Shown here piece by piece: positions 1-64,000 of a stretch of DNA of 64,000 nucleotides. The notes beneath the pieces were generated by a model, which worked only from the letters and a program-made list of their open reading frames with translations, was not told the origin of the DNA and did not search any database. Location of the stretch: NCBI RefSeq assembly GCF_014696925.1, contig NZ_JACJQY010000017.1:1-64000 (forward strand), written 5' to 3'. The number at the start of each line of letters is the position of its first letter. The stretch's first letter is position 1. The position numbers and the translations under genes are program-made. This DNA is from Phormidium tenue FACHB-1050. Its GTDB lineage: Bacteria; Cyanobacteriota; Cyanobacteriia; Pseudanabaenales; Pseudanabaenaceae.

Positions 1-37
1 CCAGATGGTCTATGTCTTGTACGTCTATCTCTGGCAT
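1..37 (-). CDS. DUF4277-type transposase, N-terminal fragment at window edge
   Basis: On the minus strand an ATG at 37-35 opens a frame reading MPEIDVQDIDHL and running off the left edge. This closely resembles the opening of DUF4277 transposases (IS1634-like), which typically start with a short acidic stretch followed by a DHLG motif. Only 12 codons are visible, so completeness cannot be judged. A plus-strand reading of the same bases ending at 64 is possible but less convincing. Confidence 0.5.
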   Translation of the reverse strand, partial: MPEIDVQDIDHL

Positions 38-120
38 TTGGCTATTTTGATTGCTCTTTATTAAAAATACCTTATTTCAAATTTAACCTGCTGAATCTAG
101 GTTTTAAAACAATTACCAAG

Positions 121-160
121 CAAAGAGAAAGGCGGTGCTTCGCACCGCCTTTCTCTTTGC
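121..160. repeat. Palindrome with GGTGC/GCACC core
   Basis: An inverted repeat of about 18 bp per arm around a short TTC loop. It belongs to the same style as the many GGCGC-core palindromes in this window and abuts the TATAGC element that follows. Confidence 0.75.
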
Positions 161-164
161 CTAA

Positions 165-281
165 TATAGCAACGCAAGTTTTGCTTAGGACATAAAACCC
201 AAGAATCGAGTGGCGGCGCTTTGCGCCGCCACTCGATTCTTGGGTTTTGGTTTGTACTAGCTAACTCTTTTTTTTGCTATA
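165..281. repeat. TATAGC-ended MITE-like element carrying palindrome 194-248
   Basis: The element starts TATAGCAA and ends with the complementary GCTATA. It contains a 55-bp palindrome (194-248) with outer AAAACCCAA, inner GGCGGCGC and a TTT loop. Related copies lie at 20277-20484, 47528-47625 and 53890-54006. They share the subterminal sequences GTTTTGCTTAGGACAT and/or AAAAAGAGTTAG. No transposase is encoded, so it is non-autonomous or an extragenic repeat. Confidence 0.7.
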
Positions 282-383
282 TCAATTCATGAAAGTGTGA
301 CAACACTTTTGTGAACTAAAAACCAAACCCAGTAAGGGTTTAAAAACAAAAAAATGGCTTAGCCGTTTTTTGTTTTGGTATTA
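281..383. repeat. TWA-type MITE, copy A
   Basis: A member of a ~105-bp family with ends like TACCAA...TTGGTA, a GAAAGTGTGACAACACTTTT hairpin and a central AACCCAGTAAGGGTT segment. Its right end (TTGGTATTA) overlaps the stop codon of the gene ending at 381. The left end is degenerate (TATCAATTC). Confidence 0.7.
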
Positions 384-1115
384 GTAATCATCCCTCACTG
401 CAAACGTAATCGTTTGTTTGGTCACGACATTAATAACTGTACTTGGTTCAATCACTGTCACCTGCGGTGCTGTCACATTACCAACTAGCACCGAAGCAGC
501 CGCACCACCAAGAATATCGATGATCTGCACATTGCCACGCAACACGCCACCAAGAACCGCACCTGCGGCTCCACCAATTCCAGCATCGGTCAAAATTGCA
601 CCCGCACCAGTTTCGCGCGGATCTTTCATGTCATTAATCAACGCTGATTCACCCTGAAGTCTTACAGTTGAACCTCGACTAGTAAACCTTTGGGCAATAA
701 ACCTAGAACCTCCCTCGGCAGGTACAAACTGTCCCTCGATCACTGCCCCCGCAGGAATCAAGACCGTCCCATTGTTTACTGCTATGTCTTGGGCAACTAG
801 CAGACTTGCATTAACAGTTTCTCCCTTGTTGATATAGAGAGTGTCTTGGCGATTGATTTTAGTGGCGATTGTTTGACCAGCAGGTAAACTCAAGGTCGAG
901 CGAAACACTTGAGCAACTTGATTAGGAGATTTGGTTTGTGAAGGTTGAGGATTAGCAAATCGAGGTTGGGCGACCTGTGATTGATATCTAGCTTGCGATC
1001 GATAACGAGGAGCCGCAGAGCTTGGACTTGCCATCAATAAGGAAGTTGCAGCTACGCTAATTAACATGCTGACAGATGAAATGGCTGCTAATTTTGAAAT
1101 ATGTTTAGCGCTCAT
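381..1115 (-). CDS. Exported protein of unknown function
   Basis: A 244-residue protein with an N-terminal signal peptide: basic start, hydrophobic stretch at about 8-30 and a likely cleavage after SSAA near residue 35. It is then a low-complexity Arg/Gln/Ser segment to ~65, followed by a compact region. A Gly/Ala-rich hydrophobic stretch (about 170-215, GAGAILTDAGIGGAAGAVLG) could insert in or cross a membrane. I do not recognise a named family. The stop codon lies in the terminus of the adjacent MITE. It is monocistronic and convergent with nothing nearby; purL upstream is on the same strand, 214 bp away. Confidence 0.75.
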   Translation of the reverse strand: MSAKHISKLAAISSVSMLISVAATSLLMASPSSAAPRYRSQARYQSQVAQPRFANPQPSQTKSPNQVAQVFRSTLSLPAGQTIATKINRQDTLYINKGETVNASLLVAQDIAVNNGTVLIPAGAVIEGQFVPAEGGSRFIAQRFTSRGSTVRLQGESALINDMKDPRETGAGAILTDAGIGGAAGAVLGGVLRGNVQIIDILGGAAASVLVGNVTAPQVTVIEPSTVINVVTKQTITFAVRDDY

Positions 1116-1226
1116 AAATGCCTCTTGGGGATGCCAATAGAGTTCTATCTAGATATGACTAACTGTAATTTATTTTGTTCCAATCGCGATCGCCTTGATC
1201 ATTACATTGGTTGTCAGTTGAATGTG

Positions 1227-1276
1227 ACATAGAAGGTGTAGGGGCAATTCATGAATTGCCCCTACACCTTCTATGT
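1227..1276. repeat. Perfect 50-bp palindrome without a loop
   Basis: Every base from 1227 to 1251 is complementary to its mirror base in 1252-1276; the centre reads TTCATGAA. It lies between the end of purL and the start of the 381-1115 gene (same strand). It could work as a transcript hairpin or be a repeat relic. There is no T-run after it on the minus strand. Confidence 0.8.
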
Positions 1277-1328
1277 TTTTTTGTGCATGGGGCATTTGAA
1301 AACTGCCATACAGCAATTTTCAATCAAA

Positions 1329-3653
1329 CTACAAAGTATGTCCCATGCGCTTAGGAATTGCCTCATTAAAGTTTTTAGTAATTTGCGCTAGGGATACAGC
1401 GATCGCCTTCTCTTTCCCCACCACGATCTCTAAATTCTGATCTGCATCACTTACATTGCCGATATGTTGCCAATTATTGCCTAACTGATTAGTGAGATAG
1501 GTTTCCCATGCATTGCGATCGCTATCTTTGACAGAAACGACAATTCGACTCGCACCTTCACCAAAGAGAACTTGAGTGAGATGTTGACTTTCAGGATTAG
1601 CGAGTTGAATTTGTGCCGTTAGTTTTCCAGAGATGCTTGATTCGGCGATCGCCACGGCTAGCCCACCTTCAGCACAATCATGAGCCGACTTTACTAATCC
1701 TTGGGTGATACCTTGACGACAAGCGAATTGCACTTTACGTTCTAGGTCAAAATCAACGGATTGTGGGCGACCTGTCACTTCCCCAATGACTGAAGCAAGA
1801 TATTCTGAACCAGCCAAACTAGTGCGATCGCTACCGAGTAGATAAATCGCATCGCCCACGGATTGCCAACCCTGACCGCAAACCTTGGTGACATCCTCGA
1901 CTAAGCCAACCATCCCAATTACAGGAGTCGGATAAATCGGTTGAGCGTTGCCTTCGGAGTCAATGGTTTCATTGTAGAGGGAGACATTGCCACCAGTCAC
2001 AGGCGTTGACAACTCGCGACAAGCATCGGCAATTCCCCGACAAGCTTCGTGAAGTTGCCAATAACCGATCGCATTTTCAGGACTGCCAAAGTTCAAATTA
2101 TCGGTGACAGATAGCGGTTCAGAGCCAACGCAGGAGAGATTACGTGCGGCTTCGGCAACTGCTAGTTTTGCACCTTCGTAAGGATCGAGATAAACATAAC
2201 GAGCATTGCAGTCAACCGTAGCGGCGACACCGACAAGAGAATCGATTTGAGCTTGGGATGATCCCAATTCGCCAACTCCAAAGCCTTGACTACGTAAACG
2301 AATCACCGCTGCATCGGCTCCCCCTGGAAAGATCACCGTATTATTTTGAACTTGGTGATCGTATTGACGATAGACCCATGATTTAGAGGCAATCACAGGA
2401 GTATCAAGTAATTGTAAAAGTGCATCATTCGGGGCAATGGATTTAAAGGCGGCGATCGCAGTTTTCTCTTCCCAAGCCCAAGCTTTCTTAGCATAGTCAG
2501 GAGTATCCGCTAGCTGACGATGATAGATGGGCGTATTGTCAGCGAGGGCTGTGGCAGGAATTTCCGCAGCAACTTCCCCATGCCAGAGAATCCGCACAAT
2601 TGGTTCCGCTAAAACTTCTCCAGCAACTACCGCATGAAGTCCCCAACGCTCAAAAATATCAATTAGTTCTTGTTCCCTTCCCTTATGCGCCACAAACAGC
2701 ATCCGTTCCTGTGATTCAGAAAGCAGATATTCATAGGGAGTCATGCCCGTTTCTCTAGCAGGAATTTTGTCTAGATCGAGAACTACACCAACACCGCCTT
2801 TAGCAGACATTTCGGAAGTAGAGCAAGTCAAACCCGCTGCTCCCATATCCTGTGCAGCAACAACTGCACCTGTTTTAAAAGCTTCCAAACAAGCTTCTAC
2901 TAGGGATTTTTCTAAAAAAGGATCGCCCACTTGTACCGCTGCTCGGTTCTGTTCTGATTTGCCAGAAATCTCCGTACTAGCAAAACTCGCTCCCTTGATG
3001 CCATCGCGCCCCGTAGTCGAACCCACATAAACCACAGGATTACCCACTCCCGCCGCACCCGATTTGACAATCTCCTTGGTTTCCATAATCCCGATCGCCA
3101 TCGCATTGACGAGGGGATTACGGTTATATGCCTTATCAAAATAGACTTCACCGCCCACAGTAGGAACGCCGATACAGTTGCCGTAACCAGCAATGCCATT
3201 GACGATGCCATTGACGCGACTACGCACCCAAGGATCAGAGAGTTCACCAAATCGCAGTGAATTCAAAATAGCGACGGGACGTGCTCCCATCGTAAAAATA
3301 TCACGCAAAATACCGCCGACACCTGTTGCCGCACCTTGGTATGGCTCCACAGCCGAAGGGCGGTTATGGCTTTCAATCTTAAAACTGATGGCAATATCAT
3401 CGGTAATTTTGACCACACCTGCATTTTCTCCAGGTCCAACGAGAATACGATCGCCTGTGGTGGGAAATTGCTTGAGTAACGGACGCGAATTTTTGTAGCA
3501 GCAATGCTCTGACCACATCACACCAAACATCCCTAATTCGGCTTTGTTAGGTTCACGACCAAGGCGATCGCAAATCATTTGATATTCATCAAGAGTCAAG
3601 CCCTCAGATTTAATTTCGGCTGCGGAAAATTTTGGTGTGGTACTGGCGGTCAT
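1329..3653 (-). CDS. purL: Phosphoribosylformylglycinamidine synthase subunit PurL
   Basis: Catalyses the ATP- and glutamine-dependent conversion of FGAR to FGAM in purine synthesis. This is the small-type PurL, about 774 residues, which works with PurQ and PurS (not in this window). Visible family features are [11 protein letters not shown] with the active-site His near the N-terminus, VGPGENAG, the [20 protein letters not shown] nucleotide-binding region, and the duplicated AIR-synthase-like halves (ALADNTP..., then [13 protein letters not shown]). The start is placed at the ATG whose product begins MTASTT, because the relic at 6203-6316 starts at the same point; an in-frame ATG seven codons upstream (3674) is an alternative. 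Confident assignment. Confidence 0.97.
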
Positions 3654-3801
3654 GGTTAGATCTGGGACAATCATTTACTTGCAATAATCATCTTATCGCA
3701 ACACCCTATTTTTTGCTGTAGTGCGATAGTCGGCTTCTTTGCAGATTTTGGTTCATCCGTTAAGATGGAAACACTAACTCGCAATTAAGTTGAAAAATAT
3801 C

Positions 3802-5034
3802 ATGTCCGATCGCCTGAAATTTTTCCGCAGGCTGATGTCAGCTTTTGAAGGTACTTCTAATCCTCAGCGTGCTGTCGAGCGAGGATTTTATGTCAATCTG
3901 CCAAATAATCCTGTGTCAGTGATTACTGCTAAAATTGCGCTCCGTCCCTCTTCGGTACATTTATTATTTGGTGGTATTGGATCGGGGAAAACAACGCAGT
4001 TACTGTTAACACAACAAGCTTTAAATGAATTAGAAGATATCAAAGCTATTTATGTTGATGTTAGTCTTGTTGCCGACATTTCTGATCTTCAATCTGGGGC
4101 TTTAATAGCGATCGCTGGAATTGAATTGATAACAATCTTAGGTTATATCGATGATAGTAAATTGAAAAGCTGCAAAAAGATAATTGAAAATGTGGCTTAT
4201 GGTTACAAAGAGACGAAAGTTATTTCATCTTTGAGCGAAAGCCTTAATACCTCTCTATCTATAATCCAATCGATGTCGCCAAGAGAAATAGTTACAAATC
4301 ATAAAGGATTACTCTCTCCTGAAAAGCAGGAAAATAAAGATCAAGTTTTACAAGCTTTTTCTGAATTGCATAAGGCTGCTCGAGAAAAAATAGAAAGAGA
4401 AATAGTTTTCCTTTTTGACGGTTTAGATAGATTGAGTGACTCGCAAGTTTTTATTGACTCTGCCTTAAATGACATAGTTGAAATTAAAAATGCTGGGATT
4501 GGTTCAGTTTTAGTTGGATCTGTTGTAACGATTTATAAGAAGAGAGAAAATATAACAAGTTTCGATAGTTCATCCTACTATTTGCCCTATCTTGATATTT
4601 TTGAAAGTGGTGAAGCACAGAATTTTTTTGCAGATGTCATAACAGCGAGAGATGGTGAAAATCTTATTAGTCCAGAAGTAAGAGAATTTCTGACTTTCAA
4701 ATCTGGAGGAGTCCTAAGAGATTTGATGTCTCTTTGCCAAGCTTCAATTGAGGAGGCATACATGGATGGATCAGATAGGATTATAAAACAACACGCAAAG
4801 CAAGCAGCTTTATCTCTAGCGCGTTCAAAAATAATTGGACTAACTGAATCTAATATAAGTATTCTTCGTCAAGTCATGACTGAAAAATATTTCTTCCCGC
4901 GTACAAGTGAAGATTTTGAACTGTTACTGACAGGACATATCTTGGAGTATAGATATCCACAACAAAGGTTTGTTGTTCACCCTATATTAGCTCCAATTAT
5001 TGAAAGTATGGTTGTAAGTGTGACTAATGGATAA
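3802..5034 (+). CDS. P-loop ATPase of a three-gene cassette, possibly defence
   Basis: About 410 residues. The Walker A motif is GGIGSGKTT (~57-65 from the ATG) and the Walker B motif VFLFDGLDRL (~200-210). A C-terminal helical region includes FKSGGVLRDLMSL, typical of AAA_16/KAP-like or STAND-like ATPases. There is no membrane segment. The ATG at 3802 is preferred over an in-frame TTG at 3790. It overlaps the next gene by 8 bp (ATGGATAA), indicating translational coupling. Codon use is AT-rich compared with purL. The function is unknown. As first gene of a compact cassette next to a purL scar, a role in defence or element maintenance is inferred, not shown. Confidence 0.8.
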   Translation: MSDRLKFFRRLMSAFEGTSNPQRAVERGFYVNLPNNPVSVITAKIALRPSSVHLLFGGIGSGKTTQLLLTQQALNELEDIKAIYVDVSLVADISDLQSGALIAIAGIELITILGYIDDSKLKSCKKIIENVAYGYKETKVISSLSESLNTSLSIIQSMSPREIVTNHKGLLSPEKQENKDQVLQAFSELHKAAREKIEREIVFLFDGLDRLSDSQVFIDSALNDIVEIKNAGIGSVLVGSVVTIYKKRENITSFDSSSYYLPYLDIFESGEAQNFFADVITARDGENLISPEVREFLTFKSGGVLRDLMSLCQASIEEAYMDGSDRIIKQHAKQAALSLARSKIIGLTESNISILRQVMTEKYFFPRTSEDFELLLTGHILEYRYPQQRFVVHPILAPIIESMVVSVTNG

Positions 5035-5623
5035 CCGATTTTCTTTAGATGAATTTCTACAAAGAAATGGAGGATTAATAGATAGCAATATCTGGATGGT
5101 TCTTGTTGTTGATATTAATGATATAGAAGCAATAGTTGCAGACTTAAAAGATACTATTGAGATTTTTAGTGAATGTATTACGGGTACTATATCTGGTAAA
5201 TTCGGAGCAAGAGCTTTAATTAACCAGATTAGTGAAGCATCAGAAGAATATTTTTTACTATGGGAATTAGATACTTGGGATAATAATGAATGGAAAATTT
5301 TCGATGCTTTAAGAAGTCGATTAGATAAAGGTAATAAAGGAGGATTAATTGTACTTTCTGAGCTAGCTAATGGTTTTATGATACATAACGCTCCTAACTT
5401 TGTTAGTTGGTTAGGGGCAAGAATATATTATTTACAAAAAGATGCAGAAATACTTAGTGATGAAGAATGCGATCGCCGTCTAGCTGCACTACAAGAATGG
5501 ACGGGCAAAACTAATGATGAAGTGATTGCTTTAGCTGAGAATCGTCAACTACCAACCGATCCAGAATATGGAGAGTGGCTAATTTTACTTAATCGAGGTG
5601 ACTTGCTTGAGCGACAAAAATAA
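5027..5623 (+). CDS. Unknown protein, second gene of ATPase cassette
   Basis: A 198-residue acidic protein with no signal peptide or membrane segment and no motif I recognise. A segment reading EEYFLLWELDTWDNNEWKIF, then RSRLDKGNKGGLIVLSE, has the alternating pattern of an alpha/beta fold resembling the ATPase partner's NTPase-like strands, but it lacks a Walker A. Its start overlaps the stop of the ATPase gene and its end overlaps the third gene, so the three are almost certainly co-translated. Confidence 0.75.
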   Translation: MDNRFSLDEFLQRNGGLIDSNIWMVLVVDINDIEAIVADLKDTIEIFSECITGTISGKFGARALINQISEASEEYFLLWELDTWDNNEWKIFDALRSRLDKGNKGGLIVLSELANGFMIHNAPNFVSWLGARIYYLQKDAEILSDEECDRRLAALQEWTGKTNDEVIALAENRQLPTDPEYGEWLILLNRGDLLERQK

Positions 5624-6185
5624 TTGGCAAACAATCTGTGCTGAGATTCAAGAACGCTCTTTAGGCAATACATATCTTGAAGTGAAAAACGCCACTTCTT
5701 TATGGGCAGAAATTTTAAAATGTTTAACAACTGCCAGTGATGAAAAGATTTTGAAAGCAAAGCAAGATGAAATTCGTAAATTGCTTAAAAAAGGTGCATC
5801 ATCTCAAATCAACAAAAAAGGCTATTCGGAAATTATGGGTGGAGGAAAAAATTTCAATCGTATTCAAGACATTCCTCATTTTAAACTTCACAATGGTTGC
5901 TGGTTTGATTTTGCAATCACTATCGATGAAACTGGCAAACCTGCTCAAATTATAGGATTTGATTTTGAAATAAGGTTTCCTCAAAAAGAAGGAGAGACTA
6001 AAGTTCCTTTTCTAAGAATTGATCTCAATCTGCCAGATCATAACAACGATGAGCGAAATATACGTTTTCATCTCCATCCTAGCAATGACGATATTATGAT
6101 CCACAGCCCACCAATGTCACCTCTAGAAATTCTGCATATGTTTCTTTATGGCATAAACATCCCAGACAAACCACGCTCTTCTTAA
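5607..6185 (+). CDS. Unknown protein, third gene of ATPase cassette
   Basis: About 192 residues. The start is probably TTG at 5607 (MSDKNNW) behind GAGGTG; GTG at 5598 is also possible. Either start lies inside the end of the preceding gene. The C-terminal half looks like a small beta-rich domain with conserved-looking His/Pro motifs (IRFHLHPSNDD, then SPPMSPLEILHMFLYG). I do not recognise the family. A separate ORF in another frame (5767-5955) is a shadow. Transcription probably ends before the relic that follows. Confidence 0.75.
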   Translation: MSDKNNWQTICAEIQERSLGNTYLEVKNATSLWAEILKCLTTASDEKILKAKQDEIRKLLKKGASSQINKKGYSEIMGGGKNFNRIQDIPHFKLHNGCWFDFAITIDETGKPAQIIGFDFEIRFPQKEGETKVPFLRIDLNLPDHNNDERNIRFHLHPSNDDIMIHSPPMSPLEILHMFLYGINIPDKPRSS

Positions 6186-6202
6186 AACACTCAAAATTTT
6201 AC

Positions 6203-6316
6203 TTTGTTGGGTTCACTATTTAGGCGATCGCAAATCATCTGATATTCAACAAGGGTTAAGCCCTCAGATTTGATTTCGGCTGGGGAAACCTTGGTTGTGA
6301 TGATATTTGCAGTCAT
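6203..6316 (-). pseudogene. Relic of a second purL 5' end (38 codons)
   Basis: Read on the minus strand from 6316, this gives MTANIITTKVSP, then [20 protein letters not shown], then NSEPNK. It matches the start of the intact purL ([26 protein letters not shown]) with scattered codon changes and one codon insertion. The frame then meets a stop. It lies in the same orientation as purL, on the far side of the three-gene cassette. The divergence indicates a homologue from a related strain or an old duplication rather than a recent copy. Confidence 0.9.
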
Positions 6317-6407
6317 ATAGCAGTCCTATATTATTTGTGGATTTTTTTGGTTTGTGGAAGGACATCCCGATGGGGTGTCCTTCCACAAACCATTTAGGAT
6401 TGCTATA
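6316..6407. repeat. TATAGC-ended MITE with TTTGTGGAA hairpin
   Basis: The ends are TATAGCAGTCCTA and the complementary TAGGATTGCTATA. Inside is a hairpin (about 6349-6392) with outer GGTTTGTGGAA and an inner stem GGACATCCC paired with GGGGTGTCC, including a T-G wobble. A second copy is at 20190-20280. It starts directly at the start codon of the purL relic, just as the second copy starts at the first possible codon of rph. Confidence 0.75.
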
Positions 6408-6481
6408 GATCTAGCATAGTACTGATTACACTAGTTTTATACTAGTTATTAGAAGCAAATAATCCCTAACTTCAGAGCCAT

Positions 6482-8791
6482 ATGGATACGATTCAGCAAC
6501 CCCGATCCAAGATCGGTGCATTTGACAAACTGCGAAAGGCTTCAGAATTTACGATCGCGGGAGTTGAAGATTCGATTCCGTTGCGGGTACTAGTCCAAAT
6601 CTTTGTATTTATTAGTATTGGCGCAATGGACTCCGTAGCGAGTTCAGGGAATAGTGCTTGGGCAATCCCTCTCAGCGCGATCGCAGGAGTCTGGGCATGG
6701 TACGCAAGGCGCAAACGTAACGTGATCGTGAAATTATTCATTGCGATCGCCATGATTGCAATGTTAGTTGTATTTTTGCGAGATCTGGTAAGGAATACAG
6801 ACGAAACTAGACTATTGCTAGCGCGATTATTAATCCAGTTGCAGGTTTTGCATAGCTTTGACCTACCCCGCCGCAAAGACTTGGGCTATTCGATTGTGAT
6901 CGGATTAATCCTAATGGCTTTAGCCGCCACCCTCAGTCAAACAATGGTGTTTGCACTATGGTTAATTGCTTTTTTATTGTTAGGGATTCCAATTTTATTG
7001 CTTGATCACCGATCGCGTTTAGGCGTTCCCACCAAAAGTTTTCAGCCAGAGAAAATGGGGATTTCTCTATTGCCTTTATCAGGACTACTCGCGATCGTGT
7101 TGGTGTTAGGCTTAACAATTTTTGCCTTTTTACCTCGTCTTCCAGGTTTTCAGCTACGCAACTTTCCTGTAAGTGTCAATCTTTCCGTCCAAAGAGATGT
7201 GCCTAGAGGCGACATTTTAACGAGACAACAACAAAACCAGCAACAGTCTGGCAATGGCACTAGCCCCAATGGCACTGGAGGAACAGGGAACAATAATGAT
7301 TTAGAAACCTTGCCGCCATTATTTGCACCTGAAATTGACACAGTTTCTGGTTCTCAGCAAAGTAAACAGCGTCAACCTGAATTAGTGATGCGGGTGCGAT
7401 CGCAAGCCGAGCTATTCTGGCGCGTGATGGCCTATGACGAATTTACAGGTAAGGGCTGGCGGATTTCGCGCAATGATCCCACCCAAATTCGCACAGTGAG
7501 ACGTAATCCCTTCAATTACGAGTTTTTTGTAGCTCAACAGCCCCATGCATCCATTGGCATCAAAAAACCACTCCAACCCGTAGCTAGCCAAGATGTAGTC
7601 CAAACCTATACCATTACATCACCAAATTTTCCTAACCTTGTACCTGCGGCTTCTGTGCCGAAACAGGTATTTTTTCCTAGTGAAGAGCTAGATATTGATC
7701 CAGAGGGGATGATTCGGGGACCGGGTCCTTTGCCAGAAGATCTTACCTATACGGTAATTTCTAATGTGGTAGCCCGAGATGCTCAACAATTGCGCCAACT
7801 ACCCAACGAATATCCGCGCTCAATTCGCAATTATTACCTACAAGTTCCCGCTAATTTATCTCCTAACGTGCGTAATCAGGCTCTCAGTATGATTGCTAAC
7901 GCCAAAGATAATGATGGCAAACTGATCGCTTTGGATAATCCCTACGATGTCGTGGTACAGATTGCTCAAAGCGTCAAGCAAAACTACGCAATTAAACCTC
8001 TAAAATTTGATGAGTCTAAGGGCGATCTCGTATCTCAGTTTATTGAGCAGGGTGGGGGCGAGGAAAGCCATTTTGTCTCAACAATGGCAGTCATGTTGCG
8101 ATCGCTAGGAATTCCGACTCGCTATGTAGTTGGCTTTGCCCCCGGAAAATTCAACCCATTTACAGGGCTGTATGAGGTGCAGAACATTGATACTCAATCC
8201 TTGGTCGAAGTTTACTTCCCTGTCTATGGTTGGATTTCCTTTGATCCCATACCAAATCGCCCCCTGTTTCCGCCATCGCTAGAAAACAATCGTACCTTTG
8301 GCGTAATCCAAACCTTTTGGAGTTGGATCGCCCAATTTCTGCCTAGTTCAGTGACCAACTTTTTTTCAGCCCTATTTGACAATATCGGTAAGTTTTTGGG
8401 TGGAGTGTTCAATTGGCTAATTGAGATGGGCTGGATTGGATTTGCCTTTGGTTTAGCGATCGCCTTTGGTATTGGTATTGGTGGCTGGGCGTTGTGGCAA
8501 TTTGCGATCTGGTGGTGGCAAAGGCAACGCTTGCAAAAAATGCCGATCCCGCAGCGTACTTATCAACAAATGTTGCAATGGCTATCAGAGCAGGGCAAAC
8601 CAAAATTGTCTTACCAAACTCCTCAAGAGTATGTGGCTAGCCTCAGCGATCGCGTCTCTGAGAAACAAGCCGATGCGATCGCTAAAATTACGCAGATCTA
8701 TCAAGATTGGCGTTATGGCAATCAGGCGATCGGCTATAACTTAGCCGCAGAATTAAAAATGCTGCTCAAGCAGCTAAAAGCCAAAATATGA
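6482..8791 (+). CDS. TgpA-like membrane protein with degenerate transglutaminase domain
   Basis: A 769-residue protein of the DUF3488/transglutaminase-like/DUF4129 type. Five or six membrane segments (about 35-235) are followed by a Q/N/G-rich linker, a periplasmic transglutaminase-like domain (~300-600), another membrane segment (~655-680) and a cytoplasmic DUF4129-like tail. The core motif MLRSLGIPTRYVVGFAPGKF and the strand VEVYFPVYGWISFDPIPN are clear. However, the usual catalytic Cys position reads GGGEESHF and the usual His position reads DTQSLVEV, so the Cys-His pair appears lost; only the Asp-like position remains. It is therefore probably not an active transglutaminase. The ATG at 6482 is the natural start. 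Confidence 0.85.
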   Translation: MDTIQQPRSKIGAFDKLRKASEFTIAGVEDSIPLRVLVQIFVFISIGAMDSVASSGNSAWAIPLSAIAGVWAWYARRKRNVIVKLFIAIAMIAMLVVFLRDLVRNTDETRLLLARLLIQLQVLHSFDLPRRKDLGYSIVIGLILMALAATLSQTMVFALWLIAFLLLGIPILLLDHRSRLGVPTKSFQPEKMGISLLPLSGLLAIVLVLGLTIFAFLPRLPGFQLRNFPVSVNLSVQRDVPRGDILTRQQQNQQQSGNGTSPNGTGGTGNNNDLETLPPLFAPEIDTVSGSQQSKQRQPELVMRVRSQAELFWRVMAYDEFTGKGWRISRNDPTQIRTVRRNPFNYEFFVAQQPHASIGIKKPLQPVASQDVVQTYTITSPNFPNLVPAASVPKQVFFPSEELDIDPEGMIRGPGPLPEDLTYTVISNVVARDAQQLRQLPNEYPRSIRNYYLQVPANLSPNVRNQALSMIANAKDNDGKLIALDNPYDVVVQIAQSVKQNYAIKPLKFDESKGDLVSQFIEQGGGEESHFVSTMAVMLRSLGIPTRYVVGFAPGKFNPFTGLYEVQNIDTQSLVEVYFPVYGWISFDPIPNRPLFPPSLENNRTFGVIQTFWSWIAQFLPSSVTNFFSALFDNIGKFLGGVFNWLIEMGWIGFAFGLAIAFGIGIGGWALWQFAIWWWQRQRLQKMPIPQRTYQQMLQWLSEQGKPKLSYQTPQEYVASLSDRVSEKQADAIAKITQIYQDWRYGNQAIGYNLAAELKMLLKQLKAKI

Positions 8792-8838
8792 CCCAAAAGT
8801 AGAGTTGCGGCGCTTCGCGCCGCAACTCTACTTTTGGG
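8792..8838. repeat. Variable-stem palindrome (AAAACCCAA/GCGGCGC family)
   Basis: A perfect 47-bp palindrome with a TTC loop, starting 1 bp after the stop codon of the transglutaminase-like gene. Outer CCCAAAA, inner GCGGCGC, locus-specific middle GTAGAGTT. It may double as transcript terminator. Confidence 0.8.
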
Positions 8839-8937
8839 TTTTGATTGTGAAGATTTGTGATTTTATTACAAATTCTTGGCGCATTCACCGCTTTTGGTAG
8901 ACTAGATGGCGAATATATTAAATTTTTTATTTTAATT

Positions 8938-9423
8938 ATGAGTGTAGTTAGTCAAGTTTTAGAAAGAGCCGACGAAGAACTCCGTTATCCCAGCATTTCT
9001 GAGTTACAAAGTGTGCAGAACTTTCTCGCCACGGGCGCTCAAAGGGTACGCATTGCCACAACCTTGGCAGAAAGCGAAGACAAAATCGTCAAGAAAGCCA
9101 CCGAAGAACTATTTAGAATTCATCCTGATTACATCTCCCCTGGTGGTAATGCCTATGGTCAAAAGCAACGTAACCAGTGCCTGAGAGACTTCACATGGTA
9201 CATCCGCCTCACCACCTATGGGGTCTTGGCAGGTGATAAAGATCCGATCGAAAAAATCGGCATCATCGGTGTCCGTGAAATGTACAACTCCCTCGGTGTT
9301 CCTTTAGTCGGCATGGCTGATGCAGTGCGCTGCCTCAAAAATGCATCTCTAGCTTTACTGAGCAAAGATGATGCTGCTACCACTGAGCCTTACTTTGACT
9401 ACATCATTCAAGCAATGTCTTAA
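8938..9423 (+). CDS. apcD: Allophycocyanin alpha-B subunit (terminal emitter)
   Basis: A 161-residue phycobiliprotein matching ApcD better than ApcA: it starts [19 protein letters not shown] and ends [12 protein letters not shown], with [15 protein letters not shown] and [14 protein letters not shown] between. The phycocyanobilin-binding Cys is in QCLRDF (residue ~81). ApcD sits in the allophycocyanin core of the phycobilisome and passes energy toward photosystem I and II. An upstream in-frame start at 8857 is rejected because family members begin at MSVVSQ. It is monocistronic and convergent with the hybrid kinase gene across a strong terminator. Confidence 0.95.
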
Positions 9424-9425
9424 CG

Positions 9426-9458
9426 ATTAGAAGGGGGCGCAAAGCGCCCCCTTCTAAT
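9426..9458. terminator. Bidirectional hairpin between apcD and hybrid kinase
   Basis: Arms ATTAGAAGGGGGCGC and its complement around an AAA loop, placed between the two convergent stop codons. It has an AT-rich continuation on both strands and probably ends both transcripts. Confidence 0.7.
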
Positions 9459-12400
9459 TTATTCATGAATTTGTAATTCTAAAAATTCACGAATGCGTTT
9501 AATTTGAAAATCACGGGCATAGTCTAATACTTGATTGGCAAAGGGAGTAAACGTGGCATCATTTGCTTGTAAAAGTGTGACTTCATCCTGAATTGCCAGA
9601 ACATCACCCATGCGAGCCAGTTGCAATAATTTCTCAATCGTCAAGTTGGGGGGTGGAATTAGAGGTTGCGCGATCGCCTCAGGCTTGTCATTACTAATAT
9701 GTATGGCATTAGGATCAGACGTATGTGCATTTTCGTATTGCCATTCCAAATTGAGTAGCGATCGCATCGTATAGAACAAGGCATCTGGGTCAACGGGCTT
9801 CGCAATGAAATCATTGCACCCAACCTCAATACTAAGATTGCGATCTTGATTGAAGGCACTCGCCGAAACCATGACGATCGCAGTTTTTTGAAACATTGGC
9901 AACTGACGCAACTGCTTTGTGGTTTCATGCCCGTCCAGTTGTGGCATCACCATGTCCAACAAAATTAAATCTGGCTCAAATATCTGCGCTTGAGTAATGC
10001 AGTCATAACCATCAACTGCTTCAGCCACAATAAATCCAAGGGGCGTTAATAAATCACTTAATACCATCCGATTTTCAGTCTTATCATCGACAATCAAAAT
10101 CTTGCGGCGGTCTCCTAAGTAGCCCGTAATAGAACGGCTATCGAGCATTACATGGGGAACGTGATTAGGAACTTCGGTTAACTCTATTTCAAACCAGAAA
10201 GTACTACCCTCATTTAAGCTACTCTCCACATGCAGTTGTCCCCCCATCATCTCCACAAGTTTCTGACAAATCGGTAAACCTAAACCAGTGCCAGAGTATC
10301 GCCGAGCGCGATCGCCAACTTGCTGAAATGGCAAAAAGATGTCGTCTAACTTATCAGGATCAATGCCCACACCCGTATCAGCGATCGCAAAATGGACTTT
10401 ATATTTATGACTAGATTCACAGGGCTGAGTACTGACGGTCAGCGATACATTACCGTGATCGGTAAATTTAACGGCATTCCCAAATAGATTAATTAACACT
10501 TGACGCAATCGCTTTTCATCACCATACATCGTAGTCGGCAATGCTGTCAGTGGTTGATAGATTAACTGAACATCCTTAGCCCCTACTTGTAGCTGGAACA
10601 TATCTGTAATACTTTGCAGCAACTTCGGAAGATCAAATTCACTCGGATTTAGTTCGAGCTTTTTAGCTTCAATTTTAGAAAGATCGAGAATGTCATTAAG
10701 TAAAGTCAGTAAATGCTCTCCACTACGTTGAATGATCTCTAAACCAGCTTTATGTTTATCAGGATCGTAACTACGTTTGAGAATTTGAGCATAGCCGAGA
10801 ATTCCATTTAGGGGAGTGCGTAATTCATGACTCATATTCGCTAGAAATTCACTCTTAGCCCGATTTGCCATATCGGCAACTTCTTTAGCAGATTGTAGTT
10901 CTTCTTCAGCTTGTTTGCGATCGGTAATATCCGTTCCTACCGATAAAATTTCAATTAACTGTCCTTGATCGTTATAGATCGGCTTATTCGACCAAGTTAC
11001 CCAAACCCGCCGCCCATCTTTACAAATATTCTCATTCTCGTTGAGTTGATATTTCTCAGGAGCACAACATATTTCTGAAATCATGTTTCGCAGATCTTCG
11101 CCTGATACATCTCTAGCAGAGACAAATGTATCTAATATATATGTACCGATAATTTCTTCTAATCGATAGCCAAAAAACTTCAATCCATAATCATTTAAGA
11201 AACAAATCCGACCCTGCGTATCCCATCGGAGAATAATACAGTTGGCTGATTCCACGAGATCGCGATATTTCTTTTCACTCTGTTTGATATTTTCTTCGAT
11301 AATCTTGCGATCGCTAATATCTTTAACTGCATAAATCGCAAAAACCTTGCCCCCAAACTCAATGGTTTCCGAAGAGATCAGTCCCGTAAATCTTTTACCA
11401 CTCTTGGTTACAAAATTCGCTTCGTAGTTAAATACTCTCCCTTCAACTTCTAAAATCGCCAACATGCGATCGCGTTCTTCTAAATTAACCCAAAGATTTA
11501 AATCAGAAGGAGCAGCACCAATCGCTTCTTCACGGGTATAGCCTGTGATCTCAGTCCATTTATTATTGACATCAACATGTTTGTAGGTTTCATTGGAGAG
11601 CAAAGCCATACCATCAGGACTAGAACGAAATGCTTTAGCAAATTTCTCTTCGGACTCTCTCAAAGCTGCTTCAGTGATTTCATGTTCCAAAATTTCCTGC
11701 TGTAATGCATAGGTACGTTCATCAACTTTTTCCATTAGAAGCTGTGAATATTCCTCGAGTCTGGTATGAGACCTTTTCATCTGGCGGCTCATCTGATTAA
11801 AGGAATTTGCCAATATTGCTAATTCCTTAATTACGCAGGAATCTTCCACCTTTTGATCGAGATTGCCATTGGCGATCGATTGACTAGCCTGACTAAGTTG
11901 AGCAATGGGACGACTGATGCGACGAGCAGCAATAATTCCCAAGATGGCATTCAATCCAAGGGCAATGAGACATAGCATCACTGTAGATATTGTATTTTCT
12001 TTAATCTGCGACATAAAGTCAGATGCAGGTACAGCCACAACAATCCGCCAATTCAATCCACTTAAACCAGAGTCATCCTGCAATTTCCCAACTTGAATAA
12101 AGTATTGCTCACCCTCAAACTTGATCATTGACTGTTGAATCTCATCGCTATTCGTTACAGGCTGTGATTTGAGCCATTCTGCTACGGCACGAGTTAATTT
12201 ATTTTGGCTTTGGGTTGCTAAAATACGCTCTGATTTATTACCTAATGCCGAAGTTTCTACATCCAAATTAGAAGTTGCTACCAATTTCCCTGAAGGTTCA
12301 ATAATTAATGTTTGCCCATTTTCACTAACTTTTGTTTCCTGTAAAAACTGATTGATATCGCCCAACAGCATTGACACACCCAGAACCCCCTGTAGTGAAC

Positions 12401-13070
12401 CATTTTGAAAGATCGGCTTAATCGCAGTGATCGCAGGTTTTTCAGCAATCGAATCTGTATATACTTCAGTCCAAATACTTTTTCGAGTCTCAACTATAGT
12501 TTGATACCAAGGGCGATCTCTCAAATTAAATCTATTTTTGGGCATCAAAACTATTTGAGATCGTCCAAAATTATCAGTCATAAAAGTCAAATTAGAATTT
12601 TCTAGCGCAAATCCATCTTTAATTCTTCTTGCGCCAAAGTATTCACCAGAAGCCGTAGCCACATAAATATTACTGATACGGGGAAAGCTTTGTAGCTGTT
12701 TCCAAAAGTGATTTTGGACTTTCGATTCATCACTGGGATCGAGTTGGGATAACTCAATGCTATTGGCATTAAGTTGATTGAGCGTATAGGGAAGTTCTAA
12801 ATAGGAATGTAAGCGATCTTGAACTTGCTCCGTAACTTTACGGTGGAACTGATTGGCAAGAAGAAGAATAGCCTGATGTCCATTCCGAAAAGATAACCAT
12901 CCAATCAATCCGACAATACCAAAGGTGTTTAACAAAAATGGCAATGTAATTAATAAGCTTAAAGGGATTCTCCAGCCTTTACATTCGCAACGATTGGTTT
13001 GCGTAGGAATGAATCCTGTTGTCGCAGTGCTGATTACTTTAGTAGATAGAGGATTGATCTGTTTGGTCAT
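9459..13070 (-). CDS. Hybrid sensor histidine kinase (Cache-HAMP-PAS-PAS-HisKA-HATPase-REC)
   Basis: About 1203 residues. A membrane segment (~42-65) is followed by a periplasmic Cache-like sensor region, a second membrane segment (~370-390), HAMP (RRISRPIAQLSQASQSIANG), a coiled coil, two PAS/PAC domains (ending with YAVKDISDRK and VGTDITDRKQ), and HisKA with MSHELRTPLNG (phospho-His ~754 from the TTG). The HATPase has N box LINLFGNAVKF and G boxes DTGVGID and GTGLGLPIC. An intact receiver (ILIVDDKTEN, LILLDMVMPQ) and a short C-terminal tail complete it. The ATG at 13070 is preferred over TTG at 13088. It lies 30 bp behind the TPR gene, same strand, so is likely co-transcribed. The signal is unknown. 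Confidence 0.9.
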   Translation of the reverse strand: MTKQINPLSTKVISTATTGFIPTQTNRCECKGWRIPLSLLITLPFLLNTFGIVGLIGWLSFRNGHQAILLLANQFHRKVTEQVQDRLHSYLELPYTLNQLNANSIELSQLDPSDESKVQNHFWKQLQSFPRISNIYVATASGEYFGARRIKDGFALENSNLTFMTDNFGRSQIVLMPKNRFNLRDRPWYQTIVETRKSIWTEVYTDSIAEKPAITAIKPIFQNGSLQGVLGVSMLLGDINQFLQETKVSENGQTLIIEPSGKLVATSNLDVETSALGNKSERILATQSQNKLTRAVAEWLKSQPVTNSDEIQQSMIKFEGEQYFIQVGKLQDDSGLSGLNWRIVVAVPASDFMSQIKENTISTVMLCLIALGLNAILGIIAARRISRPIAQLSQASQSIANGNLDQKVEDSCVIKELAILANSFNQMSRQMKRSHTRLEEYSQLLMEKVDERTYALQQEILEHEITEAALRESEEKFAKAFRSSPDGMALLSNETYKHVDVNNKWTEITGYTREEAIGAAPSDLNLWVNLEERDRMLAILEVEGRVFNYEANFVTKSGKRFTGLISSETIEFGGKVFAIYAVKDISDRKIIEENIKQSEKKYRDLVESANCIILRWDTQGRICFLNDYGLKFFGYRLEEIIGTYILDTFVSARDVSGEDLRNMISEICCAPEKYQLNENENICKDGRRVWVTWSNKPIYNDQGQLIEILSVGTDITDRKQAEEELQSAKEVADMANRAKSEFLANMSHELRTPLNGILGYAQILKRSYDPDKHKAGLEIIQRSGEHLLTLLNDILDLSKIEAKKLELNPSEFDLPKLLQSITDMFQLQVGAKDVQLIYQPLTALPTTMYGDEKRLRQVLINLFGNAVKFTDHGNVSLTVSTQPCESSHKYKVHFAIADTGVGIDPDKLDDIFLPFQQVGDRARRYSGTGLGLPICQKLVEMMGGQLHVESSLNEGSTFWFEIELTEVPNHVPHVMLDSRSITGYLGDRRKILIVDDKTENRMVLSDLLTPLGFIVAEAVDGYDCITQAQIFEPDLILLDMVMPQLDGHETTKQLRQLPMFQKTAIVMVSASAFNQDRNLSIEVGCNDFIAKPVDPDALFYTMRSLLNLEWQYENAHTSDPNAIHISNDKPEAIAQPLIPPPNLTIEKLLQLARMGDVLAIQDEVTLLQANDATFTPFANQVLDYARDFQIKRIREFLELQIHE

Positions 13071-13100
13071 GGGCTTTATGTTCTGCAATATTCCTAAGCT

Positions 13101-14630
13101 TTAATCAAAACCAAGTCTTCTCAAAGCAATTTTACGGTTTTGCCAAACCTGCGGTTCTTGCGGTGATATTTGGATTGCTTTATCATAGGCTGCGATCGCT
13201 TCTTCGAGCATTCCTAGCCCACTGAGCGCGTTGCCACGGTTATACCAAGCAAAATGGTCATCAGGATTGATCTCTAGTGCACGGTCATGACTAGCGATCG
13301 CTTCTTCATAGAGTTCTAGTTTACTCAGTACCAGACCACGATTGTTCCATGCATAATAATCATCGGGACGAATTTCTAAAGCTTTATCGTAACTGGCGAT
13401 CGCTTCTGTGTAATTTCCCCATTGTTCTAGAGCTTTGGCGCGGCTATACCAGATTTGATGATCACGAGGCTTATACTCCAGAGCGCGATCATAACTTGCC
13501 ACCGCCTCCCCATATTTGCCGATACTTTCCAAAGCATAGGCGCGACTAAACCACCCCTGTACATAGTCGGGTCTAAGTGCTAGGGCTTTTTCACAATGAT
13601 TGATCGCTTCTTCATATTTGCCAAGCACACTGCAAACTAGGCCTTTGCCACCGTAGGAATAGTAATAATCAGGTTTGTGTTTAAGAGCGAGATTGTAACT
13701 ATCAATCGCTTCTTCGTAACGACCTAACATACTTAGGGAAGTGCCAAGATTGTGCCACGCAGCATAAAAATCTTCTTTATAGGTGATCGCTTGACGGTAA
13801 TTCTGCACAGCCTCTTCATGATGACCAGATAGATCTAACGCAACTGCACGGTTATACCAAGCCAAATGATTATCGGCTCGAATCTGTAACGCGAGATCGC
13901 AATTGGCGATCGCCTCTTGACAACGATTACCTGCAACTAATAAACCACCTTGCTCTAGTAGTAGCTCAATACGGCGTTCCGAAATTAAGGGCTGAGCCGC
14001 AATTAGCTTTTGCAGATCATCATATTTGAGATCGCGTTCTTCCTCACTAATTTGAGCATAGGCTTCATAGCGATCGTCACTGACCCAGCGAAAAGCCTCT
14101 TGCCGCATCAACTCCATGTCAGTGGGAAACTCAAATACCTCAACAGTTTCATCAAAAAATTCAGGATAGCTATCGATAAAAAACTTCAGCGCAAATAAGG
14201 GCAGTAAAAATACAAAACAAATCGGAAAATTCTCTTTGAGCTTAGCTTGCAATAGGATCAGATGGGCAAGGGGACGCGGAAGATGGGTGAGCTTATCACC
14301 CAAGGCATGATCATCTAAGTCATCAACTTTATTTTCTAAGAACTCTTCGATACCTGTGATAAACAATAGATTTGCTGCATGTAAATCTGGCTCATCAACA
14401 AACATTTCATAAAAATCAGCGATCGGGCGATCAAGCCTTAAAACACGAATTGTTTGGCTCTCTGCATCAGCCCGTACCCTTTTAATTATTTGCTCTCCCT
14501 CCGCAGGCGAACAACGCACAAACAGCATTCCAAAATCTTGCTTGTTTCTGAGTAAACCCAATAGAGTCTGATATTCTGTCTCTGGATTTTTTAGAGCGTC
14601 TTTATCCCAAGCGTTTCCAGTGTATTGCAT
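13101..14630 (-). CDS. TPR protein with NTPase-like N-terminus lacking a P-loop
   Basis: About 509 residues from the ATG at 14630 (an upstream start at 14666 is possible). The N-terminal ~200 residues resemble the ATPase-like domain seen in front of cyanobacterial TPR arrays: strand MLFVRCSPAEGEQIIKRV, then NLLFITGIEEFL and FPICFVFLLPLFALKFF. I see no GxxxxGK[ST] motif. From ~215 to the end there are about eight TPR units (AWYNRAVALDLSGHHEEAV and similar), predicting a protein-binding solenoid. It precedes the hybrid kinase by 30 bp on the same strand, suggesting a scaffold or input role in that signalling unit. Confidence 0.85.
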   Translation of the reverse strand: MQYTGNAWDKDALKNPETEYQTLLGLLRNKQDFGMLFVRCSPAEGEQIIKRVRADAESQTIRVLRLDRPIADFYEMFVDEPDLHAANLLFITGIEEFLENKVDDLDDHALGDKLTHLPRPLAHLILLQAKLKENFPICFVFLLPLFALKFFIDSYPEFFDETVEVFEFPTDMELMRQEAFRWVSDDRYEAYAQISEEERDLKYDDLQKLIAAQPLISERRIELLLEQGGLLVAGNRCQEAIANCDLALQIRADNHLAWYNRAVALDLSGHHEEAVQNYRQAITYKEDFYAAWHNLGTSLSMLGRYEEAIDSYNLALKHKPDYYYSYGGKGLVCSVLGKYEEAINHCEKALALRPDYVQGWFSRAYALESIGKYGEAVASYDRALEYKPRDHQIWYSRAKALEQWGNYTEAIASYDKALEIRPDDYYAWNNRGLVLSKLELYEEAIASHDRALEINPDDHFAWYNRGNALSGLGMLEEAIAAYDKAIQISPQEPQVWQNRKIALRRLGFD

Positions 14631-14703
14631 GGTTCTCCCATTTGACCGAATACTCAAACTAATCATACCAAAAAAGATTAGAGGCGGCGCTAAGCACTAC
14701 CTC

Positions 14704-14810
14704 TAATACCAACGTACAAAATGGCGCAGCCATTTTGTACGTTGAAAACCCTTGCTGGGCTTGGTTTTTAATCCCCAAAAGAGTTGCCACACTTTCGTGA
14801 ATTGGGATAA
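14704..14810. repeat. TWA-type MITE, copy B
   Basis: Ends TACCAA and TTGGGA flanked on both sides by TAA, the expected 3-bp target duplication. Contains ACAAAATGGCGCAGCCATTTTGT and CCTTGCTGGGCTTGG segments shared with the other copies. Confidence 0.75.
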
Positions 14811-15127
14811 TCAGCGATTCTCATTTATAAAAATCAGGTTTTTGAAAGCCCACCGTTGGCGGGCTTTCAAAAAACCGATTTTAGTGTTTTCAGCGCCGAA
14901 GGCGCTGAAAACACTAAAATCGGGTTCATAATGAAAATTGCTGACCTCTAATCATAAGAGTGTTGGCACGCTTGGCGATAAGGCGCTGTAAAACATAAAA
15001 ACCAAAGGCGAATTGCGGCGCAAAGCGCCGCAATTCGCCTTTGGTTTTGGGACTGCTATAACATAGAGATCTAGCGCAGGTTCTACCTGCGTTACTTTAT
15101 TGAACAATAAAATCTTACAAAAATTTC
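14811..15127. repeat. Gene-free stretch filled by three palindromes
   Basis: No coding region is seen. Hairpins occupy about 14838-14876 (TTTGAAAGCCC arms), 14875-14923 (CCGATTTTAGTGTTTTCAGC arms, GAA loop) and 14998-15048 (AAAACCAAAGGCGAATTGCG arms, AAA loop). The first two partly share the CCGATT boundary. The remainder upstream of hslO (15050-15127) probably contains its promoter; I see no reliable -35/-10 pair. Confidence 0.7.
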
Positions 15128-16063
15128 ATGAACGATCGCTTAATTCGCGCCCTCACCGCCGACGGCCGCGTCCGTGTCATTGGCGTGAATATTACCCAAT
15201 CCCTTAATGAAGCTCATCGTCGCCATCATTTATCAGCAGTCGCTACCGCCTCACTCGGTCGAGCTATGGGAGCAAGCTTACTGCTTGCTTCAAATATGAA
15301 GCAACCTCAAGCCAGAGTAAATGTCAGAGTGGCTGGAGATGGCGGATTAGGGTTAGTCTACGCTGATGCTGGATTTGATGGGACAGTGCGCGGCTTTGTC
15401 ACCAATCCTCAATTTACATTGCCCCCCCTTGCCGATGGGCAACAAAATGTCAGTCAAGGTGTTGGGCAAACAGGTTTTTTTAAAGTTATGCGTGACGTTG
15501 GCTATGGCGAACCCTATAGCAGTACCGTGGAGTTAATTGCAGGTGATATCGCCAATGATGTGGCTTGGTACTTGGCTTCCTCTGAGCAAACTTATTCCAA
15601 GCTCATGCTGACGGAAGTAATCGATCAAGATAATAGCGAGGCTCCTGTCAAAGTAGCCGCAGGAATTTTACTGCAAATCATGCCCATGGCGACCCTGCGA
15701 GCGGCGAAGACCGCGAACCTCTCACAGGAAGATTTACTGATCCAACTAGAAGCAAAAAGTGATCCGCAAAACTTCATGGATTTGCTACTTCAAGACAAAG
15801 CGATCGAGGAGGTAATGACAGAAATCTTTGCTGATATGCATCTAGATATTTTGCCGATGACTAAAGATGTCAAATTTCATTGCCCTTGCTCCCTCGATCG
15901 CATGTTAGCGGCGATGAAAATGTTTGGCGAAGAAGATTTGCGATCGATGATCGCTGAGGACAAGGGCGCAGAAGCAACTTGCCATTTCTGTGGTGAGGTG
16001 TATCACGCCAGTACTGAGCAGTTAAATAATTTACTTGCAGATTTACAGGTAGCAAAAGCCTAA
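15128..16063 (+). CDS. hslO: Hsp33 redox-regulated chaperone
   Basis: A 311-residue Hsp33. In oxidative stress this cytosolic holdase unfolds its C-terminal zinc switch and binds unfolding proteins. The zinc-switch cysteines are present as FHCPCSLDRM and ATCHFCGEVY (CxC plus CxxC, the full set of four). The N-terminal domain has the typical DRLIRALTADGRVRVIG opening and a later GIGQTGFF-like stretch (GVGQTGFFKVMRDVGYGEPY). It starts at the ATG, which is typical of the family. It is monocistronic, followed by a MITE. Confidence 0.96.
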   Translation: MNDRLIRALTADGRVRVIGVNITQSLNEAHRRHHLSAVATASLGRAMGASLLLASNMKQPQARVNVRVAGDGGLGLVYADAGFDGTVRGFVTNPQFTLPPLADGQQNVSQGVGQTGFFKVMRDVGYGEPYSSTVELIAGDIANDVAWYLASSEQTYSKLMLTEVIDQDNSEAPVKVAAGILLQIMPMATLRAAKTANLSQEDLLIQLEAKSDPQNFMDLLLQDKAIEEVMTEIFADMHLDILPMTKDVKFHCPCSLDRMLAAMKMFGEEDLRSMIAEDKGAEATCHFCGEVYHASTEQLNNLLADLQVAKA

Positions 16064-16096
16064 CCAACAAGAAGTCTCGCGCAGCAAGACTTCTTG

Positions 16097-16201
16097 TTAT
16101 ACCAAAACTCAAAATGTCTACGCCATTTTAAGTTTTAAGAACCTTACTGGGTTAGTTTTTTATTCACAAAAGTGTTGTCACACTTTCGTGAATTGGTATT
16201 A
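16097..16201. repeat. TWA-type MITE, copy C
   Basis: TTA-TACCAA at the left and TTGGTA-TTA at the right, consistent with a TTA target duplication. Internal CAAAAGTGTTGTCACACTTTCGTG-like hairpin and CTTACTGGGTTAG core match copies B and D. Confidence 0.8.
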
Positions 16202-16266
16202 GTTAGGCTTTATGGTAACTTCACTTCTAGACGCTTCTCGATAAATTTGCATAATTCCTAAAAAAT

Positions 16267-17142
16267 ATGACAGTTAACGCACAAATTGGCATTATTGGTG
16301 GCAGTGGACTCTACAAAATGTCTGCCCTGACTGATATTCAAGAAATTAACATTGATACTCCCTTTGGCAAAACGTCAGATGCATTTATCTATGGCAAATT
16401 GTCAGGAACTCCTGTGTTATTTCTGGCTAGACATGGGCGATCGCACCATTTGCTCCCATCGGAAGTCCCCTATCGAGCCAATATCTATGCGCTCAAAAGT
16501 CTGGGCGTGGAATATATCATCTCGGCTTCAGCCGTTGGCTCGTTACAGGAATATGCCCGTCCCCTTGATATCGTGCTACCCGATCAATTTATCGATCGCA
16601 CCATTAGCCGTACCTCAACATTTTTTGGTGAGGGTATTGTTGCTCACGTTGCTTTCGGCGAGCCAATTTGCAAATCACTACTATCAGTCGTCGCATCATC
16701 GGCGGAAGGGGTTGATTTAGGACGGAACAAAGTCCATAAAGGCGGAATTTATCTCTGCATGGAGGGGCCAGCCTTTTCGACTAAAGCTGAGTCTCTGCTC
16801 TATCGCAGTTGGGGCGCAAAGGTAATTGGTATGACCAATCTCACTGAAGCAAAGCTAGCCCGTGAAGCGGAAATCGCCTATGCCACGATCGCCTTGGTCA
16901 CCGATTATGACTGCTGGCATGATGATCATGAGAGTGTGACCGTGGAAATGATCATCCAAAATTTACAAAAAAATGCCCTGAATGCTCAAGCCGTAATTCA
17001 AAACGCCGTGGCAAAAATTGCCGTGAATCCGCCTAAATCTGAAGCTCATCATGCTCTGAAGACTTCGATCTTGACGGATTTAAGTAAGGTATCTGATGCT
17101 AGCCGTGATCGCTTAAAAGTGATTTTGCAAAAGTATCTCTAA
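16267..17142 (+). CDS. mtnP: S-methyl-5'-thioadenosine phosphorylase
   Basis: A 291-residue member of the PNP/MTAP phosphorylase family, which splits methylthioadenosine into adenine and methylthioribose-1-phosphate in methionine salvage. Family marks: [10 protein letters not shown] near the N-terminus with the phosphate-binding Gly/Ser, [29 protein letters not shown], and [13 protein letters not shown]. Further on are [16 protein letters not shown] and [10 protein letters not shown]; the Asp-rich pocket favours 6-amino purines. The ATG at 16267 gives the family's normal length. Confidence 0.95.
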
Positions 17143-17155
17143 TTTCATCACCTAG

Positions 17156-17236
17156 TAATACTAATTCACTTAAAAACAAGCCCAGTAAAATGTTGAGATT
17201 CAAAAAATGGCGTTATCATTTTTTGAATTGGTATTA
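17156..17236. repeat. TWA-type MITE, shortened copy F
   Basis: Begins TAATACTAATTCAC and ends GAATTGGTATTA, with AACAAGCCCAGTAAAATG remaining from the core; about 25 bp shorter than the others. Flanks are TAA and TTA. It runs into the ribosome-binding region of the next gene. Confidence 0.65.
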
Positions 17237-17251
17237 AGGAGCAATATCAAA

Positions 17252-17563
17252 ATGACACAACCTTTAACACTTGATGGTGTAGCAAACGATTTAGATACAG
17301 TCAAAGAGATCATGTTTACCCTTGCAAGGCAATATGAACGCATTGATCGTACGGTCGATCAAGTAGCTACACAGCAACAAACTAATACTGAAGCAATTTC
17401 CAATCTGACAAGATTCATGATGCAGTTAGGAGAAACTATGGCAAGTACACAAGCTGACATTAGGCAGATGCAGGCAGATGTTAGAGAGATGCAATCTGAA
17501 GTTAAAGGCTTGCAAGTTGAAAATCGTAGGATTTTGCAACATATATTTAAGGATGAGTTTTAG
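17252..17563 (+). CDS. Small coiled-coil protein of unknown function
   Basis: A 103-residue protein, almost entirely a predicted coiled coil, with heptad-like repeats (IRQMQADVREMQSEVKGLQ). The start is the ATG at 17252, preceded by TAAGGAG at good spacing; an earlier in-frame start at 17207 lies inside the MITE and is unlikely. Proteins of this kind are common in cyanobacteria. No function can be assigned. It is convergent with hemE. Confidence 0.8.
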   Translation: MTQPLTLDGVANDLDTVKEIMFTLARQYERIDRTVDQVATQQQTNTEAISNLTRFMMQLGETMASTQADIRQMQADVREMQSEVKGLQVENRRILQHIFKDEF

Positions 17564-17571
17564 GGTTATCA

Positions 17572-17620
17572 AAAGCTATAAAAAAGCCTCGCAATGCGAG
17601 GCTTTTTTATAGCTTTTGCA
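17572..17620. terminator. Bidirectional terminator between coiled-coil gene and hemE
   Basis: A 49-bp near-perfect palindrome with a GC stem (GCCTCGCA/TGCGAGGC) and flanking A6/T6 runs on both strands, between two convergent genes. This is classic intrinsic terminator form in both directions. Confidence 0.85.
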
Positions 17621-17629
17621 GAAGGTTTC

Positions 17630-18673
17630 TTAAGAGCCAAGCCCTTTAACTGTCTCAAAGAAAAATCTGGCGTTATCTTCGGGTGTGTTGGGTAAAATGC
17701 CATGTCCGAGGTTCATGATATGACCCTTGTTGCCAGCTTTTTGAACAACTTCCAAAATGCGATCACGAATGTAGCTTTGCTCAGCAAAAAGCACACAAGG
17801 ATCGAGGTTGCCTTGAACAGGAACATGATGACCAATGCGATCGCGTGCGTCAGCCATATCAACTGTCCAGTCAACACTGACAATATCCACACCAGACTTA
17901 GGCATTAGATCTAGGACACCCGCACTACCACTAATGTAAAGGATCAATGGGGTATCAGGATACTTAGCCTTGACCTTATCGACAACCATCTTTTGGTAAG
18001 GCAGTGCAAAAGTTTTATAGTCAGTTGGGCAAAGATGTCCTGCCCAAGAGTCGAACATTTGAACGACTTGAGTCCCACACTCGATCTGGTGGATCACATA
18101 AGTACCGACCATTTCGGCAATTTTAGTCAAAAAGCTATGGATGATTGCGGGTTCTTTATATGCCAAAGCTTTGATTACAGAATAATCCTTAGAGCCTTTA
18201 CCTTCAACTGAATAGGCGGCTAATGTCCAAGGTGCACCCACGAAGCCAAGAATAGTTGCTTGATCTTTAACTTCTTCTTTGATCGCACTTAAAATCTTGC
18301 GAATAAAGGGAACGGCGGTGTCGGGCTCAAATTCGGTGAGAGCGTCTACTTGAGCTTGAGTCCGAATTGGCGACTCGATAATTGGACCACGGCTTTCGAT
18401 GATGTCAAAGTTAATGCCGATACCTGTAAGTGGAGTGAGGATATCGGAGAACATAATCACGCCATCGGGTTGAAAAGCGCGAAATGGTTGCAAAGAAATT
18501 TCGGCGGCGAGTTCAGGGATTTCCGATCGCTCTCTAAATGTTGGATATTTGTCGCGCAAATCACGATACACCTTCATGTATCTTCCTGCTTGACGCATCA
18601 TCCATACTGGTGGACGATCCAGTACTTCACCTCTTGCTGCCCTTAGCAAGCGATCATTTCCTCCCATAATCAA
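17630..18673 (-). CDS. hemE: Uroporphyrinogen decarboxylase
   Basis: Converts uroporphyrinogen III to coproporphyrinogen III in haem and chlorophyll synthesis (cytosol). 347 residues, normal length. Signature motifs are [14 protein letters not shown] near the N-terminus, FSDILTPL with the catalytic Asp, [24 protein letters not shown], and [14 protein letters not shown] near the C-terminus. The start could also be the second Met (18667). It is divergent from cytM across a 308-bp spacer. Confidence 0.97.
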
Positions 18674-18981
18674 CTCTTTCCTGTGTTTTAAAACTTTTTT
18701 ATAATTGTGCTTTTGAATTATAGAACGTCAAGTACCAGACGCTAAAGCTTTGCCTGCTTGGCTAAGTCGTTAGTTTGCCATCGTACAAAGGTTGATCGCC
18801 GCACCGTATCTCAGAATGGGGCATCAGGCAATGATCAAACTTAGGCTTTATTTAATTGCTAATTACAATTCGATTACTTATACTTTCTTTAAGATATGTT
18901 ATTAATACTTAAGCTATGAATACTTTACGAAGTACAAACTAAGTAAAAGTTTTGGCTAACCAATAGCTAGGTTTAAAAACT
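18674..18981. promoter_or_regulatory. Divergent intergenic region hemE/cytM
   Basis: 308 bp with no ORF or repeat. It must carry promoters for both hemE and cytM. The right half is AT-rich (TTAAGATATGTTATTAATACT near 18890), but I cannot fix a -35/-10 pair. Confidence 0.4.
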
Positions 18982-19416
18982 GTGACTAACGAAGGGGCAA
19001 ATTTGACAAAGGGTACTGATGTGGTGGCAGATACGACATCATCTCCAGCATTGAAAGAAATTGAGGCAGGTTCGCCCCTAAAACCAATCGTGGCGATCGC
19101 AGTTACTTTTGCGATCATGGCGCTCTCCATCTTTTTCTGGATATTCAGTCCACCGCTCGATCAATATACACAGTCGGTTTTAAATCTTTCAGGCGATCCT
19201 GTACAGGGACGCTCAATTTTTGTGATGAATTGTGTGGCTTGTCATGGGCAATGGGCTAATGGCAAAGTTGGACCCAGCTTGCATGGTGTATCCGATCGCA
19301 AGTCCGATGCGCGTCTAGTCCAACAAGTCGTCAGTGGTGAAACTCCACCAATGCCACAGTTTCAACCAAGTCCTCAAGATATGGCAGATTTGTTGAGTTA
19401 TCTCAAGCAACTATAA
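18982..19416 (+). CDS. cytM: Cytochrome cM (membrane-anchored c-type cytochrome)
   Basis: 144 residues, GTG start. One N-terminal membrane anchor (~32-53) is followed by a class I cytochrome c domain with haem-binding CVACH, then GPSLHGVSDRKS, and an axial Met in TPPMPQFQPSPQDMADLLSY. This matches cyanobacterial CytM, a low-potential cytochrome linked to suppression of photosynthesis or redirection of electrons under stress. The last codons and stop lie inside the terminator palindrome shared with rph. Confidence 0.85.
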   Translation: MTNEGANLTKGTDVVADTTSSPALKEIEAGSPLKPIVAIAVTFAIMALSIFFWIFSPPLDQYTQSVLNLSGDPVQGRSIFVMNCVACHGQWANGKVGPSLHGVSDRKSDARLVQQVVSGETPPMPQFQPSPQDMADLLSYLKQL

Positions 19417-19452
19417 AAAGAGCGGCGCGATGCGCCGCTCTTTTTATAGTTG
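19408..19452. terminator. Palindrome that encodes the ends of both cytM and rph
   Basis: A perfect 45-bp palindrome (GAT loop, GCGGCGC inner stem, A/T-rich outer arms). It contains the last codons and stops of both convergent genes, so both proteins end Gln-Leu-stop. It has the form of an intrinsic terminator in both directions. Confidence 0.85.
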
Positions 19453-20160
19453 ACTTTGGAGCAGTTCTCCAATTCCTTTTTCCGCAACATCGAGCATTTG
19501 ATTAAGTTGCGATCGCGAGAATGTATCCGATTCGCCAGTGCCTTGCACCTCGATCAGCTTGCCACTGCTGTCCATAACCACATTGAGATCAACACTTACA
19601 GCGACATCTTCTTTGTAATTTAAGTCCAAAATTGGGACACCATCCAGTAAACCTACAGACACAGCCGCAACAGCATTACGAATTGGCGATCGCGTGATTT
19701 TGCCTTCAGAGAGTAAGCGATCGCAGGCTGCTTTCAGAGCCACAAATCCCCCTGTAATTCCACCCGTGCGTGTACCACCATCGGCTTGTAGCACGTCAAT
19801 ATCAACGGTAAAAGTGTAATTAGCGATCGCGGTCATATCTAACCCAGCTCTCAAACTACGCCCAATTAATCTTTGGATTTCTTGAGTACGTCCTGATAGT
19901 TTCATAAATTCCCGTTGTTGACGCGGAATTGTAGATGCAGGCATCATCCGATATTCGGCTGTTAGCCAACCTTGATTACTCCCAGTCAGGAATTTCGGTA
20001 CACCTTCTTCGATGGAAACTGTACAGATCAATTGGGTATCGCCAAATTTTGCCAACACTGAACCCGCAGGTGCTTTGGTAAATGGCTGCTGCAAAAGCAC
20101 TGGGCGCAGTTGATCCCAAGCTCTACCATCGGGACGTTGGATAATCGGCAAATCACTCAT
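19444..20160 (-). CDS. rph: Ribonuclease PH
   Basis: About 238 residues from the ATG at 20160 ([20 protein letters not shown]). A start ten codons earlier would fall at the edge of a MITE and is less likely. The phosphorolytic 3'-5' exoribonuclease trims tRNA 3' ends. Recognised by [70 protein letters not shown] and [18 protein letters not shown]. Forms a hexameric ring in known structures. Confidence 0.96.
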
Positions 20161-20189
20161 GATCACTGTTTGTAAAGTCTTTCCAATCA

Positions 20190-20280
20190 TATAGCAATCC
20201 TAAAGGGTTTGTGGAAGAGCGCTCCTTCGGAGCGCTCTTCCACAAACCCAAAAATCTACAAAGGATTTAGGACAGCTATA
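20190..20280. repeat. TATAGC-ended MITE with TTTGTGGAA hairpin, second copy
   Basis: TATAGCAATCCTAAA at the left and TTTAGGACAGCTATA at the right. The inner palindrome 20205-20249 has outer GGGTTTGTGGAA and inner GAGCGCTCC, a different inner stem from the copy at 6316. Shares its last TATA with the next element. Confidence 0.8.
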
Positions 20281-20484
20281 GCAAAAAAAGAGTTATACCA
20301 AATCACAAAATGGCTACGCCATTTTGTGATTTTGAAACCCTTATTGGGCTTGGTTTTTAATTCCCAAAAGTGTAGCCACACTTTCGGGAATTGGTATTAG
20401 CTAACCCAAGAATCGAGTGGCGGCGCGAAGCGCCGCCACTCGATTCTTGGGTTTTATGTCCTAAGCAAAACTTGCTTTGCTATA
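20277..20484. repeat. TATAGC-ended element split by a nested MITE
   Basis: The left piece TATAGCAAAAAAAGAG stops at 20292; the right piece resumes after 20399 with GCTAACCCAAGAATCGAG, palindrome 20403-20453, and ends GCTTTGCTATA. The uninterrupted relative at 165-281 shows that the two pieces belong together. Confidence 0.8.
20293..20399. mobile_element. TWA-type MITE, copy D, nested
   Basis: Inserted in the TTA of an AGAGTTAGCTA sequence: left flank TTA, ends TACCAA and TTGGTA, right flank TTA. This defines the element borders and a 3-bp TWA target duplication. No coding capacity, so it must be moved by a transposase elsewhere. Confidence 0.8.
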
Positions 20485-20594
20485 TATAGCTGTCACCATT
20501 CTTGTTAGGACATAAAACCCAAATAGTGTGAGGCGGCGCTTCGCGCCGCCTCACACTATTTGGGTTTTGATTTGTCGTGATACAGATGGCTATA
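20485..20594. repeat. TATAGC-ended element carrying palindrome 20514-20568
   Basis: Starts TATAGCTG, ends GGCTATA, with a 55-bp perfect palindrome (outer AAAACCCAA, middle ATAGTGTGAG, inner GCGGCGC, TTC loop). It abuts the preceding element, making a run of three. Confidence 0.75.
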
Positions 20595-20692
20595 GCTATA
20601 GCAATTAATATATAGAGATTTTCCAGTCTGCCAAAGAACGTGTTTGTGTTCCTAAAATACCCCTACATCTCATAGCATCAGTTCTATCCATA

Positions 20693-22177
20693 TCAATCAT
20701 CATCCTTTTTCTTACCACCTTTTTTTGAAGGAAGTTCGCGTTTCGAGGGTGGAATTAATCGCTCATCAGGTCTGAGTTCCAGCGCTTTAGAAAAAGATGC
20801 GATCGCCTCATTCTCACGCCCCATACTTCTTAGTAATAATCCCTTTGCTCCCCAAGCATCGGCATTAGTGGGATCTAACTTGATGGCTTCTTCTACTTTT
20901 GCTAAAGCTTCCTGAGGTTTGTTATTGCGATTAAGGATCAACGCTTGGGCAAGAAGTTCTTCAACGGATAAGGGCGTTGGGGCTGTGGTCGGTGAAGGCG
21001 TAACTTTTGGAGGAGTAGCCGTTGGACTCACAGTTGGACTCGCAGTTGTACTCGGTAAGTTGGGAGCTACAGGGTTATTAACAACTTCAGGTGCATTCTT
21101 GGCAGTTTTGCTGATGATTGCCATGATTACTACCAGCAGCAAAGCAAATCCTCCAGTGACCCAAACCCAAATAGGAAATGATTTGCGCGACGATGACTCT
21201 TGGAAGGCGATAGTGTGAGGGTTTCGATAAGAAGAATCCCCTTGAGAACCTGCTGCTTGCGTAGCATCCTGCGACGACGTGATGATAGTTGCGGCATTGT
21301 TGGTCATATTGCTGGCGCTAACGACGGTAGGCAAATCATGCTCGGTAATATTAGGCATAGAGGCGATCGCCATTAACACTTCTGAAGCCGTCTGATAGCG
21401 TTGGCGGAAATCGTAACGCACCATTTTGTCGAGAATATCTAGAAATTGCGGTGAGTAATTACCCTGTAAACGATCGCGCCAAACCAGTTCCGCAGTTTCA
21501 GGATGTTCAGCGAATAGGCGTGGCTCTGCGCCCGTAATTGCTTGGATTGCCATCATCCCTACCGCATAAATGTCGCTACTAAAGCGCGGCTTGCCATTGA
21601 GTTGCTCAATCGGCATATACCCAGGGGAACCGATCGCGATCGTCAGATTTGTATTCCCTTGCGGATCAACTGCCAAACCACCAATTTCTTTAACTGCTCC
21701 AAAGTCGATCAAAACAATTTTGCGATCGCTGGTACGACGAATTAAGTTGGCTGGCTTGATATCACGATGGACAACATTGCGCTCATGCACATATACCAGT
21801 ATTTCTAAAACCTCTTTGAGCAAGGCGATCGCCACCGCTTCAGGCGATCGCTTGCCATTACCAATCTCCTGCGTAAGATCTGTACCATCAGCAAATTCTT
21901 GGACTAGATAAAATTCCTCGCCTTCCTGAAAGTGGGCAAGTAAACGTGGAATGCGATCGTGTGAGCCTAGAGAATAAAGCATCTCGGCTTCTTGATCGAA
22001 GAGACGCTTAGCAGTTTCCAACACAAAAGGCTCATGGGATAAAGGCTTAAGCTGCTTCACCACACAGGTAGGATGCGTTGGCAAATCAATATCTTCAGCC
22101 AGATATGTCTGCCCGAAGCCTCCACCACCAAGGTGACTAATAATTTTGTAATGTCCTCTAAGTATGGTGTCTAGCAC
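20693..22177 (-). CDS. Ser/Thr protein kinase with TPR tail
   Basis: A 494-residue PknB/SpkB-type kinase. The N-terminal kinase domain (~10-265) carries GGGGFGQTYLAED, VVKQLKP (ATP-binding Lys), HRDIKPANLI (catalytic loop) and IDFGAVKEI (DFG). A linker, one membrane segment (~328-350), a Pro/Thr/Ser-rich spacer and two TPR units (~410-475) follow, with a basic/acidic tail. Same design as the kinase at 59293, which has an IMS domain instead. Its signal and targets are unknown. Confidence 0.92.
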   Translation of the reverse strand: MLDTILRGHYKIISHLGGGGFGQTYLAEDIDLPTHPTCVVKQLKPLSHEPFVLETAKRLFDQEAEMLYSLGSHDRIPRLLAHFQEGEEFYLVQEFADGTDLTQEIGNGKRSPEAVAIALLKEVLEILVYVHERNVVHRDIKPANLIRRTSDRKIVLIDFGAVKEIGGLAVDPQGNTNLTIAIGSPGYMPIEQLNGKPRFSSDIYAVGMMAIQAITGAEPRLFAEHPETAELVWRDRLQGNYSPQFLDILDKMVRYDFRQRYQTASEVLMAIASMPNITEHDLPTVVSASNMTNNAATIITSSQDATQAAGSQGDSSYRNPHTIAFQESSSRKSFPIWVWVTGGFALLLVVIMAIISKTAKNAPEVVNNPVAPNLPSTTASPTVSPTATPPKVTPSPTTAPTPLSVEELLAQALILNRNNKPQEALAKVEEAIKLDPTNADAWGAKGLLLRSMGRENEAIASFSKALELRPDERLIPPSKRELPSKKGGKKKDDD

Positions 22178-22272
22178 ATTTTATCTACTTGTTTTCTAGA
22201 TGGCGATCGGAAATTTAAGGTCATTATAAGGCTTAGATCAGCGAATACAAGGGGATTAAGCAATATGTCGCA

Positions 22273-22319
22273 TATAAAAACAGTAAGGAGGCGCTTTGCG
22301 TCTCCTTACTGTTTTTATA
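22273..22319. repeat. Palindrome upstream of tRNA-Lys
   Basis: TATAAAAACAGTAAGGAG arms around GGCGCTTTGCGT, one G-T wobble in the stem. It lies between the kinase start region and the tRNA and could end an upstream transcript. Confidence 0.7.
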
Positions 22320-22411
22320 GCGATCGCCTGTTTTAATTTCGACTTTTGTGATGTATTTGTGCAAACATTTGCTAGTATAGAAATCTCTCTTTGAGCAAAC
22401 GAGCAAATTTA

Positions 22412-22483
22412 GGGTGACTGGCGCAGTGGTAGCGCATCGGACTCTTAATCCGCTGGCCCTGGGTTCGAATCCCAGGTCACCCA
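22412..22483 (+). tRNA. tRNA-Lys (anticodon CUU)
   Basis: A 72-base cloverleaf: acceptor GGGTGAC/GTCACCC, D stem GCGC/GCGC, anticodon loop CTCTTAA (anticodon CTT), variable loop TGGCC, T arm CTGGG-TTCGAAT-CCCAG, discriminator A. The 3' CCA is not encoded. The first anticodon-stem pair is U-C, a mismatch. A terminator-like hairpin with a T-run follows at 22489-22534. Confidence 0.93.
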
Positions 22484-22488
22484 TTATC

Positions 22489-22534
22489 AAAATTTAGAGG
22501 TGCGTCGCTTAGCGACGCACCTCTAAATTTTTTT
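22489..22534 (+). terminator. Terminator after tRNA-Lys
   Basis: Hairpin with arms AAAATTTAGAGGTGCGTCGC and complement, TTA loop, followed by a run of T. Two more palindromes follow before acsF (about 22556-22598, GACTTTTGAAAGC arms; about 22621-22655, AAGAGGAAGAGCGATCGCTC). Confidence 0.8.
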
Positions 22535-22656
22535 GGATATATGAGTAGTGCATAAAGACTTTTGAAAGCGTCGTGAGGCTTTCAAAAGTCTTTATGGGGT
22601 TTATTGCTAGCTGTGTCGAAAAAGAGGAAGAGCGATCGCTCTTCCTCTTTTAGTGA

Positions 22657-23736
22657 TTAGAGAACTACGCCCTTGGGAGCAGGAATAGAAGGTTGTAAAT
22701 ACATGGTCAGGAACTGCAAACCATTATTCGCAAGGTAAGGAAGTTTCTGAATCTTCTTCATCCATTCAGGAGCATTAGATTCGTCGATCTTTACCAGCTT
22801 GGCATTGTTCTCTTCGCACTTCTTCAGGCAAGCCCAGAACTTAGGATTTTCTAAATCCATAATTACAGGGAAAGCCTTCGCAGCATCACGATTGGTTTCG
22901 CGAAGAACTTCATCGACATACTTTCTAGTATCCATGCCGATAGATTCGTAGAACTCATTGCGAACACAAATATCATTTAGATACATGGTGGCAAATACTG
23001 ATAGCAAGAAGAACTTACTCCAAAGATTAGCTCTGATGCCCTTGATATTATTTTGCTCACTGCGGAGAAGCAAGCTACAGAAATCACCGTGACGGCTCTC
23101 ATCTTGGCACCAATTTTCAAAGAAATTGAAGATCGGGTAGATGCGATATTCAGGATGAGCAAGGAAATGTTGATGAATCTTGATGTAGCGCCAGTAACCG
23201 ATCTTTTCCGATAGATAAGTGGCGTAGAAAATAAACTTCGGTGCGAAGTAAACGTATTTCTTGGTTTTGGATAGGGTCGAAAGATCAAGTTGCAGATCAA
23301 AGTCGGGCATCGCCTTATTCAAGAAACCAGCGTGACGGGCTTCATCACGGCTCATCAAGCTAAAAATTTCAGCCATCAAAGGATTCTTGTCCTTAATTTT
23401 GACAGCAATTTCCTTGTACAGCAAAAATCCTGAAAACTCAGAGGTGCAAGATCCTTCAAGAAAGACACGGAAATGTTCCCTCACCGTGGGGTCGATTTGA
23501 CTCCAATCTTGATTAAAATCAGCAGTGCGGACAAAGTGACGACGGTTATAGTCAAATTTAAATTCTTCGAGAATAGCTTCATAATCTGGCGTTAGATCGA
23601 AGATATCCATATTTGCCATCGCTTCAAAGTCAGTAGTGTAGAAGCGTGGGGTCAGGATCGATTCGCGTCGGCCAGTCCCGTTAACCTTTTGTTGGTTTGA
23701 CTGGCTTACATCGGGTTTAGAAGGGGTAGCTACCAT
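22657..23736 (-). CDS. acsF: Mg-protoporphyrin IX monomethyl ester oxidative cyclase
   Basis: 359 residues; the di-iron aerobic cyclase (AcsF/ChlE/Ycf59) that forms ring E of chlorophyll at the membrane. Marks: ESILTPRFYTTDFEAMANMD, FLEGSCTSEFSGFLLYKEI (first iron-ligand Glu), SRDEARHAGFLNKA (ExxH), and FFENWCQDESRHGDF (second ExxH). Full length, ATG start. It is separated by palindromes from the tRNA and divergent from nothing close by. Together with hemE and chlP the window holds three tetrapyrrole-branch genes, though not in one operon. Confidence 0.97.
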   Translation of the reverse strand: MVATPSKPDVSQSNQQKVNGTGRRESILTPRFYTTDFEAMANMDIFDLTPDYEAILEEFKFDYNRRHFVRTADFNQDWSQIDPTVREHFRVFLEGSCTSEFSGFLLYKEIAVKIKDKNPLMAEIFSLMSRDEARHAGFLNKAMPDFDLQLDLSTLSKTKKYVYFAPKFIFYATYLSEKIGYWRYIKIHQHFLAHPEYRIYPIFNFFENWCQDESRHGDFCSLLLRSEQNNIKGIRANLWSKFFLLSVFATMYLNDICVRNEFYESIGMDTRKYVDEVLRETNRDAAKAFPVIMDLENPKFWACLKKCEENNAKLVKIDESNAPEWMKKIQKLPYLANNGLQFLTMYLQPSIPAPKGVVL

Positions 23737-23882
23737 ATTCTCTGTTTCTTAAATGCTGAATAAAGGTGGGGATAAATTGCAGTTTAAATACCTATCTGAC
23801 TGCCTATTTTACGACTAGTATCTAGTTTATGGGTAGTTATATCTAGAAATAAGGCTTGCTTGTTAAGAAGCGTTAAGCAAAA

Positions 23883-23947
23883 AAATCAAAACCCAAGAAT
23901 TGGGGTGCAGCGCGGAGCGCTGCACCCCAATTCTTGGGTTTTGATTT
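23883..23947. repeat. Variable-stem palindrome (AAAACCCAA family)
   Basis: A 65-bp perfect palindrome with GGA loop; outer AAATCAAAACCCAA, middle GAATTGGGGT, inner GCAGCGC. The inner stem departs from the usual GCGGCGC yet is still fully paired. Confidence 0.8.
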
Positions 23948-23958
23948 GTGTTAATAGT

Positions 23959-24321
23959 TCATTTCTTAGGAAAAGAGCATTCGACAGTAATTTCAAGATT
24001 AGCTTCGGCTGTACCTTTGGTGATGTAAGGGATACCTGCTTCGCCTGCAATTTTGACACCAAATTTGAGGGTTACTTTGTCGATGTTGGCGATGTCGGTA
24101 TTGTTGGCTTTCTTGAAAGCGTCAATGGTGCTGAGGGTGTAATGGGTAAGAGTAGATTTCAGGCGATCAAAGTTTTCCTTGATCTTTTCAACATTGGCTA
24201 CGGTGTCACCATAACTAACAAGCCCTCGATCGCCTGAAGTGTCAGGAACGTCAACGGCTTCGCTGGCTTCAATATAGATGATTGTATTGTCATCAATTTG
24301 GAGGGGCGTTAAACTTGTCAT
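23959..24321 (-). CDS. Trypco1/CU044_2847-type protein, conflict-system component
   Basis: About 120 residues from the ATG at 24321 (MTSLTPLQIDDNTIIYIEAS). The layout fits the Trypco1 (CU044_2847) family: an N-terminal strand pair with an IEAS/VEVDE-like strand, a central helix, then FGVKIAGEAG and an EANLEITVECS final strand. That domain is known from NTP-dependent conflict systems with effector-associated domains, proteases and STAND ATPases. It is divergent from the caspase gene, 61 bp apart, so the two probably share a control region. Confidence 0.8.
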   Translation of the reverse strand: MTSLTPLQIDDNTIIYIEASEAVDVPDTSGDRGLVSYGDTVANVEKIKENFDRLKSTLTHYTLSTIDAFKKANNTDIANIDKVTLKFGVKIAGEAGIPYITKGTAEANLEITVECSFPKK

Positions 24322-24382
24322 GATGAATTTTATGTGATAATTGCTATAGGATAGCAAACACATTTCCCAAAAATTTTAAGTT

Positions 24383-25483
24383 ATGCAACGTCGGGCGCTT
24401 GTGGTTGGGGTCAGTCAATATAACAAGGTTTCTTTGGGTAACTACGCTAGCTTTGCTAATAATGCCAATGCGATCGCCGATATTTTGGAGCCAACTTTTA
24501 AGGTGAAGCGGTTGCCTGAAGCTATAGATGGCGATCGCGTATGTGTGGGCAAAGGTAGTATGCCTTGCGATCGCTTACAAAATGAAATCAGCGATTTATT
24601 TAAGGCGACGGATCTGGATACGGTGTTGTTTTATTTTTCGGGGCATGGTGTGCGGGGCAGACAGCCTTACCCCAAGACATATTTGGCAACCTCTGAGAGT
24701 GAAGTCTTAGATGATGGTTATCGCAAATCCATTGAGATAGATCTACTCAAGCAGCTATTGCGAGATTGTCCTGCGAGGGAGCAGATTGTTTGGTTGGATT
24801 GTTGTTATGGCTGCGATCTGGCTGATTTTCGGGAAATATGCGATCGCAATGATGGCAAAACCAGATTTATCATTACGGCTTCGCGCAGCCAAGATCCTGC
24901 TTATCAAGAGATTGCGGGGGAGATGGGTGTATTTACAAGGGTATTAGTAGAAGCTTTGGCGCGATCTAGTGCGACGGCGCGGCGGATTACTTGTGCGGCG
25001 ATCGAGGATGCGGTTCGGGAAAATTTGCAAAGTTTACAATATCCACAAATGCCACAGTTTTATCGCACACCGAATAAAATTATTGAGTTTTGGGAGAGAC
25101 GAGTTTTGACACAAGATCCTCAAGATGCCATAAAAAACAAAAAATCTGAAGAAAATAATCCAAGGATTATTCAGAAAGCATTGGAAAATGTTTCGGCTGG
25201 TGGAAATATCAATGTGCAGATCAATCAGAATATAGGCGATCGCGCAGAGAGACGAGATAAGCCTTTTGGAGAAAACAAACCAATCTCGAATAGCGTGAAA
25301 CAGTTACGGATAGAAATGCTGCAAAAAAATATTCGGAGTCTCCAAGAAGACTATCAAGCTGTTTACAGTCAGTTGGATTACACTTCAAGTGAGTTAGATC
25401 GAGTTCGATTGAAGCGGCAAATTGCGAATATTGAAAAGGAGATGGAAGAGAAAGACCAAGAACTTAATGCTTTATTGGGTTAG
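24383..25483 (+). CDS. Caspase-like protease with Gly/Asn signalling motif
   Basis: 366 residues. The N-terminal peptidase C14 (caspase/metacaspase) domain starts RRALVVGVSQY; catalytic His88 is in LFYFSGHG and catalytic Cys141 in WLDCCYG (Tyr where many family members have His-Ser). After ~240, residues 259-284 carry a Gly/Asn-rich motif (NVSAGGNINVQINQNI) that matches the N-terminus of the STAND protein at 26332. The last ~65 residues form a coiled coil (MLQKNIRSLQEDYQAVYSQL). Predicted suicide protease effector of the cassette; the substrate is unknown. Confidence 0.9.
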   Translation: MQRRALVVGVSQYNKVSLGNYASFANNANAIADILEPTFKVKRLPEAIDGDRVCVGKGSMPCDRLQNEISDLFKATDLDTVLFYFSGHGVRGRQPYPKTYLATSESEVLDDGYRKSIEIDLLKQLLRDCPAREQIVWLDCCYGCDLADFREICDRNDGKTRFIITASRSQDPAYQEIAGEMGVFTRVLVEALARSSATARRITCAAIEDAVRENLQSLQYPQMPQFYRTPNKIIEFWERRVLTQDPQDAIKNKKSEENNPRIIQKALENVSAGGNINVQINQNIGDRAERRDKPFGENKPISNSVKQLRIEMLQKNIRSLQEDYQAVYSQLDYTSSELDRVRLKRQIANIEKEMEEKDQELNALLG

Positions 25484-25567
25484 GCGATCGCGGATCATTT
25501 CGGCGCATCCTGCTACTCGTAATGAGAGGAGATTGTATAATTCAAGTATAAATTTAGTGTTAAGTAA

Positions 25568-25801
25568 ATGGAGATTGACCCGAATATACCCATACAGACA
25601 CAACTAGCGGGATTGGGGCAGTTACGAGATTTACGCACTAATCCAAATCTAAAGGGTGCTGATATTAATTTCTTGCTTCAACAAACGCCTACGCAACTGG
25701 AGAAATTACTTCGGCTTGGCGAAATTGAGGCAAAAACTTATAAGCAGATTATGAAGGCTTTTGAAGGTCGAGATCTAGGAAAAAGAGGCAAAAGAAAATG
25801 A
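25568..25801 (+). CDS. Small helical protein in caspase-STAND cassette
   Basis: 77 residues, helical, with a basic C-terminus (GRDLGKRGKRK). No named family recognised; the size and position would suit an effector-associated or adaptor domain. Its stop overlaps the start of the next gene by 4 bp (ATGA), so they are translationally coupled. Confidence 0.65.
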   Translation: MEIDPNIPIQTQLAGLGQLRDLRTNPNLKGADINFLLQQTPTQLEKLLRLGEIEAKTYKQIMKAFEGRDLGKRGKRK

Positions 25802-26313
25802 TTAACTCATCAACGATCCAGATTGAACTAGGCTATAAGTTAGTTGATAGTAAGGAATGGAAGACTATTGATTTAGAACCTGAAAGCTATTTTGATATAG
25901 AGTCAGACGAGCTTGTGAGTTTAGACTCAATACCATTTTACGATCATGCAATTGAGTATCTTGTTCAAGATTTGGAAATTCAAAAAGAGTCGGCGATCGC
26001 GACAAAGTTGCATTTATATGACAAATCAACTAAGCAAGAGCGTCTAATCACGGAGAGCTTTTGGAATTATGGACGCAATCGTCTAATCGAACGTCAAGAT
26101 ATGGGCGATCAGCCCTATTCAGAAATTATTTTGGAAATGTTGGTGAGCGAAGTGCCTGAAGTATGGGAAGTGTTGCGATGCGATCGCCTATCTGGGGTGT
26201 TGAGTCCTTCTTATCATGCCAAAATTCAGGAGCGCGAAGATGGTTCGCAAGTGGAGCATCATATTAATGTGGCGATCGCGCCTGAGTCTGGTTCTTTGAG
26301 TAAAGTTGCGTGA
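25798..26313 (+). CDS. Unknown protein in caspase-STAND cassette
   Basis: 171 residues, acidic, no signal peptide or membrane segment. Alternating charged/hydrophobic pattern (IQIELGYKLVDSKEWKTIDL at the start) suggests a beta-containing globular fold. Not recognised. It is coupled to the 77-residue gene upstream and ends 18 bp before the STAND gene, so is probably part of the same operon. Confidence 0.7.
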   Translation: MINSSTIQIELGYKLVDSKEWKTIDLEPESYFDIESDELVSLDSIPFYDHAIEYLVQDLEIQKESAIATKLHLYDKSTKQERLITESFWNYGRNRLIERQDMGDQPYSEIILEMLVSEVPEVWEVLRCDRLSGVLSPSYHAKIQEREDGSQVEHHINVAIAPESGSLSKVA

Positions 26314-26331
26314 AGGCGATAAGAAACAACA

Positions 26332-28653
26332 ATGACATCTCCGCAATCTCAAGACAACCCATCTATTGAGCAAACTGCCTTAAAAAACGTGACGGCTGGC
26401 GGCAATATTAATGCCACTATTCATCAAAATGTCACTATTCATCAAGTGGTTTCTGCTCAACCCGTTGCGATCGCTGCAACCCTAAATACGACACCGCCGC
26501 CTGTGGATGAATGGCAGGGACGACAGGATGAAATCAAGGAACTACAAATTGCCCTAAGCAATGAGAAAATACGTTTAATCGGGATGACCGCCGCAGGAGG
26601 TTATGGTAAATCGGCTTTAGCGGTGAAGTTCAAGGAACAGTTAACCTCTAATTGGCGGGTGTTGTGGGTGAGTTTTATCCAGCCTTATCCTTTGGCTCAA
26701 TTTGGGCGATGGTTATTGGAGCAGTTGGGACGAGTTTATGATGAAAAATGGGATGAGGAGACGTTAATTGGGCAGATCGTTGAAGGGTTAATCGCTGAGC
26801 CTTGTTTGTTGGTGTTGGACAATATGGAAACGGTGATACCAGCAGAAGGGAAGTCGGTTTATGGTCAGTTTTTGAGCCAATGGTTAGGGAATGGGAGTAA
26901 CAGTAAGCTACTGCTCACCAGTCGGGAAAAGCCAAAGTTTAGCGACAATTTGCAACCGCGTTGTTATTGGTTAGCCCTAAAGGGGTTAGCGGAAGCCGAT
27001 GCGATGCGTTTGGTGACGGAAGACTATGGATTAACGGGAACGCAGAAGGAATTAGTCAATTTTGTGAACCGCATGGATCGGCATCCCCTCTTGATGCAAC
27101 TGGTATCGAGTTGGATGCGGGAGGAGTTGGGGGAAGGGGTTGGTGTGACAGAGGCGGAAAATTTGGGTTTAGATTTGTTTACGGTGGAGGGGTATCACCG
27201 TGATACGGAAACCTGTGTTAAGGAAGTGGTAGCGGCGAGTTTGGCGCGATTATCGGCAAGGTTAGGGGATATTTTAAAGCGGTTATCGGTATTGCGAGGG
27301 ATTTTCGATCTAGGGTTAGCTCAGGGGTTAACTGCCGAGGTAACGGATGCGGAGTTACGGTATTTAGCCCGTTTGTCGTTGTTGCAGGAGTTTCCCCCCG
27401 AACCGCTCAAGGGAAAACCGCGACGGTTTCAGTTTTTGACTTTAATTTCGATGGTGGTGCAACAGCAAGCGGATTCTGAGCTATTGCGATCGGCGCATCA
27501 GGCTGCGTTGGATTATTTTTTGGCACATTTACCCGCGCCACATTGGGAATCGTTGGAGGATTTGACAGCGTATTTGGAGGCGTTTTACCATGCAGGGGAA
27601 TTGGGAGAATGGCAGTTAGCTTTTGATATTTTGAATGAGGAGCGAGGAGGAGAAGGGAAAAATAAATCGGTTGATCAATTTTTGAATTTGCAAGGGTTTT
27701 ATCGTCAGCAAACACAGTTATATGAGCAGGTAATCGCGGGGAGTCAACGAGAACAAGATTGTTATGGCAAATCGTTAAACCATTTGGGACTTTGTTATTA
27801 TTCTTTTGGGCAGTATGAAAAAGCGATCACCCACTGCCAGCAATATCACGACATCAGTGAAGAAATCGGCGATCAACAAGGCGTGGCAATTTCTCTAGGT
27901 GGTTTAGGCAATTGTTATGAATCCTTGGGGCAATATGAAAAAGCGATCACCCACCAACAGCAATGTCTCGAAATCAGTGGAGAAATCGGCTATCAGCAAG
28001 GGATGGCAAATTCTCTAGGTAATTTAGGCAATTGTTACGCATCCTTGGGACAGTATGAAAAAGCGATCACCCACCAACAGCAATATCACGACATTAGTGA
28101 AAAACTCGGCGAGCGACAAGGGGTGGCTAAGTCTCTAGGGAATTTAGGTGTTTGTTATAAAAACTTGGGGCAATATGAAACAGCGATCACCTATCACCAG
28201 CGATATCACGACATCAGTGAAGAAATCGGCTTTCGGCAAGGGGTGGCAATTTCTCTAGGAAATTTAGGCAATTGTTATTATTTATTGGCGCAGTATGAAA
28301 AAGCGATCATCTATCACCAGAAATTTCACAACATTAGTGAAGAAATCGACAATCGGCAAGGGGTGGCAATTTCTTTACATAATATGGGGGAGGCATTGCT
28401 CAAACTTGAAAACTACAGTGAAGCAGAAACCAAAATTCAAGAATCTTTAGTTATTTCCCAAGAGATTAACTTTAAACCTTTAACCGCCCATAGTTTCAAA
28501 GCCCTTGCAGCGATCGCCCATCAAACCAATCAACCCCAACTCGCCCTCAGCCATTGCCAAAACGCCCTCACTCTCTCCCAAGAACTTGGCATTCCTTTAG
28601 TCAAAGACTGCGAAGAACTCCTAGCAAAAATTCAGGATGACTTAGGAGAATAG
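26332..28653 (+). CDS. STAND/NB-ARC-like ATPase with TPR sensor, NLR-like
   Basis: 773 residues. Residues 9-34 carry the motif shared with the caspase (NVTAGGNINATIHQNV). The NTPase has Walker A TAAGGYGKS (~86-94), Walker B CLLVLDNMET (Asp ~163) and a LLLTSRE sensor strand (~193-199), followed by winged-helix/helical parts. The C-terminal half is a TPR superhelix, with five nearly identical 40-residue units encoded by an exact 120-bp period (27811-28410) and then two diverged units. The layout is that of a bacterial NLR: motif, switch ATPase, repeat sensor. Predicted to recruit the adjacent caspase on activation. Confidence 0.9.
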   Translation: MTSPQSQDNPSIEQTALKNVTAGGNINATIHQNVTIHQVVSAQPVAIAATLNTTPPPVDEWQGRQDEIKELQIALSNEKIRLIGMTAAGGYGKSALAVKFKEQLTSNWRVLWVSFIQPYPLAQFGRWLLEQLGRVYDEKWDEETLIGQIVEGLIAEPCLLVLDNMETVIPAEGKSVYGQFLSQWLGNGSNSKLLLTSREKPKFSDNLQPRCYWLALKGLAEADAMRLVTEDYGLTGTQKELVNFVNRMDRHPLLMQLVSSWMREELGEGVGVTEAENLGLDLFTVEGYHRDTETCVKEVVAASLARLSARLGDILKRLSVLRGIFDLGLAQGLTAEVTDAELRYLARLSLLQEFPPEPLKGKPRRFQFLTLISMVVQQQADSELLRSAHQAALDYFLAHLPAPHWESLEDLTAYLEAFYHAGELGEWQLAFDILNEERGGEGKNKSVDQFLNLQGFYRQQTQLYEQVIAGSQREQDCYGKSLNHLGLCYYSFGQYEKAITHCQQYHDISEEIGDQQGVAISLGGLGNCYESLGQYEKAITHQQQCLEISGEIGYQQGMANSLGNLGNCYASLGQYEKAITHQQQYHDISEKLGERQGVAKSLGNLGVCYKNLGQYETAITYHQRYHDISEEIGFRQGVAISLGNLGNCYYLLAQYEKAIIYHQKFHNISEEIDNRQGVAISLHNMGEALLKLENYSEAETKIQESLVISQEINFKPLTAHSFKALAAIAHQTNQPQLALSHCQNALTLSQELGIPLVKDCEELLAKIQDDLGE
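27811..28410 (+). repeat. Five 120-bp tandem repeats in STAND gene
   Basis: The TATGAAAAAGCGATCAC landmark recurs at exact 120-bp steps (27811, 27931, 28051, 28171, 28291). Each unit codes one TPR. High DNA identity between units points to recent amplification or gene conversion. Confidence 0.9.
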
Positions 28654-28698
28654 ACGTATCATATCTTTTGAATCAAATGTAATCTCTACTTGCTATCT

Positions 28699-29313
28699 AT
28701 GGCTAAAGGCTATAACAAGAAAATCCTGTTCTTTATCGATGAATTCGGGACTGCGGGGGTAGGAGATTTATATTTTGGAGGAGTTATTGCTTTAGCAAAA
28801 GATACTGGACGTTTAGATAAGTGTTTTAGTGATCAGTTAGAAACAAACGCTAAAGAAATTCATGCCGTTACTATGAGCGATGAATATCTCAAGGATCTTA
28901 TGATGCGCTTCAAGCAGACTGTATCTCAAGAGAATTTTATTTTGATTAATCGTAGTGTGAGTATTCGAGAGGGCGCTGCCCCAGTAATGTATGCCCAAGG
29001 TTTAATCGAGACAGTAAAAGTTGGTTTAAAGCTTTTTAGAAAAGAAGTGCTGAAAAGTTCGCATATTAACAATGTAGAAGTTATTACCGACATCAATCAC
29101 CACAATAGTCACCCTGATTTTGAGAATGAAATATCCAAAGAAAAGTCTAAGGATAGAGAATTCTCTCCAGTTAATCACCTTGCTAGAATTGATTCTGCTG
29201 CATCACGGATGCTTCAGATTGCTGATATAGTGGCTTACTCTCGTAAATTCATTATTAATAAAGATCTAAATGCCGAACAACTAAAGAGGGATTATGGCAT
29301 TCATATAAAATGA
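28699..29313 (+). CDS. DUF3800 family protein
   Basis: About 204 residues from the ATG at 28699. The N-terminal strand ILFFIDEFGTAGVGDLYFGG carries the acidic motif of DUF3800 proteins, and EFSPVNHLARIDSAASRMLQIADIVAYS is the typical second acidic/Gln-Ile-Ala-Asp motif. The family is predicted to have an RNase H-like fold and is often found with defence or mobile genes; its activity is not established. It lies 46 bp after the STAND gene, same strand. Confidence 0.8.
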   Translation: MAKGYNKKILFFIDEFGTAGVGDLYFGGVIALAKDTGRLDKCFSDQLETNAKEIHAVTMSDEYLKDLMMRFKQTVSQENFILINRSVSIREGAAPVMYAQGLIETVKVGLKLFRKEVLKSSHINNVEVITDINHHNSHPDFENEISKEKSKDREFSPVNHLARIDSAASRMLQIADIVAYSRKFIINKDLNAEQLKRDYGIHIK

Positions 29314-29368
29314 GATAAGGGCTACCAATTGGCAACCCTTACTTAAGATTCTTTATAAAATAAGAGAC

Positions 29369-29451
29369 TATAGTGACCGTCAACCAGGGCTTTTTCCCTC
29401 TGGGTAATCACGACTCTTACTAGGCACACGGCTGAGTAAGTCGTCTTTTTT
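29369..29451 (+). ncRNA. Possible small RNA or structured terminator
   Basis: TATAGT at 29369 could be a -10 box. Downstream are a weak hairpin (about 29384-29403, CCAGGG...CTCTGG) and a second one (29411-29443, CTTACT paired with AGTAAG and CGA with TCG, with a 2-nt bulge) followed by TCTTTTTT. It could be a ~70-nt RNA or simply the end of the DUF3800 transcript. No known RNA family recognised. Confidence 0.3.
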
Positions 29452-29538
29452 GATCTCTACTACGATCATTATCTAGCTAGATACATCTTTTAATCTATCC
29501 TAATATTCGCTAAAAGTCAATACTATATCCCTTTACAC

Positions 29539-29574
29539 CTCAAAATTATGTCAGAAAAATCTTTGTGCGATCGC
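29539..29574. repeat. 36-bp direct repeat, left copy
   Basis: Matches 29934-29969 in 35 of 36 positions (begins CTCAAAATTATGTCAGAAAA, ends GCGATCGC). The two copies bracket the Rpn-type remnant. Confidence 0.85.
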
Positions 29575-29617
29575 GAATGAAGATATGGCTATGAAAGAGA
29601 ACCTAAAAAGGCTTGGC

Positions 29618-29854
29618 TTAAATCCTACTAATAACTTCGTATGATAACCCAGTTGATTCGGCAATGATTTCTATTGCTACATTTTGCTCTTTCAATGCTT
29701 TGGCGACTTTCTCAATACCCTTCTCAATACCGACCTTTTCACCTTCTTCAAAGGCTGTATCAAATACATTTTTCACTTCTAAATAAAAGTATTTCGCCAC
29801 CATGATTTTCCTAAAACATTCGTGCAATTTAGCTGTGAAAACCTTGTAAGCCAT
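29618..29854 (-). pseudogene. C-terminal remnant of an Rpn-type nuclease/transposase
   Basis: 78 residues. The C-terminal half (EEGEKVGIEKGIEKVAKALK, then ESTGLSYEVISRI) is the characteristic Glu/Lys-Gly repeat plus helix tail of Rpn/PD-(D/E)XK transposase-related proteins. These are normally ~250-300 residues with a nuclease domain in front. That domain is missing here, so this is a broken copy. Confidence 0.75.
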
Positions 29855-29933
29855 CTCCTGTATAGCACAAAAAATGTGGTTAAAGGAAACTTTCCAAACC
29901 TACTTCAGCTATGAGCGTTTTTGGTATTTATGG

Positions 29934-29969
29934 CTCAAAATTATGTCAGAAAAATCCTTGTGCGATCGC
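29934..29969. repeat. 36-bp direct repeat, right copy
   Basis: Partner of 29539-29574, one mismatch. Immediately followed by the palindrome at 29978-30040 that enters the carbonic anhydrase gene. Confidence 0.85.
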
Positions 29970-29977
29970 AACTCAAA

Positions 29978-30040
29978 CGAACCACAAGAAAATTTTTGAA
30001 AGAGTTGCGAAGCAACTCTTTCAAAAATTTTCTTGGTTCG
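29978..30040. repeat. Palindrome overlapping the carbonic anhydrase 3' end
   Basis: Arms GAAAATTTTTGAAAGAGTTG and complement round a GAA loop, with a 2-nt bulge toward the outer end. It supplies the last codons of the carbonic anhydrase frame. Confidence 0.75.
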
Positions 30041-30683
30041 GGCTTGAGCGCAAAGCGCTGTAAGGCATGTCTAGAAATTCCACTTTGCCAGTTGCCAATC
30101 TGTAATAGGCAGGTACAACCTTCAGTTTTCCATTCTCTACTTCATGGGACAAAATTGGTGCAGTAGATTGAATCATCTCTACCATCAGATTTGCATGAGC
30201 TTTGACTGTATCACTGACAACACAATCGCCTTTTATTTGCTGTCCAGCCTTGATTGCAGGTTCAATATAGTTGATTAGTGAAGTTAGCTTTCCCTCCGAA
30301 AATGCATGATTGATGGCTGCCATTACTGCACCACATCTTTCATGTCCCATTACTACAACCAGCCTTGTACCTAGATGTTCGACAGCAAACTCAATGCTAG
30401 CGATTACGGCATCATCAGCAATATTTCCTGCAACTCTCAGCACAAATAAATCACCAACACCTTGATCGAAAATCAATTCGGGAACAACGCGAGAATCTGC
30501 ACAGCCTAAGATGATAGCAAAGGGATGTTGAGCGATCGATAGATCGACTCGGCGTTGAGAGCCTTCGTGAGGATGCTCGACATGATCGAGAACATAGCGA
30601 TCGTTGCCTTCCTTCAGTTTTTGTAAGGCTGCTTCAGACGTTAGGTTATCGACTGTGTAGTAGGTCTGATTTGCTGTGAGCAT
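30021..30683 (-). CDS. Beta-carbonic anhydrase
   Basis: 220 residues. Reversible hydration of CO2, relevant to the cyanobacterial carbon supply. The zinc ligands and catalytic pair are in ILGCADSRVVPE (Cys, Asp/Arg dyad) and VVVMGHERCGAV (His, Cys). Central RVAGN motif and a C-terminal DGKVEFL-like strand (ATGKVEFL). No signal peptide, so cytosolic. The last few residues (SPNQENF) come from the palindrome at 29978-30040, so the tail is probably not native. Which named carbonic anhydrase it is cannot be decided from sequence alone. Confidence 0.92.
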   Translation of the reverse strand: MLTANQTYYTVDNLTSEAALQKLKEGNDRYVLDHVEHPHEGSQRRVDLSIAQHPFAIILGCADSRVVPELIFDQGVGDLFVLRVAGNIADDAVIASIEFAVEHLGTRLVVVMGHERCGAVMAAINHAFSEGKLTSLINYIEPAIKAGQQIKGDCVVSDTVKAHANLMVEMIQSTAPILSHEVENGKLKVVPAYYRLATGKVEFLDMPYSALRSSPNQENF

Positions 30684-30703
30684 GAATAGTCACAAAATAG
30701 CTA

Positions 30704-30799
30704 TATAGCGCTTTTCAAGCAAGCGAGGTACATAGGTTTGTTTCCCCGCCTTCGGCGGGGAAACAAACCTGTACTTCACTATGTTGGTAAACGCTATAT
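30704..30799. repeat. TATAGC-ended element with palindrome 30734-30770
   Basis: TATAGCGCTTT at the left and AAACGCTATA at the right; inner palindrome GGTTTGTTTCCCCGCC with TTC loop. Same end type as the elements at 165 and 20190, but a different interior. Confidence 0.65.
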
Positions 30800-30889
30800 A
30801 CAAACTTAGCTATCTTTCTATTTTTAAAAAGTAGTGAACTAGACATATAAGTAGCTTATTGTCGAAGCCCTAGGGACGCACAGTAAAAT

Positions 30890-30944
30890 AAAGAACCAGA
30901 TTTTTGTGGCGCGGCTCCGCCGCGCCACAAAAATCTGGTTCTTT
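30890..30944. repeat. Palindrome with GAACCAGATTTTT arms
   Basis: A perfect 55-bp palindrome (inner GTGGCGCGGC, TCC loop). The same outer arm and the upstream CAGTAAAATAA flank recur at 57412-57474, where the inner stem is different. Confidence 0.8.
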
Positions 30945-30967
30945 TGACAAAATGATTTTGAGATTGT

Positions 30968-31034
30968 TTGGCATTCCTTTAGTCAAAGACTGCGAAGAAC
31001 TCCTAGCAAAAATTCAGGAGGACTTAGGAGAATA
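30968..31034 (+). pseudogene. Duplicate of the 3' end of the STAND gene
   Basis: 67 bp that match 28586-28652 in 66 positions (the last 22 codons, up to the stop). No other STAND coding sequence precedes it. It is either the scar of a second STAND gene lost by deletion or a short duplication. Confidence 0.88.
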
Positions 31035-31309
31035 ACTGATGTTACGTGGAGCGATCATTCCATCAGGCGATCCTTCTGTAGGGGCAAAGCATTGCCACGA
31101 AAACCTATAAATTTTCAGATAATTTTGATTTGGCAATGCTTTGCCCAAACCTCGCAACGCAGGGACAAGTTATCGATGAAAGCACAAAGGGTTGAGCATT
31201 TGCATTTCAAGATAATTGTGGGGAGTATAAAAATAGTGGCGCAAATGCTCAAACCCTACAAGTTTGTGTTTATAGGGCTTTGAGGGCACGAATAAGATAT
31301 TATCGCGAT
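31035..31309. repeat. Gene-free stretch with two inverted repeats
   Basis: About 31078-31147: GGGGCAAAGCATTGCCA facing TGGCAATGCTTTGCCC. 31189-31256: GGGTTGAGCATTTGC facing GCAAATGCTCAAACCC. No convincing ORF. The second unit has the size of a small MITE. Confidence 0.6.
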
Positions 31310-31370
31310 CTGAAAACCAAAAAGATGAGTGGCGGCGCGAAGCGCCGCCACTCATCTTTTTGGTTTTCAG
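31310..31370. repeat. Variable-stem palindrome
   Basis: A perfect 61-bp palindrome, GAA loop, outer GAAAACCAA, middle AAAGATGAGT, inner GGCGGCGC; just downstream of the DUF1400 hydrolase gene's stop. Confidence 0.8.
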
Positions 31371-31396
31371 TTGTTCTAGCTATCTGCTATACAACA

Positions 31397-33088
31397 TCAC
31401 TGTATCGCCGCATCAATTTGTTCCATACTCAGCGATCGCAACAGACTCACCTGAGCCAATGGCGTGGAAATATTTGCAAAATAGGCGGTAGTCAGGTATT
31501 CAGCATAACCAGCTTCTTGCAACAGATGGGTTTTGAAAAAAGCCACACTTAGCAACTTGAGATACTCTTGCGAGGCGATCGCACTGGAACCTGCCAGAAC
31601 ACTGCTGATCTCAGGACTAAGGCGATCGCTAGAAGTAATTGCTGTGACCGCCGTATGTCCTGCTCGATTGAGCAGGACTAAATAGCGATTGGGTGAGGTC
31701 AACCATGTAAATGGCACAATCTGCTCAGCGACCGCAGGCGCAAAGGTATCATCAGAACTGCCAACGATCGCGATCGGCGCAGTAATTTTGCTCAGTGCAG
31801 GTTTACCCAAAACATGACTGGTTACAGGATTAACCGCGATCGCTGATTTAATACGCGCATCACCCAATTTATAGGTTTGGTTTGGCAATCCGAGAGCTAC
31901 GCATTGCAATAACAGTGAGGCATTCCACTTATATTTACCCTGACAGGCTTCTGTCAAATCCGCAAACTGGATCTGAGCATCACTCACTAACGCCAAAGCT
32001 GCATAACCACCAAAGGAATGTCCAATCATGCCCACATTTTGCCAGTTGATATTGGCGCTATTAGGATTACCTGTCTGTGGTGACTTTTCTAGATAATTCA
32101 GCACCGCCGTAATGTCATTGGGTCGCTCAATGAAGCTCTGTGGTGGTGCAATCTCGCTAGCAGCCCCAATAATTAATTTATCTAACTGCTCCTCGCTGCT
32201 ATTGGGGGAGACGGTCAGCACCACTGCAAATCCATAGGATGCTAGGTGTTCAGCAAGATAGAGTAATGGTTCGCGATTAGAGATCAGTCCTGGATAGATG
32301 ACGATCGCAGGTATGGACGCAGATTTAGCACTGGCAAGCTTTGGAACAAACAGATAAAAGGGGATTTCATACCGATTATCTATGGCTGGTGCATTGAGAC
32401 TATATCGATCCCATGTTAATGCACCTTTATTTCGCAAATCAGCTAACTGTATTGGGGAAGGCGTTGGTGTTGCTCCTGATTGCCCAGCTTGTTTGATAGC
32501 CTCATCGTTGACCATCTGCACAACTTTTTGCGTATCTTGCAGTAGGTCGCTCAATTCGCCAACGGTTTGCAAACCTTCTTGAATATCAAAATAAATATCT
32601 GATGTGGGGAATTTTCGGAGGAAATTGAGCAAAGATAAACCATGCTGCTTGTCGGCTGTTGCCAACACAGCCGAGGCACGGATAGCGCGATTACCCGATA
32701 GCATCGGGCCAGTTTTAATAAACTCACCTAAGATATCTAACGCTCTTTCTCCTTGAGATGTGTAGAGAAATCTTGATAGTAAAGATATAGGAATATCGGC
32801 TCGCTCTGTCAAAATGCGCCGAAAAGTTGCCATATCTGTTGCAGAAATATATCGCGAAGCCATATCAAGTGCGCCGCGCAGCTCCCCCGTTTTAGAAAAC
32901 TCTTCCAAGTCATCCACAGATACTGAAACTTCAAAAATATTAAATCGGAAATTGACAGTTTCAGCAGCTTCACTAGGCTTTGCGATCGCCGCTCCACTAA
33001 TTGCACTAAGCAAAAATATTAAAGTGGCAGATCGGCTAATCAATCGGCGAGAAATATTGGCGATCGAGGCTGTGAGATATTTCATCAT
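31397..33088 (-). CDS. Exported alpha/beta hydrolase with DUF1400 domain
   Basis: About 563 residues from the ATG at 33088 (an earlier start at 33136 would place residues ahead of the signal peptide). Signal peptide to about ALA/KPSEA, then a DUF1400-type region (VSVDDLEEFSKTGEL, LLSRFLYTSQGERALDILG) common in cyanobacterial hydrolases. An alpha/beta hydrolase domain follows with nucleophile motif GHSFGG, an Asp-bearing IVGSSDDTFAP and a late His in LNRAGHTAV. Probably a periplasmic esterase/lipase-like enzyme; substrate unknown. Confidence 0.85.
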   Translation of the reverse strand: MMKYLTASIANISRRLISRSATLIFLLSAISGAAIAKPSEAAETVNFRFNIFEVSVSVDDLEEFSKTGELRGALDMASRYISATDMATFRRILTERADIPISLLSRFLYTSQGERALDILGEFIKTGPMLSGNRAIRASAVLATADKQHGLSLLNFLRKFPTSDIYFDIQEGLQTVGELSDLLQDTQKVVQMVNDEAIKQAGQSGATPTPSPIQLADLRNKGALTWDRYSLNAPAIDNRYEIPFYLFVPKLASAKSASIPAIVIYPGLISNREPLLYLAEHLASYGFAVVLTVSPNSSEEQLDKLIIGAASEIAPPQSFIERPNDITAVLNYLEKSPQTGNPNSANINWQNVGMIGHSFGGYAALALVSDAQIQFADLTEACQGKYKWNASLLLQCVALGLPNQTYKLGDARIKSAIAVNPVTSHVLGKPALSKITAPIAIVGSSDDTFAPAVAEQIVPFTWLTSPNRYLVLLNRAGHTAVTAITSSDRLSPEISSVLAGSSAIASQEYLKLLSVAFFKTHLLQEAGYAEYLTTAYFANISTPLAQVSLLRSLSMEQIDAAIQ

Positions 33089-33140
33089 ATGTAGCTTTAT
33101 CTGGAGATCTCCCCTAGAAGCTAACACAACATTCACAAAT

Positions 33141-33197
33141 TAAAACCCAAAAGGTAAGTGGCGGCGCTTCGCGCCGCCACTTACCTTTTGGGTTTTA
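33141..33197. repeat. Variable-stem palindrome
   Basis: A perfect 57-bp palindrome, TTC loop, outer TAAAACCCAA, middle AAGGTAAGTG, inner GCGGCGC; between the divergent hydrolase and chlP genes. Confidence 0.8.
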
Positions 33198-33334
33198 GTC
33201 CCTAAATAAAACCTTCACGATACATAAAACAATACAAATGTTAATATTCATCAATTTTGCCCCAATCACTCTGGTGGCAATGCTAACATCCAAAATAGTT
33301 AAACCCCGATTAAATAAAGCTTTAGGAGCGTATT

Positions 33335-34555
33335 TTGACATTACGAGTTGCTGTTGTAGGCGGCGGGCCTGCGGGTTCTTGTGCGGCTGAAACACTTGCC
33401 AAAGCAGGAATTGAGACCTATATATTTGAGCGTAAACTGGACAACGCCAAACCCTGCGGTGGAGCAATTCCTCTATGTATGGTTTCCGAATTTGATTTGC
33501 CCGACGAAATCATCGATCGCCGCGTCCGCAACATGAAAATGATCTCTCCCAGCAATGTGGAAGTAGACATTAAACTCGACAATCCCGATGAATATATCGG
33601 TATGTGTCGCCGCGAAGTTTTAGATGCATTTTTACGCGATCGCGCTGCTAGCCTTGGAGCTAAGCTGATTAATGCTCGCGTCCTTGATATTAAAATTACC
33701 GAAAACGGTAAAAAGCCCTATGTAATTACCTATTCAGATTTCTCTGAAGGTGGTAACGAAGGTGTAATGCGTACTCTTGAAATTGACTTAATCGTCGGTG
33801 CTGATGGCGCTAACTCCGTAGTTGCTAAGGCGATGGATGCTGGTGACTATAACTATGCGATCGCCTTCCAAGAGCGCATCAGGATTTCGCCAGACAAGAT
33901 GGAATATTACAAAGATCTTGCAGAAATGTATGTGGGCGACGATGTTTCGCCTGATTTCTACGCATGGGTATTCCCCAAATACGATCACGTTGCGGTTGGT
34001 ACTGGCACAATGCACAAAAACCAACGCCTGATCAAGCAATTGCAAGCTGGTATTCGCGCCCGTGCGTTGCCTCGCATCGAAGGCGGCGAAGTGATTAAGG
34101 TCGAAGCTCACCCAATTCCTGAGCATCCCCGTCCTCGTCGTGTGGTTGGTCGGATTGCGCTCGTAGGTGATGCGGCGGGCTATGTCACCAAGTCCAGTGG
34201 CGAAGGTATTTACTTTGCTGCTAAGTCGGGTCGCATGTGTGCCGAAGCGATCGTGGAGTTTGCGGAAGCAGGTAAACGCATTCCTACTGAAGCTGATCTC
34301 AAGGTTTACATTAAGCGTTGGGATAAGCAGTATGGTTTGACCTACAAGGTTCTCGACATTCTCCAGAATGTGTTTTATGCCACCAACGCCACTCGCGAAG
34401 CCTTTGTAGAAATGTGCGCCGATAAGGATGTACAAAAGCTCACTTTTGACAGCTATCTCTACAAAACCGTTGTGCCTGCTAATCCTTTCACTCAGTTGAA
34501 GATTACGCTCAAAACCCTCGGTAGTTTGCTGAGAGGCAATGCTTTAGCACCTTAA
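33335..34555 (+). CDS. chlP: Geranylgeranyl reductase
   Basis: 406 residues. Reduces geranylgeranyl groups to phytyl for chlorophyll a and tocopherol. FAD-dependent: GGGPAGSCAAETLAKAG at the N-terminus (Rossmann), PCGGAIPLCM, IVGADGANSVVAKA, and RIALVGDAAGYVTKSSGEGI. Starts at TTG (33335), preceded by AGGAG at good spacing; no ATG nearby fits the family start. A terminator follows. Confidence 0.96.
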   Translation: MTLRVAVVGGGPAGSCAAETLAKAGIETYIFERKLDNAKPCGGAIPLCMVSEFDLPDEIIDRRVRNMKMISPSNVEVDIKLDNPDEYIGMCRREVLDAFLRDRAASLGAKLINARVLDIKITENGKKPYVITYSDFSEGGNEGVMRTLEIDLIVGADGANSVVAKAMDAGDYNYAIAFQERIRISPDKMEYYKDLAEMYVGDDVSPDFYAWVFPKYDHVAVGTGTMHKNQRLIKQLQAGIRARALPRIEGGEVIKVEAHPIPEHPRPRRVVGRIALVGDAAGYVTKSSGEGIYFAAKSGRMCAEAIVEFAEAGKRIPTEADLKVYIKRWDKQYGLTYKVLDILQNVFYATNATREAFVEMCADKDVQKLTFDSYLYKTVVPANPFTQLKITLKTLGSLLRGNALAP

Positions 34556-34557
34556 TC

Positions 34558-34588
34558 AAAAAGGAGCGCGTTACGCGCTCCTTTTTTT
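34558..34588 (+). terminator. Terminator after chlP
   Basis: GGAGCGCG/CGCGCTCC stem with TTA loop followed by a T8 run, directly after the chlP stop. Confidence 0.85.
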
Positions 34589-34632
34589 TCTTGTTATAGT
34601 TTAAAAAGAGCAGTTCAAAATGTCACAAAAAA

Positions 34633-35052
34633 ATGGCTCAGCTAACCATTGAAATTCCCGACGAATTAGCCCAAAGGCTAGCCCCATACAAAAATCAAAT
34701 CTCAGAAATTTTCGCTAATCTAGTCAATACATCATCACTCCTCGAAAAGTCCACAGAGAAACTTGATGTATCAGGCACTCCCTCACCCACAGAATTACCA
34801 ACTTATTTAGAGATTATTGATTTTTTAGTCAATCGCCCCACATCAGAACAGATTGCCAACTTCAAAGTTTCTGAGCGATCGCAAGCACGGTTGCGCGAAT
34901 TACTTCAAAAAAATCGTGATCTAAACCTTATTTCGTCAGAAGTAGCAGAACTAAATCTTTACGAGCAACTTGATAGCCTCATGACCATGATGAAAGTGAG
35001 AGCTTATGCTGCTATAAACTCCTCAAAGACTAGTAGCTCTAATCCAGAATGA
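34633..35052 (+). CDS. Small unknown protein, cyanobacterial type
   Basis: 139 residues. It starts AQLTIEIPDELAQRLAPYKN, a pattern seen in the N-terminal strand of RHH-like antitoxins. A helical C-terminal half (FKVSERSQARLRELLQKNRD) follows. No toxin-like gene follows directly, so an antitoxin role is only a possibility. It lies just after chlP and could be read from its own promoter. Confidence 0.7.
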   Translation: MAQLTIEIPDELAQRLAPYKNQISEIFANLVNTSSLLEKSTEKLDVSGTPSPTELPTYLEIIDFLVNRPTSEQIANFKVSERSQARLRELLQKNRDLNLISSEVAELNLYEQLDSLMTMMKVRAYAAINSSKTSSSNPE

Positions 35053-35278
35053 CTGTCTATATTTCCATACCTAGCAGACAGGTTATATTATCGGCTTTCG
35101 GCTTAATTGATTAGCCATAATCATGAGAAAATCAGGTTAAATCGTGAGGTGTGAATATGGAGCCAGCTTACATAATTGCGATCGCTGTTTTGTCACCTGC
35201 TGCATTGAGAGTGACAATTTGAATTTCAGAGAGATTTTAGGTTATTCTGAGTCTTAACTAACTGCTAGATTTTTACCT

Positions 35279-35512
35279 ATGAATATCAAGCTAGATTTGC
35301 CAAGTCCGTTAGAGTATGAGCTATCTATAGAAGCTTCAAGGCTTAATGTGTCTTTGTCGGATTATATTCTCAAGGTCTTGACGCTGAGACGAGATTGGCT
35401 GATTTTGGAGGAGATGGAAGATGCTGAAGATGTTGCCGATGCTGAAATGGCTTTACAGGAAGATGGATTTATCCCTTTGGCTGATGTTAAAAGGGAGTTA
35501 GGGCTTAGTTAG
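35279..35512 (+). CDS. Antitoxin of RelBE/ParDE-type pair
   Basis: 77 residues. N-terminal RHH-like segment (MNIKLDLPSPLEYELSIEAS), then an acidic helix and a tail IPLADVKRELGLS of the form common in RelB-type antitoxins. Its stop codon is followed without a gap by the toxin ATG, typical of a TA operon. The 226 bp upstream hold no gene. Confidence 0.8.
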   Translation: MNIKLDLPSPLEYELSIEASRLNVSLSDYILKVLTLRRDWLILEEMEDAEDVADAEMALQEDGFIPLADVKRELGLS

Positions 35513-35773
35513 ATGTCATACGAAATTGGCTTTAAGCCATCTGCTTTAAGAGAGATTCGTAAACTGGATGAGTCTACTCGACAAGGCATTATTTCGGAAA
35601 TCGAGTTACTTGCAGATAACCCTCGCCCAGATGGTTGTAAAAAGCTAAAAGGGGAAATCAATTTATACAGAATTCGCGTCCTTGGTAATTATCGTGTCGT
35701 TTACGAAATACAGGATCGTAAGTTGATAGTTACTGTGGTTAAAGTTGGTCATCGTCGAGATGTGTATCGCTAA
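35513..35773 (+). CDS. RelE/ParE-family toxin
   Basis: 86 residues. Typical small RelE/ParE fold signs: SYEIGFKPSALREIRKL, then LADNPRPDGCKKLKGEINLY, YRIRVLGNYRVVYEI and VVKVGHRRDVYR. RelE-type toxins cut mRNA on the ribosome, while ParE types act on gyrase; the family resemblance does not decide which. Paired with the antitoxin immediately upstream. Confidence 0.88.
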   Translation: MSYEIGFKPSALREIRKLDESTRQGIISEIELLADNPRPDGCKKLKGEINLYRIRVLGNYRVVYEIQDRKLIVTVVKVGHRRDVYR

Positions 35774-35978
35774 GTTGTTGCATTTTAAGATTATTCAAAA
35801 GCAGCGACTTAGCAATATTAGCGTTTTTACTTTTTGTTTGAAGATGGGCGATCGCTAGTTTATTTTTCATCAAATTACAGGTTATCCAGACTATCCCTGC
35901 TTTAATTTACGCAAATCATGACACAACCTAATAATTTCGTGAGATAATAGCAAATAGTTTAGTATTTCGTCTTTTTCA

Positions 35979-37115
35979 ATGTCTGAACAAGTCAAGCCAA
36001 TTCAAAAGATTCTTTTTGGTAGCCCTGGTACTGGTAAAAGCTATCAAGTCCGTGAAATAGCTAAGAATGAATTGCTTATTCCGTTCGATGAAGATACGAA
36101 AACGCTGAGAAATACAATTAAGACTGTATTTCACCCAGAGTATACCTATGCGGATTTTATGGGGAAGTTGTTGCCGTTAACTCAAAGTGGCTCAATTATC
36201 TACAAGTTTTATTCAGGGCATTTTCTTCGCATTTTGGGAATGGCTTATAAGGCGTTAATCGATGGTAGTAATGAAAATTTCTTGTTGGTAATTGATGAGT
36301 TGAATCGGGGGAATGCTGCTGCTATTTTTGGAACTGTATTTCAATTGCTTGATCGCGAAAGTGATGGATGGTCGAGCTATGAAGTAGATATTTCGGATAT
36401 GGAATTATTTGGGTTACTTAAAGAAATGCATTTCAACCCAGTTATTCAAGACGAAAATTTTTTAATCAAGCCTAATCTTACAAAAAGCAATACTAGTACT
36501 TTAGAAGATTTTTTTGAAAATCAGGCTGCAGATGCGTTAAAAAGGGAAAAATTTTATGGAGCCAGAGTCTTTAATCTTCTAAAGAATCGCCGAATTAATA
36601 TCCCAAGTAACTTATCTATCATTGCCACAATTAACACATCAGATGAATCAATTTATTATCTTGATAGTGCTTTTAAGAGGCGATGGGATTGGGAATATAT
36701 TAATTTATATTCAGGGAAATCGGGATTCAAAGTTATTCATCCTGATTTTGAATCAGTTTATTTGACAATTAACGATCAGCAAAAAGTGAAATGGGCATAC
36801 TATATTATTGGTATTAATGAGTTTATAAAATCTAATTATCAATCGATTAGAAGAATTGAAGATAAGCAAATTGGTTGGTGGTTTATTAAACCTGAAGATG
36901 GGAAAGTAGAAATCCAACAAGTCAGAGATAAGTTAATGTTTTATCTTTGGGATAGTGTATTTGCAAGAGATAAAAAACCTCTGGAAAGTCTTTTGTCTAC
37001 TGAGAGTAAATCGATCAAATTAACTCAATATTCAGATTTTTTAGATTTAATAGATGATTTTATGGAAAAAATCTATAAAATTGGATATGCTAATTATATA
37101 GATGATTATTTCTGA
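35979..37115 (+). CDS. McrB-type AAA+ restriction NTPase
   Basis: 378 residues. Walker A FGSPGTGKS (~13-21), Walker B LLVIDELNRGNAAAIFG (~102-118; the ELNRGN signature is specific to McrB-like NTPases) and sensor/arginine-finger stretch IATINTSDESIYYLDSAFKR. McrB normally hydrolyses GTP and powers DNA translocation for its nuclease partner. It has no N-terminal DNA-recognition domain (it starts directly at the NTPase), so recognition must lie in the partner or in an insert (for example ~140-200). AT-rich and coupled to the next gene (18 bp). Confidence 0.88.
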   Translation: MSEQVKPIQKILFGSPGTGKSYQVREIAKNELLIPFDEDTKTLRNTIKTVFHPEYTYADFMGKLLPLTQSGSIIYKFYSGHFLRILGMAYKALIDGSNENFLLVIDELNRGNAAAIFGTVFQLLDRESDGWSSYEVDISDMELFGLLKEMHFNPVIQDENFLIKPNLTKSNTSTLEDFFENQAADALKREKFYGARVFNLLKNRRINIPSNLSIIATINTSDESIYYLDSAFKRRWDWEYINLYSGKSGFKVIHPDFESVYLTINDQQKVKWAYYIIGINEFIKSNYQSIRRIEDKQIGWWFIKPEDGKVEIQQVRDKLMFYLWDSVFARDKKPLESLLSTESKSIKLTQYSDFLDLIDDFMEKIYKIGYANYIDDYF

Positions 37116-37133
37116 TGTAATTTCTTAATCATT

Positions 37134-38984
37134 ATGATTGATTTTAAATCCATAAAACTTACTGCAATCAATAAATATTCTTTTGTTGGTATTGAAAAAA
37201 AAGAAGGAATACTTTGCTTTTATTTGCCTAAAGGTTTTAGTGAAAATATTGATGAATTAAGTGGATTTAGCAAGAAACGTGATCTCTTTTTTTTATTCTA
37301 TAAAATTTTCGATGTGTTCAGAAAAATCTGTGCGGAGAAAGGATATTTAGACAAAGTTGATGAATTTGCTAAAAAAGATCGTGATGGGGTAATCAAATCT
37401 ATTAGAGGTTCTGGAACTGAAGATGATGGTGATGACTCAGAAAATATTTTTTACTCTAAGTTAGATATTATCGGCAGTTTGTTAGATGTATATGACGAAC
37501 CTAAAATTTTGTCTCTTGCTTATCGATTAGGAAGAAGTGACAAATTTGATGTTAGTCAGATTCATAAGTATTTACATCAAGCTGTATATCTACCAAATAA
37601 TGCTGCTTATGTCGATCAAATGCTTTTGCCTAAAAAGGTATTGCAATTTGAATCAACAGATATTGTCTCAATTTATTGCTATCTATTTTGTGAAGTTAAG
37701 CAACAACTTAAAGAAAGTGTAAGTACAGAGATTACATCATTATCTGAGAGATTTCGTGAAAAATATTTAAGAAGTAGTGATAGTCTTTTTGAAGAACAGA
37801 GCTATGAACATGTCTTAGATATTCTTAAAGATGCTTTAGAAACTATCAATCATAATACTCCAATTAAAGATGCTGACTATTGGGAGTATTACGAAGCTAT
37901 TGAATTATTTCTATATGGCGATCTAAACAAGGAAGAAGATGGTGAGATATGGGGAGTTTCAAATTTTCATAGTGTTTGGGAATCAATGTGCTTGATATAC
38001 ATTGCTCAAAACACGGATTCATCAGATGTTTTACATTTAGATTGTAAATATGTAAGTAATATCATAGTAGAAATAATTCAGGCATCTACTAAAAACATAA
38101 TCTTACACAACACATTTAAGGTTAATGATAGTTTTTTAAATCCCGATGCAGTTATTTTTTCATCTGTTATCAATCAAATAAGAGTTGATAAAATCGACTA
38201 TAAAATAAATAGTTCCTCATGGGATGACTATGGTTACAAAACTTCTATTGAGGGAGATATAGCCTGTAACATCGCCTATATTGGACAACCTACTGGTATT
38301 TATAGTATTGAGAAGTTAAGAGAATTTTATCCGTTTGATGAGAGAAGGCAAACAATAAGAATTAACAGACGATTGCCTTTAAACTTTTACTCTTTCTGGC
38401 ATATCACTAATGATATCAGTAATTATGATCTTGTAAAAATGCATAACTTTAATCATTTATTCTATATAGCTTTAGAAAAACATATTAGTATATGGGATGA
38501 TTTCGTTCAAGAAATTCTTCAGCCCTTAAATATCTCTTGCGATGACTATTCTTCCTACTTTCATAAAAGTTTTGAATGTAATGTTTTTACTGATTCATTT
38601 TTCCGAAACTTGACTCCCCAAGAGTTAAAAGAAAAATTTACTAGCTTTATAAAGCTAATATCCAATCGTTTCAACAGCATGTTTAATTTTGACATTATTG
38701 ACATTAAATATATGAATTCAGATTACTTCAAAGATTCTACTAAAATTGAAGAAATTAAAAGTAGAAGCGTTCGCAAACAATTTGTTTATGAATACTTGCT
38801 TCAGAAATATTTAGACCAAAGAAAAGATAAATTTAGTGATTTGCCTATTCGCAGTAGTTTCTGGTTGCCCAGCTACCGACCCGATGATCCTAACTTAATA
38901 GAAGAGGGAGAAACCTTTATGGACGGCTATATTCAACTAAAAAATATTAACTTTGCAGTATTAGCCGAGAATTACATAGCATAA
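37134..38984 (+). CDS. Restriction nuclease partner, McrC/LlaJI-like
   Basis: 616 residues, AT-rich. The C-terminal half contains VWESMCLIYIAQ, then FLNPDAVIFSS and, ~14 residues later, VDKIDYKIN: the spacing of a PD-(D/E)XK nuclease core as in LlaJI- and McrC-type proteins. The N-terminal ~250 residues are helical and not recognised. No DNA methyltransferase is adjacent, so a modification-dependent (type IV) system or an incomplete one is more likely than a LlaJI-type R-M set. Family placement is by motif only. Confidence 0.72.
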   Translation: MIDFKSIKLTAINKYSFVGIEKKEGILCFYLPKGFSENIDELSGFSKKRDLFFLFYKIFDVFRKICAEKGYLDKVDEFAKKDRDGVIKSIRGSGTEDDGDDSENIFYSKLDIIGSLLDVYDEPKILSLAYRLGRSDKFDVSQIHKYLHQAVYLPNNAAYVDQMLLPKKVLQFESTDIVSIYCYLFCEVKQQLKESVSTEITSLSERFREKYLRSSDSLFEEQSYEHVLDILKDALETINHNTPIKDADYWEYYEAIELFLYGDLNKEEDGEIWGVSNFHSVWESMCLIYIAQNTDSSDVLHLDCKYVSNIIVEIIQASTKNIILHNTFKVNDSFLNPDAVIFSSVINQIRVDKIDYKINSSSWDDYGYKTSIEGDIACNIAYIGQPTGIYSIEKLREFYPFDERRQTIRINRRLPLNFYSFWHITNDISNYDLVKMHNFNHLFYIALEKHISIWDDFVQEILQPLNISCDDYSSYFHKSFECNVFTDSFFRNLTPQELKEKFTSFIKLISNRFNSMFNFDIIDIKYMNSDYFKDSTKIEEIKSRSVRKQFVYEYLLQKYLDQRKDKFSDLPIRSSFWLPSYRPDDPNLIEEGETFMDGYIQLKNINFAVLAENYIA

Positions 38985-39159
38985 ACTTTTCGTTGATATA
39001 TTCTGGGTAGAAGACATTGTTTGAGCGATCGCATTGTAGATTCACTGACAGGCGATTGGTATGAGCGATAATCAATTAAAATCGCATTAGGTTTAGTAAA
39101 TTATGGAACCTGATTAAAAATTTATCTCTTTCATAAAAATGCAAATAACATAAATCATC

Positions 39160-39387
39160 ATGACTCTTAAAGAACTAATCTACGCCGAAATCAACAAAAT
39201 CGAAGAAGATAACCTTGATGAGCTATACCAATTTGTCAAGCAATTTGCAAATACCAAATCCGCAGCCAAACCCAAAACAGGCATCTTAAACAAACTCAAA
39301 CGCATTAAAATTCAAGCCCCAGTTGACTTTGCCACTAACGTTGACCTGTACATGAGTGGAGAAAAGAACCTTGACAATATTCATTGA
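39160..39387 (+). CDS. Antitoxin of VapBC-type pair
   Basis: 75 residues; a short helical N-terminus (TLKELIYAEINKIEEDNLDE) common in cyanobacterial antitoxins adjacent to PIN toxins. It overlaps the PIN gene start. No DNA-binding motif is certain. Confidence 0.7.
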   Translation: MTLKELIYAEINKIEEDNLDELYQFVKQFANTKSAAKPKTGILNKLKRIKIQAPVDFATNVDLYMSGEKNLDNIH

Positions 39388-39763
39388 TACTTCATTCATC
39401 ATTGCCCTCATCAACGAACGCGATCAATATCACACCCAAGCCCTAGATTTAAGCGATCTCTACATTGAGCAACCTGTAGCCATCACCGATGCAGTCCTTC
39501 TCGAAATCGCCAACTCCCTAGCCCGTAGATATAAAAATGAAGCAATAGAAGTAATCGAACAATTTCTTGATTCAGAAGATGTAGAAGTTATCCGCCTCAC
39601 CCCTGAAATATTTGACCGTGCCTTTGAGCTATACAAAACCCGCCCAGATAAAGAATGGGGTTTAGTAGATTGCGTCTCATTTATCATCATGCAAGATCGT
39701 CATATTCAAGAAGTTCTCACCTTCGATCAACATTTTGCCCAAGCAGGATTCCGAATCCTTTGA
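39356..39763 (+). CDS. PIN-domain toxin (VapC-like)
   Basis: 135 residues from GTG at 39356; a TTG at 39371 giving MTIFIDTSF is an alternative. The PIN ribonuclease acidic residues are in IFIDTSFIIAL (Asp), DAVLLEIANSL (Glu), GLVDCVSFIIM (Asp) and a final LTFDQHF (Asp). VapC-type toxins cleave specific RNAs, often tRNA. Overlaps the antitoxin gene by 32 bp. Confidence 0.88.
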   Translation: MEKRTLTIFIDTSFIIALINERDQYHTQALDLSDLYIEQPVAITDAVLLEIANSLARRYKNEAIEVIEQFLDSEDVEVIRLTPEIFDRAFELYKTRPDKEWGLVDCVSFIIMQDRHIQEVLTFDQHFAQAGFRIL

Positions 39764-39874
39764 AGCGATCGCATTGTAGCTGTGCTGATAGGCGAATTGC
39801 TGGGCGCAAAAAAAATGGGGATGTAAGCAGCCATAATGCTGTATACAAAGGGGCTTAATGCTCGCTATACATGG

Positions 39875-39981
39875 TTATACCAAAATAGAAAATGCATACG
39901 TTGTTTTCTGTTGGGCAAACCCCTGCTGGGTTTGTTTTTTAATTTACGAAAGTGTTCTCCCACCTTTGTAAATTGGTATTA
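39875..39981. repeat. TWA-type MITE, copy E
   Basis: TTA-TACCAA at the left, TTGGTA-TTA at the right, with CCCCTGCTGGGTTTG core. Intact in size; more diverged in the internal hairpin than copies C and D. Confidence 0.75.
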
Positions 39982-40001
39982 ATGTTTACTAAAGTTGACA
40001 T

Positions 40002-40520
40002 ATGTCCATGCAAACACTTTTTGAGAGTGTCGATCGTTTCCCAGACTCCAAGATAGGTGCAAAGCTAGATGCAGATGTAAATACCTATCTGAAATTCGTG
40101 ATCGATCCCCAAACAATTGGCTTACTTGAGAGTGAATTCACCCAAGAAGTTTTAACGATTAAAGCTTCTCACATTATCCCTGTGCCAAATAAACCGTCTT
40201 GTATCTTAGGGATATTAAGCCGTCGTCGCCGTGTGTATTGGGCGATCGATTTAGCGATGTTATTGGGATTGCAACCGCTCGATCAAAATATTAGACTTTA
40301 TGAAGTAATTCTGATATCTGCACAGGAACTATCTCTCGCCTTAGTTGTGCCTAAAATCTGGGGTGTTGTAGATATTCATAGCAATCACCTTGAGCAAAAT
40401 ATTAATTCTGTCCCTGCAACACTTAGACCATATTTTAAAGGTTACATTAATGAAAAAGAAGAAATTTCTTATCTATTGAAAGCCGAAAGTATTATGAGAT
40501 CAACAATTCTACATTCTTAA
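40002..40520 (+). CDS. CheW-like signalling protein
   Basis: 172 residues with a CheW/PilI-type layout: YLKFVIDPQTIGLLESEFT, then VLTIKASHIIPVPNKPSCIL GILSRRR-like middle and a late IWGVVDIHS strand. CheW-like proteins couple receptors to a CheA-type kinase, in cyanobacteria often for type IV pilus motility. No CheA, CheY or MCP gene lies nearby, so it is an orphan here. Start may be Met1 or Met3. Confidence 0.78.
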   Translation: MSMQTLFESVDRFPDSKIGAKLDADVNTYLKFVIDPQTIGLLESEFTQEVLTIKASHIIPVPNKPSCILGILSRRRRVYWAIDLAMLLGLQPLDQNIRLYEVILISAQELSLALVVPKIWGVVDIHSNHLEQNINSVPATLRPYFKGYINEKEEISYLLKAESIMRSTILHS

Positions 40521-40522
40521 AT

Positions 40523-40565
40523 GGTTTGTGGAAAATTAGCCCTTCGGGCTAATTTTCCACAAACC
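40523..40565. repeat. TTTGTGGAA-type palindrome
   Basis: Perfect 43-bp palindrome: outer GGTTTGTGGAA, inner AATTAGCCC, TTC loop. Same outer arm as in the MITEs at 6316 and 20190; follows the CheW-like gene's stop. Confidence 0.75.
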
Positions 40566-40625
40566 CAGAAATGATTTGGAGTGTTTGAGAAATCTCTTAA
40601 TTTAGCGTAAATTTCTGCTCTTCCC

Positions 40626-40696
40626 CCCCTTAATCCCCCCTTGCAAAGGGGGAAACTCAGATTCTCCCGCTTTGCAAGGGGGAGTTAGAGGGGGTC
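40626..40696. repeat. CCCCCTT/AAGGGGG inverted repeat
   Basis: CCCCCTTAATCCCCCCTTGC facing TTTGCAAGGGGGAGTTAGAG, with a second AAAGGGGGAA inside. A common type of short extragenic repeat in cyanobacteria. Confidence 0.7.
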
Positions 40697-40742
40697 AAAG
40701 CTTCTCAAACACGCTCTGATATATTGATATTCAGTCAATCCC

Positions 40743-41750
40743 ATGGAATCTTGCCGTAACGTATTACTTGAATTTGTCTATAGAGAAGCCAATACCCAAA
40801 TTCAGGGTTTAGGTAGTGGGATTAGGCATAAATTTAATATTGACGAGGTAATTGCCTTCGCCTTAAATCGGTTACCGCCGATGTTTGCCTCTACAGATGT
40901 TGGTTTGCAGATAAAGAGACAGGAATGTATGGCTCTGCAAGCTGATATTACTAAGGTAACTCGTCAAGCATTGTTAGGAGTGCGTCGCGATCCGTTACGA
41001 GAGCCTCAACCACTGGAAGATGTGGAGTTGGCTAATGCTCCCTATGCTTTGTTAGAAGCTCAAGATAGCCTCGGTTGGAAGAATCTTATGTGGTGCGATT
41101 TGCCCAAGGCTTTAGAAGAAAATCTAGAAAGTGCGATCGCTAGATATAATTCTGGCAACCTATCGCCGCGTGTCAGTAAATATGGAGCTTTGGGAAGAAG
41201 AACAGTTAACACTCAAATGTATCTAGGGAAGTCTACGCCAAAATATAGTGTTGCCCATGAATCTAAGCAAAAAGAATATGAAATTTATCTCCTCGAATCC
41301 AGATATCTTATTCATTCTCTGGAGCGATTGATCATTAGAATGGCGCAAAACCGAGCGCAAAGTTTTCCCCAATCTGATCTGCGGTTTATTCGTCTCGAAG
41401 ATGTGTTGAGCAAAACATTAAATCAGCTACCACCACTGTATGCCACATCCGCAAAGGGGCTTGCTCATTTGCGGCATTACGCTCAAATGAATATTGGTTC
41501 AGAAGTGGCGATTATGGTGCATGAGGCGATGTTAGAAGTTCGCAATGCGAGTTATCAAAGAATTGATCCTTTGATGTTCTCTAAAATTCGTTATGAAAGA
41601 GAGCAGTCTCTGGCTAAAGTTAGTAAATTACTGCTTAATCAGCAAGTAAAGTGGCAAAATCTCAGTAAAGCCATCTCAAAATCGCTAGAGCTTGCAAAAT
41701 CTGGAAGAGTTTGTTGGGAGCGATCGCCTCATGGTGCGCTTAAACAATAA
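40743..41750 (+). CDS. Protein with two ComFB domains
   Basis: 335 residues with two copies of a ComFB-like domain. First: FNIDEVIAFALNRLPPMFAS (residues ~25-110). Second: LRFIRLEDVLSKTLNQLPPL (~215-300). A ~100-residue linker lies between. ComFB-type proteins have recently been described as cyclic dinucleotide receptors tied to motility and competence; whether both domains here bind a ligand is not visible. It lies 220 bp after the CheW-like gene, same strand, and the two may act in one motility pathway (inference). Confidence 0.82.
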   Translation: MESCRNVLLEFVYREANTQIQGLGSGIRHKFNIDEVIAFALNRLPPMFASTDVGLQIKRQECMALQADITKVTRQALLGVRRDPLREPQPLEDVELANAPYALLEAQDSLGWKNLMWCDLPKALEENLESAIARYNSGNLSPRVSKYGALGRRTVNTQMYLGKSTPKYSVAHESKQKEYEIYLLESRYLIHSLERLIIRMAQNRAQSFPQSDLRFIRLEDVLSKTLNQLPPLYATSAKGLAHLRHYAQMNIGSEVAIMVHEAMLEVRNASYQRIDPLMFSKIRYEREQSLAKVSKLLLNQQVKWQNLSKAISKSLELAKSGRVCWERSPHGALKQ

Positions 41751-41778
41751 AGGTGGTGCTTTGCACCACCTTTATTGT
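41744..41778. terminator. Palindrome over the double-ComFB stop codon
   Basis: ACAATAAAGGTGGTGC arms, TTT loop. Contains the TAA stop of the ComFB gene. A truncated TWA-type MITE copy (about 41787-41847) follows. Confidence 0.7.
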
Positions 41779-41786
41779 GTTGAATA

Positions 41787-41847
41787 TTAATTTCCAAAAG
41801 TGTAGCCACACTTTTGGAAATTAAAACCCAAACCCATTTAGGGCTTA
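41787..41847. repeat. TWA-type MITE, truncated copy G
   Basis: Keeps the CCAAAAGTGTAGCCACACTTTTGG hairpin-type half and AACCCATTTAGGGCTT core but lacks a recognisable TACCAA end on the right. Confidence 0.55.
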
Positions 41848-41863
41848 TGCCAAAGCATATTGT

Positions 41864-42235
41864 TTAGGCATCGTAGACAATTTCAACTACTTCTAGTTCT
41901 TGTTTTGTGCCAACAAAGGGATTGTCCTCAGTTAGAAACAACATACAGTGACATTCTTTGCGCTCGCGCATCGGTACACAAGGACAGTTCCAGTAGGTGT
42001 CTTTGACTTCAGCTTCCTTGTCTTCATAATAGCGACAGGGACAGAGGGGAGAGCCTAACTCTTCCTTATGCTTAGCTAAGCCTTCAATAACGGCGTTAGT
42101 AACGCTAGGATCAACACAAAAAAATGTGCCTGTATTTTTTGCGTATTTTTCGGAAAACTTTCGCATTGCCTCAAAACTTTTAGAGGAAGCTTTATTTTTC
42201 CCACGATCGGACTCTGACTCTGGGTTAAGGGACAT
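41864..42235 (-). CDS. ftrC: Ferredoxin-thioredoxin reductase, catalytic subunit
   Basis: 123 residues. With FtrV it moves electrons from ferredoxin to thioredoxins in light regulation. The [4Fe-4S] and redox cysteines are in TFFCVDP, SPLCPCRYYED, YWNCPCVPMRE and ECHCMLF, the family set. Slightly long N-terminus (~25 residues, Ser/Glu-rich). FtrV is not in the window. ATG start. Confidence 0.95.
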   Translation of the reverse strand: MSLNPESESDRGKNKASSKSFEAMRKFSEKYAKNTGTFFCVDPSVTNAVIEGLAKHKEELGSPLCPCRYYEDKEAEVKDTYWNCPCVPMRERKECHCMLFLTEDNPFVGTKQELEVVEIVYDA

Positions 42236-42310
42236 AAGCTAACAAGATTGCCAAGAAACTATTAGTTACTACCTATAGCATGAAACCGCTACACAGCCTG
42301 AACTAAAACC

Positions 42311-42351
42311 CAAGAGAGAGTTACGGCGCAAAGCGCCGTAACTCTCTCTTG
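42311..42351. repeat. Variable-stem palindrome, half-worn
   Basis: Inner GGCGC/GCGCC and middle CAAGAGAGAGTTAC are fully paired, while the outer AAAACCC lost its partner on the right. An AAA loop. Upstream region of the gene at 42465. Confidence 0.75.
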
Positions 42352-42464
42352 ATTAGCTATAGCCATAATTCATTTTGTTGCTTTTCGGCACAATAAACAA
42401 GAATTTTTGCTAAGGTATAAGCAGAAAAATTAAAGCCTTTCAGTAATGCCGTATAGGTGAGTGT

Positions 42465-43130
42465 ATGGCGAGAAGAGTTAACTCTTGTGTATGTATTGGT
42501 ATGACGATCGCAGCAACATTCTTCAGTGCGATCGCCTATACTCCTGCGGTGCGATCAGATGATTCAGCTAATGCTAATGAAAAGTTAGGCACAGTAAGAA
42601 CTTTGCCCAGTCTCCAAACGAGAGCGCGTCCACCTTTACAGCCTGATACTTTACATGTAGGCATGTTAGAGACGCAGTTTCTTAAATATGCTCAGGATAA
42701 TAATTGGGCGGCAATCGCGACGATTCATCGGGATGACTATACCGTTCACAAGTTGCAACCAGGAGGCGAGGGCTTATATGCCTTGCCTGATCGCAAACTC
42801 GTTTATGTCAGAGGCTTTACGGCAAATATTTATTTTGAGCGCGATCGCTTGGTGGGGATTAGATTAACTCCCGATAATCGCGATCGCCCTCTGACGACAT
42901 CAGAGTTGTTAAATTTAGTTAGGGCTTGGTTTCCTGATGATGTATTGAGTGTCATCTATCAAGTCGCGCCATCCGATCCGCGCAAGAGTATAGTCGAAAC
43001 GCTAATTGGTACAATACCAAGAGCTTTTGAACAGGATCTGGGGAAAGTCAGCTTGCCTTTTTGTCGAGCGATCGTTTTTCCCTCACCTGTTCCTGTAAAT
43101 ACCCTATCGACCTGTAACCTGAATATATAG
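42465..43130 (+). CDS. Exported protein of unknown function
   Basis: 221 residues with a signal peptide (hydrophobic stretch ~8-28, TIAATFFSAIAYTPAV). The mature part has no recognised domain. Mixed alpha/beta composition with VIYQVAPSDPRKSIVETLIG and two late Cys (FCRAIVF, STCNLNI) that could form a disulphide. Lies 71 bp before trpS, same strand. Confidence 0.7.
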   Translation: MARRVNSCVCIGMTIAATFFSAIAYTPAVRSDDSANANEKLGTVRTLPSLQTRARPPLQPDTLHVGMLETQFLKYAQDNNWAAIATIHRDDYTVHKLQPGGEGLYALPDRKLVYVRGFTANIYFERDRLVGIRLTPDNRDRPLTTSELLNLVRAWFPDDVLSVIYQVAPSDPRKSIVETLIGTIPRAFEQDLGKVSLPFCRAIVFPSPVPVNTLSTCNLNI

Positions 43131-43201
43131 AAATCTCTCTATATATAACAGACAAGGGACTTAAGCCCCTTGTTGCTAAATTTATTGATAAATCACTTTC
43201 C

Positions 43202-44200
43202 ATGCAAAAACGAGTTCTATCTGGTGTACAACCGACTGGCAATCTGCACATCGGCAATTATTTGGGGGCAATTCGCAACTGGGTAGAGACTCAGGCTGAT
43301 TACGAAAATTTCTTTTGTGTTGTCGATCTGCACGCGATTACGGTTCCCCATGATCCGAAAACTTTAGCTAGTAATACTCGCGACATTGCCGCACTGTATA
43401 TTGCCTGTGGCATTGATCCCAGCATTTCTACAATTTTTGTGCAGTCCCATGTTTCGGCACATGCCGAACTCACATGGCTACTCAACTGCATCACGCCGCT
43501 TAACTGGTTAGAGCGAATGATCCAATTTAAAGAAAAAGCAATCAAGCAAGGCGAAAATGTGGGTGTGGGTCTGCTGGACTATCCCGTACTGATGGCAGCA
43601 GATATTCTGCTGTATCAAGCGGATCTAGTTCCTGTTGGTGAAGATCAGAAGCAGCATTTAGAACTGACACGAGATATTGCGGGAAGATTTAACGATCAGT
43701 TTGCGCCAGTTTTGAAAGTGCCGAATCCCTTAATTCGTAAAGAAGGGGCGCGGGTGATGAGCCTCACCGATGGCACAAAAAAAATGTCGAAGTCCGATCC
43801 TTCAGAAATGAGTCGGATTCATTTGCTCGATAAGCCTGATGAAATTACCAAGAAAATCAAGAAATGTAAGACTGATGCGGTACGCGAGTTAGCTTTTGAT
43901 GATAGCGATCGCCCTGAAGCAAATAATTTACTCGGACTCTACGCGATTTTTGCCAATAAAACTAAGGAACAGGTTCAAGCTGAGGCGGCAACATGGCGCG
44001 GTTGGGGTGATTTTAAAACTGTGTTGACTGATGCAGCGATCGCGCATCTTGAGCCGATTCAAACTAAGTATGATGAAGTGGTCAAAGAGTCAGGCTATCT
44101 TGATCGCGTATTAAAAGAAGGTCGTGAAAAAGCTGCCGAAACTGCTTTTAAAACCCTAAATGCAGTCAAAGATGCAATGGGTTATTTGCCGCCGTTTTAA
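43202..44200 (+). CDS. trpS: Tryptophanyl-tRNA synthetase
   Basis: 332 residues, class I synthetase charging tRNA-Trp. HIGH-type motif is GNLHIGNYLGAI and KMSKS motif is KKMSKSDPSEMS. Typical GVQPTGNLH opening, VDLHAITVPHDP and PVLMAADILLYQADLVPVGEDQ (Trp pocket). ATG start; full length. Confidence 0.97.
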   Translation: MQKRVLSGVQPTGNLHIGNYLGAIRNWVETQADYENFFCVVDLHAITVPHDPKTLASNTRDIAALYIACGIDPSISTIFVQSHVSAHAELTWLLNCITPLNWLERMIQFKEKAIKQGENVGVGLLDYPVLMAADILLYQADLVPVGEDQKQHLELTRDIAGRFNDQFAPVLKVPNPLIRKEGARVMSLTDGTKKMSKSDPSEMSRIHLLDKPDEITKKIKKCKTDAVRELAFDDSDRPEANNLLGLYAIFANKTKEQVQAEAATWRGWGDFKTVLTDAAIAHLEPIQTKYDEVVKESGYLDRVLKEGREKAAETAFKTLNAVKDAMGYLPPF

Positions 44201-44289
44201 GTTTGCCAAACCACATTCAAAATCATTTTAAATCCAGACTAAATATAGAGTTCAGAAACTATCAGAAAACTTATTTACTCACCAAAATA

Positions 44290-44796
44290 ATGTCAAATTC
44301 TAAACGAAATATATTAGGACTATGGATACTAACAAATACTTTTGGATTTGTCTTGGGTATGATATTCGCGGTATTGAGTATAAGTGTATCTTGGGCGCTT
44401 TATTCTAGTAGTAATCCTTACTCTAATGTCTTTCGATTTGTTTCTGTACTGCCAGCTTCAAGTGTTGCATTTGCTCAGTGGCTAGTACTAAGAAGATTTT
44501 TTACTGGATTAAGATGGTGGATAGTAGCATCTGTTGGAGGCGCAATCCTCGGTTGGATAATTTTTACTACTGAGAATCGCCTTCTTATGATTTTTGCTAC
44601 TCTTCCCGTTGGATGTATGCAATACCTGTGCATTCATCAGAGTTTTGAAAAGAAAATCTTGTGGGTGCTAGCTTCCACAATTGGCTTATTCTCAGTTTTC
44701 ATCGCAGGTCCTGTCGGCGTGGCACTATATGTAGTGTTAACGGGAATCTGTCTAACTAAGTGGGAGCGTCAAACTATTGAAAAAAATAATGGTTAG
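44290..44796 (+). CDS. Membrane protein of unknown function
   Basis: About 168 residues from the ATG at 44290 (a TTG at 44203 would add a polar stretch touching the trpS stop). Four or five membrane segments: about 10-32, 45-62, 74-92, 98-115 and 122-145. GGAILGWIIF resembles small-residue helix contacts. No family recognised; follows trpS but is AT-richer. Confidence 0.7.
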   Translation: MSNSKRNILGLWILTNTFGFVLGMIFAVLSISVSWALYSSSNPYSNVFRFVSVLPASSVAFAQWLVLRRFFTGLRWWIVASVGGAILGWIIFTTENRLLMIFATLPVGCMQYLCIHQSFEKKILWVLASTIGLFSVFIAGPVGVALYVVLTGICLTKWERQTIEKNNG

Positions 44797-44939
44797 AAAG
44801 TGTTTATTTACAAAAATGTAATAACTCATTTGAAGATGTGCTTTCTGACCACTTTGTTGCAAACAAATCTTGGAGTTGTCTATTCTAGAATTTGCAGTGA
44901 ATTTCAATTTAATTAAATATAACTACAAGTACTTTTATA

Positions 44940-45260
44940 ATGAATCAGCAATTATTAGAAATTTTACAAAAGCTAAATTTCTATATGCGAGAAATTTATG
45001 CGGAAAGATTGCATAGCTTGATTTTATTTGGTTCTCAAGCTAGAGGTGATGCTGATTTAGACTCTGATATTGATGTTTTAGTTGTGCTAAAAGATGATGT
45101 TGATTCGTGGACGGAAATCAAGCGCACAGGAGAGTTTATTGCTCAATTGTGTTTAGAAAATAGTATTCTTATCAGCAATATATTTGTCTCTGCCCAACAA
45201 TTTACCGAACAAAGCACAGCCCTTTTACGAAATATAAAGCGTGAGGGCATAGCTCTATGA
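44940..45260 (+). CDS. MNT-type minimal nucleotidyltransferase
   Basis: 106 residues. The nucleotidyltransferase core GSQARGDADLDSDIDVLVVL has the GS and DxD motifs. In MNT-HEPN pairs this protein is the antitoxin and can modify (AMPylate) the HEPN toxin. Its stop overlaps the HEPN start (ATGA). The partner is broken by a nonsense codon. Confidence 0.85.
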   Translation: MNQQLLEILQKLNFYMREIYAERLHSLILFGSQARGDADLDSDIDVLVVLKDDVDSWTEIKRTGEFIAQLCLENSILISNIFVSAQQFTEQSTALLRNIKREGIAL

Positions 45261-45637
45261 CAACTGAGCAGCAACAGTTAATTACTAAATCTAAAAACAG
45301 CATCAAAGCTGCTCAATTATTAGCTGACGAAGGTCTATATGATTTCTCGGTATCTCGTGCTTATTACGCTATGTTTTATATCGCAGAAGCATTTTTAATT
45401 AGTGAGGGTTTATCTTTTTCTAAACATTCAGCAGTGATTGGTAAATTTGGATAATACTTTGCCAGAACAAACCGAGTTCCTCCTCCGTTTCATCGCTATT
45501 TAATTGAAGCAGAGCAATCACGAATTAGATCGGATTACGATGCTAGTTTCAACACCAGCAAACTTGAAGCAACCGAACAAATAGAAAGAGCAAATTTATT
45601 TCTGGATTTAGCAAATCAGTACTTACCTACGCTTTAG
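45257..45637 (+). pseudogene. HEPN-domain gene interrupted by a nonsense codon
   Basis: Reads 65 codons, hits TAA (45452-45454), then continues in the same frame to TAG at 45635-45637 for a normal ~126-residue HEPN protein. Before the stop: SRAYYAMFYIAEAFLISEGL and KHSAVIGKFG; after: YFARTNRVPPPFHRYLIEAE and RSDYDASFNTSKLEATEQIE. A single C-to-T change (CAA to TAA) explains it. The first part may still be made (65 residues). It overlaps the convergent trmB end by 15 bp. Confidence 0.88.
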
Positions 45638-46333
45638 ATAAGCGCGATAAACGGGCAAACCTTGCGAAATTACTGAACTTTCGCGCTCGGTGGGAATATG
45701 CTCAGGAAAAATCGAATCATCGGCAAAATTTCCAGCCCCAGCAAGATTAATGAAATTATCATTAGCATCGAAATGTTGGCGCATATCTTCAGCTACTTCC
45801 AACACATCGGATTGCAAAAATACATTGGCATTAGGTACAAGTAACTCCGCTAAAGTTGCCACTAACTCAGGTTGAACGGCGCGGCGTTTTTGTTGGCGGC
45901 GCTTAAACCAAGGATCGGGAAATTGAATCGTGACTTCATGCAAGGAGTCTTTAGTTAATAGTCCCGCTAGCGACACATTGGCATTGCAAAAAATGTAATG
46001 CAGATTCTTTAAATCTAGTTCATCACGCACTTCATTACAGCGATCGACTAGTGGCTCCCGAATTTCTAAACCCAAAAAATTCCAATCGGGCTTAAGTTGC
46101 GCCATTTGCAAAATGTAACGTCCCCGCGCCGAACCGATATCTAGACTTAACGGCTTTGACCAATCAGCATAAATTTCTGTCCAAACTGGTGGCGCGATCG
46201 CCACGCTGTATTTTTTGGCTAATGGATTAACATGTTCACGCACACGCGCCCGTCGCGAAACATTTTCATTGCTAACGTTGACAATGATTTCGGTTGGGGA
46301 TGTTTTGGGTTGGGGAGTTGAGGAGTTTTGCAT
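45623..46333 (-). CDS. trmB: tRNA (guanine-N7-)-methyltransferase
   Basis: About 236 residues from the ATG at 46333. The ORF extends 18 codons further, into a palindrome-derived region, and that part is unlikely to be native. SAM-dependent formation of m7G46 in tRNA. Marks: DIGSARGRYILQMA (SAM motif I), FLGLEIREPLVDRC, CNANVSLAG, IQFPDPWFKRRQQKRRAVQP and the late SDVLEVAEDM. Convergent with the broken HEPN gene. Confidence 0.93.
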   Translation of the reverse strand: MQNSSTPQPKTSPTEIIVNVSNENVSRRARVREHVNPLAKKYSVAIAPPVWTEIYADWSKPLSLDIGSARGRYILQMAQLKPDWNFLGLEIREPLVDRCNEVRDELDLKNLHYIFCNANVSLAGLLTKDSLHEVTIQFPDPWFKRRQQKRRAVQPELVATLAELLVPNANVFLQSDVLEVAEDMRQHFDANDNFINLAGAGNFADDSIFPEHIPTERESSVISQGLPVYRAYLKRR

Positions 46334-46354
46334 AGTATTTAAGAATACCGCAGA

Positions 46355-46432
46355 TCGAAAACGTGGCGCGAAGCGCCGCATTTTCAATCATGCCAAAACA
46401 ACCGACAAAAAACGACTTTTGGTTTTTGACAA
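46355..46432. repeat. Palindrome pair upstream of trmB
   Basis: CGAAAACGTGGCGC facing GCGCCGCATTTTC (imperfect), then CGACAAAAAACG/CGACTTTTGG-type stretch. May carry the trmB and divergent kinase promoters. Confidence 0.4.
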
Positions 46433-46500
46433 ACACTTTTGATCTCAGCTCTGCGATATATCTGGAATAGTGCTAAAAATCCTCCTAATTATTGATCGCT

Positions 46501-47523
46501 ATGCCTGTCGCGGATTGGTCTCTAAAGCATTTCCCTAGTATGTCTGACCAGCATTTTCCGATTACCTATTCCACCCTTGCACCGCAAGCCTTGGTAGATC
46601 GTGTTTTATCTCGCTATGCTGTGGGTGAAATTACCAGTTGTGTATTTTGGATGCGGGGGCTGAGCGATATCTATCTAGTGGAAGCAGGCGATCGCCGCTA
46701 TGTATTGCGAGTTTCCCATGCCCATTGGCGTTCTAAAGCCGAAATCGAATTTGAACTAGAATTATTAGCGTTTCTGCACAAAAATTATATTCCTGTAGCC
46801 TATCCTCTCACCACCAATGATGGACAACTAGCGATCGAAATTCCCGCCCTTGAAGGCAAACGCTATGCTTCATTATTTACCTATGCCACAGGTCAAGTTG
46901 CTGTTGGGGATCTAAATAAAGTACAGGCTCAAAGATTAGGGGAAACTTTAGCAAAGCTGCACAATACAGCCCAAAATTTTCATTGTCATGTTGATCGTCC
47001 CCATTTGACGATCGAATATTTACTAGATGACTCATTACGAGATCTGTCACCGTTTTTGCGTGGTTCAGCCAGATCCTATATGAATGATGCGATCGCCCAA
47101 ATCAAAGAACAAATCCACCATTTACCTAAAGAATTTCCCATTTGGAGCGTCTGCTGGGGTGATCCGCACAGTGGTAATGTGCATTTTACGGAAACCAATG
47201 AGATTACCCTATTTGATTTCGATCAATGTGGTTATGGCTGGCGATCGTTTGACATTGCCAAGTTTCTACAAGTCACTTTGCAAGCAGGTATCAGTCCGAG
47301 TGTCCGCAAAGCTTTTTTACATGGCTATCAATCAGCCCAGCCCCTTGAGGACATTGAGTTGAAATGTATGCAACCCTTAATGCAAGTCGCGCAGATCTGG
47401 TCATGGGCAATCAGTGTCAAGTCGGCGATCGTGCATAATCACAGCAAACTCGATGACAGTTACTTCCACTATCGTCTCGAACATTTCAAGATGCTGCGAT
47501 CGCCCGACTGGAAGCCTTTTTAA
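46501..47523 (+). CDS. APH/choline kinase-like phosphotransferase
   Basis: About 340 residues from the ATG at 46501. Protein-kinase-like fold of the aminoglycoside phosphotransferase clan: YVLRVSHA (nucleotide-binding Lys/Arg region), SVCWGDPHSGNVH with the catalytic Asp and Asn, and LFDFDQCGYGWRSFDIAKF with the metal-binding Asp. Closest in layout to SrkA/YihE- or homoserine kinase-type proteins; the substrate is unknown. Confidence 0.85.
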   Translation: MPVADWSLKHFPSMSDQHFPITYSTLAPQALVDRVLSRYAVGEITSCVFWMRGLSDIYLVEAGDRRYVLRVSHAHWRSKAEIEFELELLAFLHKNYIPVAYPLTTNDGQLAIEIPALEGKRYASLFTYATGQVAVGDLNKVQAQRLGETLAKLHNTAQNFHCHVDRPHLTIEYLLDDSLRDLSPFLRGSARSYMNDAIAQIKEQIHHLPKEFPIWSVCWGDPHSGNVHFTETNEITLFDFDQCGYGWRSFDIAKFLQVTLQAGISPSVRKAFLHGYQSAQPLEDIELKCMQPLMQVAQIWSWAISVKSAIVHNHSKLDDSYFHYRLEHFKMLRSPDWKPF

Positions 47524-47527
47524 TTCA

Positions 47528-47625
47528 TATAGCAAAAAAAGAGTTAGATAGTACAAACCAAAACCCAATAAGTGAGGTGCGGCGCGAAGCGCCGCACCTC
47601 ACTTATTGGGTTTTGTGTTGCTATA
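47528..47625. repeat. TATAGC-ended element with palindrome 47559-47615
   Basis: TATAGCAAAAAAAGAGTTAG at the left as in 165-281 (reversed), TGTTGCTATA at the right. The palindrome has outer CCAAAACCCAA, middle TAAGTGAGGT, inner GCGGCGC, GAA loop. Confidence 0.8.
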
Positions 47626-47659
47626 GCAATGCTCGAATTACAGCGCTTTGATTGCGCTC

Positions 47660-47698
47660 AAACGCAAAAGGAGGCGCAAAGCGCCTCCTTTTGCGTTT
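47660..47698. repeat. GGCGC palindrome with CAAAACGCAAAAGGA arms
   Basis: AAACGCAAAAGGAGGCGC facing its complement, AAA loop; lies after the TATAGC element in the spacer before the pentapeptide gene. Confidence 0.75.
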
Positions 47699-47788
47699 TG
47701 TGCAGGAACAGTTAACAAGGCTGACTATAATTGAGATTTAATAGTTAGTAACAAAAAATAAACTATCCTAACTTATTCTCAATAAATT

Positions 47789-48280
47789 ATGAAATATTGG
47801 CGATTTATCACCAGCTTCATCCTAGCAACCGTCTTATTTTTAAGCCCTTTGCCAGTACAGGCTGCTAGCTCCTCTAGTGTTACTGGTTCCATACTCAATA
47901 AAGCTGAAGGTGAGGATTTCTCTGGTAAAAACTTAATTAGAGCCGAATTTACGAGTGTAACTTTAAAAAATGCGAATTTTACTAATGCGGATTTGCGCGG
48001 CGCACTTTTCAACGGCGTTTTATTAGATGGTGCGAATTTACATGGGAGTGATTTTAGCTCAGGAATAGCTTACGTCACTAGATTTAAGAATGTTGATCTG
48101 AGTGACGCAATCTTAGCTGATACCAATATGTTGCGATCGACCTTTGATGGGGTGAATGTCACAGGTACTGACTTCACCAATGCATTGATCGATGTGCAGC
48201 AATTAAAGAAACTTTGTCTTAACGCCTCTGGCACAAACTCGAAAACAGGCGTAGATACCCGCGAATCCCTAGGCTGTTAA
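47789..48280 (+). CDS. Exported pentapeptide-repeat protein
   Basis: 163 residues. Signal peptide (FILATVLFLSPLPVQA, cleavage ~25), then a run of A(N/D)LXX-type pentapeptides (~58-130: NLIRAEFTSVTLKNANFTNA, ADLRG, ANLHGSDFSSG). Probably a thylakoid-lumen or periplasmic beta-helix protein; the role is unknown. It is convergent with kaiC across a terminator. Confidence 0.88.
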   Translation: MKYWRFITSFILATVLFLSPLPVQAASSSSVTGSILNKAEGEDFSGKNLIRAEFTSVTLKNANFTNADLRGALFNGVLLDGANLHGSDFSSGIAYVTRFKNVDLSDAILADTNMLRSTFDGVNVTGTDFTNALIDVQQLKKLCLNASGTNSKTGVDTRESLGC

Positions 48281-48283
48281 TAA

Positions 48284-48312
48284 AAAAAGGAGCGCAACGC
48301 GCTCCTTTTTCT
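48284..48312. terminator. Bidirectional terminator between pentapeptide gene and kaiC
   Basis: GGAGCGC/GCGCTCC stem with A7 on the left and TTTTTC on the right, between convergent stops. Confidence 0.8.
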
Positions 48313-49880
48313 TACTCTAAAGGTTCCACGGATACGCCTCGAATGATCCGTGACAGTTCCGATTTTTCATCCACCGATACTCGCGTTGGTGAACCACTCA
48401 AAATTCGCTCAAATCCTTGGAATGAATCCTTGATTTGTGCGCCTTCATCAGTAATCACATACTCACGAATACGGCTGTCATGGCGCGATCCCCGCATCTT
48501 GAATACATTGACCGCACGCGACATTTGTCCACGAATTTCAACATATTGCAACAGAATAATTGTGTCTGTAATCGTCGAAATATGTGACTCAGTAATTGAA
48601 TGAGAACCCATGAACTGATCGGTTGTATTCGTAAATAAGCCCGTAATTTCTTCTTGCTTAACATAGCCCGTTAAGCCAATCACGAATTGACGGAAGGTAT
48701 TGTTGCTGACACCTCTAGCTAGAGCCGAAAGAGAATCGATCGCAATTCGAGATGGCTTAAAGGACTCAATTTCAGACTTAATCACCTGTAGATGATCTTC
48801 TAGTCCCGATGACTCAGGGTAAACACAAATAATTTTTAGTAACCCAGAACTTTCCCATTTGTCGAAATCAGTTCCCCAAGATGAAGCATTGCGCGTAAGC
48901 TGTTGGCGAGACTCCTCATAGGCAAACAAGATCGCCCGTTCGCCGTTTTCGCAACCGTTTTCAATAAACTTACTTACCATCAAGGTCTTACCCGTACCCG
49001 TCGCTCCAGTGGTAAGGATGATCGAATCTTTGAAATAGCCACCGCCGCACATTTCATCAAGAGTCGTGATGCCCGACGAAACTCTAGTATTAGAAGATTT
49101 TTGGGTAAGCCGCATGGCTCCCAAGGGAAAGATATTGATCCCTTTCGTGGTCATTGTGAATGGAAATTCACCCTTCATGTGGGTTGTGCCACGCAATTTT
49201 AGAATTTCGGCAGTACGATGGCGACGTTCCCCATCAAGGACATTTCTTAAAATAATTACATTATCAGAAACAAATTCTTCTACCCCAAACCTTGCTACGG
49301 GACCATACTCTAATTCGCGCTCGGTGGTCATGACTGTAGTTACACCCAAAGACTTGAGACGCGCCACAATCCGAAAAATTTCGCGGCGAACTAAGCCTAG
49401 AGAGTCGTATTGTTGAAAAATAGCAGTCATCGAATCAATGGAGATCCGTTTTGCTTTGTATTTAATAATTGCGTATTGAATGCGTTCAATTAGGGCTGAT
49501 AGATCAAAATCGCCAACTACTTCTTGACCTTCAGGATCGGGAGAAGCGTCGAGGATAAACAATCTACCTTGATCGATTAACTCTTGGAGATCCCAATTAA
49601 AACTATGAGCATTTTTGATAATGTCAGAGGGGGACTCTTCAAAGGTAACAAATACACCATGCTCGTCTAGCCCTGTAATGCCGTTATACAGAAACTGCAT
49701 TGCTAATAAAGTCTTGCCAGTACCTGATGTACCACTGACAAGAGTTGAGCGCCCTTTAGGTAACCCCCCATGAGTGATATCATCCAACCCCTCAATCATG
49801 GTGCGTAACTTTTGGACACCTAGCTCTTGTCTTTTTATATCGTTACTGTCGTTATTTTTTTCAGTTGATGAGCTAGTCAT
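48312..49880 (-). CDS. kaiC: Circadian clock ATPase/kinase KaiC
   Basis: About 522 residues from the ATG at 49880 (an in-frame TTG two codons earlier). Two RecA-like halves: CI Walker [16 protein letters not shown] with catalytic EE of VTFEESP, and CII Walker [16 protein letters not shown] with LFAYEES. The autophosphorylation segment [12 protein letters not shown] is intact (Ser431/Thr432 equivalents), followed by the [16 protein letters not shown] region. The hexamer is the clock core. Its start overlaps the kaiB stop by 8 bp (ATGACTAG). Confidence 0.98.
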
Positions 49881-50172
49881 TGCCAATTAATTCCTCATAT
49901 AGTAAATCTAGTCCGATTAATACCTTTTCGCGATCAGACAGATCGCCAATTATTTTTCTAACTGGTGGTGGTAAAACCTTTGCTAAGGTAGGAGTAGCTA
50001 GGATTTTATCTTCTTCAGCTAGTTGTGGGTTTTTAAGCACATCAATGACCTTCAATGTATAAACTCCTTGAAACTCTTTCTCAAGGATATCGTTGAGCAT
50101 CTTCAGCGCCCGCACAGAGTTTGGCGTGTTGCCTGCGACGTAGAGTTTTAGGACGTAGGTTTTACGAATCAT
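49873..50172 (-). CDS. kaiB: Circadian clock protein KaiB
   Basis: 99 residues, ordinary length. Thioredoxin-like metamorphic protein that binds phosphorylated KaiC CI ring and sequesters KaiA. Clear by [40 protein letters not shown] and [20 protein letters not shown]. It is coupled to kaiC by overlap and 217 bp downstream of kaiA; the 217-bp gap could hold a separate kaiBC promoter, as known in other cyanobacteria. Confidence 0.98.
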
Positions 50173-50389
50173 TTCATTAATTTGGGTTGCGTCGGCTATT
50201 TATAACGTATCTCTTAAACTTCTAGAAAATAAATCTTTGCATTGGCGATGGAGCGAGGGGGACATAAACTAAAGTTTAGGCACAATATAGGCAGAGTTTC
50301 AAGATTTTAAGTAGACCAAGCGGATTTAATCTAGTGGATATTTCTGTAAAAAAGCTTGATTAGATCTTTAAGATCTTTTTAAGTTCCTG

Positions 50390-51271
50390 TTAGGAGCGTG
50401 GAATAGATCGACGATATAGCTCACATAGATGCGCGATCATATCAATTAGCGTAATTCGATAATCTAGTAAAATTTCATCATTTCTACCTTCTAGTCTTAA
50501 TTGCTTAGCAAATTCGTCCATCAGTTCCATATGAATTTCTAGAACCTGTGATACAGAAATATCCGCAAAAAAAGAAAGATTAACGAATTCATCAATTTTT
50601 TGATTTAAATCATCACTTTTTTCGAGAAAGTACTCGAGGATAATCGACCGATAAATGTTTTTTAAGCGCTCAAGATACTCTTTTCTATCTTCAGGTGATA
50701 GGTTACGGAGAAATAATCGTGAATCGCGTTTGTAATACACCCCCAAATACCCCAATCTTTCATTAAGCTTTCTGGCTAATCGCTGTTGTTGGACACTTAA
50801 AGACTCAGAAGCCGCACTGTGCGGAATATTGACATAGACTTGATGTCTAACTTGTGGCGAAATCTTGATAAAAGTGTTGATCGCCTGATCGATAATTGTG
50901 GGCAGATCTTGAATCTGAGCAAAATTAATACTGATACTGGCTCGATAAAAGTCCTTTGATTCGCTTTGTTCATAGTGAGGGTCACTTTGTTCATAAAGAT
51001 CTTCTAGGACTAATATGGTAGGTATGAAAATGTTCAACATACCAAGATGATCGATGACAGCCTCGACATCAGGGATCACATTTTCAAATATAACTAGACA
51101 ATCTTGGGCATTTTGAGTTTTTGTTAATAAACTTACAAGTGCTTCTAATTCGGTAACAACCGTAATGGTGTATCGATCCTCTGGCAAATATTTTGCAAGA
51201 GTAGATTTGGTTTGGCTGACATTAGCTTCAGCCACCAAACAGCATACTTGTAGATTGGACAGAACAGGCAC
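50390..51271 (-). CDS. kaiA: Circadian clock protein KaiA
   Basis: 293 residues, full-length type. The N-terminal pseudo-receiver domain (~10-140: QVCCLVAEANVSQTKSTLAK, CLVIFENVIPDVEAV) and the C-terminal four-helix KaiC-binding domain (~175-290: RDSRLFLRNLSPEDRKEYLE, LDYRITLIDMIAHLCELYRR) are both present. Stimulates KaiC phosphorylation. First gene of kaiABC, divergent from the hybrid kinase at 51435. Confidence 0.97.
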   Translation of the reverse strand: MPVLSNLQVCCLVAEANVSQTKSTLAKYLPEDRYTITVVTELEALVSLLTKTQNAQDCLVIFENVIPDVEAVIDHLGMLNIFIPTILVLEDLYEQSDPHYEQSESKDFYRASISINFAQIQDLPTIIDQAINTFIKISPQVRHQVYVNIPHSAASESLSVQQQRLARKLNERLGYLGVYYKRDSRLFLRNLSPEDRKEYLERLKNIYRSIILEYFLEKSDDLNQKIDEFVNLSFFADISVSQVLEIHMELMDEFAKQLRLEGRNDEILLDYRITLIDMIAHLCELYRRSIPRS

Positions 51272-51434
51272 TGGCTATTGGTGGTTGATAATGGCTTAAA
51301 TTTTATCTTAATCTTTATTTTCGCACTTAAATAGCGAAATTATGTGAGATTGGAGATTGTACTATATATAAAAATTTATAGGCTGTTAGTGACAAGCACC
51401 ACTTATTAAACATAACCCGAAAGGGTTTCAGCAT
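51272..51434. promoter_or_regulatory. Divergent kaiA / hybrid kinase control region
   Basis: 163 bp between two divergent starts, AT-rich (TACTATATATAAAAATTTAT near 51360). Must contain both promoters; individual boxes not assigned. Confidence 0.4.
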
Positions 51435-53882
51435 ATGGACTCCCTCATCTTAAATCAGTCTTTAGAGATATATGGACAGTCGATTGTAGCAATTTGTCGA
51501 CTACCCAATGATACTGCTGAAGCAATAGCCCTTCTCCAAAAAGGATGGTCTCATGTGGTGGTGGTGGATCAAAATGATCTGCCACAGGGTTTGTTTAATG
51601 CGCGATGTTTATTAAATTGGCAATCAAAATCAGTAGATGGTTGTACATTTTCTGCGCCATCGATCGCTTTAGAAGATATTGATCTTGAGCCATTACCTAC
51701 GATTTCGATCGCTATGACGATCGCCGATTTTTTGCAAAGAATCTCTCAATATCGGCATTCAGCAGAAACTTGGGCTTTAGTAGATAGCAATGGTAGATTT
51801 GCAGCTCTCTTGGAGGTCTCAAGCTTACTGCGATCGCTCGTACAAGAAGATAAAAATCAAAGCCCTTCCATCACCTCATTGTTATTGCCATTGATCTATC
51901 AGTTGCCTCTGCCTGTGATGGTTAGCGATCGCGATGGAGCGATCGTGGGTATGAATGCCGCATGGCGCAATAGCCTGTATGAAAGCTTACCTAGCAATAC
52001 TGTGGCTGATATATTGCCAGTCGATGAGATTAGTAGCAGTATCTCAAATACATCTACATCATCTCCAACAAAGGGACAGGTTAATGAGCGTTCCCACGTA
52101 CTAGAACCAAAGCTACCTGTAACTCACCAGTTTTGTACTACTGATGGTGCATCGTTTACATGGCAAGTGATTAGTGTGGCTTTGCAGGGCAGTTTGCAAG
52201 GGCTAGATCTGGCGATCGCCTATGACATTACAGCCCAAAAAAATCTGGCTCAAGAGCTATCGGGGCTAAGTCGGGTCAAAGATGAATTTTTGACCTGTAT
52301 TAATCATGAGCTGAAAACGCCATTAACCTCAGTAATTGGGATTGCAAGTTTATTGAGCAACAACACCTTTGGCGAACTCAATGAGCGTCAGAGTCGCTAC
52401 GTGAAGATGATTCATCAAAGTGGTCGGCAATTAGTTTCGATTATTGATAATATTTTTGACCTTGCTAAAGCTGAGTCGGGGCAATTAGAACTATATGCGG
52501 AGACTGTTTCTGTCAAAGAGATTTGTCAAAAAAGCATCCAGCAAGCGAAGAAGTTAGTTCAACAGGATTCCACGATTTTTCGCAACTATAACTTTGAAGA
52601 AGGCTGGGAGTTAGATATTCACCTAGACATCGATCCAACGGTACAGACAATTTATGCCGATGAAACTAGGTTGCAGCAAATGCTAGTAAATCTGCTTTCC
52701 AATGCTTTTAAATTTAGTTTTTCACCATCGGAACTGGTTGATGATTTACCATCTATTGCTCCACAAATAGGGATGACAGTGAAGTGGTGGGAAGGATGGC
52801 TTGCCATTACGGTCTGGGATCAGGGAATTGGAATACCTGAAGAGAAACAAAGTTTAGTATTTCAAAAATTTCAACAGGTGGAAAATGTCCTAACTCGACG
52901 CTTTGAAGGTACGGGATCGAGTTTGCTCTTAACCAGACACTTGGCGCGTTTGCACGGTGGTGATATTACCTTTGTTTCGCAGGTCGATGTGGGCAGTCAG
53001 TTTACGATTTTGTTGCCGCCTGAAACTAGATCCAATCATGATCATGTTCACTTTGAGCAGCTTGATCGACGGATGGATATTAGTCATGGGCGCTTAGTAT
53101 TGGTGGTAGAAACTTCCACGGAGGCTTTAGATTGGTTGAGAAATACTCTGGCGGATTTCAATTATCAAGTAGTAATTGCGCGATCGGGAACTGAGGCTCT
53201 AGAAAAAGCAAGGCGGTTGCAACCTTGTCTAATTTTGTTGAGTCCAGATGTGCCGATGTTGTCGGGTTGGGATGTGTTAGCCTTGCTTAAGGGAGATTCG
53301 GTAACCCAGCATATTCGTGTGGTGATGATGAAACGAGCCGACGAACCTAAGACTAATCTTCATCAAGCTGACGGTATCTTGCTTAAACCGATCAAAGCTG
53401 CCGAATTGAGTGCATTTCTGCCTAACTATGTACCTATTCCCAAATCTCTCAAGTTCTTATACCTAAATCAAAATCTGGAAGAGGGTGTAATTGAATTACT
53501 GCACGACCTTGGTCATAGCTTACTAGAAGCAGAAGACTTGCCCCAAGCGGATGTGTTATCCAAAATTTGGCAGCCAGATCTATTTCTGCTGAATGGTGAT
53601 AATCAAGTTTTGCTAAAGTGTCTAGAAGATATCAGTGAATTAGAGACGCTATCAAGTTTACCAATCTTGATCATTACCAAGTCAGCGATCGCCGAAATTA
53701 ATTGGCTTCAAAATCGATTTGCAAACCTGAGTTTGCATGATTGTCTGAGTTTAGATTTAGATAATTTAGATACAGCTAGAGCTGAAGTTTTATTGGCTTT
53801 GCATCAGTCAATTACTAATGCGATATGTTACGTTGTGCCAAACTCTTTTGCGAATACCGCGACTAGCAACCATGTTTACTAG
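51435..53882 (+). CDS. Hybrid histidine kinase with degenerate receivers, next to kaiA
   Basis: 815 residues, cytosolic. N-terminal ~130 residues look CBS-like (VVVVDQNDLPQGLFNARCLL), then a PAS-like region (~165-275), HisKA with NHELKTPLTSVIG (His ~291) and a HATPase with LVNLLSNAFKF and WDQGIGIPEEK. The first receiver (~553-665) reads LVVETS where the acidic pair should be and LLSPDVP where the phospho-Asp should be, so it cannot be phosphorylated in the normal way. A second receiver-like stretch (~670-790) is also degenerate. Its position beside kaiA hints at clock input or output, by inference only. Confidence 0.88.
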   Translation: MDSLILNQSLEIYGQSIVAICRLPNDTAEAIALLQKGWSHVVVVDQNDLPQGLFNARCLLNWQSKSVDGCTFSAPSIALEDIDLEPLPTISIAMTIADFLQRISQYRHSAETWALVDSNGRFAALLEVSSLLRSLVQEDKNQSPSITSLLLPLIYQLPLPVMVSDRDGAIVGMNAAWRNSLYESLPSNTVADILPVDEISSSISNTSTSSPTKGQVNERSHVLEPKLPVTHQFCTTDGASFTWQVISVALQGSLQGLDLAIAYDITAQKNLAQELSGLSRVKDEFLTCINHELKTPLTSVIGIASLLSNNTFGELNERQSRYVKMIHQSGRQLVSIIDNIFDLAKAESGQLELYAETVSVKEICQKSIQQAKKLVQQDSTIFRNYNFEEGWELDIHLDIDPTVQTIYADETRLQQMLVNLLSNAFKFSFSPSELVDDLPSIAPQIGMTVKWWEGWLAITVWDQGIGIPEEKQSLVFQKFQQVENVLTRRFEGTGSSLLLTRHLARLHGGDITFVSQVDVGSQFTILLPPETRSNHDHVHFEQLDRRMDISHGRLVLVVETSTEALDWLRNTLADFNYQVVIARSGTEALEKARRLQPCLILLSPDVPMLSGWDVLALLKGDSVTQHIRVVMMKRADEPKTNLHQADGILLKPIKAAELSAFLPNYVPIPKSLKFLYLNQNLEEGVIELLHDLGHSLLEAEDLPQADVLSKIWQPDLFLLNGDNQVLLKCLEDISELETLSSLPILIITKSAIAEINWLQNRFANLSLHDCLSLDLDNLDTARAEVLLALHQSITNAICYVVPNSFANTATSNHVY

Positions 53883-53889
53883 CTTCTTA

Positions 53890-54006
53890 TATAGCAAAGC
53901 AAGTTTTGCTTAGGACATGCAACCCAAGAATCGAGTGGCGGCGCGAAGCGCCGCCACTCGATTCTTGGTTTTTGATTTTGTCCTCATACACTTGGCGACA
54001 GCTATA
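53890..54006. repeat. TATAGC-ended element with palindrome 53924-53968
   Basis: TATAGCAAAGCAAGTTTTGC at the left, CGACAGCTATA at the right. The palindrome keeps the same GAATCGAGTGGCGGCGC arm as the copies at 194 and 20403, so these three are true sister copies. Confidence 0.8.
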
Positions 54007-54369
54007 AATAGTAAATTCCCTTTCATCCCCTATTTAAGAATATTACTCCTTTCCCAACAAGAATTGCTGGATGCGGCACTTCGTTCCGCATCCAGCAATT
54101 CTTGGTTTTTAATGTCTAGTTGTACACTGGGAAGGGAGTATATCAATATTTTGAGCCATTTCGCCGAACATATTTGGATAGCGATCAAGCTAGATTTAGG
54201 ATGTATTGTTTAGTTCTTGATAATTTGTTTAATAATTGTTTAAAAGTAGTTGTTTAAATAAAGATGATAGATCTATCGCTAACTTTTTTAGAGAACACCA
54301 AAATTAGTAAGTGAAAAGCCCCATATCTTGCTAAAGATCCTAAGCTTAAGGTAGAAGGAGTATCGACCA
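54007..54369. other. Leader region before the cyclase gene
   Basis: 363 bp without a gene. A palindrome occupies about 54048-54106 (CCAACAAGAATTGCTGGATG facing CATCCAGCAATTCTTGG). The rest is AT-rich and should hold the cyclase promoter; AAGGAG stands 8-10 bp before its ATG. Confidence 0.6.
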
Positions 54370-57300
54370 ATGAATCGAGAGGCTAAGTCCTTAAATATTG
54401 CAGGTAGTAGGACTGAAGTCATGCAAGTTGGAGTGATGCAATTTCCGAGCGTTGGTTTGGTCAATAGTGAGGTGCTGGTTAAAGATGCAACCTTAATGGC
54501 GATCGCGGAAATTAATCAATCAGGAGGCATCTTAGGAAAAAATATTGATCCCATTGTGATTGATATTGTGGCGAATGATCACAGTATTGCTTCGCAAGCA
54601 GGATCTTTATTGAATGAACTGGATATTAAAAATTTATTTGGGTGTGGTTTATCGTCGGTGCGGAAACAGGTAATTCCTATCCTTGAAAAGCATCAAGCCC
54701 AACTTTGGTATCCCTATTATTACGAGGGACTAGAATGCTCAGACAATATCTTTTATACAGGTGCTTGTCCCAACCAAGTCATCCAGCCAGCGATTAATTG
54801 GTTGCTGCAACACAAAGGCGATCGCATTTACTTAGTTGGCACAGATGGTATTTACTCACGCACAGTTAATAAGATTATTCGCGCTCAAATTAAGCAACAA
54901 AATGGCTTATTACTGTGTGAAGACTATATTCCCCGTGATATATCTAACTATCACGAAAATATTGCCAAAATTAAGCATATTGCGCCTACAGCGGTAATTA
55001 GCACCCTATCTCCACAAAACTCCGTTGCTTTTTTACAACAGTATGCCGAAGCGGGAATTCAGGCTAAAGAAATCCCCGTTCTATCATTGCGCTTAACTGA
55101 TCTAGAACTGAGGTATCTCTGGGAAAGTCTAGATAATCCTGCGGCGATCGCTGGACATCTGGCTAGCTCTAACTATTTCCAAAGCCTAGATACGGCTCAC
55201 AATCAAGATTTTTTACGTAAATACTCAATTTGGTGTGGTGGTGAGCGATCGCCAACACCACCTGTTAATGTCGTGATGCAAGCGGCGTACACGCAGGTTT
55301 TTTTATGGAAACAAGCCGTTGAAGCAGCTCAGACCTTTGAAGTGCTTCCCATGCGTCGGGCAGCCTATGATCAAAGCTTTGTTTCGCCAGCAGGTCGTAT
55401 TCTCCGCGATCGCAACCATCATATTTGGACAGCTTGTCGAGTTGCAGAAATTAATTCCGCAGGTAAGTTTGAAATCCTATATACAGTCGATCCGATTAAA
55501 CCGATGCCTTGGTTGGGGGTAGAGGAACTAAATCCAGACACATCAACCGTAGTTATTGAAATACTTGCGGATATTACTCAAGGTATTCAGCAAAGTTGGC
55601 AACTAGAAAAAGATGCTCAGGACTTAGAATTCACGATCGCGGAGCTATTAGGAAGAGGACAAGGTAAAGGACGCAATCAACTTGCTCCTGAAATCACCCG
55701 TGCTGTGATGTCGAAGATGTTTAAAGCAAACCAGAGGTTGCTCAAGACACAGGCGGATTTGTTAAATGTAGAGGGAGCGTTACGGGATGCTAATGAATTA
55801 TTAGAGCAGCGTATTGAACAACGTACGCTGCAATTACAGAAAACAATTAAACGTTTACAAAACGAAGCAGCGGATCGTCAGCAAGCAGAAATACTATTAC
55901 GGGAAAGTCAACAGAGATTTTCGGCGATCGCTGATAACGTACCTGGAGTTGTTTATCGGGCTGTGTTACATCCTGACGGTGCTGTCTCTATGCCTTACAT
56001 TAGTCCCCGCACTCTGGAAATCTTTGGCATATCTGTCGAAGAGTTTACGGAGCATTTGGAATGGGTTTTTGATATGGCACATCCTGAAGACCGTGCGGAA
56101 CTCAATGAGATGGTACGCCGATCTGCCGAAGAACTGATGACCTTTGAGCATGAATATCGGGTTTCTAGTCTGTTTGAGAAAGTTAAGTGGGTACGCATTA
56201 TCTCTCAGCCCCATCGCAATGACCAAGGCGATACGGTTTGGGATGGGGTAATTATTGATATTAGTCATCAAAAGCAAATTGAAGAATCTTTACGTCAAGC
56301 GGAAGAGAAGTATCGCAGCATTTTTGAACATGCGATCGAAGGTATTTTTCAAGCCCAACCCGATGGATGTTATATCAATGCTAATCCTGCCCTTGCGAAT
56401 ATTTATGGCTATGAAACTCCTACGGAACTACTTACGGCGGTTGCGTTAGAGCCATATCGTCTATTTACAGAACCGAAACGTTATCAAGAACTCTTGCATC
56501 AACTAGCTACCGAAGGCTCAGTGGCTAGTTTTGAAGCTTTGGTCTATAAGAGCGATCGCAGGATCATTTGGATTTTGATTAATGCCAGAGCTAATTATGA
56601 TCATGAAGGTAACTTTATTTCCTATGAGGGACTGGTTCAAGATATTACGGAACGGAAACTTGCCGAACAAGCCCTCAAAGCGGAGCAAGAAAAGTCAGAA
56701 AATTTGTTGCTGAATATCTTGCCCAAAGAGATCGTCAAACAACTGAAGATTAACAATAATGTAATCGCCTCAAGGTCAGATAATGTCTCCATTTTGTTTG
56801 CGGATATTGTGGACTTTACGACCCTCTCGACCCAAGTTTCACCCAATGACTTAGTGACCATGCTCAATGGCATTTTCTCTTCTTTTGATCTACTAGCCGA
56901 TCAGTTGGGATTAGAAAAAATCAAGACCATTGGGGATGCCTATATGGTAGTTGGTGGATTGCCCACAGCCCGTCCTGACCATGCTGAAGCGATCGCCGAG
57001 ATGGCTCTAGCTATGCAAAAATCTATCTCTAATTTTAAACGTGACGACGGTACTGCTTTTCGGTTACGAATCGGAATTAATACTGGAGCAGTTGTGGCTG
57101 GTGTAATCGGCATCCGCAAATTTATTTATGATCTTTGGGGTGATGCGGTAAATGTCGCTAGTCGGATGGAATCCCACGGTTTAGCGGGAGGTATTCAGGT
57201 GACACAAGCAACCTATGAGTTACTCAAAGATAAATATTCTTTCTGGCATCGTGGCAAAATATTTATCAAAGGGCGAGGTGAAATGGATACCTATATGTTG

Positions 57301-57384
57301 CTTGATCGTGAGCCTCATTTGCCTGCATCGGAGGTATCGAAAGCATATCAAGAGGAGATGCAAAGCCTCTCCTCTTCGGCATAA
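54370..57384 (+). CDS. Adenylate cyclase with soluble ligand-binding and PAS domains
   Basis: 1004 residues, no signal peptide or membrane segment. Residues ~18-400 resemble the AmiC/UrtA-type amide/urea-binding fold (VGVMQFPSVGLVNSEVLVKD, WYPYYYEGLECSDNIFYTGA). A coiled coil (~455-510), two PAS/PAC domains (~515-640 and 645-770) and a class III cyclase domain (~810-980) follow. The cyclase has metal-binding SILFADIVDF, substrate Lys in LEKIKTIGDAYM, Asp in YDLWGDAVNVASRME and its transition-state Arg. The Lys/Asp pair predicts cAMP rather than cGMP. It may sense a nitrogen compound in the cytosol (inference). ATG with AAGGAG. Confidence 0.9.
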   Translation: MNREAKSLNIAGSRTEVMQVGVMQFPSVGLVNSEVLVKDATLMAIAEINQSGGILGKNIDPIVIDIVANDHSIASQAGSLLNELDIKNLFGCGLSSVRKQVIPILEKHQAQLWYPYYYEGLECSDNIFYTGACPNQVIQPAINWLLQHKGDRIYLVGTDGIYSRTVNKIIRAQIKQQNGLLLCEDYIPRDISNYHENIAKIKHIAPTAVISTLSPQNSVAFLQQYAEAGIQAKEIPVLSLRLTDLELRYLWESLDNPAAIAGHLASSNYFQSLDTAHNQDFLRKYSIWCGGERSPTPPVNVVMQAAYTQVFLWKQAVEAAQTFEVLPMRRAAYDQSFVSPAGRILRDRNHHIWTACRVAEINSAGKFEILYTVDPIKPMPWLGVEELNPDTSTVVIEILADITQGIQQSWQLEKDAQDLEFTIAELLGRGQGKGRNQLAPEITRAVMSKMFKANQRLLKTQADLLNVEGALRDANELLEQRIEQRTLQLQKTIKRLQNEAADRQQAEILLRESQQRFSAIADNVPGVVYRAVLHPDGAVSMPYISPRTLEIFGISVEEFTEHLEWVFDMAHPEDRAELNEMVRRSAEELMTFEHEYRVSSLFEKVKWVRIISQPHRNDQGDTVWDGVIIDISHQKQIEESLRQAEEKYRSIFEHAIEGIFQAQPDGCYINANPALANIYGYETPTELLTAVALEPYRLFTEPKRYQELLHQLATEGSVASFEALVYKSDRRIIWILINARANYDHEGNFISYEGLVQDITERKLAEQALKAEQEKSENLLLNILPKEIVKQLKINNNVIASRSDNVSILFADIVDFTTLSTQVSPNDLVTMLNGIFSSFDLLADQLGLEKIKTIGDAYMVVGGLPTARPDHAEAIAEMALAMQKSISNFKRDDGTAFRLRIGINTGAVVAGVIGIRKFIYDLWGDAVNVASRMESHGLAGGIQVTQATYELLKDKYSFWHRGKIFIKGRGEMDTYMLLDREPHLPASEVSKAYQEEMQSLSSSA

Positions 57385-57411
57385 AAGATTATCTGTGCTA
57401 AGGGACAGTAA

Positions 57412-57474
57412 AATAAGGAACCAGATTTTTAATGGCGCAGCTTCGCTGGGCCACTAAAAATCTGGTTCCTTATT
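57412..57474. repeat. Palindrome with GGAACCAGATTTTT arms
   Basis: Outer AATAAGGAACCAGATTTTT paired to its complement; inner part imperfect (AATGGCGCAG facing CTGGGCCACT). Sister of 30890-30944, with which it shares the CAGTAAAATAA flank. Confidence 0.75.
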
Positions 57475-57493
57475 CAATCGCAAAACCCCAATC

Positions 57494-58330
57494 ATGACAA
57501 CGGTTGCTTACCTTGGTCCCGCAGGTACATATTCAGAAATGGCAGCTTTGCAATATTTACAGCTGAGCCATCCAGACTTAGAGCATGATCCTTCGCGGAT
57601 GTGTCCTTATCCTACAATTCCCCAAGCGATTAATGCTGCCGAGCAGGGGCATGTGGATGTAGCCGTTGTCCCTGTCGAGAATTCAATTCAAGGTGGGGTA
57701 ACAATGACCCTCGATAGCCTCTGGCAATCGGAGTCATTACAAATCCAACAGGCGATCGTTATGCCGATCGCCCATGCTTTGATTACCCGCGCCCAAAATC
57801 TTGACGATATTAAAGTTGTCTATTCCCATCCTCAAGGTTTAGCTCAATGTCAGCAATGGCTGGATCATCATTTACCCACTGTGCAACAAATAGCCAGTGA
57901 CTCTACAACCTATGGTTTGCATATTGTGGCTAAAGATGTGACCGTGGCAGCGATCGCCTCACAACGAGCCGCCGAAATTTACTATTTACCAATTCTGCAA
58001 TATCCAATTAATGATCAACCTGATAACTGCACCCGTTTTTTAGTTTTAGGACGCACTTCACCCACCACTAGAGGCACACATTCTTCCCTAGCCTTTAGCC
58101 TGAAACGGAATATGCCTGGAGCTTTAGTCAAACCTTTATTAGTATTAGCCGATCGCCAAATTAACATGAGTCGGATTGAGTCACGCCCGACCAAGCGATC
58201 GCTGGGTGAATATATTTTCTTCATCGACATTGAAGCCCCCATCGATGATCCTAACTTCAGTGAAGCTCTACAAGAACTACAAGCCGTCACTGAAAATCTT
58301 AAAATTCTTGGTAGTTATGCGATTACCTAA
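57494..58330 (+). CDS. pheA: Prephenate dehydratase
   Basis: 278 residues, monofunctional (no chorismate mutase domain). Converts prephenate to phenylpyruvate for phenylalanine. Marks: VAYLGPAGTYSEMAALQYL, VVPVENSIQGGVTMTLDSL, VYSHPQGLAQCQQWL, DNCTRFLVLGR (catalytic Thr), and a C-terminal ACT domain with ESRPTKRSLGEYIFFIDIEA, the Phe-feedback motif. Confidence 0.96.
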   Translation: MTTVAYLGPAGTYSEMAALQYLQLSHPDLEHDPSRMCPYPTIPQAINAAEQGHVDVAVVPVENSIQGGVTMTLDSLWQSESLQIQQAIVMPIAHALITRAQNLDDIKVVYSHPQGLAQCQQWLDHHLPTVQQIASDSTTYGLHIVAKDVTVAAIASQRAAEIYYLPILQYPINDQPDNCTRFLVLGRTSPTTRGTHSSLAFSLKRNMPGALVKPLLVLADRQINMSRIESRPTKRSLGEYIFFIDIEAPIDDPNFSEALQELQAVTENLKILGSYAIT

Positions 58331-58343
58331 AGAAAACGCTTTG

Positions 58344-58400
58344 CAATCTAAAATATAAAAAATGAGGCGCTTTGCGCCTCATTTTTTATATTTTAGATTG
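58344..58400. terminator. Bidirectional terminator after pheA
   Basis: 57-bp palindrome with GAGGCGC stem, TTT loop and A6/T6 flanks, between pheA and the convergent 58386 gene; it overlaps the latter's last codons. Confidence 0.85.
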
Positions 58401-59147
58401 GGCTAGACGCTTGTTTCGCATCAGCACATTTTTACCTTCATTAGTTTGCTCGATCACTAATAACGGTGTTGGTTTCGCCGTTTGATCCCAACTAATCACC
58501 GCTAGCCGTCCCTGAATCGTAGGTTGCCAATTCCGATTTACATCTGAGGCAACCACAAAACTTTCTAGCCCAGTCGCCAAATCTTTGAGAATGCTCTGCG
58601 AACCATGGGTGGGGATTTTCGCTAGCTTGACATGGATACGAAATAGGGTGCGAATTTGTGAGTCATCATGATGTTCAGGCTGATAAGACACATCAAAAAT
58701 CACATCGACCTTGCGAACCGTGCCACTGTCTTCTTCAGTTGGCATTAGTGCAGGTGCAACTTTTTGGCGGAGGTTGACCTTCATTTGCGCCAAGATAATT
58801 TCACAAAAATGAGGTTCTTCCATTCTCATGCTGAGATAATCTAGATTGAACTCACGGGAATGAATCAAATCAGGATTGCGTTCATGCTCATCAATTGTAT
58901 GCAGAGCTAGTTTTAGCTTTTTGGCGAGTTCATGGGTTTTCAGTCTCTCGATCTTTAGTTGTTGACGATTTTTTTGCAATTGCCAATAATGGTAGGCTGT
59001 TGCGCCGATCGCTCCCCACAGTAAGACTAGAAGTAGGCTCACGCCGACAGTATTTTGCAGCGGTAGTGTGGACTGCTCAAGGGCCCCCAGAAAGCCACCT
59101 TCTTGATCGCTTTTTACAGTCATTAAAACGTTTGATCTGTACAACAT
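58386..59147 (-). CDS. Membrane-anchored unknown protein
   Basis: 253 residues (or 245 from Met9). One membrane segment (~35-55, VGVSLLLVLLWGAIGATAYH) is followed by a coiled coil (~55-85) and a cytosolic or lumenal globular domain with a conserved-looking LDYLSMRMEEPHFCEIILAQ. No family named. It ends inside the pheA terminator palindrome. Confidence 0.75.
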   Translation of the reverse strand: MLYRSNVLMTVKSDQEGGFLGALEQSTLPLQNTVGVSLLLVLLWGAIGATAYHYWQLQKNRQQLKIERLKTHELAKKLKLALHTIDEHERNPDLIHSREFNLDYLSMRMEEPHFCEIILAQMKVNLRQKVAPALMPTEEDSGTVRKVDVIFDVSYQPEHHDDSQIRTLFRIHVKLAKIPTHGSQSILKDLATGLESFVVASDVNRNWQPTIQGRLAVISWDQTAKPTPLLVIEQTNEGKNVLMRNKRLAQSKI

Positions 59148-59255
59148 AGCAAAGCCCCAATCATTTAAATAGAAATATCAGAAAGCCGACTTGCCTTAAT
59201 ACCCTATTCTTACTATGCCCACAATTTGCCCTGAAATTAATTTATAGTGCTTCGC

Positions 59256-59300
59256 CGTAGATTAAAGATGGGGCGGCGAAGCCGCCCCATCTTTAATCTA
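59256..59300. repeat. Palindrome at the end of the IMS-domain kinase gene
   Basis: GTAGATTAAAGATGGGGCGGC facing its complement, GAA loop, covering the last codons and stop of the kinase (59293-61092). Probably the terminator. Confidence 0.8.
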
Positions 59301-61092
59301 CTTTTGTCAGATTGGCGATTTTCCATTTGCCATTTTCAAAACTCAGGGTGCAAACATATCGCCCCCTTGATGGCTGCGACTGAGTGCGATCGATTTTGCC
59401 GTTGACATATAGGGTGGGACTTTCAAAAATCTCTACGGTCACATTGGCTTGATTATCCTGAATACCAAATGCACCAACCCGACTCACCGTAAATTCACCA
59501 TAGCGATAAAAAGCATTATTCTGCTCTAACCAGTCGATCGCTCCCTTCCGTTTCTCATAGGCTTCCCCTGTAGTTATTTCAGCCAGCAACTTACGGTCAA
59601 AGGGTGGGGCAAACATTTGATTTTTGCTAGCTACCAAATTATTTACGATGTCTACAGCATCAGTCTCAGACAAAGGTGTAATTGGGATTTTGGGAGAAGT
59701 AGTTGGGGTCGGACTAGGGACTGCCGTGGGTGCAGAAGTTGGGGTGGGAATAACGGTAGGTTCGATAGAAGCGGATGGACTAGGACTAGCTACGGGAGTT
59801 TTGCTAGGACTTTGGGTAACGGCAGCTTTATTAGGAGTGGAGTTATTGGCGGTATTTGTGGTGGGATTGGATGAACGTGTTGCCATCAAAGCGCCGATCG
59901 CGATCGCGATGGCAAAGGCTCCGCCCCATAAAGCAATCCATAAACCTTTATTACTACCATTACCACCATTATGATCAGCTTGAATTGGGGCGTAAACCTG
60001 TACAGTCTGCTGAGACAATGGTTCATGAGATGGAGCGTGATTTATGGGTGTAGGTGTTTGATTAGCTGGTGGTAATGGTTGGATTGGTGGTTGTTGAATC
60101 AGTGGCGGCGCGATCGCTGGCGTATATACTTCTGTCGGTGGGACTGTGGGAGTTACTTGGGGTAAGACTTCCGTATGCAAATCATGATTGTTGTTTTGAT
60201 TGTTATTTAGACCCACAATCGTGGACTGAAGACCATTAGCGGAGTTACTTACTGGTTGCGTTGGCAAGTGGTGATCGTCTAGGTTTGCCAAAACCTTACG
60301 AATTTCTAAAGCTGATTCATAGCGATCTTTGTAGTGATAGCGCGTCATCTTGGTTAATACATCCACTAATCCCGACTTATTGGGTACAAGATGCTGCCAG
60401 ATTAACTCTCCTGTTTGATAATCTTCTTGCAATTCACGGGGTGGTAAACCTGTCAGGGCTTGAATGCCGATCATTCCAAGTGCATACAAATCACTGTTAG
60501 GGCGGGGTTTACCTTGAGCTTGCTCACTAGGCATATATCCCAAAGTCCCGATCGCTACGGTGGCGATCGTGGCTCCCTCTTGATTTAGCTGATTTTGAAC
60601 CTGTTTGATCGCCCCAAAATCGATCAATACTAATTTGCTATCGGATTTACGGCGAATAATGTTGTCTGGCTTAATATCACGATGAATTACCCCATGACTA
60701 TGGGTATATTCCAGAATGCTTAATAAATCATCAAGAATCTGCATAACTAAGGTTTCACTGAGCCGATAGCCGCGTACCAACTCTAGTTCTAGCGATCGTC
60801 CCTCGATAAACTCTTCTACCAAATAAAATTCCCCAGCCTGCTCAAAATAAGCCAGCAAACGAGGTATGCGATCGTGACTACCTAATTGAGCAAGGGTTTG
60901 CGCTTCACTGGTGAATAAACGACTCGCCACCTTTAAATATTCGCGATCGCTACTAGCAGGTTTGAGATGTTTGACCACACAAAGCGGCTCATTCGGGATG
61001 CGCGTATCATGGGCTAAATAAGTATGACCAAATCCACCCTCACCCAACTTGCTAGCAATGCGGTAGCGTCCATCAAGTAATTGACCAATCAT
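59293..61092 (-). CDS. Ser/Thr protein kinase with ARC6-type IMS domain
   Basis: 599 residues. Kinase domain (~10-270) with GEGGFGHTYLAHD, VVKHLKP, HRDIKPDNII and IDFGAIKQV; then a Q/P/N-rich linker and one membrane segment (~390-408). A Pro/Thr/Ser-rich spacer follows, with a C-terminal IMS-like domain (~480-599: ETDAVDIVNNLVASKNQMFA, GKWKIANLTKV) as in ARC6/Ftn2 and some cyanobacterial kinases. The IMS domain would be outside the cytosol, a sensor candidate. Last codons lie in palindrome 59256-59300. Confidence 0.92.
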   Translation of the reverse strand: MIGQLLDGRYRIASKLGEGGFGHTYLAHDTRIPNEPLCVVKHLKPASSDREYLKVASRLFTSEAQTLAQLGSHDRIPRLLAYFEQAGEFYLVEEFIEGRSLELELVRGYRLSETLVMQILDDLLSILEYTHSHGVIHRDIKPDNIIRRKSDSKLVLIDFGAIKQVQNQLNQEGATIATVAIGTLGYMPSEQAQGKPRPNSDLYALGMIGIQALTGLPPRELQEDYQTGELIWQHLVPNKSGLVDVLTKMTRYHYKDRYESALEIRKVLANLDDHHLPTQPVSNSANGLQSTIVGLNNNQNNNHDLHTEVLPQVTPTVPPTEVYTPAIAPPLIQQPPIQPLPPANQTPTPINHAPSHEPLSQQTVQVYAPIQADHNGGNGSNKGLWIALWGGAFAIAIAIGALMATRSSNPTTNTANNSTPNKAAVTQSPSKTPVASPSPSASIEPTVIPTPTSAPTAVPSPTPTTSPKIPITPLSETDAVDIVNNLVASKNQMFAPPFDRKLLAEITTGEAYEKRKGAIDWLEQNNAFYRYGEFTVSRVGAFGIQDNQANVTVEIFESPTLYVNGKIDRTQSQPSRGRYVCTLSFENGKWKIANLTKVD

Positions 61093-61458
61093 CCGATTAC
61101 ACCATTTTTGTCACAAATATATAGCGATCGCCTTACAAGTAAAACACAAAACCCAAATATGGGAAGTGACACAAAGCGTCACTTCCCATATTTAGGTTTC
61201 ACTTACTAAATAAATGAAGGCGGCGCTTCGCGCCACCTTCATTTATTTGGTTTTTGATAATGTTGCTGCTCATGCTTTAGGATTAAACGATTTAACGACA
61301 CCTTGGTTTATGATGGATAAGCTGTAAGCCCTAATACCTAAAATTAAAGTGCTAATGTCAAAAAATGACATAGTGCAGAATGGACATATAGCTTTTAGAG
61401 ATAGTTTCGTAGACAAGGACTAGTAAACTGCTAGCCGAACCAGTTGTTTTGATGATTT
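61093..61458. repeat. Gene-free stretch with two palindromes
   Basis: Palindromes at 61148-61199 (outer AAACCCAAATATG, inner GTGACACAAAGCGTCAC) and about 61208-61248 (AATAAATGAAGGCGGCGC, one mismatch). The remaining ~200 bp upstream of 61459 hold no ORF or clear regulatory site. Confidence 0.75.
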
Positions 61459-61809
61459 ATGGCTAGATACACTCAACATTTCTTAGTTGAAATCGCTCCC
61501 GAAAACCTACATTCAACGATTATCAAAACGTTGGAGTCTTGTAGCTTGGTAATTACCTATGAAACTGATGACTATGTGATTGCCCAAGAAATCGAGACTA
61601 ATGCGTCATTCGCCAAAATGGTTACGGTAGAGGTCTTGATCCATCGTTCTGAGATTGAGGGCAATCAGGCAAAATTGACTAGCGTTACCAAAAATGCCGA
61701 ACTGCCACTGCGGATTAATAATTACTGTCATGGAATCTCTGATCGTGTTTCTAAAGCATTCTGTGACAGTCCAGAATGGAAGCTATTAGAAGTTACTTCA
61801 GGATATTAG
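61459..61809 (+). CDS. Small unknown protein upstream of smpB
   Basis: 116 residues, soluble, alternating strands (YTQHFLVEIAPENLHSTIIK, YVIAQEIETNASFAKMVTVE) and a C-terminal helix. The pattern suggests an alpha/beta sandwich of START/SRPBCC-like size, but I do not recognise it. It lies 19 bp before smpB and is probably co-transcribed. Confidence 0.75.
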   Translation: MARYTQHFLVEIAPENLHSTIIKTLESCSLVITYETDDYVIAQEIETNASFAKMVTVEVLIHRSEIEGNQAKLTSVTKNAELPLRINNYCHGISDRVSKAFCDSPEWKLLEVTSGY

Positions 61810-61828
61810 ACAGTATTAATGGGAATAA

Positions 61829-62287
61829 ATGGCAAATTACTATCGTGTACTCGCCGAAAATCGGCAAGCTAGATTTAATTACGAAATTCTCGAAACCCAT
61901 GAAACAGGGATCGAGCTACTTGGCACGGAAGTTAAATCAATTAAAGGGGGGAAAGCAAATCTACGTGATGCCTATGGCATTGTACGGAAGGGGCAGATCA
62001 TGCTGCTAAATATGTATATTGCCCCACACCATACAACTAGTGTGTATTTTAACCATGAGCCAACCCGCACCCGTCGCTTGCTGTTACATAAAGATGAAAT
62101 CCGCAAGTTGATTGTGGCTGTGCAGCAAAAGGGTTTGACGCTAGTACCACTCAAGGTCTATCAAAAAGATGGATGGATTAAGGTTGATTTAGCCTTAGTA
62201 CGCCAAAAGAAACTCCACGACAAGCGCGATGATATGAAAAAACGCGATGATAAACGTGATATTGAAAGGGTCATGAAAAATCGTTAA
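61829..62287 (+). CDS. smpB: SsrA-binding protein SmpB
   Basis: 152 residues. Binds tmRNA and delivers it to stalled ribosomes (trans-translation). Family marks: ARFNYEILETHETGIELLGT, EVKSIKGGKANLRDAYG, YFNHEPTRTRRLLLHKDEI, GLTLVPLKVYQKDGWIKVDL and a basic Lys/Asp/Arg-rich tail (KKRDDKRDIERVMKNR). The ssrA gene is not in the window. Confidence 0.97.
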   Translation: MANYYRVLAENRQARFNYEILETHETGIELLGTEVKSIKGGKANLRDAYGIVRKGQIMLLNMYIAPHHTTSVYFNHEPTRTRRLLLHKDEIRKLIVAVQQKGLTLVPLKVYQKDGWIKVDLALVRQKKLHDKRDDMKKRDDKRDIERVMKNR

Positions 62288-62429
62288 AACTTAAAAATAT
62301 TCGTTTATTTGTGCTGATTTGTAAATTAGCGATTGTTCACAAAACCTGTGGTAGTTTAAAAAATATACTGTAGACTTGTTCACCCAAATCAAATTGATAC
62401 ATTGCATCTCTAAAAATTAAAAAGTTATT

Positions 62430-63212
62430 ATGTCTGCTCCACCTCAATTTGCTATCAATCTTAGTGAAAAATTCCCAGAAAATTTAACGAATTCACCTAT
62501 TCTAGAGGCTGTAATTCATTGGGAGGCTCCTGCCAGTAAACCTTTAGAGCAAATATCATTAAAGGAAGCGCTAACCAAACATTTGCCTGAATACCCCACT
62601 ATTCAGACTCACTATGTCACAGAAGCTAAAATAATGGGTATGCCTGATGACACGTCTCAATTCTCACAGCACACACAATGGAATGGCTTTAGGCTTGAAG
62701 ATGACCAAAAAAATTATGTAGCCCAATTTACGCATACTGGAATTGCTTTTAGTAGGGTTCAATCCTATGAAAGTTGGAAAAACTTTAAGAACGAAGCCTT
62801 GCGAGTCTGGGGTGTTTTTGTAGAATTAGCCGAGCCAAAGACGATCCGCCGATTAGGGGTTCGATTCATTAACCGAATTCTTATAAAACAAGATGAATCA
62901 ATCTCAACCTATCTCAAAAGTGAACCATATAGGCTTTCTGGATTAGAAATCTCTCCAAAATCGTTTTTTTACCAAGATACTTACCAAGTTGCTGGCCATC
63001 CCTATCAAATTAACTTAGTTCGTACTATCCAACCCAATCAAACTGGTTCAGCAAGTGAGCAAGCGTTGATTGTAGATATTGATGTCTTTACAAATGAAGT
63101 TTCTAGTATTCGGGATGATTTAAACCAACAACTCGCGGAAATGCGTTGGCTTAAGAATAAAATATTTTTCAGTAATATAACTGATACCGCCTTAAATAAA
63201 TTTGGGAGTTAA
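62430..63212 (+). CDS. TIGR04255-type protein
   Basis: 260 residues. Layout of the TIGR04255 family: an early SPILEAVIHWEAP stretch, middle WNGFRLEDDQKNYVAQFTHT and YESWKNFKNEALRVWGVFVE, then RRLGVRFINRI. Function of the family is unknown; it occurs patchily and often with other unknown genes. First of a tight operon (3-bp gap to the next gene) that runs off the window edge. Confidence 0.8.
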   Translation: MSAPPQFAINLSEKFPENLTNSPILEAVIHWEAPASKPLEQISLKEALTKHLPEYPTIQTHYVTEAKIMGMPDDTSQFSQHTQWNGFRLEDDQKNYVAQFTHTGIAFSRVQSYESWKNFKNEALRVWGVFVELAEPKTIRRLGVRFINRILIKQDESISTYLKSEPYRLSGLEISPKSFFYQDTYQVAGHPYQINLVRTIQPNQTGSASEQALIVDIDVFTNEVSSIRDDLNQQLAEMRWLKNKIFFSNITDTALNKFGS

Positions 63213-63215
63213 GTC

Positions 63216-63674
63216 ATGATCACAGCAATACGAGGAAATACAGAAACTGCTGCTTATATTGATGCAACTACCCAAAAGCAAAAAGGTTACTTTGACCAGT
63301 CTGTTGTTTTGGGGAAGCAATCAGCTTATAACGAGCTATATGCTTTTTGGAAAGAATGTCAATTACCAGATTGGGATGGTTATAACGCCCTTGCAGTTCA
63401 AGAAAAAACTTTATTTAATGCTTACTGGTTTATTGAGTCACTACCTCTAGGCTACCCCTTGCCCTCTGTTGGGGCTGAACCAGATGGGCATTTAACTCTA
63501 GAGTGGTACAGTAATCCTCGCTGGATACTGTCAGTTAGCATTAGTCCCGAAGGCATGTTGTATTACGCCGCCCTTTTTGGTACTAGATCTGAGCGGGGAT
63601 CAGATCATTTTTGTGGAGAAATACCCCAACCTATCTTGGAATTGATCAAAGAAGTTAAGGGAATAACGGTTTAA
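63216..63674 (+). CDS. Unknown protein, second gene of TIGR04255 operon
   Basis: 152 residues, soluble. WDGYNALAVQEKTLFNAYWF followed by PLPSVGAEPDGHLTLEWYSN looks like a compact domain with conserved Trp/Asp/Gly. No named family recognised. It starts 3 bp after its neighbour and ends 5 bp before the next, so is part of one operon. Confidence 0.75.
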   Translation: MITAIRGNTETAAYIDATTQKQKGYFDQSVVLGKQSAYNELYAFWKECQLPDWDGYNALAVQEKTLFNAYWFIESLPLGYPLPSVGAEPDGHLTLEWYSNPRWILSVSISPEGMLYYAALFGTRSERGSDHFCGEIPQPILELIKEVKGITV

Positions 63675-63679
63675 AGAGC

Positions 63680-64000
63680 ATGATCGATGCTAATCATGTA
63701 CCTGATGTGAGTGAGGATGAAATCTTAGCTCGATATGCAATGCAAAGTAACCACTTTCGCAGTAGCGATCAAACTGCAAAGCCTGAACTGTTTATGCCAC
63801 ATCCTTATCAGGAATTATCTTTAACCCGATATCTCGATGCAACCATTGAAGAAGTACTGGCTTTAGGTGAGGAAACAGCTAGAGAGCTAAATAAAACTTT
63901 TTACGGCAGGGCTGACATTCAGGCAATTAAATGTAAAGTTGAGTCTTTGCAGGTAGTGAAAGACCCAACACCAAAAAATCCCAATCATGCAAATATTCAA
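63680..64000 (+). CDS. Unknown protein, third gene of TIGR04255 operon, cut by window edge
   Basis: An ATG at 63680 opens 107 codons that stay open to the last base: MIDANHVPDVSEDEILARYA at the start and LTRYLDATIEEVLALGEETA in the middle. No motif recognised. The 3' part is beyond the window. Confidence 0.75.
   Translation, partial: MIDANHVPDVSEDEILARYAMQSNHFRSSDQTAKPELFMPHPYQELSLTRYLDATIEEVLALGEETARELNKTFYGRADIQAIKCKVESLQVVKDPTPKNPNHANIQ

Follow-up and report, generated by a model that had tools for sequence, protein, structure and literature searches.

Between purL and a broken second copy of the purL 5′ end, three overlapping genes, here called A, B and C, lie on one strand of the window (Table 1), by which we mean the whole stretch of 64,000 nucleotides from Phormidium tenue FACHB-1050 that was analysed. 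Gene A begins with ATG (a TTG at 3790 is also possible) and gene C with GTG; A and B overlap by 8 bp, B and C by 26 bp. The GC content is 0.358 for A, 0.337 for B and 0.355 for C, whereas the 42 ORFs of 150 or more amino acids that a simple caller kept in the window average 0.421 (sd 0.044). At all nine other loci measured the trio is likewise below its flanks in GC, by 0.007 (locus L057) to 0.099.

A sequence-only reading of this DNA had described an overlapping, AT-rich and scar-flanked set of one P-loop ATPase gene and two genes of no recognised family, the last of them with a conserved-looking end, and all of this was confirmed. A has both motifs that had been pointed out, GGIGSGKTT and VFLFDGLDRL, no named family in the libraries searched matched B or C, C-terminal residues of C are invariant across 18 homologues, and the scar is a broken copy of the beginning of purL.

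Table 1. Genes and other features at the purL locus of the window.
Feature	Position	Strand	Basis
purL	1329..3674	-	purL comparison with relatives
purL-A spacer, 127 bp	3675..3801	.	pairwise comparison
gene A, P-loop ATPase of AAA+/STAND-ORC type, 410 aa	3802..5034	+	motifs, hhalign
gene B, predicted AAA+ fold without P-loop/Walker B, 198 aa	5027..5623	+	model
gene C, orphan alpha+beta protein, candidate effector, 195 aa	5598..6185	+	alignment, model
broken second purL 5′ end, codons 2-50, internal stops, beyond C	6185..6334	-	purL comparison

The proteins A, B and C

Searches of Pfam, PADLOC and NCBIfam with A, B and C gave nothing significant. A stays below every family cut-off of Pfam and NCBIfam; its Pfam matches, among them ATPase_2, AAA_22, KAP and NACHT, are all sub-threshold. 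Among the PADLOC 2.0 profiles none matched with a value worth considering, the best being QatA with A (E 0.0036), and B and C had no match at all. Profile searches of the PDB sequences with A and C yielded nothing useful; ORC4 appeared at E 0.017 and was outranked by low-complexity armadillo designs.

In A the P-loop (GGIGSGKTT) and the Walker B sequence (DGLDRL, within VFLFDGLDRL) are invariant or nearly so among the 9 and 19 homologues compared. Between residues 121 and 200 the mean column conservation is 0.20–0.49 per block of 20 residues, whereas outside this region it is 0.46–0.84 per block, except for the last ten residues (0.30). Four regions of A were also compared in the 13 close pairs listed, and in nine of these the region 113–195 differed most. 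This variable stretch (about 113–195) precedes Walker B and, judged from its sequence, could be a recognition surface. A persists alone in some genomes, so that it may have another role.

Along its length A is homologous to cyanobacterial ATPases of about 430 amino acids (hhalign 99.8%, E 2e-28, 377 columns; none of 200 column shuffles reached the score), one of which is encoded in the same genome as the window (contig C6). These longer relatives match Sll1717 (NF047389), KAP (PF07693) and nSTAND5 (PF25199) weakly; the KAP match exceeds the cut-off. In all seven loci inspected the gene following that of the 430-residue ATPase begins with a common domain, to which Pfam adds, in the three partners searched, tails of TPR or of NACHT plus TPR; the partner at L012 is cut by the end of the locus. 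A profile of this start domain has matches in 72 of the 292 cyanobacterial genomes searched. Of 30 loci drawn from this search, 27 have an ATPase gene directly upstream of that for the protein with the B-like start, on the same strand and at a distance of −10 to +141 nt; among the remaining three, two are truncated and the third has an ATPase outside the set distance.

An AlphaFold2 model of B (pLDDT 83.3, pTM 0.64) consists of an AAA+ core and a helical end. The fold search found the AAA+ domains of RFC and dynein (Z about 11 over 121–124 residues, rmsd 2.8–3.1), ORC and TnsC (Z about 10) and also MuB. B is called AAA+ by its model only, because hhalign between B and A gave 0.4%; Pfam searched with 19 B proteins found nothing significant (best E 0.015). 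Since inspection of 19 homologues by eye revealed neither a P-loop nor a Walker B acid, B should not hydrolyse ATP.

When B was compared with the start domain of the TPR proteins described above, hhalign gave P 0.0066 and a probability of 5.7%, with the sequence AP[ND]F.SW in register. Column shuffles reached the score in 1 of 200 and 1 of 150 cases and, with the roles exchanged, in 12 of 150, so that in this direction the link is not significant; one null score of about 133–134 was counted as an exceedance. The corresponding HMM search gave matches of 12–13 bits to 2 such proteins in a set of 75 ORFs. These values are suggestive only; because B and the start domain share the fold class and the place in the operon, we consider it likely that the two are related.

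C was modelled fairly well (pLDDT 80.7, pTM 0.77), with helices at residues 7–22, 32–48 and 56–62, seven strands between 63 and 161 and a helix at 175–185. Its motifs are W-F-D-F, F-x-F-E-I, R-x-D-L-N-x-P-x-H-x-N, R-F-H-x-H-P and P-x-E-I-L. In the C-terminal part H158, H160, P161, H169, P175, E177, I178 and L179 are invariant, as are C101–F105, E124, R140, D142, N144, H148 and R156. The members of the C alignment have no significant match in Pfam or PHROGs, and the model has no credible fold match in the PDB (best VIA, Z 5.7, rmsd 4.3, 107 residues) or among viral models, which does not make the fold new. Searching 292 genomes with C at E values up to 1 retrieved whole or broken copies of the trio and, from 0.0067 on, noise; thus no bridge leads from C to another family.

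The pattern R-x-D...H...H-x-H of C resembles that of the TumE toxins and of DUF6978. With C in register, hhalign gave P 0.064 for TumE and P 0.027 for DUF6978. Of 150 column shuffles, 16 or none, depending on the direction, reached the TumE score, and 3 or 18 reached that of DUF6978; in further shuffles the counts were 17 of 200 for TumE and 3 of 200 for DUF6978. Among the Pfam matches of 18 C proteins at E ≤1 TumE (PF20126) is absent, and DUF6978 (PF22398) was found with one of the 18 (E 0.083), none exceeding the curated cut-off. With non-significant profiles and mixed shuffles this is a resemblance, not membership in either family; at the level of sequence motifs we regard it as a lead.

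Conservation, distribution and decay

Scanning the contigs of one genome per species with the C alignment uncovered 22 loci, all of them cyanobacterial, in which the order A-B-C is kept wherever the contig suffices and no gene has decayed. Among the whole genomes sampled, 8 of 386 from cyanobacteria and 11 of 26 from the genus Pseudanabaena, in which the closest named matches place the window, contain C, which is known only from whole or broken copies of the trio. Strong matches to A (E <1e-70) were obtained in 9 of 244 genomes.

Eight Pseudanabaena pairs were compared for each gene by the method of Nei and Gojobori, and in the 24 gene-by-pair comparisons dN/dS was 0.06–0.37 (A 0.23–0.37, B 0.07–0.34, C 0.06–0.23), being lowest overall for C. 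Because the gene order is kept among relatives and because of these dN/dS values, the three genes form a conserved unit that is more than a product of chance. The sequence-only reading had asked whether the trio is conserved as a unit; the kept order and the purifying selection answer in the affirmative. The unit has not evolved as a single block: between the window and G396 dS is 0.90 for A, 0.21 for B and 0.61 for C, and such several-fold differences between genes of one pair indicate that the operon is a mosaic.

Of 35 copies, three run into contig ends (G406, L060, G133), which leaves 32 that can be assessed. Three intact ORFs are found in 23 of these; A is intact and B or C broken or missing in six (L061, L064, L065, L034, L037, L039), A and C are both broken in three (L063, G388, L226), and in none is C intact with A broken. 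Two of the six, L034 and L037, are close relatives that may represent one event, and the contig of L037 is too short to judge C. The one-sided decay is compatible with early loss of a harmful C, or with a C that is merely more dispensable.

The absence of an intact C beside a broken A is also what would be seen if the trio were a toxin-antitoxin-like addiction module, with C as the toxin, B (with A) as its restraint and the locus kept without phage sensing. This is unlikely, though to be taken seriously. The overlapping genes, the finding of C only together with A and B, and the likeness of the C motifs to those of TumE and DUF6978 (R-x-D, H and H-x-H, then a helix or a conserved I-L) would all fit. 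On the other hand, A and B would be large as antitoxins, the 18 C proteins yielded neither a TumE match nor a significant one to DUF6978 in Pfam, and the related two-gene family in the 72 genomes does without C, as nothing but trio copies and noise was picked up by the C profile in the 292 genomes.

Among the 11 genus copies, three are at purL and six share another site beside a gene for a kinase of APH/AAA_33 type (L145–L149, L152; Pfam was run on one of the six). Outside the genus the neighbours, judged by eye, are cysS (L032), purA with a gyrase-like gene (L033), ligA (L054, L056), a MiaB-type gene (L059) and a hisD-like gene (L062); in Nostocales several copies follow proA (L034–L039, L051, L053, L061, L064, some from the same genome). 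No relative of A, B or C was found in viral contigs or in the PLSDB plasmids, and none of A or C in phage records.

The proposal that the trio is mobile defence cargo stands only in part. In its favour, the purL site is shared with restriction and defence candidates (see below); on the other side are the absence from the viral contigs, plasmids and phage records searched, the six genus copies at one other site and, as the main evidence, the housekeeping neighbours outside the genus. The sequence-only reading had itself named vertical conservation beside housekeeping genes as the observation that would speak against it, and this is partly what we see, in these neighbours and in the stable proA site of Nostocales; the trio is patchy, often decayed and mosaic, though, which argues against plain vertical housekeeping.

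That A, B and C form a housekeeping or regulatory ATPase complex of cyanobacteria, vertically inherited and repeatedly lost, is rather unlikely. A common site after proA in Nostocales and another in six Pseudanabaena genomes, housekeeping neighbours, purifying selection, the retention of A where B and C are gone and the lack of copies in viral contigs, plasmids or phage records would be expected of such a complex; its presence, as judged by C, in so few genomes (8 of 386, and 11 of 26 in the genus), two or more sites in a single genus, the mosaic operon, the purL mosaic with its broken second start and the AT-richness relative to the flanks in nine of nine loci would not.

The 5′ end of purL and the proposed mechanism

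The broken copy beyond C shows 64–65% amino acid identity to purL codons 2–50. From nucleotide 150 on, purL of the window is 91–100% identical to that of the near relative G394, as opposed to 82% in the first 150 nucleotides, for which other lineages reach 95%. The 127-bp spacer between purL and A is alike in the purL-linked copies of G388 and of G387, assigned to P. biceps through its match to L044, and unlike the sequence upstream of purL in the near relatives G394 and G390. From these comparisons we infer that the trio probably arrived together with a foreign purL start. The broken start is 92% identical over 98 nt to G388 and 82% over 116 nt to G394; because it is closer to G388, it need not be the old start of the window's own lineage.

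Displaced purL 5′ ends are present in 6 of the 26 genomes of the genus; purL was matched in 25 of these, and its surroundings were examined in 20. Beside the displaced start lie the trio in three cases (the window, G388 and G387) and a Uma2 gene in two (G387, G388). An Eco57I-type restriction-modification protein is encoded directly at the displaced start in G395 and, in G388, two genes further on, after Uma2. At the displaced start of G346 there are genes for a 923-residue KGGVGR/PDC-M28B-like ATPase and a 141-residue partner, with remnants in G402; the PDC-M28B-like protein is a PADLOC defence candidate. In 9 of the 14 examined genomes without a displaced start the same CheW-like gene (by eye) lies at most two genes upstream of purL, whereas in G402 and G395 it adjoins the displaced start instead. 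Uma2 adjoins purL without a displaced start in G407, G397 and G401, so the neighbours of purL are not always such insertions.

Judged from six genomes of a single genus, defence genes may have an insertion hotspot at the 5′ end of purL. The closeness to other defence genes that the sequence-only reading had suggested as a check is found to this extent, with Eco57I-type and PDC-M28B-like genes at some of the displaced purL starts of those six genomes.

The same footprint bears on a mobile-element origin, with A and B as transposition-type AAA+ regulators (TnsC/MuB-like) and C as a DNA-acting protein. TnsC and MuB are among the fold matches of B, and the position of the locus differs between Pseudanabaena genomes; nevertheless such an origin is highly improbable, for many AAA+ families score equally against the B model, the unit contains no transposase, and the trace left behind, a long stretch of the purL 5′ end and not a short duplication of the target, fits host recombination.

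We propose, with a confidence that we would put at about even, that the trio is a small conflict system of the STAND/AAA+ kind, serving defence or self-killing, in which a switch of one active and one dead component controls the effector C in an abortive infection-type response. A would be the nucleotide-driven switch and the sensor, possibly sensing through the variable stretch before Walker B; B, its nucleotide-dead AAA+ partner, would co-assemble with it, as may also happen in the two-gene family, and the A-B assembly would hold C inactive. Upon infection C would be released or activated by A-B and would then most likely arrest the host cell. The nucleotide motifs of A, the AAA+ fold of B without them, the constant gene order and the purifying selection come directly from sequences and models, as do the mosaic start of purL next to the trio and the displaced purL starts beside defence-type genes of the genus. 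The hetero-assembly of A and B, the toxicity of C, the trigger by phage, the abortive infection and the arrival of the trio by recombination in purL are what we infer from them.

More tentatively, and with some doubt, the full proposal would be of an undescribed immune switch whose free-standing effector C belongs to a new superfamily, the cassette spreading between cyanobacteria by recombination through purL starts at a site that collects restriction and other defence genes. A search of titles and the beginnings of abstracts, in which subscription journals are thinly covered, revealed no published description of the trio or of a defence site at purL. If the proposal is correct, the active/dead STAND switch, predicted so far in multi-domain proteins, would exist in a minimal form of three proteins, and the control of an effector by a dead STAND could be tested with proteins of 195–410 residues. 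C would then be a new effector family and the purL 5′ end a defence insertion site in Pseudanabaena, whose footprint, the displaced gene start, could help to find further systems.

Comparison with known systems

The nSTAND2 two-gene system (Kaur et al., 2021, PMC8195603) was predicted to consist of an adjacent active and an eroded STAND that together build a mixed ring for the deployment of an effector; its dead member carries the effector in fusion, GT4 and HEPN being the most frequent. The trio resembles the system, as described there, in its adjacent genes for an active (A) and a nucleotide-dead (B) STAND/AAA+ protein, the pair being recognised from the motifs of A, the model of B and the 19 B homologues. 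It differs in its bare AAA+ domain B and in C, a separate gene product of no known family: B has 198 residues, ends after the helical stretch and shows no fused effector domain (best Pfam E 0.015). Because the fused effector is missing, we do not file the trio under the nSTAND2 system and liken it to that system by the described features.

The MoxR-vWA-iSTAND ternary system combines an inactive STAND and an active AAA+ protein with effectors and is concentrated in cyanobacteria among others (2020, PMC7159879). Here the analogy lies in the pairing of an inactive STAND with an active AAA+ protein, and the difference is that the trio comes without a MoxR or vWA protein: A, B and C have no Pfam match to either, the flanking genes having been judged by eye.

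TumE of the TumE-TumA system is described as toxic and as reducing methionine incorporation; its two helices lie on an antiparallel sheet of seven strands, for which there was no PDB match (PMC10584680). The C-terminal part of C has a similar motif order (R-x-D, H, H-x-H), and seven strands, in C by model and in TumE by that description, and the lack of a PDB match are further common features. C is longer, however, has no profile match and is paired with AAA+ proteins rather than with TumA.

The ATPases of the Sll1717, KAP and nSTAND5 families are matched weakly by the 430-residue relatives of A, whereas A itself stays under every cut-off. The cyanobacterial pairs of an ATPase with a TPR or NACHT-TPR protein have long tails on the partner and no C; they share with the trio the homologous ATPase, a partner start that resembles B, the same gene order and adjacent or overlapping genes.

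Interrupted copies of the trio

In two related genomes gene B of the trio (predicted AAA+ fold) is truncated at the onset of short coding repeats of the type P-K-I-L-x-I-L-I-Q-T-N. The orphan gene C is divided in a cyanobacterial MAG by a 329-aa ORF, judged transposase-like by eye. The window's own genome has three matches to TumE (PF20126), a toxin family, at other places, one on contig C36 and two on C3.

Features and their positions
Feature	Location	Strand	Context or basis
Truncated B	L034:11237-13260; L037:4695-4910		two related genomes
329-aa ORF interrupting C	L065:4950-5939		cyanobacterial MAG
TumE-family matches (n=3)	G000:C36:24399-24653; C3:1751-2002; C3:64311-64556		
ATPase (~430 aa) and B-like-start protein	L075-L104; L040:8750-11964		
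923-aa protein and 141-aa partner	L184:2904-6100 (G346)		flanked by purL and displaced purL 5' end
378-aa and 616-aa ORFs, adjacent	window 35979-38984	+	GC, Pfam

ATPase gene pairs in cyanobacteria

The pair of an ATPase gene and a B-like-start gene is widespread in cyanobacteria: the start domain is present in 72 of 292 genomes, the two genes adjoin in 27 of 30 loci, and the partners checked end in a TPR or NACHT-TPR tail. The 923-aa purL-linked protein contains an AAA domain with a KGGVGR variant, a PDC-M28B match (E 2e-15) and a Sll1717-like ATPase region scoring below cut-off.

A low-GC pair in the window

The adjacent 378-aa and 616-aa ORFs (GC 0.32 and 0.30, the two lowest values among the window's ORFs) are possibly another defence pair. 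Pfam finds AAA_5 in the first and no match at E 0.001 in the second; their order resembles that of McrBC.
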